A stretch of DNA of 64,000 nucleotides from Branchiostoma floridae (Eukaryota > Chordata > Leptocardii > Amphioxiformes > Branchiostomatidae). This document shows positions 1-64,000 of the stretch, piece after piece; position 1 is the first letter of the stretch; each line of letters opens with the position of its first letter. Under the pieces are notes generated by a model, which was not told the origin of the DNA, made no database searches, and saw only the letters and a program-made list of their open reading frames with translations. The DNA lies in NCBI RefSeq assembly GCF_000003815.2, contig NC_049985.1, positions 11,269,710 through 11,333,709 of the forward strand. The letters run 5' to 3'. The position numbers were made by a program, and so were the translations under genes.

Positions 1-420
1 GCTTACGGCCAAAATATTTACAATAATTTTCATTTCATCGGAACATCATATGTGACACTTACACGTACATGAGAAGGGGCTATGCAGTTTTTTTGGACAC
101 TGTTACTCTATTATAGGTTAACTCTGCCAACGGTTCTGCGGCATCCACACCAACCTCACACGATGACACAATGGCAGCAACCACAACCCTACAGGGTAAC
201 TTCATACAGTTTAGATATAATCCACATATTTATGAAGTATGATACTATCTGTAATATGTATGGTACGATGCATCTATGTATGACACTATGTGTGTGTGTA
301 TGCATGGTGATAATATACTAGGATACCAGGCATTGAAATGATTTTTATTAAACATGTTACATGCAGACAAAAAGTTTTTTCTTGATATTTGATCAAGGAA
401 CTTTATTTTCGTTTATTGCA
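1..420. other. Non-coding lead-in, probable intron of the NHL gene
   Basis: No exon with convincing coding content is seen here. A short TG-rich run lies near 286-302. A pyrimidine-rich stretch ending in TTGCAG at 415-420 is a good splice acceptor for the exon that follows, so this stretch is most likely the 3' part of an intron whose upstream exons lie outside the window. Confidence 0.5.
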
Positions 421-1320
421 GATCCCCATGACAGAAACGTGAAGTCGGAAAAGATCGTCTTCAAAAGGAAGGCTATTGGATCATTAAATCGTGAAAAGTT
501 TTCCGATGTCCCATATGTCGCTGTATCTGCTGACAATAAGATCTTTGTGACTAGTGTCACTGGGCAGATCCAAATCTTCGCCATGAATGGGGCGTTCCTC
601 CACTTCTTCTCAACAGTGGTACCGGGCGAAAACATGCACAAAATAATGTACCCTTGTGGTCTTGCATTTGACCAAAAGGGTCATCTGTGGGTGGTGGGAC
701 GAGAAGGTAGCAAAGATCGTGATTCTCATTTCAATACGACCGTGGTGCAGTACAGTCCGGAGGGCCTGCCGCTGACCACGTTCCAGGTACGAACCTTTGA
801 ATCTGAGTGGAACAAACGCATGTATGATGCTGTGGGCACGGGCAACAACACAATCATCGTGACTGTGAATAACGATGTGAGGTCTGAAATTGTCATATTT
901 CTGCCAAACGGCTCGCTTTATCAAAGATTTGCAGTTAAAGACATTTCAGCCATCACTGCCGTGGTATCAGACAGAGATGGGAACATTCTTACTACAGACA
1001 GTTTAAATCACATTGCTCGGGTACTGAATCGCTCAGGACATGAGCTGTTTCAATTCGGAGGTTACGATCTCATGGGAAGCGACGAAGGTGTGTTGCGATC
1101 ACCGCACGGTATCTGTGTGGACACGTTTGGTCACATCATCGTGACAAACTATGGAAACGAACGGGTAGACATGTTCACACGCCTGGGAGAATTTGTCCGC
1201 ACTGTTGCTGATTCGATCATGGCGTGGAGCCTCGCCATTGGACAGGGTGGACAGTTGGTGGTAACTGACAGGTACCGACTGAGTGTAACAGTTTTTCCAC
1301 CTCAGACGGTACTTTCGTAA
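421..1320 (+). CDS. NHL-repeat protein, C-terminal exon (TRIM2/3/71-like)
   Basis: One 900-bp open exon begins after the acceptor at 415-420 and ends at TAA 1318-1320. The open frame continues upstream to an ATG at 361, but the acceptor makes 421 the likelier exon edge. The protein shows about five NHL-type blades: repeated hydrophobic-Gly-Asp/Gly-hydrophobic units such as [51 protein letters not shown] and [17 protein letters not shown] blades form a beta-propeller that binds RNA or protein and are often the C-terminal half of TRIM-NHL proteins. RING, B-box and coiled-coil exons are not in the window, so TRIM membership is inference from family habit. This is a partial gene; the product could also be a stand-alone NHL protein. 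Confidence 0.8.
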
Positions 1321-1551
1321 TGTTTGAACTTTGTGAAAGAGTTGGACTTTACCTTTTATGACAAACAATGTTTTAGTTCACTCTTCCCCCTGCTCTTTAA
1401 TGTAGAAGCAAACGAATCCCAAGAAATGGCTAACAATCTTGGAATCAATGTAAATATCTGTTATAGATTTATAAAGACTTCACACTTGACAACAACGGTG
1501 CCTCCGAAGGTTACATAACATAACGTTAGAGATTGAATCACAAACGAGAAG

Positions 1552-1850
1552 ATGTATCAATGGAGTGAGACAAAACTTCTTCGCACCACCCTTACAGAAA
1601 GGCTGATAAAGTACACAGGAGATGTGCTTAGAATGCCTGTGGATAGACACGCTAAAACAGCACTGCACTGGCAACCTTACAATGGAAAAAGAAAACGGAG
1701 AAGACCAAATTTACTAGTATGTTGGAGGCACATGCTACAGAGGGACCTTGGCAAATTGTGAATTAAGTGAAGGAAGCGGAAACCATTTGCCCAAAACTGG
1801 AGCCCAATGTGTTACCAGACACGGGAGGATCTAAGTCTAAGTCTAAGTTG
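1552..1850 (+). mobile_element. LINE 3' end fragment (reverse-transcriptase tail)
   Basis: The frame 1552-1761 encodes a short basic peptide with the pattern IKYTGDVLRMPVDR, ALHWQPYNGKRKRRRPN, and WRHMLQRDL. This is the typical C-terminal tail of non-LTR retrotransposon endonuclease/reverse-transcriptase polyproteins. It is followed by a short 3' region ending in a (TAAGTC)n run near 1829-1848, a typical LINE tail. Only the last part of the element is present, so it is a dead 5'-truncated copy. The exact clade was not determined. Confidence 0.7.
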
Positions 1851-3211
1851 CACTTGATATTTGATACAGCATATATGAAGGGATTCGCTGTTTTGTGGTA
1901 ATGAGTAAAGGGATAATGCTAATTATGAATGATAATGTTTACGTATTTTCTTGTTGCATAAGATAAAAAGTATTTAAAAAAACTCTGTTGATCGATATTC
2001 AATGTAGTATTCAATCATATGAAGGGTATTTGTTATTAGAGTCTGCTGGGTGTACAAAATTATCTTTCCTAGGTTTGGAAGGTACTTGTTCTTTTCCTAA
2101 TCACTCTCCGAGAAGTCATACAAACTTAATCACATTTCCAACCTTTCCGAAGGTACCTTATTTCTAAATCGCACAACTCCACAAAAGTTGTCTAATGTAT
2201 TTGTCATTTGAATTAAATCAGTACGACAGCTATTAGATGAACCTTTATCTGGATGACCCACCATGTGGAGATAACCACATGCCATTGTACCAAACAGGCC
2301 GTTCCATCCTATATTACATACATGTAAGCTAATTCATCAATCCGAACATTCGGCAAGTGCTCAATTGACGTGAAGCGTCTCCTCTTATTGTCGACATGTC
2401 ATATTGCTCTGCCATGTATTAATATTGCGCCCATCCCAGCATTTGATATAGTTACAGTGCTGATGCGTTACAGAGGCTCCGAGTAGCCCACCATGATGCC
2501 CTAAAAATCATCATGACGCAACCAAAGTCAACCAGCAACAGCCTGTTCTTTGTACACCCTCAACGCCAAGAGGCAAAAGCTGACACATTCCTTTTGTAGC
2601 TTGATCTCCAAGTAGGTCCTATGGTGGCATACGATAGTACTAGTCTCCTGAGCTGGTAAAGTATGGTAGCCGGCCTAGGAGTGTTCATTTTCCACCGAAG
2701 GCTATTATGAGACAATCTTTGGACGGATTTTACTATCTTATATGCCACCGGTAAATCTGCCTGGAGATTATTCTAGCTCGTCACCCGGTGTTGGAGAACA
2801 ACGTTTACAGGCCTCTACCTCACTCCGAGGCATTCTCTTCGAGTAGGTCGCAATACTGTCACCTGGTTTGCTCATTGTACATAATTATTTCCGTTCTCTT
2901 GTACGTATTTATGTGTTGAGAAAGTATGTATGGGTCATCCAGCCAGAGGTAAATAATAAAAAATTTACTGATGCAGTTAATATCATGTCTTTTCAATGAG
3001 GTAATAATTGTTCTGACTATCAAATCATCACTACATACATTTTCATTCTATTTTAGCATTGCTCGGTACGTGTGTCTTGTTAGGGCCCGATTACATATGT
3101 GGTATATATACAATGGTTACATGATCACAAACTGGAGTCACTCCTGGGATAGTCGTGTACTTGTGCAAAATTCAGTTACTTTAGTATCTGCTTTTCCAGT
3201 TTTGAAAAGGT
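1851..3211. other. Intergenic stretch, nothing recognised
   Basis: No exon, RNA gene or clear repeat boundary could be supported on either strand. Short open frames (for example on the minus strand at 2560-2748) show no recognisable domain or splice context. Confidence 0.4.
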
Positions 3212-3387
3212 TGTTTTGGATCCATGTCGGTGGATGGTTCTGTCACGATCTGCTTGAAATTCCTATGGCATAAAAATCGTACGACGATCACACGACCTAT
3301 TTGACCACGCCTAAGTTGTAGTTCGCTATGCCATAGGAATTTCAAGCAGATCGTGACAGAACCATCCACCGACATGGATCCAAAACA
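3212..3387. repeat. Perfect 61-bp inverted repeat (MITE-like fold-back)
   Basis: Bases 3212-3272 and 3327-3387 are exact reverse complements over 61 bp, separated by a 54-bp spacer. Perfect arms imply either a recent insertion or ongoing gene conversion. A CGATC/CACGAC-rich motif in the spacer (near 3277-3300) recurs just outside the right arm near 3483-3512, so the full element may reach about 3525. No transposase frame is present. It lies about 200 bp beyond the 3' end of the SELENBP1 gene. Confidence 0.85.
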
Positions 3388-3571
3388 GCATTTTGTGTAC
3401 CAAGAAAGTTGCGTACCAAGACGTCTCCTCAGTTGACAGCTGAGGAAACATACATTTTTGTCCTCCAAAATTCCCGAAGTTAGCGATCGCACGATGATCG
3501 CACGACTTATGTGAATGCACCTTAACGTGACACCGCCTTTACTGTGGACCTACTCGGGCTAACTCGGAGCT

Positions 3572-6500
3572 TCATAACCAGATGTCGGAGCTGCAGTCCC
3601 CGCCCGGGTAGCGCACCTCGTGTGCCAGGGCGGGTCCGTGCGGCTCCTGCCCGAAATCCACCAGGAAGGCAGGGTTCCGGGACAGCCCTCCAGCTTCTGT
3701 GTCCACATCGAGCTGAAACATCAGGGAACCCTCCCTGGTTGGTGGAGAGAAAGGCATGGATAACGTCACCAGTATGTAAATATGGTACAAAAGAATCTAG
3801 TCCAGAAAATAGTTATGGAATCCATAGCTAGTATACTCGAAGCATCCTAAGAATACGACCCTGTTTATCAGGCAATCCTGTGTTTTTATGTCTACATTTT
3901 ATCATTTAGAGCACGTTTTAAAATGTCCTTGAAATTGTACTTCATAATCTTATTTCCTATAAAAGTTGGCACGACAATCGCCTTCGTGAATATAAATTGA
4001 CTTCGGTGCATCAACGAAGGTCGGGCATCCAGGTAATATATAGAAGAAGAAGAAGAACTTGATTGCACGACAACTGTAGAGGATACAGTGTTTGGCAACT
4101 TGTACATACAATACATACAGAACAGTTTAACTACATGAGTTACTAGTATCAAAAAATCTAAGAGACTAATCTATTTTACAATAAGATATATGTTACTCAA
4201 GTTACACAACAAACTAGAGAGATTTTTTCTTACAAAATCTCGCCAATGCGTAACTAATATTTTATGTATTGGTAAGATTGACAATGCACTTTGACATAAA
4301 AGCAGTTCACAGCTGCATCTGAAGACCATTTTCAGAATGATTGCTTTTTCTAACTACTACTGTTGTCCCGCCTTACTTGATCATGTCCGGATAGAACTGT
4401 TTATCCCAGCTGCTGAACAGAGACGTGGTGACGTACAGACGCTTCCCGTCCAGACTGAGCTGCAGCATCTGCGGGGCGGATCCCTTCCTGCGCCGCCCGT
4501 TCAGCACCAGCGGGTCGGGCTGCTCCTCCAGCTCCGGGTCATGGGTCACGCGCACAGGACTGGCCTTGCAGATGCTGCCACCGAGGAATAGCTGTAGACA
4601 TGTGAAGGAAAACGGCGCCTTTTTAATTCCAAGTACAATCTATCCGGCTTCGCCAAATTAAAAGTAGCATTTTGATGGTCTAAGCCCATAGATCTTTTCC
4701 ACATCATGGTTGGAGGCTAGCGCCAATGGTGAACAAGATTAGTCGGCGAGGTTGCCCACTAGTCTTAAAAAGTCATCCTGACGATCCATTTTTTTTAATA
4801 AACATTTGAAAAGGTCATTATCTGCTCGGATACGAAGAGATGAGCGAACAAGATGGTTTCCAGGGTACGAACAACTTATATACTAAAGAGTGGTTGTGCC
4901 CGAAGTGGCTCCGAATGTGTGAATCGGCCTCCCCGAGTCAAAGACAAGAAACTTTAATTGTTTACTATATAATTCCTAACTCGTTACTCTTTGGGCACCG
5001 ACTGGCAGACTTCAAACTTAAAAGGTGAATATTCAAAGGTGAATAATCCAAACTAACGTTAATTCTTTTGATAAGGTAAGGGGGACACATTGATGAGGAA
5101 GATATATCTATTTATATATTTATTTATATATATATATTTATATATTTATATTTACCTGTCCAACCAGCTTCGGGTGGTTGCGGTCAGTGATGTCATATTG
5201 TCTGACGTCACCGTGTAGCCAGTTGCTGAAGTACAGGAACCGATCATCCATGGAGATCAGAATATCCGTGATCAGCCCTGGGGAAAATCAGGGAATATCG
5301 TAGTATGTACAAACGTTACAGGTGTTTTGGTGCTTCACGCTCGTCAAGATCATCCATTGACTTTGTGGATTAAAGAAGAGAAACCGATCTTCCTGTCTTA
5401 ATTTCTACCCAGTGGACCAAACATCACGGGTCTCATCCGTCCTTCGATCTTGGGACAACTATGTATGTCAGAATCATAGAAGTACGACGGCTATCATGTA
5501 CATGTATGTCAGAGTCATAGAAGTACAACCTTATATGTCAGAGTCATAGAAGTACAACCATGTATGACAGAGTCATAGAAGTGCAACCATGTATGCCAGA
5601 GTCATAGAAATACAACCATGTATGTCAGAGTCATAGAAGTACAACCATGTATGACAGAGTCATAGAAGTACAACCATGTATGCCAGAGTCATAGAAATAC
5701 AACCATGTATGTCAGAGTCATAGAAATACAACCATGTATGACAGAGTCATAGAAGTGCAACCATGTATGTCAGAGTCATAGAAATACAACCATGTATGTC
5801 AGAGTCATAGAAATACAACCTTGTATGCCAGAGTCATAGGAATACAATCATGTATGCCAGAGTCATAGAACAACCATGTATGTCTGAGAGTTGTTCAAAA
5901 TTCAGCTGCCTTGTAATGTCTTGACGGTCAGTTCTGGTAAACTTGAATGTCACTCACCTGGCATCTCAGGTAAGGCCCAGCCCTCCACATTTTTACTCGC
6001 AACGTCGATCACTTTCTCTGTGGCCCAGTCACCTTTCTACAGTGGATACGTCAAATTCAGCAAATATCACAATATTCTGAGGACATTGACAGGACAAAAA
6101 ATCATTTCTGAATATTATTTCAAAAGGAATCTATGAGCCTTTTTACATTTTGATGCCAACGGGCATACAACTACTGTATACGGTCTTGGGTCAGTATAGG
6201 AATTCATCAATGAATCGTCCTTACCGAAGATTTGTAGAACCTGAAGACACTGCTGCCCAGAGCACAGCCCACGTACCCTTGCGGTTCGTCCGGGTTGTGC
6301 AGGAACCTGACCTCCAATGGGATGGCGCCCTCTGGGCCGAGGTCAATGTCCTGGATGCGTCTGTGAGTTGTCCAGTCCCACACGTGCAGGCTCTGTCCGT
6401 ACAGACCTGGCGAAGTAGGACGATATGATTTGAATCGTAATCTTTCAAACACATGCTAGTGTGTTATGTACGTGTCCGTCATTTTCCCATAAGATCACAG

Positions 6501-9500
6501 ATCCGGCGGGTCTTCCATGAGGTTTTGGTCATTCATAGGCAAGCGAAACCGGTGCATATAGTTTTGTATTGTTATCAATATCAAAGTTTGCACTCTTTCG
6601 AAAGACATTTAAAAACGAATCGATTTGGCACTGTGCAATAATCTGACAGGCTTTTAGGCTTAGTTGATACAATTTTCGCTGTTCGACGCCTAATCGGTTC
6701 CCTTTCAATCAGAGAACGAGACATTCTGAATATGGACAGGAACGTGGTTCAATTAGCCTTCAGGCCACCAGCACTAATCTTTGGTACGTGTTGAAAGTGT
6801 ACAGAATCTATGCCACCTGTCCTTTGCGTCATATGATATATATAACTAGATACGAGTATATAACCTCACCTGGACGTGATGCTCTATTTGAGGGCCTTGT
6901 CCAGTAAACTATTGAGATTGAGATTGAGATATAGCAGCCTATTGCAATAATTCACACAACACGTTCACCACCGTACCATCCTTGTAGTGTTGAGGGTTGA
7001 AGCCGTGTTGAAACAGTTTGGGGTGTCCCCACTCCGTACTGATCATGACGTTATGTCTGGGCTGGTACCAGAAGTCGTACCCGAACTCCGTGTCGTCTTC
7101 CTCCTCACACCACGTTCCCTTCAGCTCAAAGGTATCTCCGTCAAGCAAAATAAAGCCTCCTGAAAAAGACGTAGCATGTAGAAAATGCTAGTAAGTTTTC
7201 TTCTCTACTTGCTCTACATTTTCTCATATGGTCATATTCGTTTTGGCCACCATAATCAGATTTTTTTGCAGAAAATGAAGGCATAACAAACTTAGAGAAT
7301 AAATGAAAATCAAAGAAAATCACAAACTTCTGTACCTCTACCATTTCCACAGGGATCCCCTATAGTGCTGATCATGACCTCCCCGCTGGCCAGACAGTGT
7401 GTGTTGTGGGGGTTAGCAAGCCTCACCTTCTCCAGTAGTTCACACGCCTCCACTGTCTGTACATGAGATGCAGGGAATACTCGATTTACACTCGGAAATA
7501 TTTTCAGTGTTAATACACTGTAGAAGTAAGCCTTTGATGAACATTTCATTACAATTCGTAGTCTCCTCAATTGACTCACGACCTGGACAATCACGGTTTC
7601 TGATAAATTACCAGTCGGCCACCTCTGACCTCTACTTCCTGCCACTACGGAAATTTTGACCTTTGAGGTCATCTTTCCACCCACTCCTTTCCTGCCACTC
7701 TACTGGCAGTGTATTGAAATAAATTAGACACACCAACAGAAACAAACATACACATTAAAAACGATGACATCGTACAAAGAGTCAACCAAAATGACCGAAC
7801 TGTAATTACGCTAGCCACCTTGTGAATTCGAGGAGCTCTTGGACTGGTTCCCGTGTCAATGACGTATATGCGGCTGGACGTCAGACCGGGACAGATCAGG
7901 CGGTTGCGACATTTGCTAGGGTCGTCAAAACACGAGCTGCAGGCGTTCCACCCCGTGTGGTGCAGCTCATCCTTCATGTACGGCATCTCCAGGCGGTGGA
8001 TCACCTAAAAATTAAACATAACAATTACTATAGTAACAAGTTAGAATTCGTGCTTTGAAGTCTTGAAATACATGTAGTTTGTTGTGGAAGTACTGTGACG
8101 AGAGTATGGTGTTGAAGTCAATGGAAACACACGTGTCCGCTATATAATCTATATTGACATTGTAGGTTATATAGTTCACGTATAGCCTGATTAAAGCGCG
8201 CTTATAGCGGCCCGCCCAACATTGGGCCAGTTACAGTCCTGGACAGCGGAGTTTGCCTTACACCGACTAGTCTACGTCAGAGCCTGGTCATATTAGTCGG
8301 ACAATCTTCGTACGATCACAAAGCGGGGGCATCCTTGGAATGGTCTTGTATGTGTTGTACATACAAAAGTCTACATTTAACCGATGTTACCAAAAAGGCT
8401 GTCCTTTGACCCTTGTCGCAGGTTAGTTCCGTCCCAGCATACTTGAAAATCCTTTAATAATTCAAAATCGCCCTACGGCGAATGTTGTCGCGTCGTAATA
8501 TCCCCCTGACATTAGGCGAAAATCGCTCGGACGACGAGTCTGCGAGCTCTAAATTATGAGGAGGCATGACCCTGACGGCTGAAGGGGGGAACTCTGCCAT
8601 TTCTTAGTCAATCTTTATACTCCCCTGACATTAGNNNNNNNNNNNNNNNNNNNNNNNNNNNNNNNNNNNNNNNNNNNNNNNNNNNNNNNNNNNNNNNNNN
8701 NNNNNNNNNNNNNNNNNNNNNNNNNNNNNNNNNNTCTCTGTTTTCTCTTTTCAGAGGTCCAAAATAATTAACTGTTTCAACGTCCGTACGTGGTGAGATA
8801 GATTGACCAGTAAGACAAGTAAGATAGCGCAACCGTTGAGCATTATTTTTCTGCACTTTTTCACCTATTCGGCAGCGTACATGTACATCGTCGCATGGAA
8901 GCAGCAGATTCCTTGACGCACCTGCATGGACATGTAGATTTGTTACAACGTATACGAGCGATCGCGATGATGTCACGGTCACGCAGTGGTAGGCAAAAAG
9001 CAGGTGTTTGGCAAAAGGTTGATTTACATAATAACTTACCTGCGGAATCTCAAAGCCGACGAGACTGGTAACCTGAGTGACAACACTATAACCGCTGACC
9101 CCTTCCACAGATCGTCATTCTCAACTAGTTTTTCTGGTACGTCATAACTTGTCACTAACAAAGGTTCCCGTTTTAACACAGTCTGACCTTCTGAGACCAG
9201 AGGTGTTACTGTGTGACTCTGAGGCTTTTCATTGACGTCATACTGATAACAATTTGAATCCTCCGACGACCATGTTGGCGGGTAATTGAATTAAGCAGGA
9301 GCATCTTCGCTGTAATCCAACAGTGGCGCAGGTGGCGCCAAATAAAAAGCTTGTGTACTGTATATATATATCGCGCCCCTAGCGGCCGGCCCTACACTTG
9401 CCGTCACCCTGGGGGTCATCAGATTGAAAAAGGTCGTCACCGTAACACACCAGCCACTCAGAAACTGTGTCCCCCATGTCATGAAAATATCGAAGATGAA

Positions 9501-10353
9501 TTCCGCTTTGTTATGAAATGTCCTACCTACAATTAAGAGAGAGATCTAGAGAAACATTGTTTAAGAATATTAGAACCAAAACACACTCTTACTGGTACAC
9601 AGAACGATATCCTCCATACACTGCTAACATGTTCAGCTCATATATCCGTCTACGTAGGTCAGTTTCTTTATACTGTATTCCAAATGCGAGACCAGATCAC
9701 TCATACAAATACAAATGTATATAACTTTATTGCACAACAATTGTACGAGGTACAAAGTATGGCATCTACATAACTACAGTTCTATAGCTTAACTAACTAA
9801 TACAGGAGTTGTAGTATGGGATAAGCTTCTTACAATCATTGGAAGCTTTTACAATCAGTTGAGGAGTTTCTAATATCCAAACCCTCTTTGACATATTTTC
9901 CTATATCTGCCATGCAGGGATTGTCACTTGTCATGATGTATTTGAATTTGCACTTCAGGTCCATTGAGATAAATCCTTGTGCATAAAATGACAACCTTCT
10001 GTATAGAGAATTGCGTATTTCAGAATATTTGGGACATACAATCATAAAGTGATATTCGTCTTCAATTAACTCTGGACAGAATGGACAAACCCTCTGGTCG
10101 ATAGGGATTTTTTTTAATCTCCCGGTTTCTATATTTAATTTGTGACAGCGGTTCCAAAATAATGAATCCATTCTTAGTCGTCAGCAGGGTCATGCCTCCT
10201 CGTAATTTCGAGCTCGCAGACTCGTCGTCCGAGCGATTTTCGCCTAATGTCAGGGGAGTATAAAGATTGTCATCATAACTTGTCCTACCTTACTGTACGT
10301 AGGTGAATCCGGATTCACGTCCACAGTCGCAAGGTAGTCTGGTTTATCAATGC
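3572..10353 (-). CDS. SELENBP1: Selenium-binding protein 1 / methanethiol oxidase (N-terminal exon missing)
   Basis: Nine minus-strand exons, in coding order: 10289-10353, 7819-8004, 7336-7456, 6977-7159, 6225-6406, 5958-6036, 5156-5277, 4377-4591, 3572-3734 (TGA at 3572-3574). All have GT-AG edges and matching phases. They encode about 437 residues and cover the family from DYLATVDV to the very C-terminus, [18 protein letters not shown]. Other family-typical blocks are [84 protein letters not shown] and [19 protein letters not shown]. The family is a cytosolic beta-propeller enzyme that oxidises methanethiol to hydrogen sulfide, hydrogen peroxide and formaldehyde. About 35 N-terminal residues, with the CxxC-type start, are not found; that exon should lie upstream (above 10353). 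The intron 8005-10288 holds a large repeat insertion and a gap. Confidence 0.95.
5101..5155. repeat. AT-rich simple repeat abutting a splice donor
   Basis: A run of TATATTTA-type repeats fills the intron side of the SELENBP1 exon 5156-5277 up to the GTAAAT donor. It makes the first ~50 nt of that intron almost pure A/U. Confidence 0.8.
5461..5890. repeat. 29-bp minisatellite, about 14 copies
   Basis: Tandem units of about 29 bp with core CAGAGTCATAGAARTRCAAC and variable TATGTC/TATGAC/TATGCC starts run through the intron between SELENBP1 exons 5156-5277 and 5958-6036. Variants at two or three positions alternate along the array, which suggests higher-order duplication of unit pairs. Confidence 0.9.
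6868..6934 (+). repeat. Possible LINE 3' tail with (TTGAGA)n
   Basis: A segment reading GAGGGCCTTGTCCAGTAAAC is followed by ATTGAGATTGAGATTGAGAT. This resembles the 3' end plus short tandem tail of CR1/L2-type LINEs. It lies in the SELENBP1 intron just before exon 6977-7159. Assignment rests on pattern only. Confidence 0.35.
8635..8734. other. Assembly gap (100 N)
   Basis: Exactly 100 N, a conventional placeholder for a gap of unknown size. It interrupts the second left copy of the inverted repeat, so the assembly probably broke on this repeat. Confidence 0.98.
9420..9724 (+). pseudogene. LINE polyprotein C-terminal zinc-knuckle fragment
   Basis: The frame ending at 9536 contains [20 protein letters not shown], the CxxC...EDExxF...C pattern found at the C-terminus of many animal non-LTR reverse transcriptases. 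After a frameshift near 9530 another frame continues to 9724 with the usual weakly conserved tail. Shift and stops show a dead copy. Confidence 0.6.
9836..10171 (-). pseudogene. LINE polyprotein C-terminal fragment, opposite orientation
   Basis: A 111-codon minus-strand frame carries [24 protein letters not shown] followed by a helical tail, the same zinc-knuckle tail type as the fragment at 9420-9724 but in the other orientation and clearly diverged from it. It starts directly inside the right inverted arm. No upstream reverse-transcriptase core (such as YxDD) is present. Confidence 0.65.
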
Positions 10354-10659
10354 CTGGTGGGGCACAGGAGAATTACAATATAAACCGATCAATTACAATG
10401 AGTTGTGTGATTGCCCTACGAACGTCAAGGCTCTTTATGCATATGGTTGAAATGTAATTTTCTTGCTTGTAATGCTTGTTCAATGTAGAAAGAGAGGAGA
10501 GTTTGGAATTGGTTCATAACTGTACTATTATCGATAAAATTTTGTTGTTCAACGGTATGTAGCCCTGTATGTAGTACTATTGTCTGTATATCTATTAGTT
10601 GTTGTTGGTTGTCCCCTTATGTATTTTATAAGAATCTCTATTCGGCTTTCTATGCACTA

Positions 10660-10960
10660 GTAAGCCTGTGTTTACACAACCTCTCGCTGGCTGGGGTTAA
10701 TGAATGAATTTTACTCACACTGTACCTTGTGCGATCGTTGAGGATGTAAAATGTTGATTGGTAAAAGCGCCGGCTAATGAGGTTCTTTCGTTCATAGATC
10801 TCATATCTCCCTGACGTGCATATGTTTAGAGCTTTTGAAAACTCTTGATTCATTCATAATATCACGAATTCGTCTTTCGGAAGGGACGTAAAACGGGGGT
10901 CCCGTGTTCGAGGAGGTGCATCAAGCACGTAAATCAGTCTCATTACTCAGAAATTGGGTA
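10660..10960. repeat. Dispersed repeat, possible SINE pieces
   Basis: The segment near 10667-10697 (CCTGTGTTTACACAA then CTCGCTGGCTGGG) recurs almost unchanged at about 61662-61690. Nearby 10873-10925 (CGGAAGGGACGTAAAACGGG...) looks like the body of a common short interspersed repeat. Limits are uncertain. Confidence 0.45.
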
Positions 10961-11199
10961 CCTGCTGGCTGCAAATAATACACCACATATATCAATATAC
11001 ATGTAATTTAGATGAGGTTGCAATCAGCATTATCTGTTTGCATTGGAAATTAAATTACCACAAATGGAAATTAACATATAATTTGAATTTTATTGTTCAC
11101 CAAATACCATCACAATCCATCCTAGCAATCCCAATGGAGTACACCAGGAAACACCCAATAAATAACACACACTCAAAGACACGCTTTGAAAACAATACA

Positions 11200-11300
11200 T
11201 TACCTTCGTATTCACGGAGGTAATAATCATCGGTGTGAGACCTCCTTTGATTGCACGGTGACCTTTGACATCCAAGATGGCGGTTAGGTAAGTTGTTGGA
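11200..11300. promoter_or_regulatory. Candidate first exon / divergent promoter region
   Basis: On the plus strand ATGGCGGTTAG at 11277-11287 is followed at once by GTAAGT, a strong donor, so it could be the first coding exon (M-A-V-...) of the RNF14 gene downstream. On the minus strand a candidate donor (AAG then GTAATG, near 11203) suggests the 5' exon of SELENBP1 begins nearby. CpG-containing sequence follows at 11300-11550. I infer a shared promoter; no transcript evidence is available. Confidence 0.35.
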
Positions 11301-12515
11301 CGCGTTTCCGCGACAATTTCCTTTATTTTCAGTCTTCCATGATGAACATTCGCGTAAGTAGCAATGCAGACTTGTCCTTAACCGTAAAGTTTACGTTTTG
11401 CTACTTTCCTAGGTATCAAGTCTTGTAGTGATTTGCATAACAGTACGTGTGGAAAGTGCCACTTCTAGCCGGACTTCATTTTGCAGAACTGACGCTTACG
11501 CAACATTTTGAAACGTTGCTAAACGTCGTATGCTACGTATGATGAGCACAGTACACAGTTTCCTAGGTTTTGCACTTTCTATAATGGCCTTGAACACGAC
11601 CCTCGTACAGCAGTTATCTAATTATAACAGGGCCCGATCGCAACATATATTTGCGAAAATTATAGACAATTCTCGTAATACGAAGAACAAAGTTCCGCCG
11701 GGGCCTTGTCCGTTAGGACAAAATGTAGTATCATAATTCATATTCATACACAAGACGAGCCCCACTACACTAGTGTTCACGTTACTCTAGATATGAATAC
11801 ATCAATGACAAGAAAGGTGATTTTTCTATATCTACAACTATCGAAATTAATCTTACATTCTAGAAAAATAATTTGATGCCCCCAAAAGTCATTTGTAAAA
11901 AAAGTTTGAAAACAAAAGTTCATGTTAAGTTTCCTGTATGTTTTGTTTAATCCTAGTTCACCAATATATGCAAACAAGGCTTTGTTTAACATTACATGAA
12001 TCCAGAAATTGACTATCCTTCCACTGTTTGGTACATTTACTAAGTACATAACTGAAAGGTCAAAACAACATCTCCTGACCTAGCAGCTTCTTCCATTTAT
12101 GTCATGAACTGAAATGTCTTAAGTGATGACAATAAGATTCTATTTTTTTCTGTCGGCCTTGGAGTAGACCTTTTAATTTATACTTCTTGCCAGTTTACAG
12201 TTATGAAACGTTTAGGGGTGTTTGGTGTAGTTACACCATTTCCACCTCACATACTGTCACTCTACTGTATTCAAATGATATGATCACACAACAACACAAA
12301 CATACAGACACGCTGAAAACTAGCCTCTACCAGGCTCCGTGGTTTGATGGTCTAATTGTCGAAATTGGACAAATAGAGTCAATAGTACGCTAGGGGAGTC
12401 AGCCGGCAGAGTAGGTCCATTTTTCAAACCACGAGCCTGTGCGCACTCGGCATCGTCTTTGTAGTCGACTAATCGCTATCTAATAGGTGCGAAGTGGTTA
12501 AATTACCCTTTTATG
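11300..12515. other. Probable 5' intron of the RNF14 gene, no exon recognised
   Basis: The RWD domain expected at the N-terminus of RNF14 was sought here and not seen on the plus strand. It may lie in the gap that follows. Short open frames (11530-11736, 12187-12393) have no recognisable domains. Confidence 0.4.
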
Positions 12516-12615
12516 NNNNNNNNNNNNNNNNNNNNNNNNNNNNNNNNNNNNNNNNNNNNNNNNNNNNNNNNNNNNNNNNNNNNNNNNNNNNNNNNNNNNN
12601 NNNNNNNNNNNNNNN
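12516..12615. other. Assembly gap (100 N)
   Basis: 100 N immediately before the first recognisable RNF14 exon. It probably hides the start of that exon and perhaps the RWD-coding exons. Confidence 0.98.
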
Positions 12616-15600
12616 AGGAGAAGAAGGAGGGTGGTGAAGAAATCCACAAGAAATTTGGCCATGGTGGTAGAGACAACTTTTGGAGAGGGGCACGGGGTAG
12701 GGAAAGGGGTCGGGGGAGGGGCACAGGTAGGGGTAGACACCAACCTGGACAGTCAGCTGGAGAATGGAAAGGCTACCAGAAGTATGGCAGAAGTGAAAGA
12801 AATGATGAGTATGGCAAATATAAGGGGAGAACCAGGGAATGGAAGGATGAAGAAAAGAGAAGGAAGAATACACCACATGAAGACAATAGGTATAAAACAC
12901 AAAGACAAGGAAGGGGTGGCCATAAGAATTCTCGGGAAAGGAAATGGCAAGAAGAAGAGGAAAGAACTGATCTAAGGACTAGAGAAAATCAACAAACCGA
13001 CCACAAATATGGTAACAAGGCTGATAACACCATAGGTACTGATAAAAATGAACCAGACTCACCAGTGACTTTGATAGACATGCCTGATGAAGAGAATGAA
13101 AGAGAGACAACTAAAGAGGTTGGAGACCTGAGAGCGATCCAAGACCTTGCCTCTCCATCCCTGCTGGTGCCAGCTCTTGTTGAGTATGACCAGGAGAGGA
13201 GACAGCACATGTTCAACACCACCATGTACAACTGTAACGTGTGCTTTGGTGAGAAGCTCGGGGCAGACTGCATCGGCTTTAAGGGCTGCGACCATGTGTA
13301 CTGTAAAGAGTGCATGAAAGGCTACTTCCAGGTAAGACGACTTCTTTAGAAAGCTCAAGTCATTTGGGGTTATGGAAAGGTCATAGACTTGTTGCTACAG
13401 TTGTATAAAGGGCACTCAGAAAGTGGTGGGCCTTTCTAGGATGGAATTGGTAAAAGACTTTTGGTCATGACTATAGAATACTTCTACAAAGTCTTATCTG
13501 TATCCATCAAATTTCAAATTCATCAAATAGCATCATCTTCGATATTGTATTTGAACATCAATAGGTGATTCCTCTTTTTAAGACTGCACTGAACTTGCAA
13601 TGCCTATTGCATTTACTAACTTTATATTAGAAAATGACACCTTGTGTAATAAATGTTTTGGATCCCAGGTGCAGATATCAGAGGGGAATGTGCAATGTCT
13701 GCAGTGTCCAGAACCTAAGTGTGAATCACAGGCACTTCCTTCTCAGGTCAGTAGGGGTTCTTATTCTCATGTTTTCCAGATACATGTTACAATGCTCTCA
13801 ATATAATCTACATGAAGTGCTACTATTACAGCAACAGTAATAATAGTGGATGTACATGCATAGTGTCCTCTTCACATTCAATTGGGCACATGGCATTTTA
13901 TATATCTGCAGTGTCTGTGGAAGTGGTAGTTTTGCACTGTCAGACAGATACACAGGTTTGATTACTGATGTACTCTCCAGGTGCAGGAGTTTGTTGGAGG
14001 AGAGTTGTTTGCCCGCTGTGTGGTAGTTTTATACTGTAACAGACAGATATACAGGTTTGATCACTGATGTTGTTCCCCTACAGGTGCAGGAGCTTGTTGG
14101 AGGAGAGTTGTTTGCTCTCTGTGTGGTAGTCTTATACTGTAAGAGACAGATACACAGGTTTGATCACTGATGTTGTTACACTCCAGGTGCAGGAGCTTGT
14201 TGGAGGAGAGTTGTTTGCTCTCTGTGTGGTAGTCTTATACTGTAAGAGACAGATACACAGGTTTGATTACTGATGTACTCTCCAGGTGCAGGAGTTTGTT
14301 GGAGGAGAGTTGTTTGCTCTCTGTGTGGTAGAGTCTTATACTGTAACAGACAGATACACAGGTTTGATCACTGATGTTGTTCCCCTACAGGTGCAGGAGC
14401 TTGTTGGAGGAGAGTTGTTTGCTCTCTGTGTGGTAGTCTTATACTGTAAGAGACAGATACACAGGTTTGATTACTGATGTTGTTACACTCCAGGTGCAGG
14501 AGCTTGTTGGAGGAGAGTTGTTTGCCCGCTGTGTGGTAGAGTCTTATACTGTAAGAGACAGATACACAGGTTTGATCACTGATGTTATTATGTACTCTCC
14601 AGGTGCAGGAGTTTGTTGGAGGAGAGTTGTTTGCTCTCTGTGTGGTAGAGTCTTATACTGTAAGAGACAGATACACAGGTTTGATTACTGATGTTGTTAC
14701 ACTCCAGGTGCAGGAGCTTGTTGGAGGAGAGTTGTTTGCCCGCTGTGTGGTAGAGTCTTATACTGTAAGAGACAGATACACAGGTTTGATCACTGATGTT
14801 ATTATGTACTCTCCAGGTGCAGGAGCTTGTTGGAGGAGAGTTGTTTGCCCGCTGTGTGGTAGAGTCTTATACTGTAAGAGACAGATACACAGGTTTGATC
14901 ACTGATGTTATTATGTGCTCTCCAGGTGCAGGAGCTTGTTGGAGGAGAGTTGTTTGCTCGCTGTGTGGTAGTTTTATACTGTAAGAGACAGATACACAGG
15001 TTTGATCACTGATGTTGTTCCCCTACAGGTGCAGGAGCTTGTTGGAGGAGAGTTGTTTGCTCTCTGTGTGGTAGTTTTATACTGTAAGAGACAGATACAC
15101 AGGTTTGATCACAGATGTTGTTACACTCCAGGTGCAGGAGCTTGTTGGAGGAGAGTTGTTTGCTCGCTATGACCGGCTCCTGCTCCAGTCCAGTCTGGAG
15201 GGGATGGCGGACGTCGTGTATTGCCCGCGCAAGTCGTGCCAGTGTCCCGTCATGCTGGAACCCGACAGCAAGATGGCGGGATGTACGGCGTGTGGGTACA
15301 CCTTCTGTACGCTCTGCAAGCTGGCGTACCATGGTGTGTCACCGTGCAGAATCAAACCAGGTGTGATTGTTTGTTTGTTTCTTTTCCATAACTGATAAAC
15401 AGCCTTCAGACATAAGACATCAGTTTTGTACAGTATGTTCAAGCTGCATGAGTTCAGACTGTAAGGTTTGCTCTACTCAAAGATGGAACCTCCAGCTTTA
15501 CATTCTATCTTAAAGAAAGTCCCTAATTGAAGCTAGGTACTCAATTTCATCCAAGTCAAGTAAGGAAAAAGGTGTTGAGGGCCTCTGGTAATGGCACAAC

Positions 15601-16634
15601 TTTTGGAGCCCACTAGGGATTCAAATCCAACACCTTTACTTTAGATTTTTCACCAGCAGCCTTAACCACAAGATCACCATGCCACTTCTGTTTCCATCTG
15701 GCAGTGCTTACTCCTTGTTTAGGCATAGAGGAGAAATGTCGACCTGACTGAACTTGACACTAAGCACAATGTCACACTATTTAGGAAGGAGCTCTTACAT
15801 TCTTTTTGTAACTCAATATTTCATTGCACTTTCAGATGACCTACGAAAGCTGCGTGAGGAATATCTGGCAGCCAGTGATGAAGGAAAGAAGTTTCTGGAG
15901 AAGCGTTACGGAAAGAAGTCCATTAAACAGGCCCTGGAGGAGACCTTCAGCGAGGAGTGGCTGAAGAAGTATGCCAAGGAGTGTCCTCAGTGTGGGACAC
16001 ACATACAGGTTGGTCACTTGGGCTTACTTAATATGCAAATTAGACTATAAGGGTAGAAAGATACATTAAATTTTGTATTTCCCAAATATGCAAAATGCAG
16101 ATGTAAGGATATCTGTGGAAGGATTTGCATTTTTGTACTCTTTGCTCCAAACACTTGCCTCAAGGTGTCTTGTACTGTCATGCATAGGTCAAATATCCCA
16201 AGTATTCTTCAATCCACTGGCATGTCTTTCTTAAAGCTTTATTCTTATAACTTGGTAAACCTACCTGTCAAAAGTATCTGCTCTTTTGAATTACTCCCAG
16301 TTGACTTAATGGCAATACAGTGTGTGAACAGTATTTAGTTTGGTTTGGTTTTATGCATTGCTGCGAGCAAAAAAGGATGCTTTTGATATTGAAAACACTT
16401 TGGTTCTATTTCTAGAAACTTGACGGCTGTAACAAGATGACTTGCATCAAGTGCCGTGCCTACTTCTGCTGGCTGTGTGGCATGATACTCCACCACAGCA
16501 ACCCTTACGGGCACTTCAACAAGCCTGGCTCCAAGTGTTTCAACCTGCTGTTCCAGGGGATGGAGGAGGGGGAGGGTGGGGAGGAGGAGTTTGAGGATGA
16601 GGAGGATGACTGGGATTGGATAGTGTTTGCATGA
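12616..16634 (+). CDS. RNF14: RBR E3 ubiquitin ligase, RNF14-type (5' part in gap)
   Basis: Exons: 12616-13331 (start in gap), 13669-13746, 15132-15360, 15836-16008, 16416-16634 (TGA). Phases agree at every junction. The product has an Arg/Gly/Glu/Lys-rich linker of about 180 residues, then RING1 (YNCNVCFGEKLG...CDHVYCKECMKGYF), an in-between-RING segment (ELFARYDRLLLQSSLEGMADVVYCP...CTACGYTFCTLCKLAYHGVSPC), and RING2 (CPQCGTHIQKLDGCNKMTC...CRAYFCWLCG). The DGCNKMTC segment holds the catalytic cysteine of RBR ligases, which accepts ubiquitin from the E2 before transfer. RNF14 proteins act on stalled ribosomes and transcription factors in vertebrates. The C-terminus is very acidic, ending DDWDWIVFA. 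The usual N-terminal RWD domain is not visible. The long intron 13747-15131 contains the cassette array described separately. Confidence 0.93.
13912..15131 (+). repeat. Array of 11 exon-like cassettes in RNF14 intron
   Basis: Eleven units, 99-109 bp apart, have pseudo-exons starting at 13981, 14084, 14187, 14286, 14391, 14494, 14603, 14708, 14817, 14926 and 15029; the real exon starts at 15132 with the same spacing. Each unit has an acceptor (CTCCAG or CCTACAG), then a near-copy of the first ~40 nt of the real exon, then GTGTGGTAG..TTATACT and GTAAGA or GTAACA, which reads as a donor. Pseudo-exons are 57 nt in the copies at 14286, 14494, 14603, 14708 and 14817, and 55 nt in the rest. The 57-nt form reads VQEFVGGELFALCVVESYT or close variants with no stop. 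A half-unit at 13912-13980 shows the likely ancestral intron edge. No evidence of splicing is available here. Confidence 0.92.
15573..15690 (-). repeat. tRNA-derived SINE, degraded
   Basis: Read on the minus strand, TGGCATGGTGATCTTGTGGT (A-box-like) near 15690-15665 is followed by GGATTTGAATCCC (B-box-like) near 15630-15613. The spacing fits a tRNA-like RNA polymerase III promoter, but the cloverleaf arms are poor. It lies in the RNF14 intron 15361-15835. Confidence 0.5.
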
Positions 16635-18505
16635 TTGACAGCTGATTTATTAACAGGAGTGGTCATGATTGGCTCGTGGTTTATGATTGACAGAAGAGTT
16701 TTACAATAGGAACGAGCCTTATAATGTTACAGATTCTTACTCAAAGAAAATAGCAACACTGTTTTTTGTTGAGAGCTAATTTTAGTTTACAAACAATTGA
16801 GAAATTTGTTTTGAATATAGTAAATATGTAGGACATAGGAATTTTCTTTATGACAACCAGTTTTTCTCACCTGCTGACGTTTCGATGTCTGTCAGACATC
16901 TTCCTCAGAGCTTCTAACTGGAGTTCTGCTTCTCGCCGCTATATTTATCCGATGTAGGTGGCGCTTTTGTGGCTGGTTGTGAAAAAGAAAATTCCTATGT
17001 CCTATGATCTACCAACCTGATGAAATTATTTTCGGAAGTAAATATGTACTTTGACGTAATCTGATATTTACAATGAACGACCCGACTGTTTTTTTGGGGG
17101 TAAAATAAGAATTATATATATTGTGCCTTTCCTGTTATCTTACATGTAATATCATTTGGTATGTAGCAAATTTTCCTTGTTGATCTTTTGGAATATTTAC
17201 AACTCTTCTATTATAGTGAGTGAATGAGTCTATAAATGTCAACACTGACTGTTAAATGTGTATATTTTAAACAGAATCTAAAGAAATCGCACGATAGTTT
17301 CAGAACATTGAATGATTGATAATAGAATTCACCAAACAAGTGCACTGACGGACATTATGTTGCAAACAGAATGAGTTTAAATGATATTTACAGTTTAAAA
17401 GGCTGGAATGTTAAGTTATGTACAATCATGTACATGAACCTTCTCGCTACTGCTTAAACTTGTAATCAAGAGAAATTTTGTGCTAAAAGGCAATATGAAG
17501 CGAAAAGCGATCACTAGCAGCTTTAATGATGTTTTTAGCAACTTTTAGATTCTTTTGGTTAAATTATATAATGCACAATGTTAATGGCTAAATGGCAATA
17601 TTTCTTGAAACCATTACAGTACTACAACATGTATATTGCAAATCAAGGCATCAACTGAAAGACAGAATAAACAAAAACTACTACAATTTACAAAGGGAAA
17701 GTCTTGCATTTATTTATTTTGTGGATGGAAACTTAATGATTAAAGACACCCTTCAAACTTTCTGGTAACCTATTGTCGGCTTACAGTCCTGACCTGATCT
17801 GGCCGTGATACAGCTAGGAAGAAGATTTTTAGATGAGTCGCCCCAAGTCCAACTGGTCCCAACAATTATTTACCAAATCATTCTGGGTTTTATACTTTCT
17901 TTGTTCACCGCAAAGAATACGAATATTTCCTATGAAGATGTGTTATTTTACACACTAATAAAGCATCATGACCGCACGTATCCCACACCCACCGTCAAAG
18001 CTTGGGGCGCCAGCAGGCCGACCCGCTATGCCAGCCTTCCCACTCGCTGTAGTTTCAAGCGACATCACGGCCCTCTGTGTAGTTAACCTGGTTGTTCAAT
18101 TCCCAAGGGAAAGCATAGTGCACAGTATGATCAACTACGATATTTGAATTCTACTTGAGATACTGTCAGGATTCACCTCAATTAATTCTATCCCCAAGAG
18201 AGATATAAAAAGGATATCTGTTGGTAATTCCCCTAAGTAGTTGCCTCTTAATGATCCACCTAAATTCGTGTAGGTGGTTTTCCCTGATCCTCAATTTTAC
18301 ACTTAAGTCTTACTGCATGCTACTGTATGCATGTTTTCTTGCCTACTGCATGCTACTGTATTCATGCCTACTGGTCATATGAAAATATTAACTGCATTCT
18401 CAATACAACATCACATCAATGACATGATACCTGATATACTAAAGTTGATTTGTAATATATACAAATTAATGTTGTGTGTGCATGTGTGTAAAGGTTTCCA
18501 AGAAG
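16635..18505. other. 3' region between convergent RNF14 and C2-protein genes
   Basis: Contains the likely 3' untranslated regions of RNF14 (plus) and of the C2 protein (minus). AATAAA-like signals occur on the plus strand near 17666. A repeat tail occupies about 16840-17030. No further exon was supported. Confidence 0.5.
16840..17035 (-). mobile_element. Dispersed element tail, related to 41130-41430
   Basis: Shares CGCTATAT...GATGTAGGTGGCGCTTTTG, AGAAGCAGAACTCCAG and the GATGTCTGACAGACATC hairpin with the plus-strand copy near 41130-41430. Both end near YATCAACCTGATG. The pattern of a coding-like tail followed by a short hairpin is common at 3' ends of Penelope-like or related retroelements; the class is inference. 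It inserts in the RNF14 3' flank. Confidence 0.5.
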
Positions 18506-21500
18506 TTAAGTCAAAGGATGCCACTGCTCCACATATGTCCCTGCATTGCAGAAGACCTCGGACCAATGCTGCAGCTCTGTGGTACCAAACTCCCACCCAA
18601 GGCTTACCTGGGGTGAAAAAAAAGGTAAAACATGTCACCATGCATATGAGTTGTTCATCCAACAGATTGTGTACAGTGCATGTGGGTGAAGAGTTTTAGG
18701 AAATCATTTCACATGTACTAACTAAAAGACAGAAACTCAAATCTTTTCATTGATCTATCATAATGGTTTAAATGTGACATGACAATCTACTAGCAATTTG
18801 CTGTAATTTAAGTTTTCTGCTAATGCTAAACTGGTAAAAAGAGCCAGAAGGGAAAAAAGTATAAGTTGACTTGATGCACAGATAAAGAATGATGTCATCC
18901 TATGGTTACATTTTGTTGCGTTTCCTTTTCTTACAAGAAAACAATTGTAGGTTGTTATAATGCCATCACCCATAAGTTAATGTTACACCTTGTTGTAAAC
19001 CAATAGACTAAATACAATGTATGTAACCTGAATACTGAATAATTGTATAATGTCTTATAACCTGACCTTTCCTACAGTGATATTTCTGTGCATAGTCTGT
19101 TTCTCCATGAGCTTGACTGTACAGGAGATGGTGGGCAGCTTGGGCAACATTCTGGACAGGTCAAAGTAGAGATGCTCCTCCCAGTGGGGGTCATCAGTGG
19201 TGGTGACGCAGGGCTGGGTCTTTCTCTTAGCCTTCCTCACATCATCACAGTACAGCTCCACTTTGACGTAAGTACCTTAAACATTGAATACATATATACA
19301 TTGTATATCAATAATTTCTATCTATTTGTGCTATATGAAATCAGACACTGAACTATTCAATGTGAAATATGAAAGATTGAAGTTCTTAACCCTGTACATA
19401 ACTGTTAATATGATTTGAACTTAATAATTTGAACATGAATTATGGTAATAGAACTCTCATTTATTGCCACAAAATGGTTATAGTCTGATGTTGTCACACA
19501 GAAGGCTACAAGTTGTCACAAAACGATTGATTAAGATTATCATGCGTAATATGGTGAGAATGGCACTTGGACAAGAGTTAAAGTACCCATAATTAGCATC
19601 ACTGACAAAAGAGCAGCAAAATTACACAAAATGTTGTCAAGAATCAAGAACAAAGATTGCACAGTCACTTGATACTGTACTTTCTTTGCACTGTGATCCT
19701 TACTTTGCTCCATTTCTTAGGGTTTTCAGAAGACGAGTTATTTCATGTAACACAAATTTGACACAAGATAGAACTCTTACTCCTTGGACCCTTGAGGTGT
19801 GGTGGCCTGGTGAGGTCCTGAGCCCTGAGGATCTGGAACACCAGTCGCTTTGCTGTCTGCATGTAACACACTGAAAACAGGAGCTCTCCTATCTCACTCT
19901 AGTTAGGGAAAAACAATAACAAGTTCAGAATTTTCATTGGAAAATGCAGAATGATACCAGCAATAAGTAACACCCCTTTGTTCCGACACCCCTAACCTTA
20001 CAGTTATAAAAAAATGGCCTGGTCCCCTTATAGAGATACAATGCCAAGAAACACTTCCAATGATACCAAGATTTAGCTACTAGCAGATATGTTAGGGTTC
20101 AGGTTAGGGTTAAACTATAAACATGCATATCTTGAGAACAAAGCATGATATTTATGTTACCTTCACAGAAGGTACATACTGTTTTTGCATCGTTTCTTCT
20201 TCTTCTTCTTCTTCTTTTCCGCACAAATAAAAAACATGAATATCTCCAAAACTAGACCTTGGAATATCTCGTAATTCAGCAAGCTGGTAGGTCTGCACAT
20301 AAGACACTGCACCTTGGTCATTTGGTCCCCCAAAGACACCAAAAAATGATTTTATGGGGCAAAAAAGGGTGAAAAAACTAGCAATTTTAACACAAAATCG
20401 AACTTTCGAGCCCCCATAGAACATTAGAACCACGTTCCAAGGACCCGAGGTCAACGACCGGTAGCTATGGAACCAGCCCGGGAGTTATGGAACATGGTGT
20501 TCGAACGAGGTCAACGACCGCCACTACGCAACACGGAAGTGTCCGCCCGTCAAATGATGACTTCATCTTGCTTTGGACGGCCTGAATTGAGGCAGAAGCC
20601 GTCCTCTGAATGATTTGTGGAATTCATTTTACCAAGAAGTAATAAATCGGATCAAGAAATTCACAGAGCTTTGACTTTATTTTGCCGAATATCGGCACCT
20701 TTTGCATACTAAGGTAACGTAAGGTTACCAGTTTACGTGCAGGACCAGTTTACGGTCACTTATTGGTGGATGCAGACTTCGAGGTCAATTGTAAAAAAGA
20801 AAATTCTCTTGAGTAGGAAAGAAGTACGTTTATATCATCTATGTGTCTTGCCTTATTTATCCTATAACTTTGCATCCAGCAAATCTCGTCTGAAAAGTCC
20901 GACAACAATTTACATTTACGCTTGAGCTTTAGAAAAATAACCTCATGGAGAAACACCCAACTGACCGTAAATTGGTCACCCTGGAAGAATTCTTGGCTGC
21001 AGACTTGTTTATTAAAGACGCTCGTACGGCGAGAAATCCTCAGAAGAAATATGATGCCACACAGAGCTTGACGCAGACCGACTTTGATGTCTTCCAATTA
21101 AGGACAGCTTTTCACTTCCCGACCTGCGCGCTTTCCATAAAACGGCATTATTAACAAATCGACCGTAAACTGGTAACCTTACGTTAGAATGAAATTGAGG
21201 GCAGGCAGAATGAAATTTAATGCCCCCAAAGTATAATGTGTCTCGGTTAAGGTCTATATCGAGTCAAATCTAAGCATTTGTTTCGATACTTTTCTTGATT
21301 TTGTTTAAGCTAAAGGTTTTGCTACCTGCACAAGTCAGTTGAACTCTGAGCCATCCAAACATTGTTCGGATTCTATGTTGTGTTTGAGTTACGTAGAATC
21401 GAGAACACACACGATGTGTAGTACGCCAGCACTCGTGCGTACACACGCGATAATTTGGTGAACAAACGCATTCAGAGCACTACTGCAATTTTCTCAGACA

Positions 21501-24500
21501 GGCCGACAACTGTGGTAACGTTACGTGTATGTGGTGATTTCTTTGGATGTCTCCTGACATGATAAGTAACTGGCATATAACGTTAATTAAATAAATAAAA
21601 ATGTAGCGAGACCTGTTCGTTTTTCAAGTTCATACATAGAGCTGCCGTCTAAATGAAACACGGATTGGTGTCACGGTTGTAGTTAACCGATTTTTGAGTC
21701 AACAAGAACATTTGAGCAAAAAAACAACAACACATGACTACGTTAGACGCAAGGTCACTGCGTGTTGCCGGCTGTTACATAAAAAAACATGCATAACGAT
21801 CGTCATGCAAACTCAAAGTTTTACGCCTGAGACATAAAGGTATGTGAAACACAAACGATGGACTTGATGAGTTTATTTCGCTATTAAACTGACCCGAGTG
21901 AACAAACACGATTAACTGCAGCGTGGAACGCCCTCCCCATGTTAGGTCACGGTCATTCCGTTCACCTTGTTGTTTATCATGCACGAGTAAGTTACCACAG
22001 CGCTGCGTTGGTCCCCAGCAAGCAAGTGGAGCACGGAAACGAAGTCTGGGTGAATTACAATAAATCTACTTACAGCTTTATACACGGTGGGAGTGGCCGG
22101 CACAGCACAAATCCCCAGGCACAAATCAGCATAAGCCAACGCGAAAGTTAAGTGTAGCAGAAACCTAACCCCTTGAAGTTTGCATGATTGACAGGCGGAC
22201 GGGTTTGAAGTGTACCGACTGCGGCACGTATTGATAATGAGGGCATAAACAAACTACGTACATCAAACGTAAATCAAAATTGTTTGCTAAAAATAAAAGA
22301 AATTTATGAAATATGAATTGCGGGCTCTGAAAAAATGATTGGGCCGTTCAAAATATGAATGAATTTACACAGATTGACTGTGACAGGAAGCATAGCGGAG
22401 ATGTGCTGCGTACTGTGAAGATCACTTACAGTGTGCAGGGGTAGCCATATCAATTTCTGCTCTGAGAGTGTCCGGCAACTGCAGGACGTGAACGAATATA
22501 ATAGATTTGTGGCAATTTTAGCGATTACGCTAATCAGCTGTTTCTGTGAATTTGTGCGATTTACAGTAGTTGGTAAGGCCCCCTTTCGAAATTTCCACTA
22601 GACGGCGATCGCGCTGCGCTCTTACTGCGACATAAACAGGGTATGTGTAAAATTCGATTTCACACTGGGTATATGGTTCATAGAAAACGTAAATGTGTGA
22701 CTGAGCATGCTGAGGAGAACCCTTCACGCTGCGTTGTAAAAGCGGCAAACTCTGTGAGACGTTTCAAGCTGTGAATGTACCTTCCGATTTTGTGCTACGC
22801 AGTGTGCCGTAACTTGGTACGCTTGTTTTAATTTTGCTCTCTTCAGAAGTTAGTCTTATTCAAGTAGATAGAAACGAGAATTCAATTCTATAATATTTGA
22901 CAATAAAATTGTGACTGTATGTACTTCTTGTCTCATGTAAGGCTGTATCTAGCACAATCTAGCTGATGTTTTCACGGGTAAAGGGACTAAATGCACTGTT
23001 TGCGATGGTCCGACTAAGAAAATCATTACGAAAAAAACAACACCGCCAACATCAACAAATCTCTGCCTACCTTTTGGGAAATATCTTCGACATCTTAATT
23101 TTCATAGACGGTCAGCCCAAATTTGGTGCAACATGATGACACCGGTAGATTCGGTCCATATTTTATAAGCAGTCAATTAAAGAATCAAAAGCACACCTAT
23201 TTGTCACGATTCATGTAGGGCCCCGCCCCCGTATAGAGCGCAAGCATATGAGGTCCGATCGGCTTACCGGAGACTATTTTGAAAGTACCTTATTTAATTT
23301 CACATATTGTTCGATTTTTTTTACTTCTATGGTAGCAACAACTGACAGTTAATCGGGGCCGGGAAAATGACAACAAAAACATCGGCGCTAGCACGATGCG
23401 ACTGACCAGAACATTAGGGGGAGGGGCGCGGCACCGACTGGGTTCGACCAGTCGCTTCTCGCTTCTCTCTCGCCGCCGGCGCGCGTTAGGAATTATCTTC
23501 AAAGTCAGCACCGTCCGCAAACATCCGCTGATTTTTTAGAGATTTTTGCAAAATTTGTCTATACTTACGCGCCGAGTTTGTTCGTCAACAATGACGGAAA
23601 GCGCAAAATTAAACTTATTCTTATGTTATCAACTGAACTTCGCGGCTCGCGTTCTGCACCAAGTCAGAGACAGAGAATATGAATTTCCCAAGTGATTCAA
23701 AGCTTTATTTTTTAAACATTTGAATACATATTGTTGAAGGAAGCCAGTTTTTTTTTTCCATGGCTCTCTCTCCGCAAGCCAAGAAATTTCTCCCTGGACC
23801 TCCCCAAGCCGAAAAAATTCATAGGCCTTGACGCTCCCGCAGACGACACGCTAAATGTCGTCGAGTAAACCCTGTTGACGACCGTCAGAAATGGATAACC
23901 TTTTTGGACAGACAGACTGCCCCTGTGGCTTGTAGCTATGGGGCTGTGATGAGATGATGATGAGAAACCCTGTTTGGAACAATATTGGACGTTGTGTTCA
24001 TTATTCAAGATGTATAACGTTACAGATAAAAAATCATCAAAATTTATTTGTACCTTCTTGCATGTCTTGACTTATCCTGTGTCAACATCTGCAACTTAAT
24101 CAGTTTACCCTTCCAGGTAGAAATGCTAGACTAAACCATGTGAAGGTAACATTCTGTATTTGCTTGCAAATATTACCTTTCTAGTTGAAAATGTTTTTCA
24201 GATTACAAATAGTACCTAATGCTCAGTTCACCTTTATCTGCTGGGTAACCTATATCCGTTGTTTTAAAAACAGGGCACATAACTGTTAGACATCAAGTCG
24301 ATGGACAGAAGTTCCAAACTGGAATATTTTCAAAATGTATTGTAATTTGAAACCACCGGCCATCGACTTGATAGTTGTAATCTCAAATATACTGTATCCT
24401 GATTTTTAAACAACAGATATAGGTTACCCCACGAATAGAGGTGAACTAGAGTTACCAACTAGTACATACCATGAGGAGATAGGTTAGGGTTAGGGTTAGG

Positions 24501-27500
24501 GTTAGAGTTAGTCACCCGGTTAGGGCTAGAGTATTACCTTTTCTTTCTTTGGAGGCCTGAGTTGAAGCCATATGTTTTGTTCTTTACTGAGATCCAGCTT
24601 ACTGATGACCACGCTGGTCTGCCCCAGGAACTTTCTCCTCAGTTCACCCTCGTATGACAGAACCGCCAGTTCCACCGATCTGTGACACATGCCCTCATAC
24701 GACATGTCAATCACAAACGTCTGGTTGAAGAGAGGACTCTGGAAGCATGCCATGGATGGAAAAATAAGTTAAAAAGAGAACTGATAGTCCACTACTAGCA
24801 TATTTCAAATCCTCTACAGTGGAATACTAGCAATCTTGAATTCAGCACCAGGGAGAGAGACAGCATGGGAATTTTTTAGTAATCACATTTCACTTCCTTT
24901 TTTGTATATAACAAAGACTAAATAAGTTAGAAAAATAACTGGCAGTCAACTATATTTCAAATCCTCTAAACTGAATACAGGCATGTAAATATGTGCATAA
25001 AGCTGTCTGTACATATGTAAATACTTTTCGTTTTGGGACCGCATATGAACTGTGAGCAGCGACACCTGTCCTGCAGTACAATGTGAACCAGTCAGAATTG
25101 CCCCAAAGAAGGTGACAGACGGTCACCGAAATTTCAGTGAGAATAAAGTATTGGTTGTGTAAAAAGAGTCTCTTTATTCTGAATACAGCCAATCTTAAAT
25201 TCAGCACCATGGAGAGAGATTGCATGGAGAATTTTTCAGTGGTCACTTCTTTTTTTGTACATTGTACTACCTGATAACTAATAAAGACTACAAAGGAAAG
25301 AATTTCTTACTTTAAAACAATATTTTATATTTTCCAAAACATCTATGACTATTATCATTAATGATTTATAATAACTGTAAACAAAATTTGGGTATACGTA
25401 GGGAGCTGCATATGTTCGGTGTTAACAGAATGAATGTGTATTCAGGCTAGAAGACAATTTTGGGGCTTATGTTGACAAGTAGCAATAGAAACTTGAAATA
25501 TTTCCTTGTACTCCAGTCACAGCACACAAAGTGATAGTCCTACCTGTGTGGCCATGACATGGCGTGTTTTGAAGCCGTCCCTATGTCCCGGCATGATCCA
25601 GCCTCGGACATGCGGGTTAACTGTACAGGTACTGGTGTCATCCTGGTTACTGCTTGGTATGGCCAGGTCTACTGCCTGGAGAATTATTGAAAAAAAATCC
25701 TTGGTCTGGAACTGAAGCCTGGGTACATTGTTGCTAGTTTATTCACTCACACCAGAAAGTCTGGCATCCAAACTTTGGGGACTGAGGCCTGGGTACCATT
25801 GTTGCTAGTTTATTCACTCACACCAGAAAGTCTGGCATCCAAACTTTGGTAGGAGTGAGTTTGGGAGTGAGGAATAAACTAACAAGAATGGTACCCATGC
25901 AAGCTAGAGTCTGAATCAAAGTACACATAACATGCAATATGAGAACATAAAAAATGTTACTCAGATAGCAAGACCATATGCATGTTATTAGATAACTCTG
26001 TAACTGTGGAAAATTCTGATGAGTCTAATCTGTTTAGTTGGACTGTCACAGTACAATTTCTCCATAATGGAACTTACCAACTCAGATGAACTCTCTTGCA
26101 AACTTTTGAACATATTTAGATAGTCTTAATCTGTAATGAAATGTGAGAAATTGCTTTGTTATCAGATTCTTCTATGTTGTGTCCTGTACCTGAGCCACAG
26201 TGATTGACAGCTGTCCCGCCTCCCTGCGACACTGCAGTATGACATTGAGCTGTCCCAGGTAGGGGGTAGACATGCCCTCAGGTGAGGTCACCTGCACAAA
26301 GGGCTGGCTCATCCTGGGTGAGGCCGGACTCAACTGTGGAGACAAGTAGCAGGTATGTTGATTGTTGGACATGTGTGCTTGGGTGTAGACTGCTTTACAG
26401 GCTTCTAGCAATGCTGGCTTTTTTTGTGATTTTCAACTCTGATTTGTGATTTTCAATTTGGGCTAGATATAATATAAGGACCTCTAAAGCTAAAGGAGGG
26501 AGTTCTGCACTCGCCCGGAGACTTAACCCATGTTGAAAATCACAAATCAGTGCTCCTACAAAAAGTATCAGCCTGGCATGCTACTAGACGTACGTCTGCA
26601 AAGGTGTCCAGCTATTGTTTGCATATTACTGGTTAAGTCCCCTAAAAGCCATTTTTACCTTACTTAAGTTAAAGGCCAAACAAAATCTCTCTCACCTCTT
26701 GGCATTTGCCTTTGGTACCAAAGCCTTTCCCTTACAACCTATTTCTCTTTTGTCTGTGCTATATGCCTTGATGCGTGGTATTTATATTCATAGATTTTTG
26801 GTGGTTTGTCCACAGCATATTCACTTAGAATATGCATTTCCACCGTACTACTTACATTGTAACCACTGTACTGTAGAATTCTAACTAACCGCAAAGCACC
26901 ACAAAACCCCCTTTTACTCTTCATTATATAGCTTTTAATGTAAAAGTAAATGATGACAGTATCCAATGCTTTTACCTGACAGCTTTCCTCCATAGAAAGT
27001 CTCCTGGCACGTTTGGGTGACGGAGAGTTGTTGCTGTTGTGGCTGTTCTCTCCCACTAGGAGGAATTTCTTGAGTGGTGCAGGTGAGGGTGAACTGCTGG
27101 GTGGTGCTGACAGTGTCTCATCATTGTCTGACAAGTTGTACCTGATCCTGGTCTCTGAAAATGAGCCGGTCCGAGATCTCGACACATCTGTTAACATAAG
27201 GAATACGACCCAGACTGTAGTGCACTGCAGACCAACATTCTAATCTAAATAAAAACTACTGTCAAACAGTTATAACAGCTGCTGCTATAATTGTGACTTT
27301 TATAAATGGCATTCTTTCTATACATTTTGTCCACTTGTCAGTAAATATTTTGTTTGCTGCTACTTGTTGAATATTTGGCAACTCAAAAATGACAAAGAAT
27401 TTCTATGCAAGCTTGACTAAAGCAGTTCACTTCTCACAATATACACAGTGCAAAATCAAGAAAAAGTGGCAAAATCCTACATGGGTCAGACCTTAAGTAA

Positions 27501-30500
27501 ACACAATATTGCCTAATCATAGTCAATGTATTACTACTGTAAAACTAAATAACCAACAACATACATGTAACATCTCAGAGAACTATTGCTGATGCAGTTT
27601 TTATTTGTTTCACTAGGTGGTGTACATGTCCTCTAAAACTGTCTTAAGATGACCAGGTTACCCGTAGCAAACTATCAGCACTGGAATGGGACTGTCAGTA
27701 GCTGAACAGTTACTGACAGTTGCGTTTCAGAAACATTTCAGTAGATAAATTAGTTACCTTCTTGTTGTTCTCCTAGGACATCCAGGTTAGTCATAGATAA
27801 TGACCTGTGCTGTAGCTGAGGACTGGGTGGAATGACAGGCATCATAGCCAGGGCCATGGGGGAGGCCAGCAGCTGGTGGATGCCAACCTGCTGCTGGTGT
27901 ACTGTAGTAGCAAGATGTGTTACTGTTCATGGAAAATTGTCAGTTTATGCATATATTTATGAATAGTTGTAAACATGTTCAGATATTACCACACTATAAC
28001 AACTGTCTAGCTTCTGTAACACTGGGGAAACTTTAAACAAAAAGGGAGATTTGTTGTCAAGTATTATTTGATCCTAGACCTGAGCTACTATACAGGTATA
28101 ATTTGATGACTTAAACTTAAAGCAAAGTCAACAAACATTGACCAAATGACCTGCCATTGTTGATAAAGAACCAGCTCTAAACCCTACTTCCTGTCACTTC
28201 TGCAAGACTGATCCTTCCAGTGACACTATCTTCCTACTCTCTTCCTGTAATCTACTGACAGTGTATTCAAAATACGTGTAGCTTAGGAAACACACACTAA
28301 ATCACAAACATCCAAACCAGGGCTGCCTCCATGCAGTACCTGTCCTTCCTTTCTGGGACAGAAATCTGCTTGTTGGGACGGACAAAAATTTGACCCCATC
28401 CGTCCCAAAAATCTGACCTTCAGTACATGAAATTGATGAAAATGTGTTTTCATAAGCTTGAAATGACAGAATATGTAGGGAAAAGTTAACACCATTGGCT
28501 CTCAAACAAGGAGAGGGACAGAAAAAAAATTAAAGCTGGAAACAACCCTGATGCAGACACACCAGAAAAAAAGCCTCTGCATACTGAGGTACATGTATTT
28601 GTACCTGCAGGTGGTTGTAGATATCCTCCCCTCAGCACATCAGGCATGATGGCAGGGTGGGGAGGGCTCCTCTCGGCCTGCTGGGGGATGGTGAATAATG
28701 GCACCTTCTCTGCCATGGCCATGGGGATGGCACTCTGTCTCCGTGTGGTGGCAGGGTCCATGTAGGTAGGAGAACAGACCTGACCGTTCCCCAGTGACTC
28801 AGATTTATCTTTGATAGGACTGTAGGAGGGATGCTTGGCTTTCCCTAAAGGGATGGCAATTTTTGATTGAGACATTGTATACCAGGTACCAGAGTGTATG
28901 TCAAATACAAGGAGTGACCAATCCAATCAGGCTATTTCACTAGAAGTACATGTACATTATACAAAGTGCTATACTTAAAATACACTGAGCATAGTTCTGC
29001 ACAACTTTTGGGCCAGGAACTAGTAATATTCAGAAATTTAAGATAGTTAGGTGTATATCAAGGGCTATCCTAGCCTTGTTGAAGATTTATAAGAAACCAT
29101 TTTAAGAACCACTCTTAAAACTGAGATTTTAATGGCATTAAAGTCTCTCAGTTATTGTTGTAAGAGTCACTTTCAATGTTGAAAGGTTTTTGAAAAGGTA
29201 GGAAAATAACAGACAAGGCAACTTCTGAACACAAGCTAATTTCTGACACAAATGTTGCACAATATGTTAGTAGAATGTATAACATTATCAGTTTTCGTTA
29301 GCTTATAATAAGTGACATATTAGAAGTATATAATTGTGATATAATGTTACCTGTCCATTTTGCGAGCCATTTCTTGAAGGAACCCTTGTGGCAGCAGTCG
29401 GATGTACACCACAGGCCGCCAATCTTCCACAGCACGGCTATCGTAGCCAGCGATGCAAACACCAGACAGGCAGTAGAAACGCCCACTACCAGCTCCACTG
29501 GTACTACATCTGAATGATATAAAATCAAACTACAACTTCACACTCATGTTATTTACCTTCAATTCCTCTTAGTGAAGGTGATGCTAGAAGTCTCTGATGG
29601 AAGTGGTACCGGTAGTACAAAAATTGATCATTTAATGCCCAACAAATTTACTAATCACTGTTACGTGCAGTAATAGATTTTAACTATTCACTGAGTCTGA
29701 GGACTATGCAACACATGCTTGTAAACCTGCCAACTTCCTGTTTGGTTGGTTGGTTGGTTGGTTGATTGTTATGAACTGTTTACTAGCTTAAAGTTTGTAT
29801 TTCCTGTACAAAACTCACTTGGTGTGATATATAATATTGTTACACACCTGGGTGACAGGACTTTTGCACAGTAATCTATATAATAGCACTTGCTACATAA
29901 AACCATGCTGTAAGACTCCAACTTGGATGGACCCCTACTCTTTTCAATAAGTGGAGTGGGTCATCTTGAATGTGCTTAAGTGTACATGTGACTCTTCTTG
30001 ACCATTTGACCTCTAGAGCTGGCTTGATGTGCAATTCAAATGAACGTCCCTATAACCAAAGCTTAGCTACTACTACTCAGTGGAATGTCAGGACTAGTGT
30101 AAAGTGGCTTTCCAAAGGGCACAGCATTGGGGTCCAAGGATTCAGACTCAGAACCTAGATTAGATTCTAAGTTAGCTACCCTAACTACAAGTCCACCTGT
30201 CCAACTGTTTAGTACAAAAGAGCCACCCATAAGAATACTACTGAAAACAGCATCAGTTCAATATCAAAACCTAAAGAAATGTTATGTTACAGTATTTCTT
30301 TCGGAGATCAGGCAGATTAAATTTGAAATATGATTTGATCAGGAACTGAAATGAATATTGGAAACAAGTAAAAGAAAAGCACTTAGTTCATCTTAGGAAT
30401 GTATAGTCCAGCTTAGATTCTTCTCCTTTGGCTCTTTGCGTCACTGAAGACATTCAACGCTTCCTATATGTGTCTTAAGTTTAGGTAAATATATCATGAC

Positions 30501-30725
30501 CACAAATCACACATATATACTTAGATTACATTTAATTGACTGTTTGCTTAGTAGTCTATGTTGACTAGATTAGTCCAAGGTACAAAATTTGTATGTCCCA
30601 TCAGAATGATGTATCTTACTATTTCCCCAGAACAGAAATACTATGGATGGCCTGATCCAAGCATATCTTAACCTTTAAAGAAAACAATCCGGCATCTTAC
30701 CTGGCAAAGTTGTTGTTTCGTCCAT
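18506..30725 (-). CDS. Membrane-anchored tandem-C2 (synaptotagmin-like) protein
   Basis: Eleven exons, coding order: 30701-30725 (ATG 30723-30725), 29351-29509, 28605-28844, 27758-27901, 26976-27187, 26190-26333, 25544-25675, 24538-24738, 19781-19898, 19067-19275, 18506-18607 (TAA). They sum to 1686 nt, 561 residues. Residues 1-14 are a short non-cytosolic tip, about 15-36 a membrane helix (LVVGVSTACLVFASLATIAVLW), and C43, C47 and C48 follow just inside and could be palmitoylated. A Ser/Pro-rich linker (to about 275) contains KRARRLSMEES, a basophilic-kinase-like site. C2A spans about 280-415 and C2B about 421-556, ending HWSEVFCNAGTYVEQWHPL, the usual C2B end. Calcium-binding aspartates in loops 1 and 3 are mostly absent in both C2 domains, so calcium-independent membrane or SNARE contact is likely. 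The layout matches synaptotagmins, but I could not assign a vertebrate paralogue. Confidence 0.88.
20193..20217. repeat. (CTT)n microsatellite
   Basis: About seven CTT units in the long C2-protein intron, followed by a moderately repetitive-looking segment. Confidence 0.85.
20715..21186. mobile_element. 472-bp MITE with 23-bp terminal inverted repeats
   Basis: The left end 20715-20737 (TAACGTAAGGTTACCAGTTT plus ACG) is the exact reverse complement of 21164-21186. A second inner copy of the CAGTTTACGGTCAC motif sits at 20747-20759, with a diverged partner TGACCGTAAATTGGTCAC near 20962-20979. No transposase is encoded. This is a non-autonomous DNA transposon; target duplication could not be fixed. 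Confidence 0.8.
24225..24447. mobile_element. 223-bp fold-back MITE
   Basis: The left arm from 24225 (AGTTCACCTTTATCTGCTGG then GTAACCTATATC and GTTGTTTTAAAAA) pairs with the right arm ending at 24447 over about 50 bp with a few mismatches. An inner pair, ATCAAGTCGATGG and CCATCGACTTGAT, continues the fold. It lies in the C2-protein intron, 90 bp from exon 24538-24738. Confidence 0.8.
24482..24509. repeat. Interstitial telomere-type repeat (TTAGGG)n
   Basis: Four nearly perfect GGTTAG units followed by degenerate GTTAGAGTTAG and GGTTAGGGCTAG to about 24528. It ends within 30 bp of the donor of exon 24538-24738. A lesser GGTTAGGGTTA occurs near 20102. Confidence 0.9.
25040..25180 (+). repeat. 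Retroelement 3' tail fragment
   Basis: Contains AAGAAGGTGACAGACGGTCA followed by CCGAAATTTCAGTGAGAATA and TTGGTTGTGTAAAAAG. This GACAGACGGTC...GAGAATAAA arrangement occurs at the ends of dispersed Penelope-like or related elements. Class is inferred from pattern. Confidence 0.4.
29740..29768. repeat. (TTGG)n microsatellite
   Basis: Five to six TTGG units in the intergenic-side intron between C2-protein exons 1 and 2. Confidence 0.85.
30125..30215 (-). repeat. tRNA-derived SINE, degraded
   Basis: On the minus strand GTGGACTTGTAGTTAGGGTA (A-box-like) is followed after about 40 bp by GGTTCTGAGTCTGAATCC (B-box-like). It lies in the first intron of the C2-protein gene. Weak cloverleaf; not a functional tRNA. 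Confidence 0.4.
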
Positions 30726-33700
30726 CCTCGGTGCTAGGAAACCACCGTTGTTGGTAGAGTTTTCTGAACAGTTACACAGTCCTGGCTATCACACACCTGT
30801 CAGGAACCAAAAGAAGAAAAGTCGGCTCTACGTCAGCACAGACAAGGCCTTTTCTCTGGGTAGAAGTTCCTTGTATGACGTAGGTATGGTATTTTTTCTG
30901 AGATCGAGAATTGTGGCTTCTAGGTCAAGCGTGTAACGGCTTACACGACTCACCCCTTGGTTTCTGCACGATTATTCACCACAGAGACTCTTAAGAACTG
31001 TTTGCTTATATTCTAAACGTGACGCAAACCCTTCTGCCTGTCAACTTTTGCAGCGACATCACCTACAGAATGCTAATGTTCGAATTTTGTTAAAACATGC
31101 AGACAGGCTGTGGGCTTTGCTTACCTTGAAATCACACCATAACAAAAGTGATGATCCATTCTAACACTGTGACATTACATGTCTATGCTGTATTATGTAG
31201 CATTAAGTCCACATATTGCCTCTTAAGGCTGTCTTTGTCACTAACAAAAAGAAGCAGCCTCAAACACCCTGTTGTTAGATGCTAGTAGAAATGGAATATC
31301 CTGTTTTTTAACCAGCCGCTGGCTGACACTAGTCTGACAGAAAAGGAGCAAACGAGGCATGACCATGTGCAGGTATGTTTGACTAGTACGCCTCAGGAAG
31401 TTGTTGACGTAGGATGGGGTGTCTATTCAGGGTAGCCAGTGGAGCAGATATAAGCGGTTCACTTCCTCCTGAGCCCATGCCGCTTGCATACCAGCATTTT
31501 AAGTATGGGCTCCACTGGCTGTAAAGATGAATGGGAGAGCTATCATGATGGTATATCTTCTTGTGCCAGGCTCCAGGCTTAGTTGTTGTTCAATCCTCTC
31601 AATCATTTAAAAATATTCCTTTCCAAGAAATGACTCCTACTTTCCCCATCCTAAAATGGAGGAACCTTTAGTTAATAAGTCTTTTAGCTGTGGAGAGAGA
31701 CATCTATTTATTGCAATTTTGATTGAGACTGGTTCTTAGCACCAGTCCTGCAGATCAACCATAGAGCCCAAAGGGATGTCATCACTCTCTTTACATTGCA
31801 AATATTTTTCTATCAAGTTTAGACCTAGTATAATAATTATGCTCTTTAATAACACGAATGCAGCAAGAACATGAAAACATCAGAAACAGTTCCAAGTCTC
31901 GATGAATGCTTGTTTTATTTCTTATTGAAGCTTAAAGATGGACATAAAGATACATGGTGTCTCCCAGATTGATACATATCACCATTGATTGGACAAAGAT
32001 ATATTGCACAATAATAAATTCACCATGTAACATGCAAAACATGTAAGTGATTGTAAGATAAAAAATATATTAATCCATTCCATTCTAAAATTTTAACCTT
32101 ACATGCAGTAATCATATATAACGAATAAATACTGACTAAAGACAACATAGCCTGATATAAACGTACTGTAACATTTATAATGTTATTCATACAACAGTTT
32201 GATTGCAAAGGGTGGGAAAAGGCAACACTTTTTAAAAATGACAACATTGATAGGACCATAACAAAATACATTGAGTCACTAAGCTACCTGCACGCAAAAA
32301 TGTTCACGTCATAGTTTAGCGGCAACAACATATTTCAACCATACTTAGAAAAACAAACATTGATGGGCAGAGACAACAATTTTGTTGTTTCATTTTTAAA
32401 ACAACTCAGTATGCGTACAGTCACATGTATATCAATCAGGCTCAATATAATCTATATTTGTCTAAGAATAAAAGTTTAACAATACGAGCTATATTTCTGA
32501 CTAACTGTCAGATATATCTGAATCAGCTCCATACAGCTCAACCCTCTCCCTAGAATTAGACGGACCTCTGGTGCATTGGTTACACAGTTAGGTATCTGGG
32601 TGTAGGTTGAATTTCTGGCCCATCCTTTCCCCTCTGAGTATTTCCAATCAATCATACATTCCTTCCTTCCTGCTAATCCCCTCTCAGTTCTCTCATTTTT
32701 AACCACCCGACCTGCTTTGCTGCATTTCTCAGTAATCTACCAGTAGTCTCGTTACAAAAAGCCTCTGCCCATAAGGTGAAGCCAAAATTTCAGCTCCTAA
32801 AATTGCTCAGATCCTTCTTCGTATGAATATGTGCTACAATACAAATGTCTCCTGTTTTTTCCAAGTACAATATCATGCAATTAAAATAGCACAAATTTGA
32901 TTGCCTGGCATTGGACTTAATTGCTCAAATGCTTCAACAATTATAGATGACACAAACAATATAACAAGTCATGGCATTTTTTGTACATGTACCAATGATA
33001 AAAAGTTACATGGTCCCAGCATTTTCACATCATATTCTATTCTTTTGCAACTAGGAATACACATCCAATGGTAAAGGATCCACCTTTTCAGAGACCAGAG
33101 CTCAATTACACTGTGTCTATCATGTCTGTAATGATTGCTATTACATGTATTGCAACTGTACAGTCAGTAAACATCACATTGTCACAAGCCCTTTCATGCA
33201 CACAACTGTCTTGAATTAACTAAAAATGACACTGCATAATTAAAAGCATAACAAATCCCCCAAAAGTAGAAAGTAACAAAAATAAAAACCCTTATTATAA
33301 AAACTGAATTTGTGCTAAAAGACAAATTGATAACTTAAGGCATTGTCGGGTAAAAATGATTTTATAACACTCCAAATGGGAGGTAAATGTATAAGAAATA
33401 GTTACAATATTTATTGTACGTGATAACTCAATTTTTGTTTCTTTGTTCTATGCTATACCTGATAAACTCACCATGGCTATACAAAGGAATGCAAGTAGTA
33501 CCAGAGGAGGGACCGAACACACGTGTGTAAGGCGTCTCTGGGATGCTCTAGTGCCATCGTCACGGAAACCACACTGTGGATGGAGAAGGACACAGCCTCA
33601 CCAACACAGACACAAGGAACAGCTCGCTTTCAACTCACAACACGGCAATTTCCACAGTCTAAAATATTATCTTACAATTAAGCTGTTCATCTAAGGATGA

Positions 33701-34996
33701 ATTCTAAGGACCCTGTCTGGACTAGGACAGATGAATCATACTTTTTTTGTAAGATATATTTCATTTGAAAACAAAAAGGAGTGTAGAATACTTAATTTTG
33801 ATTCTAATCTAAATTCACGTTGAATGTTTCAAGAAACTGTAATAAAAACAGTCCTAATCAAAGCAAGGTCCAAAACATGCAATGGAAAGATGCAAAGTGG
33901 TGCAATTCCATGCAGTTTTCAACAATATTGCCCCAATGCTCGACTTCCGCTAGGTTATACACACTGTACACAGTTTTACATCACATACATGTATACAAAA
34001 GCTCTTAGATAAGCCTATACATGGATCTTATTCTACATTATGCTAACTACACATTTATTGGCATTATGAACTCTTGATTTTGAGGTTTCTTATTTGCTAA
34101 TACTAGATTTCTAAAGTACTGTGTCTGTCCATGCTTGCTATACATGTATATCTACTACCGTATGAGTATGATTGTTATTTGTACATTATAGTACTATCTG
34201 GTGAATGTTTAGACAAGATGTGATAACAATGTTACACATGTCATGAGAGTTAGTCTACATGTGCCTGACATAATGATGGTTTACAACATTGTCACATGAT
34301 GAATCCTACTTCAGAATGTTTCCTTTTAATGATCATTAATGACGACATGAGAAGCAGTGATTGTATACTAGTATTTTCTCTTTGGGTGTAAGGACAGCTA
34401 TACTAAATTCAAGGTTAAAACTGTCAACAACGGATCCATATACTCAACAGTCCAACTTGCAAGCTGGGTGTATTCAACCTGTACAAATGGTCTGTAATAA
34501 AGCAATGCGTGTAGTAGCTTCGTTGGTATTTAACCTACATGTAAGATACCTCTTCTCCAACAGGATGAACCAAGAGTTTCTACTTTAATTTTTTTTTACC
34601 TATGGTATTACCCATTCTGTTGAATTCTTTTGGATTCAAATGGCCCCACAGCTAGTGGATGTTTACAACCTGTCTCCTTCATTCTTGGGTAATCATTAGC
34701 TGTAGCGTCAGTAGTAATAGTTTGAGATGCTGAAGCCCAACCCTAAGCTTAATGATCTTTGTTACAGACATGTGAAATATGACATAATGTAGACAAATGT
34801 TAGCCTGATGATGAAGTGAACGTTACCTTTTAATCTGTATAATGTTATAGCTAGTGTACAACATGTATGGACTTTACATTGCATGTAGTAAGAAGTTCAT
34901 AATTGCATTTTCAGGGTATTTTTGATTGATTTTTTTCATAGCTACTAGGCTAACTTTGTTCTCCATGGCATACCACCCCACAGTGCCCTGCGTGCA
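30726..34996. other. Intergenic: C2-protein 5' flank and INPP4 3' flank
   Basis: Two minus-strand genes are in tandem here, so this holds the promoter/5' UTR of the C2-protein gene (nearest 30726) and the 3' UTR of INPP4 (nearest 34996). A short inverted pair, GTAGCCAGTGGAG near 31432 and CTCCACTGGCTG near 31509, is present. No other exon with domain support was found. Confidence 0.5.
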
Positions 34997-37900
34997 CTAT
35001 GTCTGCACGTTTCCATAGGTCCCCTCGGGGGGTCGGTAATTCTTGGGGAAGGCCATAAGCTGTAAGGAGTGGAAAGCGTACTTGCGGGATCCGATGTTCT
35101 TCATCGTGTTCTCACGACGACAGCCTTCACTGTAACGAGGAGCAGGAGAACGATAAGTAACTTCGGGAGGAGAGTGAGCGTCGGCCACACTCGCCGCGCC
35201 ACCAGCACGTAGTGGCGGCAATTAACGGGCCTCAGGCACCTGTTTGGACGCGTATTCTTGCGGATAATGGCCGAGGACAGACCGGAACTGAAGACAGATG
35301 GAGAAGGGCAGGACAAGAAATCAGCACCTTTGCAACTGAGAGCATGCTGCTTCATAATCAGCACAGCTTACGACAAAACCAAACAGATTTCCAGCAAACT
35401 TTGTCAAGAAAAACACACTCAGCAAAGATACAGAATTATAGTACAGCAAACAGTTGTTTCAGTCAGCCACTAAGTCAAACTAAAGATGCCATGCTGTCAA
35501 CTTTGAGCTCAAGTGATGTTTGTGATTTTAAAGAACTTCAAATCTGTTTTGAGTCATGCAAAAAGGATTTTAGTGTTCAAACTTGAATGAAGTAGAATTA
35601 TAGAGCCTTTATTTTTGTGGATAGAGCATGTTCCTCCGGATGTTTCTTCCGTCCCAACTTCATCAGTTGCAATGGCTCTGATCACGGCACAACACACGGG
35701 AAGGTGGGGGGCGGGGGGGCACACAAGTTATGGCTGTAGGGTGTTAACACACAGGTGCTACATGGTAATCTGGTGACAGCATCAATATTTCACACCAAAA
35801 CCTGCGAAACAAGAGGGGCACACAGCCAGCTTAGTAACCATATAGCTACTCTAGGGAAAGTCTAGAAAAGTAGACCAGATTTCCCCATCAAATGCATGCA
35901 GTGATACATATGATAGTCTGACAAAAACTAAAGTATGATCTTTATGATACAAGATGGGATATGTAAATGCATGCAACAATTTTCAAATAACACAGGATCC
36001 AATCATTGTGCCATGTCTAAGAAACATCCCTTATGTGAGAAAGACAAAATGATGTACAGCACGTATACATGTACATGAAAATGTTGAAAATCATGCAAAA
36101 AATGTAACAATGCTGAAATGGATTATCATAAAACAGAAGTGAGATTAAACTTAGACAAATCTTAGAGATATTACTCAATTTGACATGTACCAGTATAGCA
36201 TGACTGGAAGATGAGAGAGAGGGAAGCAAGCAGAGTTCTAGAAGTCTACACTTGTCTTGTTACATATATATTAAAGGTTAGCAAATTCTTTGATGTTACC
36301 ATTAAGTCATGGTTTAGTTTACTTAGCAGTTATCAAATTTCATGTATTTTAGTGCATGAATGATGTTTTGTTAGCTTTATCTGTATTAATTAGCATCAAT
36401 GCCTAAACAGCAGAGTATGGCGTATAGCTCTATTAAGTATTATGCTGTAGCAGTCCCTAAAGCAACGCATGTTGGGGAGCTGAAACCAAGCACAGTACAC
36501 TTACCTTCGCATACAGTCCAGTGCGTTGGTGAATATCTGTGGCGCCATCATGTGCTCTAACTGCAGGACTGTGCACTGCTCCAGGGTGACGGACATGGCT
36601 GTCCTGTCCTTCGCACTCTTACAGCCCGTCACTCGGACCCCGTTCAGACGTCTGCAGATCTGTGGTACATTCCAGTAGGGGGATTATTCAGTGATCAGTA
36701 CTGATAAAATCATGGAAGCTAATCGGTGTTGGTAGTAGTCATAGTAAAATGCTAAACTTTCCTCCAACACAAAGGTTTACACGGATCAAATTTTCAGCAA
36801 CCACTGTCGCCTTCTTCAGGATCAATAAAGACCAGTAACTTCTGAACGTAAACTCACAAGAGTTACAAACAGTCGTGACCTAAATTGACACACAATCTTG
36901 CATATTTATACGTGATGTCAGTGATTGGTCAGACATGCCAGGAAGTTTATATTGCCTGAGTTTAGTGGTCGCTGAAGTGCCCTGATGTATATGGCCTCAA
37001 GGAGAAAGCAACCTATTAAAGCTACACTTAGTATACTTTTGTATTGGAAAAGGTTTAGCAAAGTACTATGAATACTGGTTTTAGTTAAGTAGTGTATAGC
37101 AATCAAGAACAAAAAAAGGGAAGAACAAATTGATACATTTTGACGATACATCGTTTTCTTAATTTTCGAGAGACAGTGAGAATCACTTTTCTGGGAAGAG
37201 ACTTCACTTATCACCCCTACAATATTCAACAAAAGGCTAGGATGGGAAAAACCTCAAACCCATTGACTCATTGGTCAACTTTTTCATTGGGGGAACAAGA
37301 GGAGCACACATTATAGACCAAAACACTTGGCCTGTAGGGCTAGGGAGGCTGCTGTAGGGGGCTGTTCGTGAGTCCTATTAAGATATGGGTCTTGGAATCA
37401 AAAGAAGGAAAGAAAGGAAGAGTAAGAAAGTAAGCTGACCTCAGCGCTCTGTTGAAGTATCTCCACATTCTTGCTCTTGCGGATGTGCACGTTGTTCTGT
37501 AGAAACTGCAGCAGACCTGCCAGTCTGGTCTGGTGGGGCTGGTCAACATCAGCTAGTGTAACAAACAAACAAACATTACAATGAACCTAAAGTCCACAAC
37601 AAATGAGCGACTTACATACAATTTTACAAGGTACATGTGCTCCCAGGGCATCTAGACACAAAGCTTGTTTGTAAAGAATTGTGTAGTTGACGCTACAGGT
37701 GAAGGGCCTGATTTCAATTCATTTTTCTATGTCTGTGGACTTACAGACTTGAATGATCGATCATATTGTCTGTTACTTTTCTAAGATTCTAAGAAACAAG
37801 AGAGATTTGTGTTGTGGAAGGAAACACTAAATTCTAGAGGGAACAAGGAGAGAATCCAGCTTACATCACCCAAAGCTCTTTACTCACCAGGTGCTGGCAT

Positions 37901-40900
37901 CATCTCCATGTACTGCTCATAGTATGAGTTCAACCGACTGAAGTTCTCAATGTTCACTATCTCCTGAAGAGAGGTGTTCCCAAATCTACAGGAATGGAAA
38001 AATACAAATCAGCTTAAATTTTCGACTTAGATAGTAAAAATGACGACATATACAGCGCTTGAGGAAAATATAACAGAATAACAGCAGCTACATGACACAA
38101 TAAAAAACAATGTCACTTGAACTCACTTCTCAGCCAGCGTGGCTTTCTCATTGATGCCCACAGTGAAGAGGACGGGCTGTATTCTCAGCAGCATCCCACT
38201 TCTGATCTCCGCAGGCAGCAGGCCGTACAAGCCAGGGGGCAGCGGGATACGCACGTTGATCCCCGTTCTGTGGGGAGGGGGACAGGTATGCGTTAAGTTC
38301 AGCAGAACTCACATTTCACACTTTAAAACAGGATATGAATCTAATAATTGAAAAGAGTAGGGGTCCTTCCCAGTGTGAGTGGATCAAACCATTTCGGCTA
38401 AATGGGGTAGGGAATTTCCCAAGCAGCCTTGTAACCACTGCTTTGCCTATTGAGTTAGTTAGTCAAACTTGCCTAAGCTTCATGTTTCTGACTTGGGAGA
38501 AGAGACGCTGCTACAGTGAACGTAGCTCAGTGCCTACAAGCGCCATGGTCAATGGCCTTGCACTGAGCAAACTCGTTACTTTAAAAAAAAGAACTCTTTC
38601 AAATAATAATTCCTTGCAGCTTAAATTGCCAGGTATTTAAATAGCATTATGCACAAAATCCCATCAGGGTTACAAATCAGGAAGCATCCTTTTATTACAG
38701 GGCAAGCATAAATGGACTGTCAGATAATGAAGACTTTAATTTACTATAGAATAAAAATCAAATTTTCTCCAAAGGCCTACATGTACATGTATGCTCTCTA
38801 ACCTTGTGCCTGTGAGAACCGGTAGGAGATCGTGAGTGGAAGTTGATGAGGCTGGGACGATCTTGAACGTGACATTGCGAAGGTCGTTGATCCCAACAAC
38901 CATGTCCTCCAGCATTCCTAACTCATCAGCTGTGGGCAAGAAAAACTTGATTTCTTACTACTCATCTGATAGGGACAGAGAAAATTTAAAGTTTCTGTTT
39001 TTGCTTGGCGATATTCTAAGCTACATAATTGTGCATTAACAGTCTTAACCCTAACTACTGCCCCCTAGCAAATATCATAAGAACTGCAAATACATAACAA
39101 TAGCATCAATAAGTTCATTATCCTTGAAAAAATATGTCAACAGTCTAGTGAAAAGTGAAAATCAATTATATCTTTCTATCAGTACCATAATGATAACTAC
39201 AGACAGTGATTTATTTCATTAGCTGTCCAAGCTTATGCATTTATAGAACTCAGTTTCACAGTCAGGTAATCTAGAATGTGATGGAAATGTTTTCTGTAAA
39301 TGTAAGGTTGATGAGTGACATGTGCTAGTATATCATTATCGATTACGATTATGCATGTATCCACAGTGTTTTCTCCCCAGGGATCTCTCAAAATCTCCAG
39401 CCAGGCAACATGTACCCCTGGATAAATAGAAAATAAACAAATAAACAAACAAACAAGTATAGGCTACTGACCATGAGGTGACAGCAGGCTTTCATAGTGC
39501 ACCAGCAGGCCCACCAGGTACAGCTGGCGCAGGAAGTTCTCATCATTCAGAGATGTTCTCAGTTTTGTGATGAAACCAGCCACAACTGCAGACAGCTAAG
39601 TGGGATAATAACTCGATATGTTTAACGAATCATATTAGTGTCACAGGCTGATTTCAGATGCTCAGCTTTAATAAACCCTGACATTTGGTTGGTTAATCAT
39701 ATAGTACAATTAATCAAAAAAGCTACATATTCATTCAAGCCTTCATCTAATTGGCTCTTATAAATTCATCAACCAATAAAAATTGTCATCTTATAGTTTA
39801 CAAATGATGAATGCTGTTTGCCATATTTGACGCTTTTTGTATCTTCGTCTTTTACTGTCTATTTTGGCAACAAAAGAACTGAAACAATGTGGATGCATAT
39901 CACAATCGGCTGAAAAGGCAAAACCACAAATAATGGACAACTCACTGCTTGGGAGAAAACAATGTCTCGTCGGTTCTGCAGCTCCTGAAGCCGAGAGGAC
40001 ACACAGCTGGTCTCCTAGACAACCAGAAAAAAGCACAGTCACAATACAATCATCCTGGACAAAACCCGTACTTATTATCAGGAAGAAACCTATATACCCT
40101 TACATCAGTATCTTTTGAATTCAAGAAACTTGTAAGTAAAGTTTTTCCATTCTTAGAAATGTTGGCTTCCTTGAGGAGTGCCTTTGCAAATCTCGATCAA
40201 ATTAGTTACAACCATTGCTTCATCATTGAATTATGATGATGATTGTAATTCCAGAAGCAAGCACACACCACCACCAGCTTGCACCACTTAGGATATACCA
40301 AACCTGGGCTATTCCATTTAATAAGTTAAAAGGGGGAAGACTAGGTAGGAGGGATGTTAAGGAAATTAAAAATGGGTAAGTGGGGTGAGAGTGATCAAAT
40401 GGGAAGAGCCGGATAATGGGGAGAGGGAGTTGGGATGGAATGGTCTGACCCTCCAAAAACTTTTAAGTGGAATAGCCCATCTTGCCATTTCTGGAGTGGC
40501 TTCTTCAGATTGAGAAGGTTTAGACTGGTCCATTTGGGAAACACTGACTCTTTTCTTCTCTGGGGTCTCAAGCCAGCAATCAAGATTTGTATCCTGAAAT
40601 GGAAATCTTTCATGTTACCATGGTTACCTTAAGCTTAATTTGAAAAAAAAAAGAAACACTGGAGACTTGGAAAATATCTAGGCACAGATTCCGACAAGAA
40701 CTTATCTTTTGTATACAGAAAAGGGTAATACAGTACATGCTATTCTGACAGAGAGTTATTCCCACAATTGCATCATGTTGTTCTAATGCACTTACTAAGT
40801 CACTTGAATGTGTATAACCTGATGAGACTCCATGGGTTTAAGAACAAGATGTATTACAAGAGATAACACAATTATACAAAATGTTACATCTGTCTCAGCA

Positions 40901-43900
40901 ATGTAATGCATACCTGCAGTAGTAGAAAGGTGAGACTCTGCTGTACTTTCTCTGTCAGTAAGCTGACACACTGGGTCAGGGTCTGCTGTAGGGGATACAG
41001 GGCCTCACTCCATTCTGATGCTGGAGGGAGAAAAAATAAAATAGTCAGCCAGTAAACATACATAATGTACACCATGTAGTTACCTTCGTTCTGGCTAACG
41101 TTATAATTTCATACTATGAAGGAGAATTCTTATTACACAACCAGTAGGTACTTCAATTGCTTACGTTTGATCTGGATAAGAATAGTCAACCCCAGTGATG
41201 AACTGGACAAGGGGGGATACAAGCTAAGCCACGTTTGGGACTGTTTTCTCACTGCAAAAGCGCCACCTACATCGGCTACATATAGCGGTGAGAAGCAGAA
41301 CTCCAGTAAGAAGCTCTGATGAAGATGTCTGAGAGACATCAAAACATAACCAATGTAAGTACCTACTGGTTGTGAAATAATAATTCTCCTTCATCCTATA
41401 TTCTATCAACCTGATGGAACTATTTTCAGATATAATTTCATACTAATGAAACACAGTGTACAAAAGTCATGCATTCCTAATGATAATCAATGTTTGATTG
41501 AAATAAACCACACGGTGAGACCTGTTTGGATCATCATTATCATGTATATCAAACACTAATGTTAACTAGAGTATTGGAGAGTACTTTGATCAACCTTCAA
41601 CTCTTTCTGTATTCTTAATACATGATGAATGACATAGGCATTTTACATTCAAGTTTTCATAGTTGCATGTTTATGATGTAATTTTCATTGAGTAAAAGAT
41701 GGCACTAACTGGTACTACTGACTTTTCCTGCCCTTTTTTGGCGTCCTGTTGATGAGGTTAGCAGGAGGCTCCTGTTGAGTCATCTGGTCCACTTTCTTGA
41801 TGATACAGTCCAAACTCTTGTCCACATTCATCAGAGTATCCTCCTACAGAAGGACAACAGTGTCATCATGGATTGGTTATCAAAATACTACAACCTCTGT
41901 ACATTTTGTAATTGCTCCCATCTGTGTTGGCACTCAGTGTGTTCAAAAGATTTAGTAAAAATCATATTAACAACAAACACCAGTCGTAAGGTATTGCTGG
42001 TGACTTTTATATCAATGTTGCAGTACAATTATGAAACTTGTGCTATGCTGCAACTCACAATATGATTCAGTGATCTATTCAATTCATCATCTTAAACTGT
42101 TAAAACTTAAAGAGTATGTACCACAATGCACCATTAAAATCAAATTAAATGCTTATCTCAAAGGAAATCCTGCTGTATATACTGGAAAGATACATCATCA
42201 GTAGTATTAAAAGTTAAACCCTTCCCGCGCCAAGGGCAGTGCCCATTTCTGGCGCATAGGGCGGTGCCCATCTCTGTTTCGTTAGCCCTGGGCCACACAC
42301 AACGCAATCACTACAGCAGGGGGCTAGTCCACTGGTGTGTGTTCAACTTCCATACTCTTTCCTGAATGCTGAGTGCTAAGCAGAGAAAGCAGCATGCACC
42401 ATTTTTATAGTCTTTGGTATGACTCGGCCGGGGATCGAACTCACAACCTTCCGAATGCAAGGCAAACACTCTACCCACTAGGCCATTGCACCGGCTAGTA
42501 GTACCGGCATCACTAAATCTGTAGATATCTAAAATGAAAATGAAGCAATTATTTATTATTGGGACTATATAGTCCTGAAGACCTACCCAAGAAGACTGAG
42601 ATGATTTTGGTTTGAAACTGTCCCCCTCCCAAGTCCACTTGGCAGTCGGGTCATCCTCAGTCCCAGTGGTGATCGTGACCGAGTCTCCCTCGTCGTTAGG
42701 CGTGGTGGCGATGTAGTCAGGGCGCGCAGCCTTCAGGGAGTGGATGGCGTAGTCTAGTAGCCTGTCCTCACACACTGTTACCAGCTGTCGGGTCTGGTCA
42801 TGGGAAAAATACAATAACAGGTTCACTTTCAACTCTACTCAAGGGTCACATTGCAATGTGTCTGTCATTTCATGGAATCTTGTTCCAATGCATTGTAACG
42901 TTGCCCCAGGTCTANNNNNNNNNNNNNNNNNNNNNNNNNNNNNNNNNNNNNNNNNNNNNNNNNNNNNNNNNNNNNNNNNNNNNNNNNNNNNNNNNNNNNN
43001 NNNNNNNNNNNNNNNNNNACAAGATTAATGACGACATGATTTGAACCTTGGGACTCTTTGGGTTCATTGCAAAATAACTTAATGTTACCCCACCTGACCC
43101 CACAATGCAACCCTACCTACCGGTACAGAATAAAACTGCTGTGTTACAAACCTTGTCAGTCAGACTGTCCAGCGCCCGTCTCATGTCTCCTGGTGCCAGA
43201 TCCTTAGCCGATCTCATCAGGCTCTCGCTGTAGTACATGATCTGTGTCTTCAGGGCCTGGATACTGGACAGCAGGTCTCGAGCCTTGGCCGAGTGGCTCT
43301 GGCCAGGACTGCAGCTGGTCCCTGACCTAAATAAGAAAGTTTAACATAAAATCATGAATGGACTGTTGAGTAACTACTTTTTGGCGTATCTTATTACCTG
43401 GATGTCTAACCTACATCGACATTACACTATAATTGCTGAGGTATCCAATTCAGCCTACTACAAATAACAAATCATAACCTCCTTGGCAAATATACTGGCT
43501 ACTCATTTGATGCTATAGGCCTGGAGTGATTTAGAGTGATTTATTGCCGAGTAGTTATGTTTTTTTCCGGTATACGAGATGTGATAGAAACATAAAACAA
43601 TTCACATCACACATTTTTCAAAAACGGTTGTAATAACAAATTCAGCAAATACAGTTCGGTTGAATTAGTTAGATACTAAATATAGAGCGTGCAGTATTTA
43701 TTTGTGTGCTCTTGTGTGACTTCTGGTTTGGCACGTAAATTTCTGGTATGACATGTATGAAATGAGATCAAGTGAAAAGAGATCATTTTTGCATGCCTAC
43801 AGTTGAAAAGCTACGTCTACATGCACCTACCCTTTAGGGCTGTACACATCCTCGTGTGAAGACAAGAGTTTCTTCAGTCCCCCTTGCTTGAACCCCAGTG

Positions 43901-46900
43901 TGTGGGCCGCCATGGCCCCTACTGTCACTATGTCATACACATTATCTGCAACGAAACAACAACATTGTTCTTTTTCAATAGTTCAGGCCACGTAGGCTGT
44001 AACCAAACTTGAATGCATCCACATATACACATTGTTCACAAAAAAATATGCATAAAAAGCTGCTGACATCCCTGTAGTGTGCTTCTAGGTTGAGAACATG
44101 CATCAGGCAAAAAATTACAGTTTGCTTGTCTCCCATGTTTGCCATCAGTTTGGACAACATACAATAATGCATGCATAATATTTGAGAATATAACGAAACA
44201 TAATCAATGTAAAAGCTGTTCTTGGATGCCGATTCTGCATGACAAGCTTCATGGTATAGCTGTGACAAAAGATCTGCTCATTGTTGTGCTAACCCCTTCG
44301 TAACAAATTGTAAAACTTTTCACCTGGCCAATCAGTAAGAAGTGGAGAAACATCAAGCACAATGACGGTAAAACCAGCACCAAGGACAGACACAGGGCCC
44401 TGCGTCTGTCCTTGGTGCTGATTTTAGTCTTTGTTGTTGGTAACAGAAACACCTGTGTTAGACAAGTGAGAAACTATCCATGTTCACCTCTGCTATAGAA
44501 AATGGAAACTTTTGGTACCATTGCTGAATCTATCATGCAGAGGAGGCACTAGGACATCATATGTTGTGCTGCAAACTGTACAACAATCATTGCAAACTGA
44601 CATATATTCAGACATGGAGATGAAACGTGACCAGATTTAACTTCCTTCCTTCCTGCCAAAGGATTACTTGTCATGTAAATCTTATCATAGTAGCCAGATA
44701 CAGGTAAGAATGTCCCAACTTAAGGGAACATCTTGGGTGTTCACAATATGACCGCATTCACAGTAGGCCATAAAATATTTTGACTGAAACACTGTACACT
44801 TTGGAATACACTAAGGATACCACTGACTGTTATAAGTTTGCAAAAAGGGTCAACCTTATTGATCAATTGGTTATATTTTTTGAAATGTACTAAGGGGGCA
44901 AATCATTTATCAAAAGCATTTACCCAGTAGATGATTACCAGCTAGCTTATACATGTACCATGCAATGTTATACTTGTTGAGCTCTGCATGCATGACGTAC
45001 TACACACTGATATGACTTGTGAATATAAGCAAACAATGGGCATTCTGAAACAGAGCTAAGACAACGACACAAGACACACCGGTACAACACCAGTAAGCTT
45101 TTAATGAACTTTAGCATGGTGACTGCAGATACTGAAATGATAACCACATATTCTAAAACTTAAATTGCGTTGCTCCATGCAATGAAAACATGCAAGTCTA
45201 CAGCCTGATAGATTAGAAATTTGGTACTGATGGGGCTTAGAACAATGAGTAATTAGAGCTTTTTTGGGTGCTACATATGAAATGTTTTTTCTTCCTCTAC
45301 ATGTACACATTTTCTGCTACGATGCACACACTCTACAAACTAACACAGACACAGCCCATCAAGCTTTTGAGACTCACGTAGGTCCGTGCTTTCCCCTGTA
45401 TTATGGGACAGTGTGGCAGACGCTACAGGCAAGGAAAGAGAGAGAGAGAGAACACAGCATTCTTCAGCGACTGAGCCAGTCTTCCAGACACCGAGACAAG
45501 CATGTGCTAACCTCTACTACCACACATTGCCCAAACAACACTGGATAACTTGACCCCTGAGTTAGTCACATTAGTCACAGGTGCTAAGCTAAGTAATGTT
45601 GTATGGGATGAAGTATATGAAGGTATGTGGCATGAAAAGTACAATAACAGCGTACATAAGGCTGGACCAGTACGTACCTATTTCTTCTTCTAATAGCTGA
45701 ACCCTCATCCTCTGCAGGTGAAGATTTAGTGGCACAAACTCAAACCGCTTGTCCTCCTTCAGACAGCTGGCTTTGAAGGCAGGGCCTGCAGGTTTGATTC
45801 GAGTTAGAAATCAGTCAAATCTAGTTCTGGCACACAAAACTTATAATATACGACCCATAGTTGTTGCCATACATTCATGTAGAATTGTGTTGCAATAAAA
45901 TTCTTTCCTTCTTTTTGCAGTGTGCAATGACTAATGCCTTACCCCTGTATGTCTGTAGTCCATGCAGAGCCTCGGTGTACTCGTGCACCAGGTGGAGATG
46001 GTGGTCTAGTAGGCTCTTCCGTACCTGCTCCCAGTGAGGGGTCAGCTGCACACAAAGGGGGCAAAGAAACATACTTTTTTCAGTACAATGTGTCAGTAAC
46101 ATGTCAAGCATTATAAAAAATGATCATGAAAATCTGGCAAATGTACATGATGAGTACTACAGTATCATTATCATGTCGATACAAAATTATGATTAGTACG
46201 TGCATAGAAGCAGGTGAAACAGACATAAATTGAAACAATCCGATCAGCCTACCTTTCCCAAGTCTTCAAGTTCAACTACTTGCTGTTTCTCTTCATCAAT
46301 CAGTATTTTGCTGTCAAAATATAAAAATCAGAGTAACACATACTGTCACCATGAGGAACGAGCAACAAAATAGTAAATTCAGTTTTACTATAATTAGACA
46401 AACATCAACTTGAGGCATGCAAGACTTACAGAAGCTGGATGGGAATGTGAAAAGAAAGCTTGGTCTCAGCCATAAACTCCTGAACACTTAACGTTGAGCC
46501 AGCTGTGGTAGGAAATCGGTAGGTCTTGGTGGTAGTACTCTCGTATAGGGCCTGGGTGGAGAACAATCATTATTATGAATAATGGATAACACTGAACGGC
46601 ATCGTTTTTTAGCATAATCACAGTCTTCTTAATATATATACTGCGCAAGGCTTATTAGAAAAGCAACAGTCACAATAATTGAAAGTTACGCTACCAAGAA
46701 AAGTCACTATCTATGCCTGGAGTTACGTACTCACCTTCAATACTACATCTCTACTGAGAGAACAGTACTTGGCATTGGAGGACACCGGCTCAAATAAGGA
46801 CTCATCAACAGCGAGCACTCTCTTGTTGGATGGAGAAGGAGACCGGGATATCGGCATGGGTGTTTTATCTGACAGTTCCCAGGATAGGATAGTGATGTAG

Positions 46901-49900
46901 CCAACTGTGTTACCTTCTGAGGATTTCAGCGGTAAATGCAGACGGTGGTCGTCGGCATGCATAATGTCCTTCACTGGAAACATTGCGCTACCTATCTCGT
47001 ACATGGTGGACGTCGCTCGATCCTTAACGTCCCAGACTGAGAGCTTTACCCGTGTGTTGACCGTGAGGCGGGATCCCGCGGTGAAGACAACGGTCGTCAT
47101 GAAGAGCGGTGTGCTGGTCGCTTCGATGATTTCCGTTTGCGAGTGTTTGGTCCAGAACCCTCCCGGCGGCGTGACGTAGCTGACCTGGACGTAGCTGTTC
47201 GGTCGCCGGTCGTCACGTGGTGTGATCAGCTCACTGCATGCTAACGACAGCTCCAATATAGGTTCATCTGGGTGCAGATGGATTCCTAACCTGGATATAC
47301 AAACATATGACAGACATAGGCAAGTCAACAGAGTACAAGGGCAACAGAGTGTAGATTTTGCCATGTTGGAAACACAGTCTAGACCAATGTTGTTCATGAT
47401 ATCATTGTGACGTGTAAATTTTGTTCGAATTTGTTAAACAAGCAACCTTTTTTTTCATTAATTTTATACTGTAATAATGATTACAAGTACATCAAAAGAC
47501 TAAACTGCACCACAAAACGTTTACATTTAATAAATCCATCATTCATAAACTTTCTTCTCATCTGTATTCAAGGCCCCCTTTCCACTAGACAGCAATTGCT
47601 GACCAAAATTAGATTTATGTGATCCTTGATTTTATAACTGGAATATGATGCAGCACACTGCAAAAGTACTAGTATGTCTCTCCAGGGACAAAGAAGATAT
47701 CAAGTAAGTAAGCTATGTTTATACCATGTACTTGCAATTAGCCCTTGGGCACGAACTTGCAAATAAACTTCTTCTTCTTTGGTATTATTAGTAAGCAAAA
47801 GTATCATTTAGAAGACAACAAAATGGATAAAGCATTGAAATATTTGTGCAATTCACGAAAGAGCGCACTGTAAAACATATGAATCCTTCAAGAGTTGCTC
47901 AGCAGATGCAGCCTCTACTGGAAAGGGGGTGTTACCTTTAAACTCATGTCTTATTCATGTGTTTATCACACGGTTAGTTACAGGAATGTAGTTGTACCTT
48001 TCTGCTGGCTCATTCACATTGAGCAGGCCCGGGGGTTCCGGCCCTGGGACAGGGTCCTGCCCCGTCTTGGCCATGATGGTCCCTCGGAGGGACTCGAAGC
48101 GGCCCCGCAGGGCCTCGATGCTTGAGTTCTGCAGGGCTGCGAGCCACGCGTCACGCTCCTCCTGGGAAAGGGTGGTCAGGTATTGCACTTGGGGGTCCAA
48201 CTCAAACTCTGCAAAATACCATAAGAAAAATCACTGTTTTCTATCAGGAATATCAAATCTTTTACAACGAATTCTAAGAGACAGTCAATAAAAAGACATG
48301 TATATGACAAAAACATGAAATGTCATCCACATCCCCAAAGGGACCTTGAGTATACTACATAATTTTATGTATATATATACATGTACCATAGTCTCTTGGC
48401 TATGCCTGCAATACAGCCTTGCCATGGCTCACTTTTTCACCAGGTCACCCCTATTCTACTTCTGCATCAGTCAGTGTTGGGAAGATATATTTCTCATAAA
48501 ACAACCATCTTGACATCTTGATACAATACTGCAATCTTACTAAATATAGGACAACATAAGTTAGCTAAATAAGACTGAATTTGCAATACACAATGGGCTA
48601 ATTCAAAGTATAAAAATCTGATCCACAAAGTCGATGTATGGGACTGTAATATCCCTGACAGAGTGCAGATAGGCACGTAATTGAACTTAAAAGATGAACC
48701 ACCAGTGAATTTCAAAGTGCACTAAATCCCCTCAGAATGCTGAACTTGTGCCCTACATGCCATACATGCAGCTCACGTTTCAGCCCATTGCCATCATTGA
48801 TATCCACCAACCAGGAAAACAATATACGGTAGAAGAGTATGAGTGTCCTCCACAAGGAATTTGCAATCACTGCAATATAATACAGTTACTATATGACTCA
48901 AACACTGCTGCCTGTAAGATAAATTGTATAGCCTCCTTCCAGAATGTAGATGTCATTTGCTCGTAAAAGCCGGCGCACATAAGGTTGAGTTATGATCCTG
49001 ATGGAACTGACAAAGGTCGGATCTAGGGTAATATCTGAAGGCTCGTAAATCTCAGTTACATTAAACTTTAAAGTGCTTTTTTTACGTTACGTTCTTATAC
49101 CTGAGGCAGTGAGTTGGTCACATATACAGGCTTACTTAATAGGTGGTATATTACTTGTATACAACACAATACTGTAACAGTAACTGTAACTGTAAACTGA
49201 TTTGAATATTTCCATTTTATGTCTTGGCTAAAAGAACCTTTCATGCAATACAATGTAGTATCATAAATGTAAATGTTTAAAGGTACAGTAATCCTTTGTC
49301 AACATGTAATCCACTAGAGAAACTAAGGTCAGGATGAAATTATAATGGCTACAGGCTAGTACAGCATGCACTACTTATAAGTACATACACGTAACATGCA
49401 AAATGTTGTTCAGATGAATATAGAATTGCAAGCCTTTCTACCATGTTAAACATGATTTCTTTTGCACGTTTTACACACATGACTAAGACAGATTTTGGAC
49501 TCACGTATTTTCAGGGACAGCTCAGGATTTGGGAAGGTACTGCTGCTGATGGTGCACCTCTCAAGGACAAACACACCGAGCGGACTGGAAAACTGGGTTG
49601 GAGAGAATAAATAACTTGCAGGCAATGACGCAAACAGCTGGCAATGCTCAAGAGCTCTGTGGTATCTTCTAGTACACATGCATATGCTACACATCTAGAT
49701 TCATGCATTTTTCTGTACGAAATGCTGTGGCATTTTCTGGTTGATCTCAAAACCATGAATAAATAATGACATTTCTGAAATGATGTTAAGAAATTCTGGC
49801 CTACAAAGATAACCCGAAACAAGAGCTGTGCACAAGTGTAGACCAGAATGGGTTCCAAGGACAGTTCAATGTTAACTTATAATTACAATATACATCACAA

Positions 49901-52900
49901 GTTGCAAACATAACAGCATGCCAGTACTAGTAGGGAGTTAACAACTTGTTTACTTTCTGGAACACATAGACAAGTACATTCTTTATTTCAATGATATGTG
50001 CAAACACAGCATTGTTAAGGACAATATGAAATCTGCTATATATATATATATATATATATAGATATATATATATACAAAATCATGTATATCATGCTGTATA
50101 TTGTAATTTGTATACTAGACTATATTAGTTTATGTTAGTAGGTTAGCACAACACAACATACCTTACAATCAGTGACTAAGACTACCCTGTTTGATACTTT
50201 GATTAAAAAAAGGAAATTAAAGACAGAAAGTAATTTGTTCCAATGGGAGATGCAATTTCTCTTCTGGCGCGAGGAGACTTGGGATATTTCATGGACAAAA
50301 CTGGAACATTATGGATTGCACCAAATAATCAATATCTTTTGTGTCACAGTGTCATGCATATGGTGGAAGACCAGTTTGTTCACTTCCTTGCACGTTAAAA
50401 TTTTCAATCTTTTCATCCAATCGTGTGTCTGAAAATTATGTACAAGGACTTAATCATAGCAGCTACACCTACTGACCTTTCCGTTTATGATAAAGAATAA
50501 CATTGATTACATTGATTAACCATAGACAAGATTGAACATTTCTGTAAAATCTCCAAGCTTGTGGCTATGTGTTTAAATCTGTTTTTGCTGTACAGTTATG
50601 TGATTGGCCAAAATAATATCACTTTACAAGGCATGTTCTGTCAAAACAAGTGCAGAAAGGTCCAGGCAATGACCTAAATTGCAATGTGCTATAAATCACA
50701 ATATATAGAAAGTTAATTTGCCAGGGCAGGTGGTGCATGGGTCATATGAACCAGTCTTGGGTTGCTGCCAAACGTTGGATGGCACCAACCTCTCTGGTAC
50801 ACCTCGGACTGGTAATCAATAGGTTCTCCAGAAGGGATGATGCAACAATCAATCAAAAGGGTCGATGTAAAGGAAGACGAGATGGTCTTCACATAAGCCT
50901 TAAAGGCCACTCCAATTTCATTTGTTGATTCTCGGATTTTTTTAAAGAAATAAAAAAATATGCTCAGCTGCAAAAACAATGTACATTGAAAACAAAGCCT
51001 GAAGACCAAGTTTATGCCTTGTTACACTCAGTTTTATGGACAGGTGTGAATATGGTCATATTCAAGTTTTCCTCCTTGCCCTATGCTTTTTAAGTTTTAT
51101 GATGTTCACTTGCTATACATGTATTTCTATTTATAAAAATCTGAGAACCAAGGAAATCGATTGGTGTGGCCTAACATGTACACATGCATGTAGAAATAGA
51201 AGAGACAGTGAAGTATTGTACAATGTAGTTAGTGTTGAGAAAAGTGCCCATGCCATGGTTTACTATAGCCACTCAATGGACTTAAGCTACCAGTAATAGG
51301 ATTTGGAGGGATAACTGGATAAGGAAAGACTGTGAAATTGACCAGTAGATGTGACATAACAACTCATAGATAAAGCTGATAGTGACCCTATCAAATCTGA
51401 AAATTTGTGTTTGCTTGATCATCAAAAGTATCGTTCATTGCTTATTGTTAAAAATGGTAAAAGATGATAAATATTTTCATTTCAGGCATCACCAAGTATA
51501 AAGGGTAAAGGTGCATTGTGCAAGGGCACTGGCTCTTATGGTTATGGCGCAATGTAAAATCATCCTCCACTGCTTATACAATACCCTCTTACAATGCACG
51601 TCACATCTGACGAAAAGCATCTACCTTCTAGAGTCATCCACAGTCGTCAATTCAGATTACATGTATGTGAGAGGGCTTAGAGCTTGCCATGCACAGTGTG
51701 TGTGTAAAATGTATAATGGATTTGCAGGATTGCCCAGAATGATCCTAGCCTAGAGGAGTAATGTAGGTGTACTTATAATTTGTATTCAAAGCATCAAGTC
51801 CCACTTGCTTACCAGTAGACAATTCAAAATCTGTTTTTGATGTTTCTTTTCCATTGATACATTTGTATGTCATGTTGTAAGATATCAATGACAATGAAGT
51901 TTATTGCATATTCATGCCCCATTGGGGCTAAATGCAGTCAGTTTGGTACAAAAGGTAGTAAACGCAAAGTTATACGTATACTATAGTTTACATGCATCTT
52001 CTCTCTTCCTAAAACATTTGTAGATGAACTTTTGATTTTGATTTTTGATTACATGTAATTACTAATATGGCGTAGCTAATCAATAGAGCAGGCATATAAA
52101 TCAAGGAATATTTAAACTCTGACTGTAACATCTATACATCCACAATAAAATAAGAACAAGAACATTATGCTAACATTTTTGCTGTCAAAGGATGAAAAGT
52201 AGTCTTTTCCCTGCAAACATTAGGCTAGGAAAGCAATGGGAGAGTTAGACCTAGAGTTATTAGAAGGTGTTACTTTGCCAAGCTTAACGTTATTGTGATC
52301 AGAGAAAACATTCAAGATATTGAGAGAAATTATCATAACTACTGCTAGTACTAGACTACAATATGCAAGCCATCAAGAATGAGAGGTGCAATTAGATGAT
52401 ATCAGCACAAATGATTAATATTTTGGGTAGAAATCTGTTACTTAGTGTTAGAAGTGATATAACATTTTGGGGAGTTAGAGATCAGAGAGCAATCCTCATG
52501 TATGCTCACCTTGTTTTTGCTTTTCATGTAAAACAGCAAGTTGCCCTTCAGTCGACACCATCTTTCTACATTAACTAGTTTGTAGGGAAAACAACAACAA
52601 AGACAAACATGATCATGAGGAACTCATAATGAATGTAGGAAACGTAAAAGTTAATAAATGTGTATAACATGTGCATACAACAAGTTTAGATGAAAATCAC
52701 AATGAAACTTATAAAAGATTCTAACATGCTAGAGATTCATTTTTAAGGGAAGGCTGTATATGGATGTGACATGATTTGACCTGTACATGTATAATATCAC
52801 TACACTGTAATTTTCATATCCTATCATACAGTCCACCTACTGTACACGCAAATGTCTCAATCAGAAATACAGGGCCCCTTTGGCCTGGAATCACCATTGC

Positions 52901-53839
52901 CCATACTAATTGTGCATGTATCTGTCCATAGAATTTGAAAGCAGATAGGATACATGTCAGTCTGTAAGATATTGCATCATGTCCACAGTTGATGCACATA
53001 TCTACATCATAGGCCCTGGGCTCACCATAACTCAGATAGCATTGATAATATAATACCTGTTGGTCCATGAATACCAAAAACTCATCTACTGTATCAGATT
53101 TCTCTCCATTCAGATGCAAAATATTTATGCTGTTGCTGGTAATGATGATGATAATGTTGATGATGATGTCAAGAAATAGATAAACCTATAAAACTTACAG
53201 CCTTGCAATCTATCTTTGTACTTTCAAAGGCTTGATTGCAATGAGCCATGTGGAAATCAAACTTCAAAGATAGGAAGACTGCTGTAAAAACAAAGTTGTT
53301 GAGATGAGAGACTTCTTTAGTGCCCTCAAAAAGAGTGATCTTCAACATAAAAGAGGGCAACTACTATTAGTATGCTGCTTATACTTTCATCATTGTTGTC
53401 TATTCCAACCCAAGAATGATGCATATGAGGAAAATCATCTTGGATTGCATTATAGGACCTGGTCAGAAAATAAGAACTGGCATCCTAAATATATTATATT
53501 TCTGATCTTATTATTCGTAAAAAATTTTAAAGTAAAATGTATTAGATACAGTACATACAATAAAAAAAGAGAAGCCTATTGTAATTCTCACACATTAGCT
53601 TTACAGAAAACTACTAGCTTAACACAAATAATTTACAACATAATAGCTGATAACACATTGTATAACTGTAGGTAGGTAGCACCTGTTATTTTCTTCTTTA
53701 TTGAAACTTGTCTAGCAATACCTGCTTTGTTTTTCCAGAAGTGCTCCCTTTCCCTGAAAACCAGCACCCCCTCTTTGTCGAATAAGTAAGACGGTTTCTC
53801 TGACGCTATGTGCATTAACTCCCTGGCATTGTAGCGCAT
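34997..53839 (-). CDS. INPP4: Type I inositol 3,4-bisphosphate 4-phosphatase with PH domain
   Basis: Twenty-two coding exons, in order: 53722-53839, 52510-52565, 49505-49592, 47998-48208, 46735-47290, 46430-46551, 46253-46310, 45943-46045, 45678-45785, 43831-43945, 43152-43326, 42587-42793, 41723-41843, 40914-41020, 39946-40014, 39472-39595, 38803-38929, 38127-38267, 37888-37985, 37440-37552, 36505-36659, 34997-35129. Sum is 3105 nt, 1034 residues, all phases consistent. A PH domain lies at about 15-115 ([41 protein letters not shown]). A C2 domain at about 160-300 follows ([33 protein letters not shown]). The catalytic C-x5-R loop CKSAKDR is at 952-958. The C-terminus, [18 protein letters not shown]...[13 protein letters not shown], is family-typical. 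The enzyme removes the 4-phosphate of PI(3,4)P2 at membranes and damps PI3K-Akt signalling. The start is chosen at MRYNAREL; a donor at 56085 marks a probable upstream 5' UTR exon. Confidence 0.95.
36700..37020 (-). mobile_element. Penelope-like element 3' remnant (GIY-YIG end)
   Basis: The minus frame reads [20 protein letters not shown] near 37000-36940, matching the EAIYIR...PxLN end of the GIY-YIG endonuclease of Penelope-like elements. It is followed by a tail with TGATCCTGAAGAAGGCGACA read on the minus strand near 36825. Truncated; lies in the INPP4 intron between exons 37440-37552 and 36505-36659. Confidence 0.55.
40306..40478. mobile_element. 173-bp MITE with imperfect inverted ends
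   Basis: The left end GGGCTATTCCATTTAATAAG (40306 on) pairs with the right end ...TTTTAAGTGGAATAGCCC (to 40478) over about 20 bp. The interior is purine-rich and non-coding. It sits in the INPP4 intron between exons 40914-41020 and 39946-40014. Confidence 0.7.
41130..41430 (+). mobile_element. Dispersed element tail, second copy
   Basis: Plus-strand relative of 16840-17035, sharing GCGCCACCTACATCGGCTAC, GAGAAGCAGAACTCCAG and a GATGTCTGAGAGACATC hairpin. The ~60 bp beyond the hairpin (TAGGTAC...GGTTGTGAAATAATAATTC) partly repeats sequence at 41114-41150, suggesting terminal inverted or duplicated ends. Confidence 0.5.
42215..42495 (-). repeat. tRNA-headed SINE, well preserved head
   Basis: From 42495 leftwards the minus strand reads GCCGGTGCAATGGCCTAGTG, then GGTAGAGTGTTTGCC and GTGAGTTCGATCCCCGGCC, giving clear A and B boxes with tRNA spacing. 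A body with CTCAGCATTCAGGAAAGAGT and a GC-rich hairpin segment (near 42225-42290) follows. The 5' and 3' acceptor arms do not pair as in a functional tRNA and the element continues well beyond tRNA length, so I call a SINE. It lies in the INPP4 intron next to exon 42587-42793. Confidence 0.65.
42915..43018. other. Assembly gap (104 N)
   Basis: A run of 104 N in the intron between INPP4 exons 43152-43326 and 42587-42793. The phases of the flanking exons match, so no coding exon needs to be hidden here. Confidence 0.95.
50035..50075. repeat. (TA)n microsatellite
   Basis: About 20 TA dinucleotides with one GA interruption, in the INPP4 intron. Confidence 0.95.
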
Positions 53840-56084
53840 GCTGGCACCATGGTGAGGCTAAAAAACATGCAAAGTATTCCAAAATAAAAGAAAAGACACA
53901 AATAAATATAAACAACTCCAACATCAAGCCTACCAAATGCTATTAGTACAAGCAATAAAATGAAAGCAAGTACATTTGTATTAGTACTTAAGAAATAATG
54001 TCCAAAAATATTTTAAAATGCAGCAAATTATGATGTCGCCATCCAAAGTATGTAACTCAAAGTTGAATCATACTATGATTCCACTTTGAATACCTGCTGA
54101 TTCATGCTTTAATCACAACTGTGGATGCAAACTTTGCAAAGTGTTAATAAAAGCTGATTTAAATCACCATTCTATGTTGTGCAAAGCTATTTGACGCAAA
54201 CAATGTCAACGTAGATTGCATGGTGTGCAGTAAGTGGCATAGCAGATGAGGTTGCCGCATGTATTAATCCAGCCCTGTGCGTTCGTTATCCAAAGATCAA
54301 CAGTCATCACCTATATCTGTTTGATGAAAGTAGATGTTTAAAATATTATTACTAACTAGTAGACATCTAAAGACTTCTTTTTTTTTCATATAGGGAAATT
54401 ACTGTACTAGTCAAATAGTTTTGTTCTAATGTGCTTTATTTTTTTCTACAATACACATTAAAGCTATAGCCCATTCTTTCAGGTTGCCAGATTGGATGAT
54501 ATTTTTTCCTGCATCCTTGAACAATTTTGTCTGCATTATGGAAGGAAGGGAATGACTGGTTGCTTCATAGTACCTTCCATGAAATGGGTCAATTAAGATT
54601 GTTTGGATGTAAATCCTATGTATCATTATTTGCTCAGGGTGGTCCAATTAAGTGAATTGATGGGAGCTATTAGTTCAAATCACACCTTCATTCATTGCTT
54701 CTTAACTGTTTCATGCAAGTAATGTAATCCTTTTACCACGTTTTCATATTATTACTATGTCAAAAGTCCAATTTCACATTTCCATATAATCTAGACAGAA
54801 ATCACCAGTTGCCCACTGGTATCAGCTGGTTTGTGATAATGGCCTTAAAGTTTCAGTCACGGAAATCTCCTTGAGCTTTAGGAAAATCTTGATTTCGCCT
54901 ACAAGTACATAACAAATGTGGAGGGGGTAAACATATGGGGGGGTCTTGAGCAAGCTTTATATTATCAGCTTGGCTATCAAAATCCTGTCAATTGTGAAAA
55001 GAAGTCTTGTTAACAGGGTGCATAGGAATTGACCTTTGAATTTATCAGTAAACATCCAATTAAAGCATCTGCAAAATGGGTCAGAATTTAATCTACTTGG
55101 TCAGAGGGTACATGTAGCTATTGAGTCACCACTTGCAGGCAAAATGTCAGACAAGAGTATCCTCACATGTCCATTGCCTTAGTTTTATGAATTGTGTAAT
55201 CATAATTAGACTGGAAGGGGCCTACTATGCGCTACATGAGGGGAAAAACATGAATACCACTGTATCTGCCATTTGTCTCCACCAGACTGACTACGCTGGC
55301 CATTATCTATAGGGAGAATAATTTGCCAGGGGAGTTTTCCTACCAGAGGAGTTGGTCGGCCGCACAGAGGAAACATGAATCTAAGGCGTGGACTGACTCC
55401 CAAGGCAAATTTCCCCATTTTTGGGCCCAATTTTTTTCTCGAATTCAACAATCCCTGCATCCCCATAGAAAGGCCTGGTGGAGGCTAGTATACCATGACC
55501 TTCCCAGCTAGGTCACAAGGGACTTACCTCCAAACCTCTAAAGTAATTTCAGGTCGTCGACATCACCCATATACACTGCAGAATAAACCACTTGTCCAAA
55601 AACCATTTATAAAATTTTGACAGGTTGCTAAGTAAAAAATGCTCCCTTGGTGCTTTTTGGCAGGGACTAAAAGCTTGATTCTATTAGCATGCCTATAGAA
55701 GTGAAACAAATATCCCCCAAAGAAAAACAAATTAAATTTTCATTTCTGACCTAGACGACCTGGCCCTAAACATTTCCTGGATTGTAAGGTTACTGTAACA
55801 ATACAAATTTACACACCTTTGTTTAAACCCATATCGTATACATCTTATTTCATATTTTTATTGACACATGGCCCTTTTTCATTTTGAGCACACACCTTCA
55901 AACTTGGAGATTTAACGTTATATGCTTATTTATAGCGAATTTGAAAACAAAAAGGGTTCCTTCGTAACCACTTCCGTGACTCAGTTAATCTTCCCATCAG
56001 TTATATATCACCCTGATCGACACGCCCACCTCTGAAGAACCTATTTCAAGCATTAAATGATCCCTGGTCCGAGAAAAATCTCAC

Positions 56085-56844
56085 CTTTACGGCTAAACCC
56101 AAATCTGGAGCACAATTTTCCGCTGCGGGTTGTCTTGTGGAGGCGCCGCAGATCTTGTGACGCCCGATGACGCGAACTGACGTTCGGAGGAAGAAGGATC
56201 GATCAGGCGACCTCAAACTGTCCCACGGGACCTACCGTAATATATGCGTCATTTCGTGCATAAATAAGCCTTGTTTTCCTCACGAACCATGCGGGAGGGT
56301 CTAATTAGTCTCAAACGTGTAATAGTTTGCCAATAAAAAGCATAAAAGCGTCAGAAACGGAATATCCAGGAAGAAAGCGATAAAATGAGTCCTTTCCGCA
56401 AAATAAAATTTCCCGAACCGGAAGTGTCTTGTTTTTCTGGTGCATCATGGGCATCCTATGGACTGATACATTCATCTTTAGGTGGATTTTGGATCTTATT
56501 TCTCAAAATGTTTTCTACTCTATCTATGATGCAATTTATGTATTATATTTATAGCTATTGAAAATAAATAAAACTGAATAACTTATTGAATGTATTAGTT
56601 ATTTTTCTCTATAAGGTTTGATGTTTACAGAAAATAAAATTAATATGCTCCCATAGTCATAGTAGACGATCCCATTTTATGTTGAGTTGGCCCTGACTGC
56701 GGTAAAAAGGTACGTGTATCTGTGAATAAAAATGCGAATTTAAAGATTTTCTGGTGGGGATGGTCGGGCTTTGTGCCAGTCTGTGGTTCCATGGCTTTCT
56801 CTAGAATTGTCTGTGTTTGTGCAGGTCCGGAATACGACGGAACG
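56085..56844. promoter_or_regulatory. Divergent promoter region INPP4 / SCOC
   Basis: On the minus strand a donor (GTAAAG then GTGAGA at 56085) marks the end of a probable non-coding first exon of INPP4. On the plus strand an acceptor at 56821-56824 leads to the SCOC start, so a 5' exon of SCOC also lies in this region. Between them ACCGGAAGT at 56417-56425 is a textbook ETS/GABP site, common in housekeeping divergent promoters, and is followed by a short ATGGGC-type initiator region. Start sites were not mapped. Confidence 0.6.
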
Positions 56845-58789
56845 ATGACTGAAGGACGGGTTGAAGATGGGATGACAAACGTTCCTCTCTCTTCGGACGA
56901 TAGTGAAGGTAGAAAAACAAAAATATTTGCTTCACTTTCCCTTTCCTGAAGAGTAAATGACAATGATTCTAATATCTATATCATCAGGAAAACCTAAAGA
57001 CAGAGGTAATTTAGTGTACGTATCTGACTACTATAACACTATTGCAATGTTTTGTGACCTAGATTATGATAGACATTCCACAGCCAGAAAATCATGATTG
57101 ACAATCTCCAAGCAGATGTTGGGGTAGAAAATCAAAATGTTTTTGTCCATCGGAGTACCTTATACCTCCTTGCTTATACAGAAAAAAGCACATCAAGTCA
57201 CAAGACAATCTGAATTTCTATTTCAGTATCTGCTTGACACAATCCTCATCCTTTCACTTTTCACATCTGATCCAGTGAGTAGCAGAATCATGAGAATGAA
57301 ATGTGGATAAGGGGACTATTTGATAAATTGATACAGCTGAGCTATAGCAGCAGTACAGTAAATGTACTACATTGTATCTATAAATACATGCATGTGTCAA
57401 GTTCATATCATGTGTATCTCCTATGATGTTACATTTTGAAGGGGAGGTGCCAGGAGGTGTGTGGAAGCAAGGCTCTACGGATGCTGTGGGAACCAGTACA
57501 GGGACTAACAGCACCACCAGTAAGTATGGTTTAATGTAACAATATTAATGTAATTCTCTAAATGCCAGGTAAATTCACCTTTTTTAAGAGATCAGATACC
57601 AACCTACCTACCTACCTACTTGGATCAGATAAGAAGGACAAATAAAGCATTACAAAAACAATATATCAATGACATTTGAGCAACAACCCTCACAGCCAAT
57701 ATTCTCAGACACTGATGAAAAATAGTTGAGGCTCTCTGAAACACTTGACGGCTTAGAGAATCTATCGAGGTCTTGCTAAATATTTTGTACTATGTAATGT
57801 TCTACCTGTGTGTCTTAGTTTCATTATCCGTGGTGATATATTAAAACTGTTCAACAGAAACAAGTGTTGTTGTTGATCCATTCTCTTAGGCTGTCATAAG
57901 TGCTTAGGGCTACATTCTAATCCAAGTGCTTATCTCTTCCATGTATGTTACAGGTCTATGTGATGAGACTTCTGACGAGGCTGAGGAGAAAGCACGACTC
58001 ATCTGTCAAGTCNNNNNNNNNNNNNNNNNNNNNNNNNNNNNNNNNNNNNNNNNNNNNNNNNNNNNNNNNNNNNNNNNNNNNNNNNNNNNNNNNNNNNNNN
58101 NNNNNNNNNNNNGACTTTTTCATCAGGCGCCTGAACCATTGTTGCTTTCCCTTTTCTAAATTTTTTCTGTGGATTATTCTATCAAAAACAATAATCCACA
58201 GACTGTGTGATAGCTTACTCAAATGTTAATGTGTGTTCCTTAGACTTGTCTCAGAGAGTGGATGCCGTTAAGGAGGAAAACCTGAAGCTGAAGTCAGAGA
58301 ACCAGGTGCTGGGGCAGTACATCGAGAACCTCATGTCAGCTTCCTCTGTCTTCCAGACAACATCCCCCAAGAGCAAGAAAAAGTAAGGAGGCTAAACAGG
58401 GCTTAAATATCCTCGTGCCATTTGCACATTTGTGTAGGTTGTACGATGTACAACTTTTGATTTTGCAAACTAGAAAATGTTAGGCTTGGTCATTAACGTA
58501 ATTGATTGGGAACAAAATGGAAGTTAATAAAATAGCTGTTGCATTTGCAGAAACTTTTACAAATTGCAAATTCAACTTGTGACAACAGAATAAGCATGTC
58601 AAGCATGTTAGCTATTGTGGCTGGAATAAAGAGGCATTTACCTATTGATAAACCCACTACATCTTTCTAGCACCTGACACATAGTTGTGATCCATGTGAT
58701 TTTGAAGAAGTTTGGCCTAATACACTAACAGTGTATGCATTCTTTCCAATAGGTCTTCTGGTAAGGGTTCTAAGAAGGGAGAGAAGTGA
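56845..58789 (+). CDS. SCOC: Short coiled-coil protein (ARL1 effector)
   Basis: Exons: 56845-56908 (ATG), 57442-57519, 57954-58012 (runs into gap), 58244-58382, 58753-58789 (TGA). The conserved core [20 protein letters not shown] and [20 protein letters not shown] is nearly the vertebrate SCOC sequence. The core is a heptad-patterned coiled coil that dimerises and binds ARL1 at the trans-Golgi, with a role in starvation autophagy. The N-terminal ~60 residues are acidic and Ser/Thr/Gly-rich and show no domain. The C-terminus is lysine-rich ([18 protein letters not shown]). About eight residues at the start of the coiled coil are hidden by the gap; the flanking phases and family comparison fit a short loss only. 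The exon 56825-56908 begins after an acceptor, so the 5' UTR is spliced. Confidence 0.93.
58013..58112. other. Assembly gap (100 N)
   Basis: 100 N that interrupts SCOC just after ...RLICQV, hiding the end of one exon and its donor. Confidence 0.98.
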
Positions 58790-60150
58790 CTCTCTACACA
58801 CCCATCCTTAAAATCAACCTTTCCGGTATTCCTAACATCTCAGAATTGTCTCAAACAAACATTCATTCCATATTGGTGTTGTGTATTGGTATAGAAACGA
58901 TGTAACTTAAGTATGTGTATTGTAAGTACAATTAAATGTGTAACAAACATGGACTGCTTTTAATCAATGTAATTTTAATGATTAGATAACTATAACCATG
59001 TATGTACACCTGGTAAAGACTGGAATTCCTTGTTAACTTTGTTGCAGTGTATGTCATGAATCCATTGAGCATATCATTACAAGCATGATGCTTTGAAGTA
59101 CATGGGAATTTACATTTGATATAAGTGATGTATATTTATTACAAATTTGTTGAGGCATCCTTAATGTTTTCTGGTCACTTGTGCTTTAGGCACTCTTGGA
59201 GTATCTGACTTGTGGTAGCATACATAAGAACAGTTACTACCAAATGCTCAGCCTACGCATTCTGAACATAATATAGTAGCTAAGAGTTGTCTATCACTCC
59301 ACAAAAGTCAGTGTTATAGTAAATTTCAAAAGCACTGTTACTGTTATATTGATTTAAGATAATATGAACAGAAGCTTGTATGCATGACATATTTCACAGC
59401 AAAGTTTTACAACAAAAGTTAAAGTGAAACCTTTTTCCCTTGACCTCTAGAAATCATATTGGTGTTGGCTACCATACTAATTCTGTTATGAATTATTGTA
59501 TTATATGTATAACGGTATAACTCTTATGGTGCTGGTTCTTTTTACTGTGCAATGTGGGATGTATTGGTGTCACTTGACACTGGCAGCTTGTATTATATTG
59601 TTTCAAAGAAACTGTTTATGTGTAAAAAGTTGCTTTACAATCGGAGTACTTTATATTTGCATTGTAATGTTATAGTATTTTTCATAATGTGATCACAAAG
59701 GTTACTATACTGTTTGGAGAATTGTACTTTTTGTTCAAACTGAAAAGATTCTTCTCATTCTTTCTTATTAATTCAATGTGGGTTTCACAATTTGGGGGAA
59801 TTTTCATTCAAAGTGTATTTTGTTTGGCTTATACCATGTATGGTCTACAGGTAGTTGATAAAGGTATGATAAAGCTAGTATGTAGAATGTGAAAGATGTT
59901 AGTAAAAAAATCCAATTCAAGGAAGTAGAAGAATCAAGGTGTAAATGTTCCAGCATTATTGTGGGATTGGTCATCTTTATTGTTCAGGAAATAAAGGCTA
60001 CAATGAGATTGTGAACAGCATTGTTATTTGTCAACTTATTACTATATTAGTAACACATATACATGTAGTAATTGCATCCTAAAACAATTCCTACAGTTTC
60101 AAAAACTGCCTTTCCATCATGACAAGAAAGATAATGAAACATTGAAAGGA

Positions 60151-60417
60151 AAAAACCTGTCCAGTCTGGAACTAGGGTCTGCACTGGGGTATAAGTTGTA
60201 AACTAAACAATATTTTTTTTAAACTTATGCTCAGAAATAATGACAACTTGTAGTGTGACACAAAAACTAAAAAAAAATTCGTTATCCAGTTATTTCTGAG
60301 GATAACTGATTTTAAAAAAGGGCCTATAGCTTACGAATTGAATCAACTATTGTGAAGGTTTTAAAGAAACATGTAAGGGTTTTCTTAACCATTCCCGTCT
60401 GGACTGGACAAGGTTTT
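60151..60417. repeat. Imperfect inverted repeat, MITE-like
   Basis: AAACCTGTCCAGTCTGGAAC at 60153 pairs with the region ending GTCTGGACTGGACAAGGTTT at about 60415. A related single end (ACTGGACAGGTTTTTCCAAA) occurs near 61473-61492, so the family is present at least twice here. Confidence 0.55.
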
Positions 60418-61127
60418 CTGAAAACCCTCTCAAAAACATGTTGACCTTGGCAAAGGCAATAATAAGTTCAAGCAAGTAGTGCCTTGTGTGCTAGTTTGTT
60501 TCATAGGGGTTACATTTCACAGTTTCCTTTTTCAACTTGATTAATGGGATTTCTGCCCCTCATATTCAGAGGAGATCTTTTTATCCCCTGATAGTTATCT
60601 CTCTGGACCTCATGACACACTTCACACTTGTCTGGTTACAGGCCTTAGAAATGTGTGGGGGTGGTTTCAAATGAGTGGGAATACTAGATATAGAGAGTAC
60701 CAGGGAAGTAGCTTGAGGCTTAAGTTTCTGGTTTTTGACATAATGATTTGTAACAGACTCTTTGTCTAGACTATGGAACTCAGAGAAAGCCTACTGTTGC
60801 ATAAGGCATCTGTTTAGAGCACATTCACAGTGAGGCTTGTTTGCCAAGTTCCCCTAACTTAGTGTTTTGAGTAGTTCCAGCAATCTTTCTCCTTTTTTCG
60901 GTGAGTAAAACTTCCTTCATACTGACTCTGTCTATAACAATAGTTTTCAAATTTGGTCAGTCATAATTTCTATGTTCTGTGGCAGGACATCTGGTACCAT
61001 TCTTCGATCTTTACCTTTCTGTTTCTAGTGCCTACTCTTTTTGACATTTGTGATGGATTCTTTAAAATGCTCAAACACGTTACTAGTACATGTGTACCTC
61101 CATTTAATTACTTTCCAAGCAGAGGTA

Positions 61128-61223
61128 GGTGGGAAAAAACATGACCTTTTTCTTTCATACGCTTTTTTCGATCAGCCTTCCCACCAAAAACGTATGAAAG
61201 GAAAGGTCACGATTTTTCCCACC
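61128..61223. repeat. Imperfect hairpin, ~33-bp arms
   Basis: 61128-61161 (GGTGGGAAAAAACATGACCT and CTTTCATACG) pairs with 61191-61223 (CGTATGAAAGGAAAGGTCAC then TTTTCCCACC) around a ~29-bp loop. It directly precedes the TGTAGTGTC minisatellite. Confidence 0.8.
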
Positions 61224-61230
61224 AAACCCC

Positions 61231-61450
61231 TGTAGTGTCCATACCCAGAAGTCTGTACCCCAAAAAGCGTCTAAAAACGTTCTGAAGAGTTTGCACCCCC
61301 TGTAGTGTCGGTACCCCAGAACAGTGTCTTTACCCTTGTAGTGTCCTTACAAGTTACACCCCTGTAGTGTCTGTACCCCAGTAGTGTCTGTATCCTCTGT
61401 AGTGTCCGTACCCCTGTAGTGTCCGTACCCGGCCCCTGTAGTGTCAGTAA
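61231..61450. repeat. Degenerate TGTAGTGTCYGTACCCC minisatellite
   Basis: Core TGTAGTGTC with a following YGTACCCC is seen at about 61231, 61301, 61337, 61363, 61380, 61399, 61415 and 61437. Spacing is irregular at first (70, 36, 26) and then 16-22 bp. Read on the minus strand the units give GTDTTGV-like peptides, but there is no gene context. Confidence 0.85.
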
Positions 61451-61883
61451 CCCCTTAAGCATACGTACAGTACTGGACAGGTTTTTCCAAAAACCCTCTC
61501 TCACATGAAGATATGAGTAATTGAGAATGCATACATATCAAGACTTTATTTGAGAACACTTGGTCACTTCTGTCATATTTCTTGCTAGCATGTCAACTCT
61601 AACATGTTATAACCGCCATAGCATATTTTACAGGCTAGTCAAACACACACACACATGTAGCCTGTGTTTACACAATCTCTCGCTGGCTGGGCTGTCAACA
61701 AACTGTAGGGCAGGTCGCTAGGAATCAGGCTAACAGATATGCATCTGATGGTATAATCCAATTACCACTACAGTAGTTGAAACTGAAGACAAATGGTTAG
61801 GCGGTGCTTGCGATGATAAGAAGTCGCTGAACTCCAAGTTAGAGTCTGGTTGGTTGTTTGCAATTTCTTTGTGCACGAAACAA

Positions 61884-62563
61884 TCAGTAGCCTTTTCTCC
61901 CTCGAAATCTGTTCCTGTTGTCAACCTGGAATGATGAAAATAAAAACATATGTACTGGGATACAGTTTGTCAGTTTGACCTGATCAAAAGGATATCAGTT
62001 TTAGACAATACTCCATAAAATACAGCATAAGATCAGCTACTGAGACCTTGGTGATGCGTTAGATTTAATAAACTGTTTGGAACACGATGCTATTGATACT
62101 ATTTCAGAAAACACACAGTATTTTTACACTCATCTATATACTCATGATTATACTGAGTTCAAACTGGCTTACCAGTGATCTTTTACACTGAAAGAACGTA
62201 TTTGCAATGGCTCTACAGTTTTGGTCCAGTGTACTTGACACCTGAAGACAATCTTTAGCAGACTTCCCTTCCTGAAAAACAAAGAACAATTGTCACTATC
62301 AGTATGCATACGTAATATGATGATAATAATGAAATAATAACAGCCATATACAAAGCTGCAAAAGTGACATGACAGTATGCAGTAATGAAATTGCAAAAGT
62401 GGTTTTTGATATGGTTTCGAATCATGCATGAAAATAATTTTCATCATACAGTCACCTTGTTCATACAGTCACTTTCGGAGAGACACTGCTTCAAATCTGC
62501 CCTCAGTCCGGCACATGGTCGGCTGTCATCCAAAACTTCACCTGCCTCGTAGTACTTGGGCAT
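61884..62563 (-). CDS. COA5: Cytochrome c oxidase assembly factor 5 (PET191 family)
   Basis: Three exons: 62456-62563 (ATG 62561-62563), 62173-62271, 61884-61925 (TGA), 249 nt, 82 residues. The start MPKYYEAGEV and end NRNRFRGRKGY are family signatures. Twin CX9C motifs are visible: CAGLRADLKQC at residues 17-27 and CRAIANTFFQC in exon 2. COA5/PET191 is a small mitochondrial intermembrane-space protein imported by the MIA40 disulfide relay and required for complex IV assembly. The segment between the inner cysteines (CLQVSSTLDQNC) is longer than I expect for vertebrate COA5, which accounts for most of the extra length over the usual ~74 residues. Head-to-head with the LSm gene. Confidence 0.95.
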
Positions 62564-63137
62564 TATTTATTTGATTTAAGATAGGCACAGTTCAGCAGAA
62601 AGTACGATGGATGCGAAATATTACGAAACGCGGTTCAAAACAACACGGGCGCCGCCATCTCTACATTTGTGGATCATACCACTGTAAAAACAGGGACATC
62701 TTGGTATAAGTAAAACTTAAAATCTAATTATCTTAATCAGTCAGCGTAAATTCACTACATATTTAACAAATAAAATAGAAATTGTTTGCAAATCATTCAT
62801 CATAATACTTTGATACAAGAGAATAAAAGGTGTTTATAACCCCTCTAAAACACCACGTTCCATAAAAACAAATAAACTGTGCCAAGAGCATCAACATGTA
62901 GAGCATGAATATTTTCAGTCAAAACTTGCCTCAGTTCCCTGGAATTTTAAAGCTTTCTCATTTTGACGAATCAGTCACCATAAACGTATTGTCATTTGTT
63001 CAAAATTTATGTGTATAACTGAATTGAATTTGTGAAGTAAACATTAAGAGAAACTTTTGTTTCTTAGCGTTGCAGAAAGCATTAACACTCCCGGGAATTA
63101 TTTTCGAACCACATGTGGAACACTCCCGGAGCGGAGG
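62564..63137. promoter_or_regulatory. Divergent promoter COA5 / LSm-like gene
   Basis: The two ATGs are 574 bp apart on opposite strands. GCGCCGCCATCTCTAC at about 62649-62664 contains a CGCCATCTT-like (YY1-type) element near the COA5 side. No TATA box is obvious. Shared regulation is inferred from arrangement only. Confidence 0.5.
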
Positions 63138-63957
63138 ATGGCAGCTTACGCAGGGAAAAGTATCCGAATCACAACAAATGACGGTATTTACAGTGGAGTT
63201 GTGCACTCGTTGGATGTCAGCTGCAGTAAGATTACGTTAACGAAAGGTTTGTGCTTCTTTTGGTCCGTTTGGATGGCGAAAGCCAACCTTAGAGGCGTGC
63301 TTTTCAACTTCAGTGAAAGTTGTTGTTGAGACACTTTGAGTTGCAAATTTTTGTTAGGGGCTGACCACTACACAACTGAAAAGGGCAGGGTATGAAGATA
63401 TGATTTGAAACGATTTTATTCGAGGCAATTACCCAGCATCATGTACCGAATATGTGACTACAAAGTACATTGGCTGTCTTTGGAATGTGGTACGAACTTT
63501 CTGATCAAATTGTGGCTAAGCTACTTTGTTGACACTTATAACACAGGGAATCAAGGAGATAATTTGTTCAACCTCCTTGCTGGGAAAAAATTATATAGGG
63601 AAAGTTCATAATTTTCACAATGAGTGTAATTTGACAAGACTCTCTGTTTTCAAGTTACTTAATTAGATTAAGGCTGGTGAAAAAACTCATATTACATGAG
63701 CCAATTTGCTTGTTTCCATGTGTGGATAAACCCTTGTTGTACATGTATATGTAGCATTCCATTTCAACTGTACAAGAAAGCTAATTTGTTTCACATCCAC
63801 TTCTCACCTGGCCACTTCTGCATTATCATAACAAGGAGCCAGTAAGCGGTATATCAAACTATTGTGTCCATGTTGACTACAGTTGAGTGCAGTGTCGGTG
63901 AAGACAAGAAGCAGCTAAAAGGCCTGCATCACTTCTACGGGCCTGAAATGGAGCATT
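63138..63957 (+). CDS. LSm/Sm-fold protein, first two exons (EXD1-like?)
   Basis: Exons 63138-63246 and 63883-63957, 109 + 75 nt with matching phases; a GTAAGT donor at 63958 leads out of the window. The first exon reads AGKSIRITTNDGIYSGVVHS then LDVSCSKITLTK. This is the small five-strand pattern (basic strand, xGxYxGxV turn, D, hydrophobic strand) of an Sm/LSm domain. The second gives KKQLKGLHHFYGPEMEH. LSm folds start several RNA proteins; the layout with a following 'G-h-x-F-h-G-x-E' motif reminds me of EXD1, a piRNA-pathway exonuclease-fold protein, but EDC3 or another LSm protein is not excluded. The start at 63138 (GGAGGATGG) is chosen because it directly precedes the domain; an in-frame upstream ATG at 63057 also exists. 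Confidence 0.6.
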
Positions 63958-64000
63958 GTAAGTTTTAATCATCACTTTGTTAATTTCAAAATTAATAGAT

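Follow-up and report, generated by a model that had tools for sequence, protein, structure and literature searches.

An array of exon-like units in an amphioxus RBR gene is most likely a harmless mirage minisatellite

An array of partial exons within an RBR gene

We analyzed a window of 64,000 nucleotides on contig C7 of the 513-Mb genome assembly of the amphioxus Branchiostoma floridae. The window contains a gene of the RBR ubiquitin-ligase type, and a tandem array sits between its 78-nt and 229-nt exons (Table 1). By translation, these two exons and the 173-nt exon that follows have a single reading frame in common: the joined protein reads ...CPEPKCESQALPSQ and then, across the junction, VQELVGGELFARYDR..., and it continues in frame into the 173-nt exon. 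The 160 residues encoded by the three joined exons match the IBR domain (E = 1.9e-13). We take the protein to be RNF14-like, from its similarity and from the original prediction, which gave the same name.

Table 1. Exons, array, and pseudo-exons (positions within the window)
Feature	Position	Strand	Details	Evidence
Upstream coding exon	13669..13746	+	78 nt; ends ...CPEPKCESQALPSQ	In-frame translation when joined to following exon
Array (probable mirage minisatellite)	13942..15168	+	11 full units of 99-109 bp and a partial unit (intron end and start of real exon)	TRF, unit cutting, alignment
Pseudo-exon 1	13981..14035	+	55 nt; donor GTAACA	Unit cutting
Pseudo-exon 2	14084..14138	+	55 nt; donor GTAAGA	Unit cutting
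Pseudo-exon 3	14187..14241	+	55 nt; donor GTAAGA	Unit cutting
Pseudo-exon 4	14286..14342	+	57 nt; donor GTAACA	Unit cutting
Pseudo-exon 5	14391..14445	+	55 nt; donor GTAAGA	Unit cutting
Pseudo-exon 6	14494..14550	+	57 nt; donor GTAAGA	Unit cutting
Pseudo-exon 7	14603..14659	+	57 nt; donor GTAAGA	Unit cutting
Pseudo-exon 8	14708..14764	+	57 nt; donor GTAAGA; unit identical to unit 6	Unit cutting, alignment
Pseudo-exon 9	14817..14873	+	57 nt; donor GTAAGA	Unit cutting
Pseudo-exon 10	14926..14980	+	55 nt; donor GTAAGA	Unit cutting
Pseudo-exon 11	15029..15083	+	55 nt; donor GTAAGA	Unit cutting
Real exon	15132..15360	+	229 nt; IBR domain; first 40 nt are the repeated exon part	Unit alignment, translation, domain match
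Following coding exon	15836..16008	+	173 nt	In-frame translation

The frame that encodes RING1 (12465-13331) has a long RG/E-rich stretch upstream, which starts directly after a 100-N assembly gap (12516-12615). We recognized no RWD exon upstream of this frame in the window, and the 8 RWD matches in the genome are all on contigs other than C7. The same genome has a second RNF14-like gene with both RWD and RBR (L028, G000:C15:6792000-6801900, minus strand). In that gene, the RWD match is about 3.3 kb from the IBR exon, with a RING1-like frame in between, and TRF found only arrays of period 4-16 in the 9.9-kb stretch.

TRF reported the array with a period of 103, 11.8 copies, and a score of 1926 (it is also listed with a period of 214 and 5.9 copies). 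The repeat unit spans the intron-exon boundary. In each full unit, the end of the intron with its CAG acceptor is joined to 40 nt copied from the start of the real exon, and a further 15 or 17 nt derived from the intron lead up to a GT donor. There are twelve acceptors (CAG followed by GTGCAGGAG), namely 11 pseudo-acceptors and the real one. Six of the pseudo-exons have 55 nt and five have 57 nt; the donor is GTAAGA in nine units and GTAACA in the other two. This anatomy agrees with the original prediction, which described eleven tandem exon-like cassettes in front of the RBR exon, each with an acceptor, one of these donors, and a pseudo-exon of 55 or 57 nt that joins the start of the exon to intron sequence.

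The units are very similar, with a mean pairwise identity of 0.951. In the alignment, 20 of 109 columns vary across units, and 11 of the variable columns are in a polypyrimidine block of 17 columns. The mean number of differences is lowest at lag 3 (4.5) among lags 1-7, and there is a local lag-2 pattern as well (units 6 and 8 are identical, and units 7 and 9 have three differences). Duplication of blocks of units would produce such a lag pattern, which together with the identical units points to unit turnover (concerted evolution). When we searched the genome for other copies (with a DNA search that skips very common words), no match was reported beyond the array itself, so the idea that the unit is a dispersed repeat or a transposon is unsupported.

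Since repeat copy number is prone to misassembly, and the N gap is just 1.3 kb upstream, the array might be a misassembled or wrongly expanded repeat. We strongly doubt this: the units differ by both substitutions and indels, and unique gene sequence flanks the array on both sides. The number of copies in any individual may differ.

Effects of including the pseudo-exons

If a single 57-nt pseudo-exon were included in the transcript, it would add 19 residues in frame and without a stop (5/5 by translation). Including a single 55-nt pseudo-exon shifts the frame, so that the real exon runs into a TGA at its offset 38 (6/6). The original prediction was right on both counts. More broadly, the eleven pseudo-exons give 2,048 inclusion combinations. 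Just 32 of these (all of those without a 55-nt copy, including the empty one) are open over the three exons that we tested, and 2,016 have a stop.

Poison exons, and exons that arise by Alu-type exonization, are cryptic intronic exons whose inclusion can bring a stop, and they are supported by transcripts. The array, as seen in genomic DNA, resembles them in the first respect. If it did act as a set of poison exons, then inclusion of a 55-nt copy would cause an early TGA and mRNA decay, which would lower the gene's output, and the strength of the effect would be set by the copy number. The stops fit this scenario, for single inclusions of 6 of the 11 pseudo-exons and for nearly all combinations, and no 57-nt copy gives one. 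However, cassettes of random length would mostly disrupt the frame as well, and the donors and the known examples (see below) also count against it. We consider it improbable.

Alternatively, the 57-nt copies could make the protein variable in length, by inserting at least 19 residues into the stretch that separates RING1 from IBR. All five of these copies are open, both singly and in the 32 combinations above. But an in-frame length is a 1-in-3 event, and the 17-nt tail is derived from the intron. Also, three columns vary in the part copied from the exon, and the variation in two of them alters the encoded residue (L/F and R/L); we therefore see no coding constraint in the copies. The linker between RING1 and IBR is conserved in RNF14 proteins, which also counts against this scenario. 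We consider a variable-length protein to be very improbable.

Strength and conservation of the splice sites

We scored donors with a textbook donor matrix. With the ACT exon end, GTAAGA scores 1.11, and GTAACA scores -2.96. By the same matrix, the four exon-end donors that we inferred for the gene score 7.01, 4.6, 3.91, and 2.04. Among the 3,919 GTs on the + strand of the window, 247 score at least 1.11 and 1,256 score at least -2.96. A donor as good as GTAAGA is present in 2,621 of 8,810 105-bp stretches of the window on the + strand and in 2,788 of 9,011 on the - strand (30-31%). Because about 30% of stretches carry a comparable donor, no selection is needed to explain an exon-like unit. The modest donors (poor in units 1 and 4) argue against poison exons.

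The acceptors are more favorable to that scenario. The pseudo-acceptors have 9-11 pyrimidines out of 15, versus 9 in the real acceptor, and all 11 pseudo-units have a CTGAT motif that resembles a branch point. In the real copy, this motif is replaced by CAGAT: positions 15110-15117 read CACAGATG, versus CACTGATG or TACTGATG in every pseudo-unit, so the real copy lacks CTGAT. This difference is a small point in favor of the decoy sites being usable.

According to the original prediction, every donor and acceptor is preserved. This holds for the acceptors (11/11) and in the sense that every unit has a GT, but the GTAACA donors score so low that about a third of the window's + strand GTs match or beat them. 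We also compared the splice sites to the rest of the unit. The four AG/GT columns are invariant within the array, which is within chance (P = 0.44 for four random columns, or P = 0.66 outside the polypyrimidine block). Similarly, no substitution cells fall in these columns, versus 1.49 expected (P = 0.23). So, selection on the splice sites is not supported within this array.

If we pool six arrays (this one and five of those described below, with L070 and L025 left out), there are no changes in AG, versus 4.27 cells expected (P = 0.014), but these cells depend on one another, and AG was part of the search seeds. The corresponding test on variable columns gives P = 0.15. Because the changes are shared by descent, because of the seeds, and given the column test, the lower P value is not proof, and constraint is not demonstrated. 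The deficit, like the 11 intact acceptors whose pyrimidine content equals that of the real one, is a point against a purely neutral origin of the array, and for poison exons we see no clear sign of selection from either the array or the pooled tests. In the five other acceptor arrays, all 15 of the extra acceptor copies keep AG. On the donor side, we did see decay: at L004, 1 of the 5 donors reads AT instead of GT.

Similar arrays at other exons

To put the array in context, we examined 66 other exon loci in the genome: 7 with IBR matches (L002-L008), 9 with globin matches (L010-L018), 8 with RWD matches (L020-L027), 30 of the 150 with Ras matches (L030-L059), and the first 12 of the 118 with RRM matches (L060-L071). 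We considered 1.5 kb of flanking sequence for the 54 IBR, globin, RWD, and Ras loci, and 0.6 kb for the 12 RRM loci. Arrays with a period of at least 20 and at most 120 bp from the match were then read by eye.

Seven of the 66 loci have an array over an exon edge (6/54 and 1/12): L004 and L043 (both at both ends of the exon), L006, L018, L025, L039, and L070. The donor-side array at L025 is the weakest of these. Three of the arrays (L004, L006, and L018) were known before the criterion was set, and the globin family, to which L018 belongs, was chosen as a positive control. Without the 16 loci that were viewed before the criterion was set, the rate is 4/50; without just the globins, it is 6/57. 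Any of these rates is rough, because some of the loci are neighboring exons or near-duplicate genes and because several of the Ras matches look intronless. Four other loci had arrays that we did not count. At L016, a 21-bp array lies 84 bp before the match, with no contact; at L061, arrays begin 41 bp past the match and look like a glycine-rich coding repeat; and at L066 and L069, the arrays are over 120 bp from the match. Our results suggest that boundary arrays may be a common feature of the genome.

Among the 7 other IBR loci, two have boundary arrays (L004 and L006). For example, the IBR-match exon of L004 (G000:C17:19103184-19103318) has 2.1 copies of a 108-bp unit on the acceptor side and 5.3 copies of a 37-bp unit on the donor side. 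At L043 (G000:C7, Ras-family match at 25724096-25724290, minus strand), there are 5 copies of the acceptor, including the real one, and 5 copies of a GGTAAGT donor, with a period of 77.

With a donor cut-off of 1.0, acceptors and donors are paired in 2 of 3 units of L006 and in 4 of 4 units of L039, with the donors within exon-derived sequence. No units of L004, L018, or L043 have such pairs. Thus, of the six acceptor arrays, the one in the window is the only one with a donor outside of the exon-derived part in most units (9/11). This recurring intron-derived donor makes the array unusually exon-like, which is another point against viewing it as simply neutral.

Comparison with known mirages

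Tandem duplications of intron-exon boundaries that resemble minisatellites are known from amphioxus as "mirages." According to PMC3087553, they occur in Adh3 (Canestro et al. 2002, as cited there) and in the globins BflGb6 and BflGb9. Many of the units, but not all, have AG/GT signals, and copy number varies between haplotypes. The Adh3 data and RT-PCR of the globins suggest that the regular splicing pattern is left intact, although the authors add that the sites could be open to cryptic use and could give rise to new exons or introns. PMC3902484 extends the list to PGBD5 and also cites troponin C, for which undisturbed splicing was reported. For PGBD5, normal splicing was argued rather than shown, and copies were called as an exon by gene prediction without EST or mRNA support.

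The array in the window shares with the mirages of BflGb6 and BflGb9 the tandem copies of a boundary (for BflGb6, the 3' end of the intron and the 5' part of the exon), the high identity of the units, splice signals in many units, and the group of animals (PMC3087553). L018 has an acceptor array (158 bp, 4.2 copies) that resembles the BflGb6 mirage, and it is probably BflGb6 itself. As described in the same source, the two haplotypes of BflGb6 have 6 and 3 repeat units, versus 11 extra copies here. Unlike in the globin mirages, 9 of the 11 units here have a GTAAGA donor derived from the intron, which makes the units look like complete exons. In PGBD5 of lancelets, splice sites likewise lie within repeats, of 108 bp and 60 bp, but the scaffold described in PMC3902484 has fewer copies (two of 60 bp and three of 108 bp; another assembly has 7 and 6). 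Literature searches for RNF14 with amphioxus gave no title about this array, and we found no title on a genome-wide survey of mirages.

Most likely, the array is an ordinary amphioxus mirage, but it exceeds the other arrays that we examined in length and in its resemblance to exons. We estimate a probability of about 0.88 that it is a harmless mirage minisatellite and not a splicing switch. The original prediction had raised the possibility of a length-variable or poison-exon switch. Given that this type of repeat is known from amphioxus, that 7 of 66 other loci have such arrays, that the preservation of the sites is within chance, and that the donors are modest, a switch is unsupported, and either function is unlikely. 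The normal splicing that was reported for mirages with RNA data (PMC3087553 and PMC3902484) also argues against poison exons. Recent duplication, which the original prediction had named as the neutral alternative, is the explanation we favor. It would surprise us if the array were a splicing rheostat, with its copy number tuning the output of an RNF14-type ligase via unproductive inclusion, and if amphioxus mirages were a reservoir of half-made exons with usable acceptors.

If the array is a mirage, it probably arose when the end of the intron, through about 40 nt of the exon's start, was duplicated in tandem. Unequal exchange or slippage could then have expanded it to 11 extra copies. We propose that each unit has an acceptor and the start of the exon because the duplicated stretch held both, and that the units are nearly identical because they are recent or were homogenized. 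An intronic GT would supply each unit with a cryptic donor, which is of modest strength in nine units and poor in the other two. In all likelihood, the array is removed with the intron, with the real exon being used via its own acceptor and its better donor, and would cause low-level mis-splicing at most.

This adds one long and unusually exon-like case to the known mirages. If boundary arrays are frequent, then amphioxus would be a good system for testing how spliceosomes ignore near-perfect decoy sites. It would also suit tests of whether tandem duplications seed exons or introns, as is proposed in PMC3087553.

The window has two other tandem arrays, at 5501-5888 (29 bp, 13.5 copies) and at 25711-25849 (71 bp, 2.0 copies). 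It also has a short interstitial telomere-like repeat, with five GGTTAG units, at 24482-24511.
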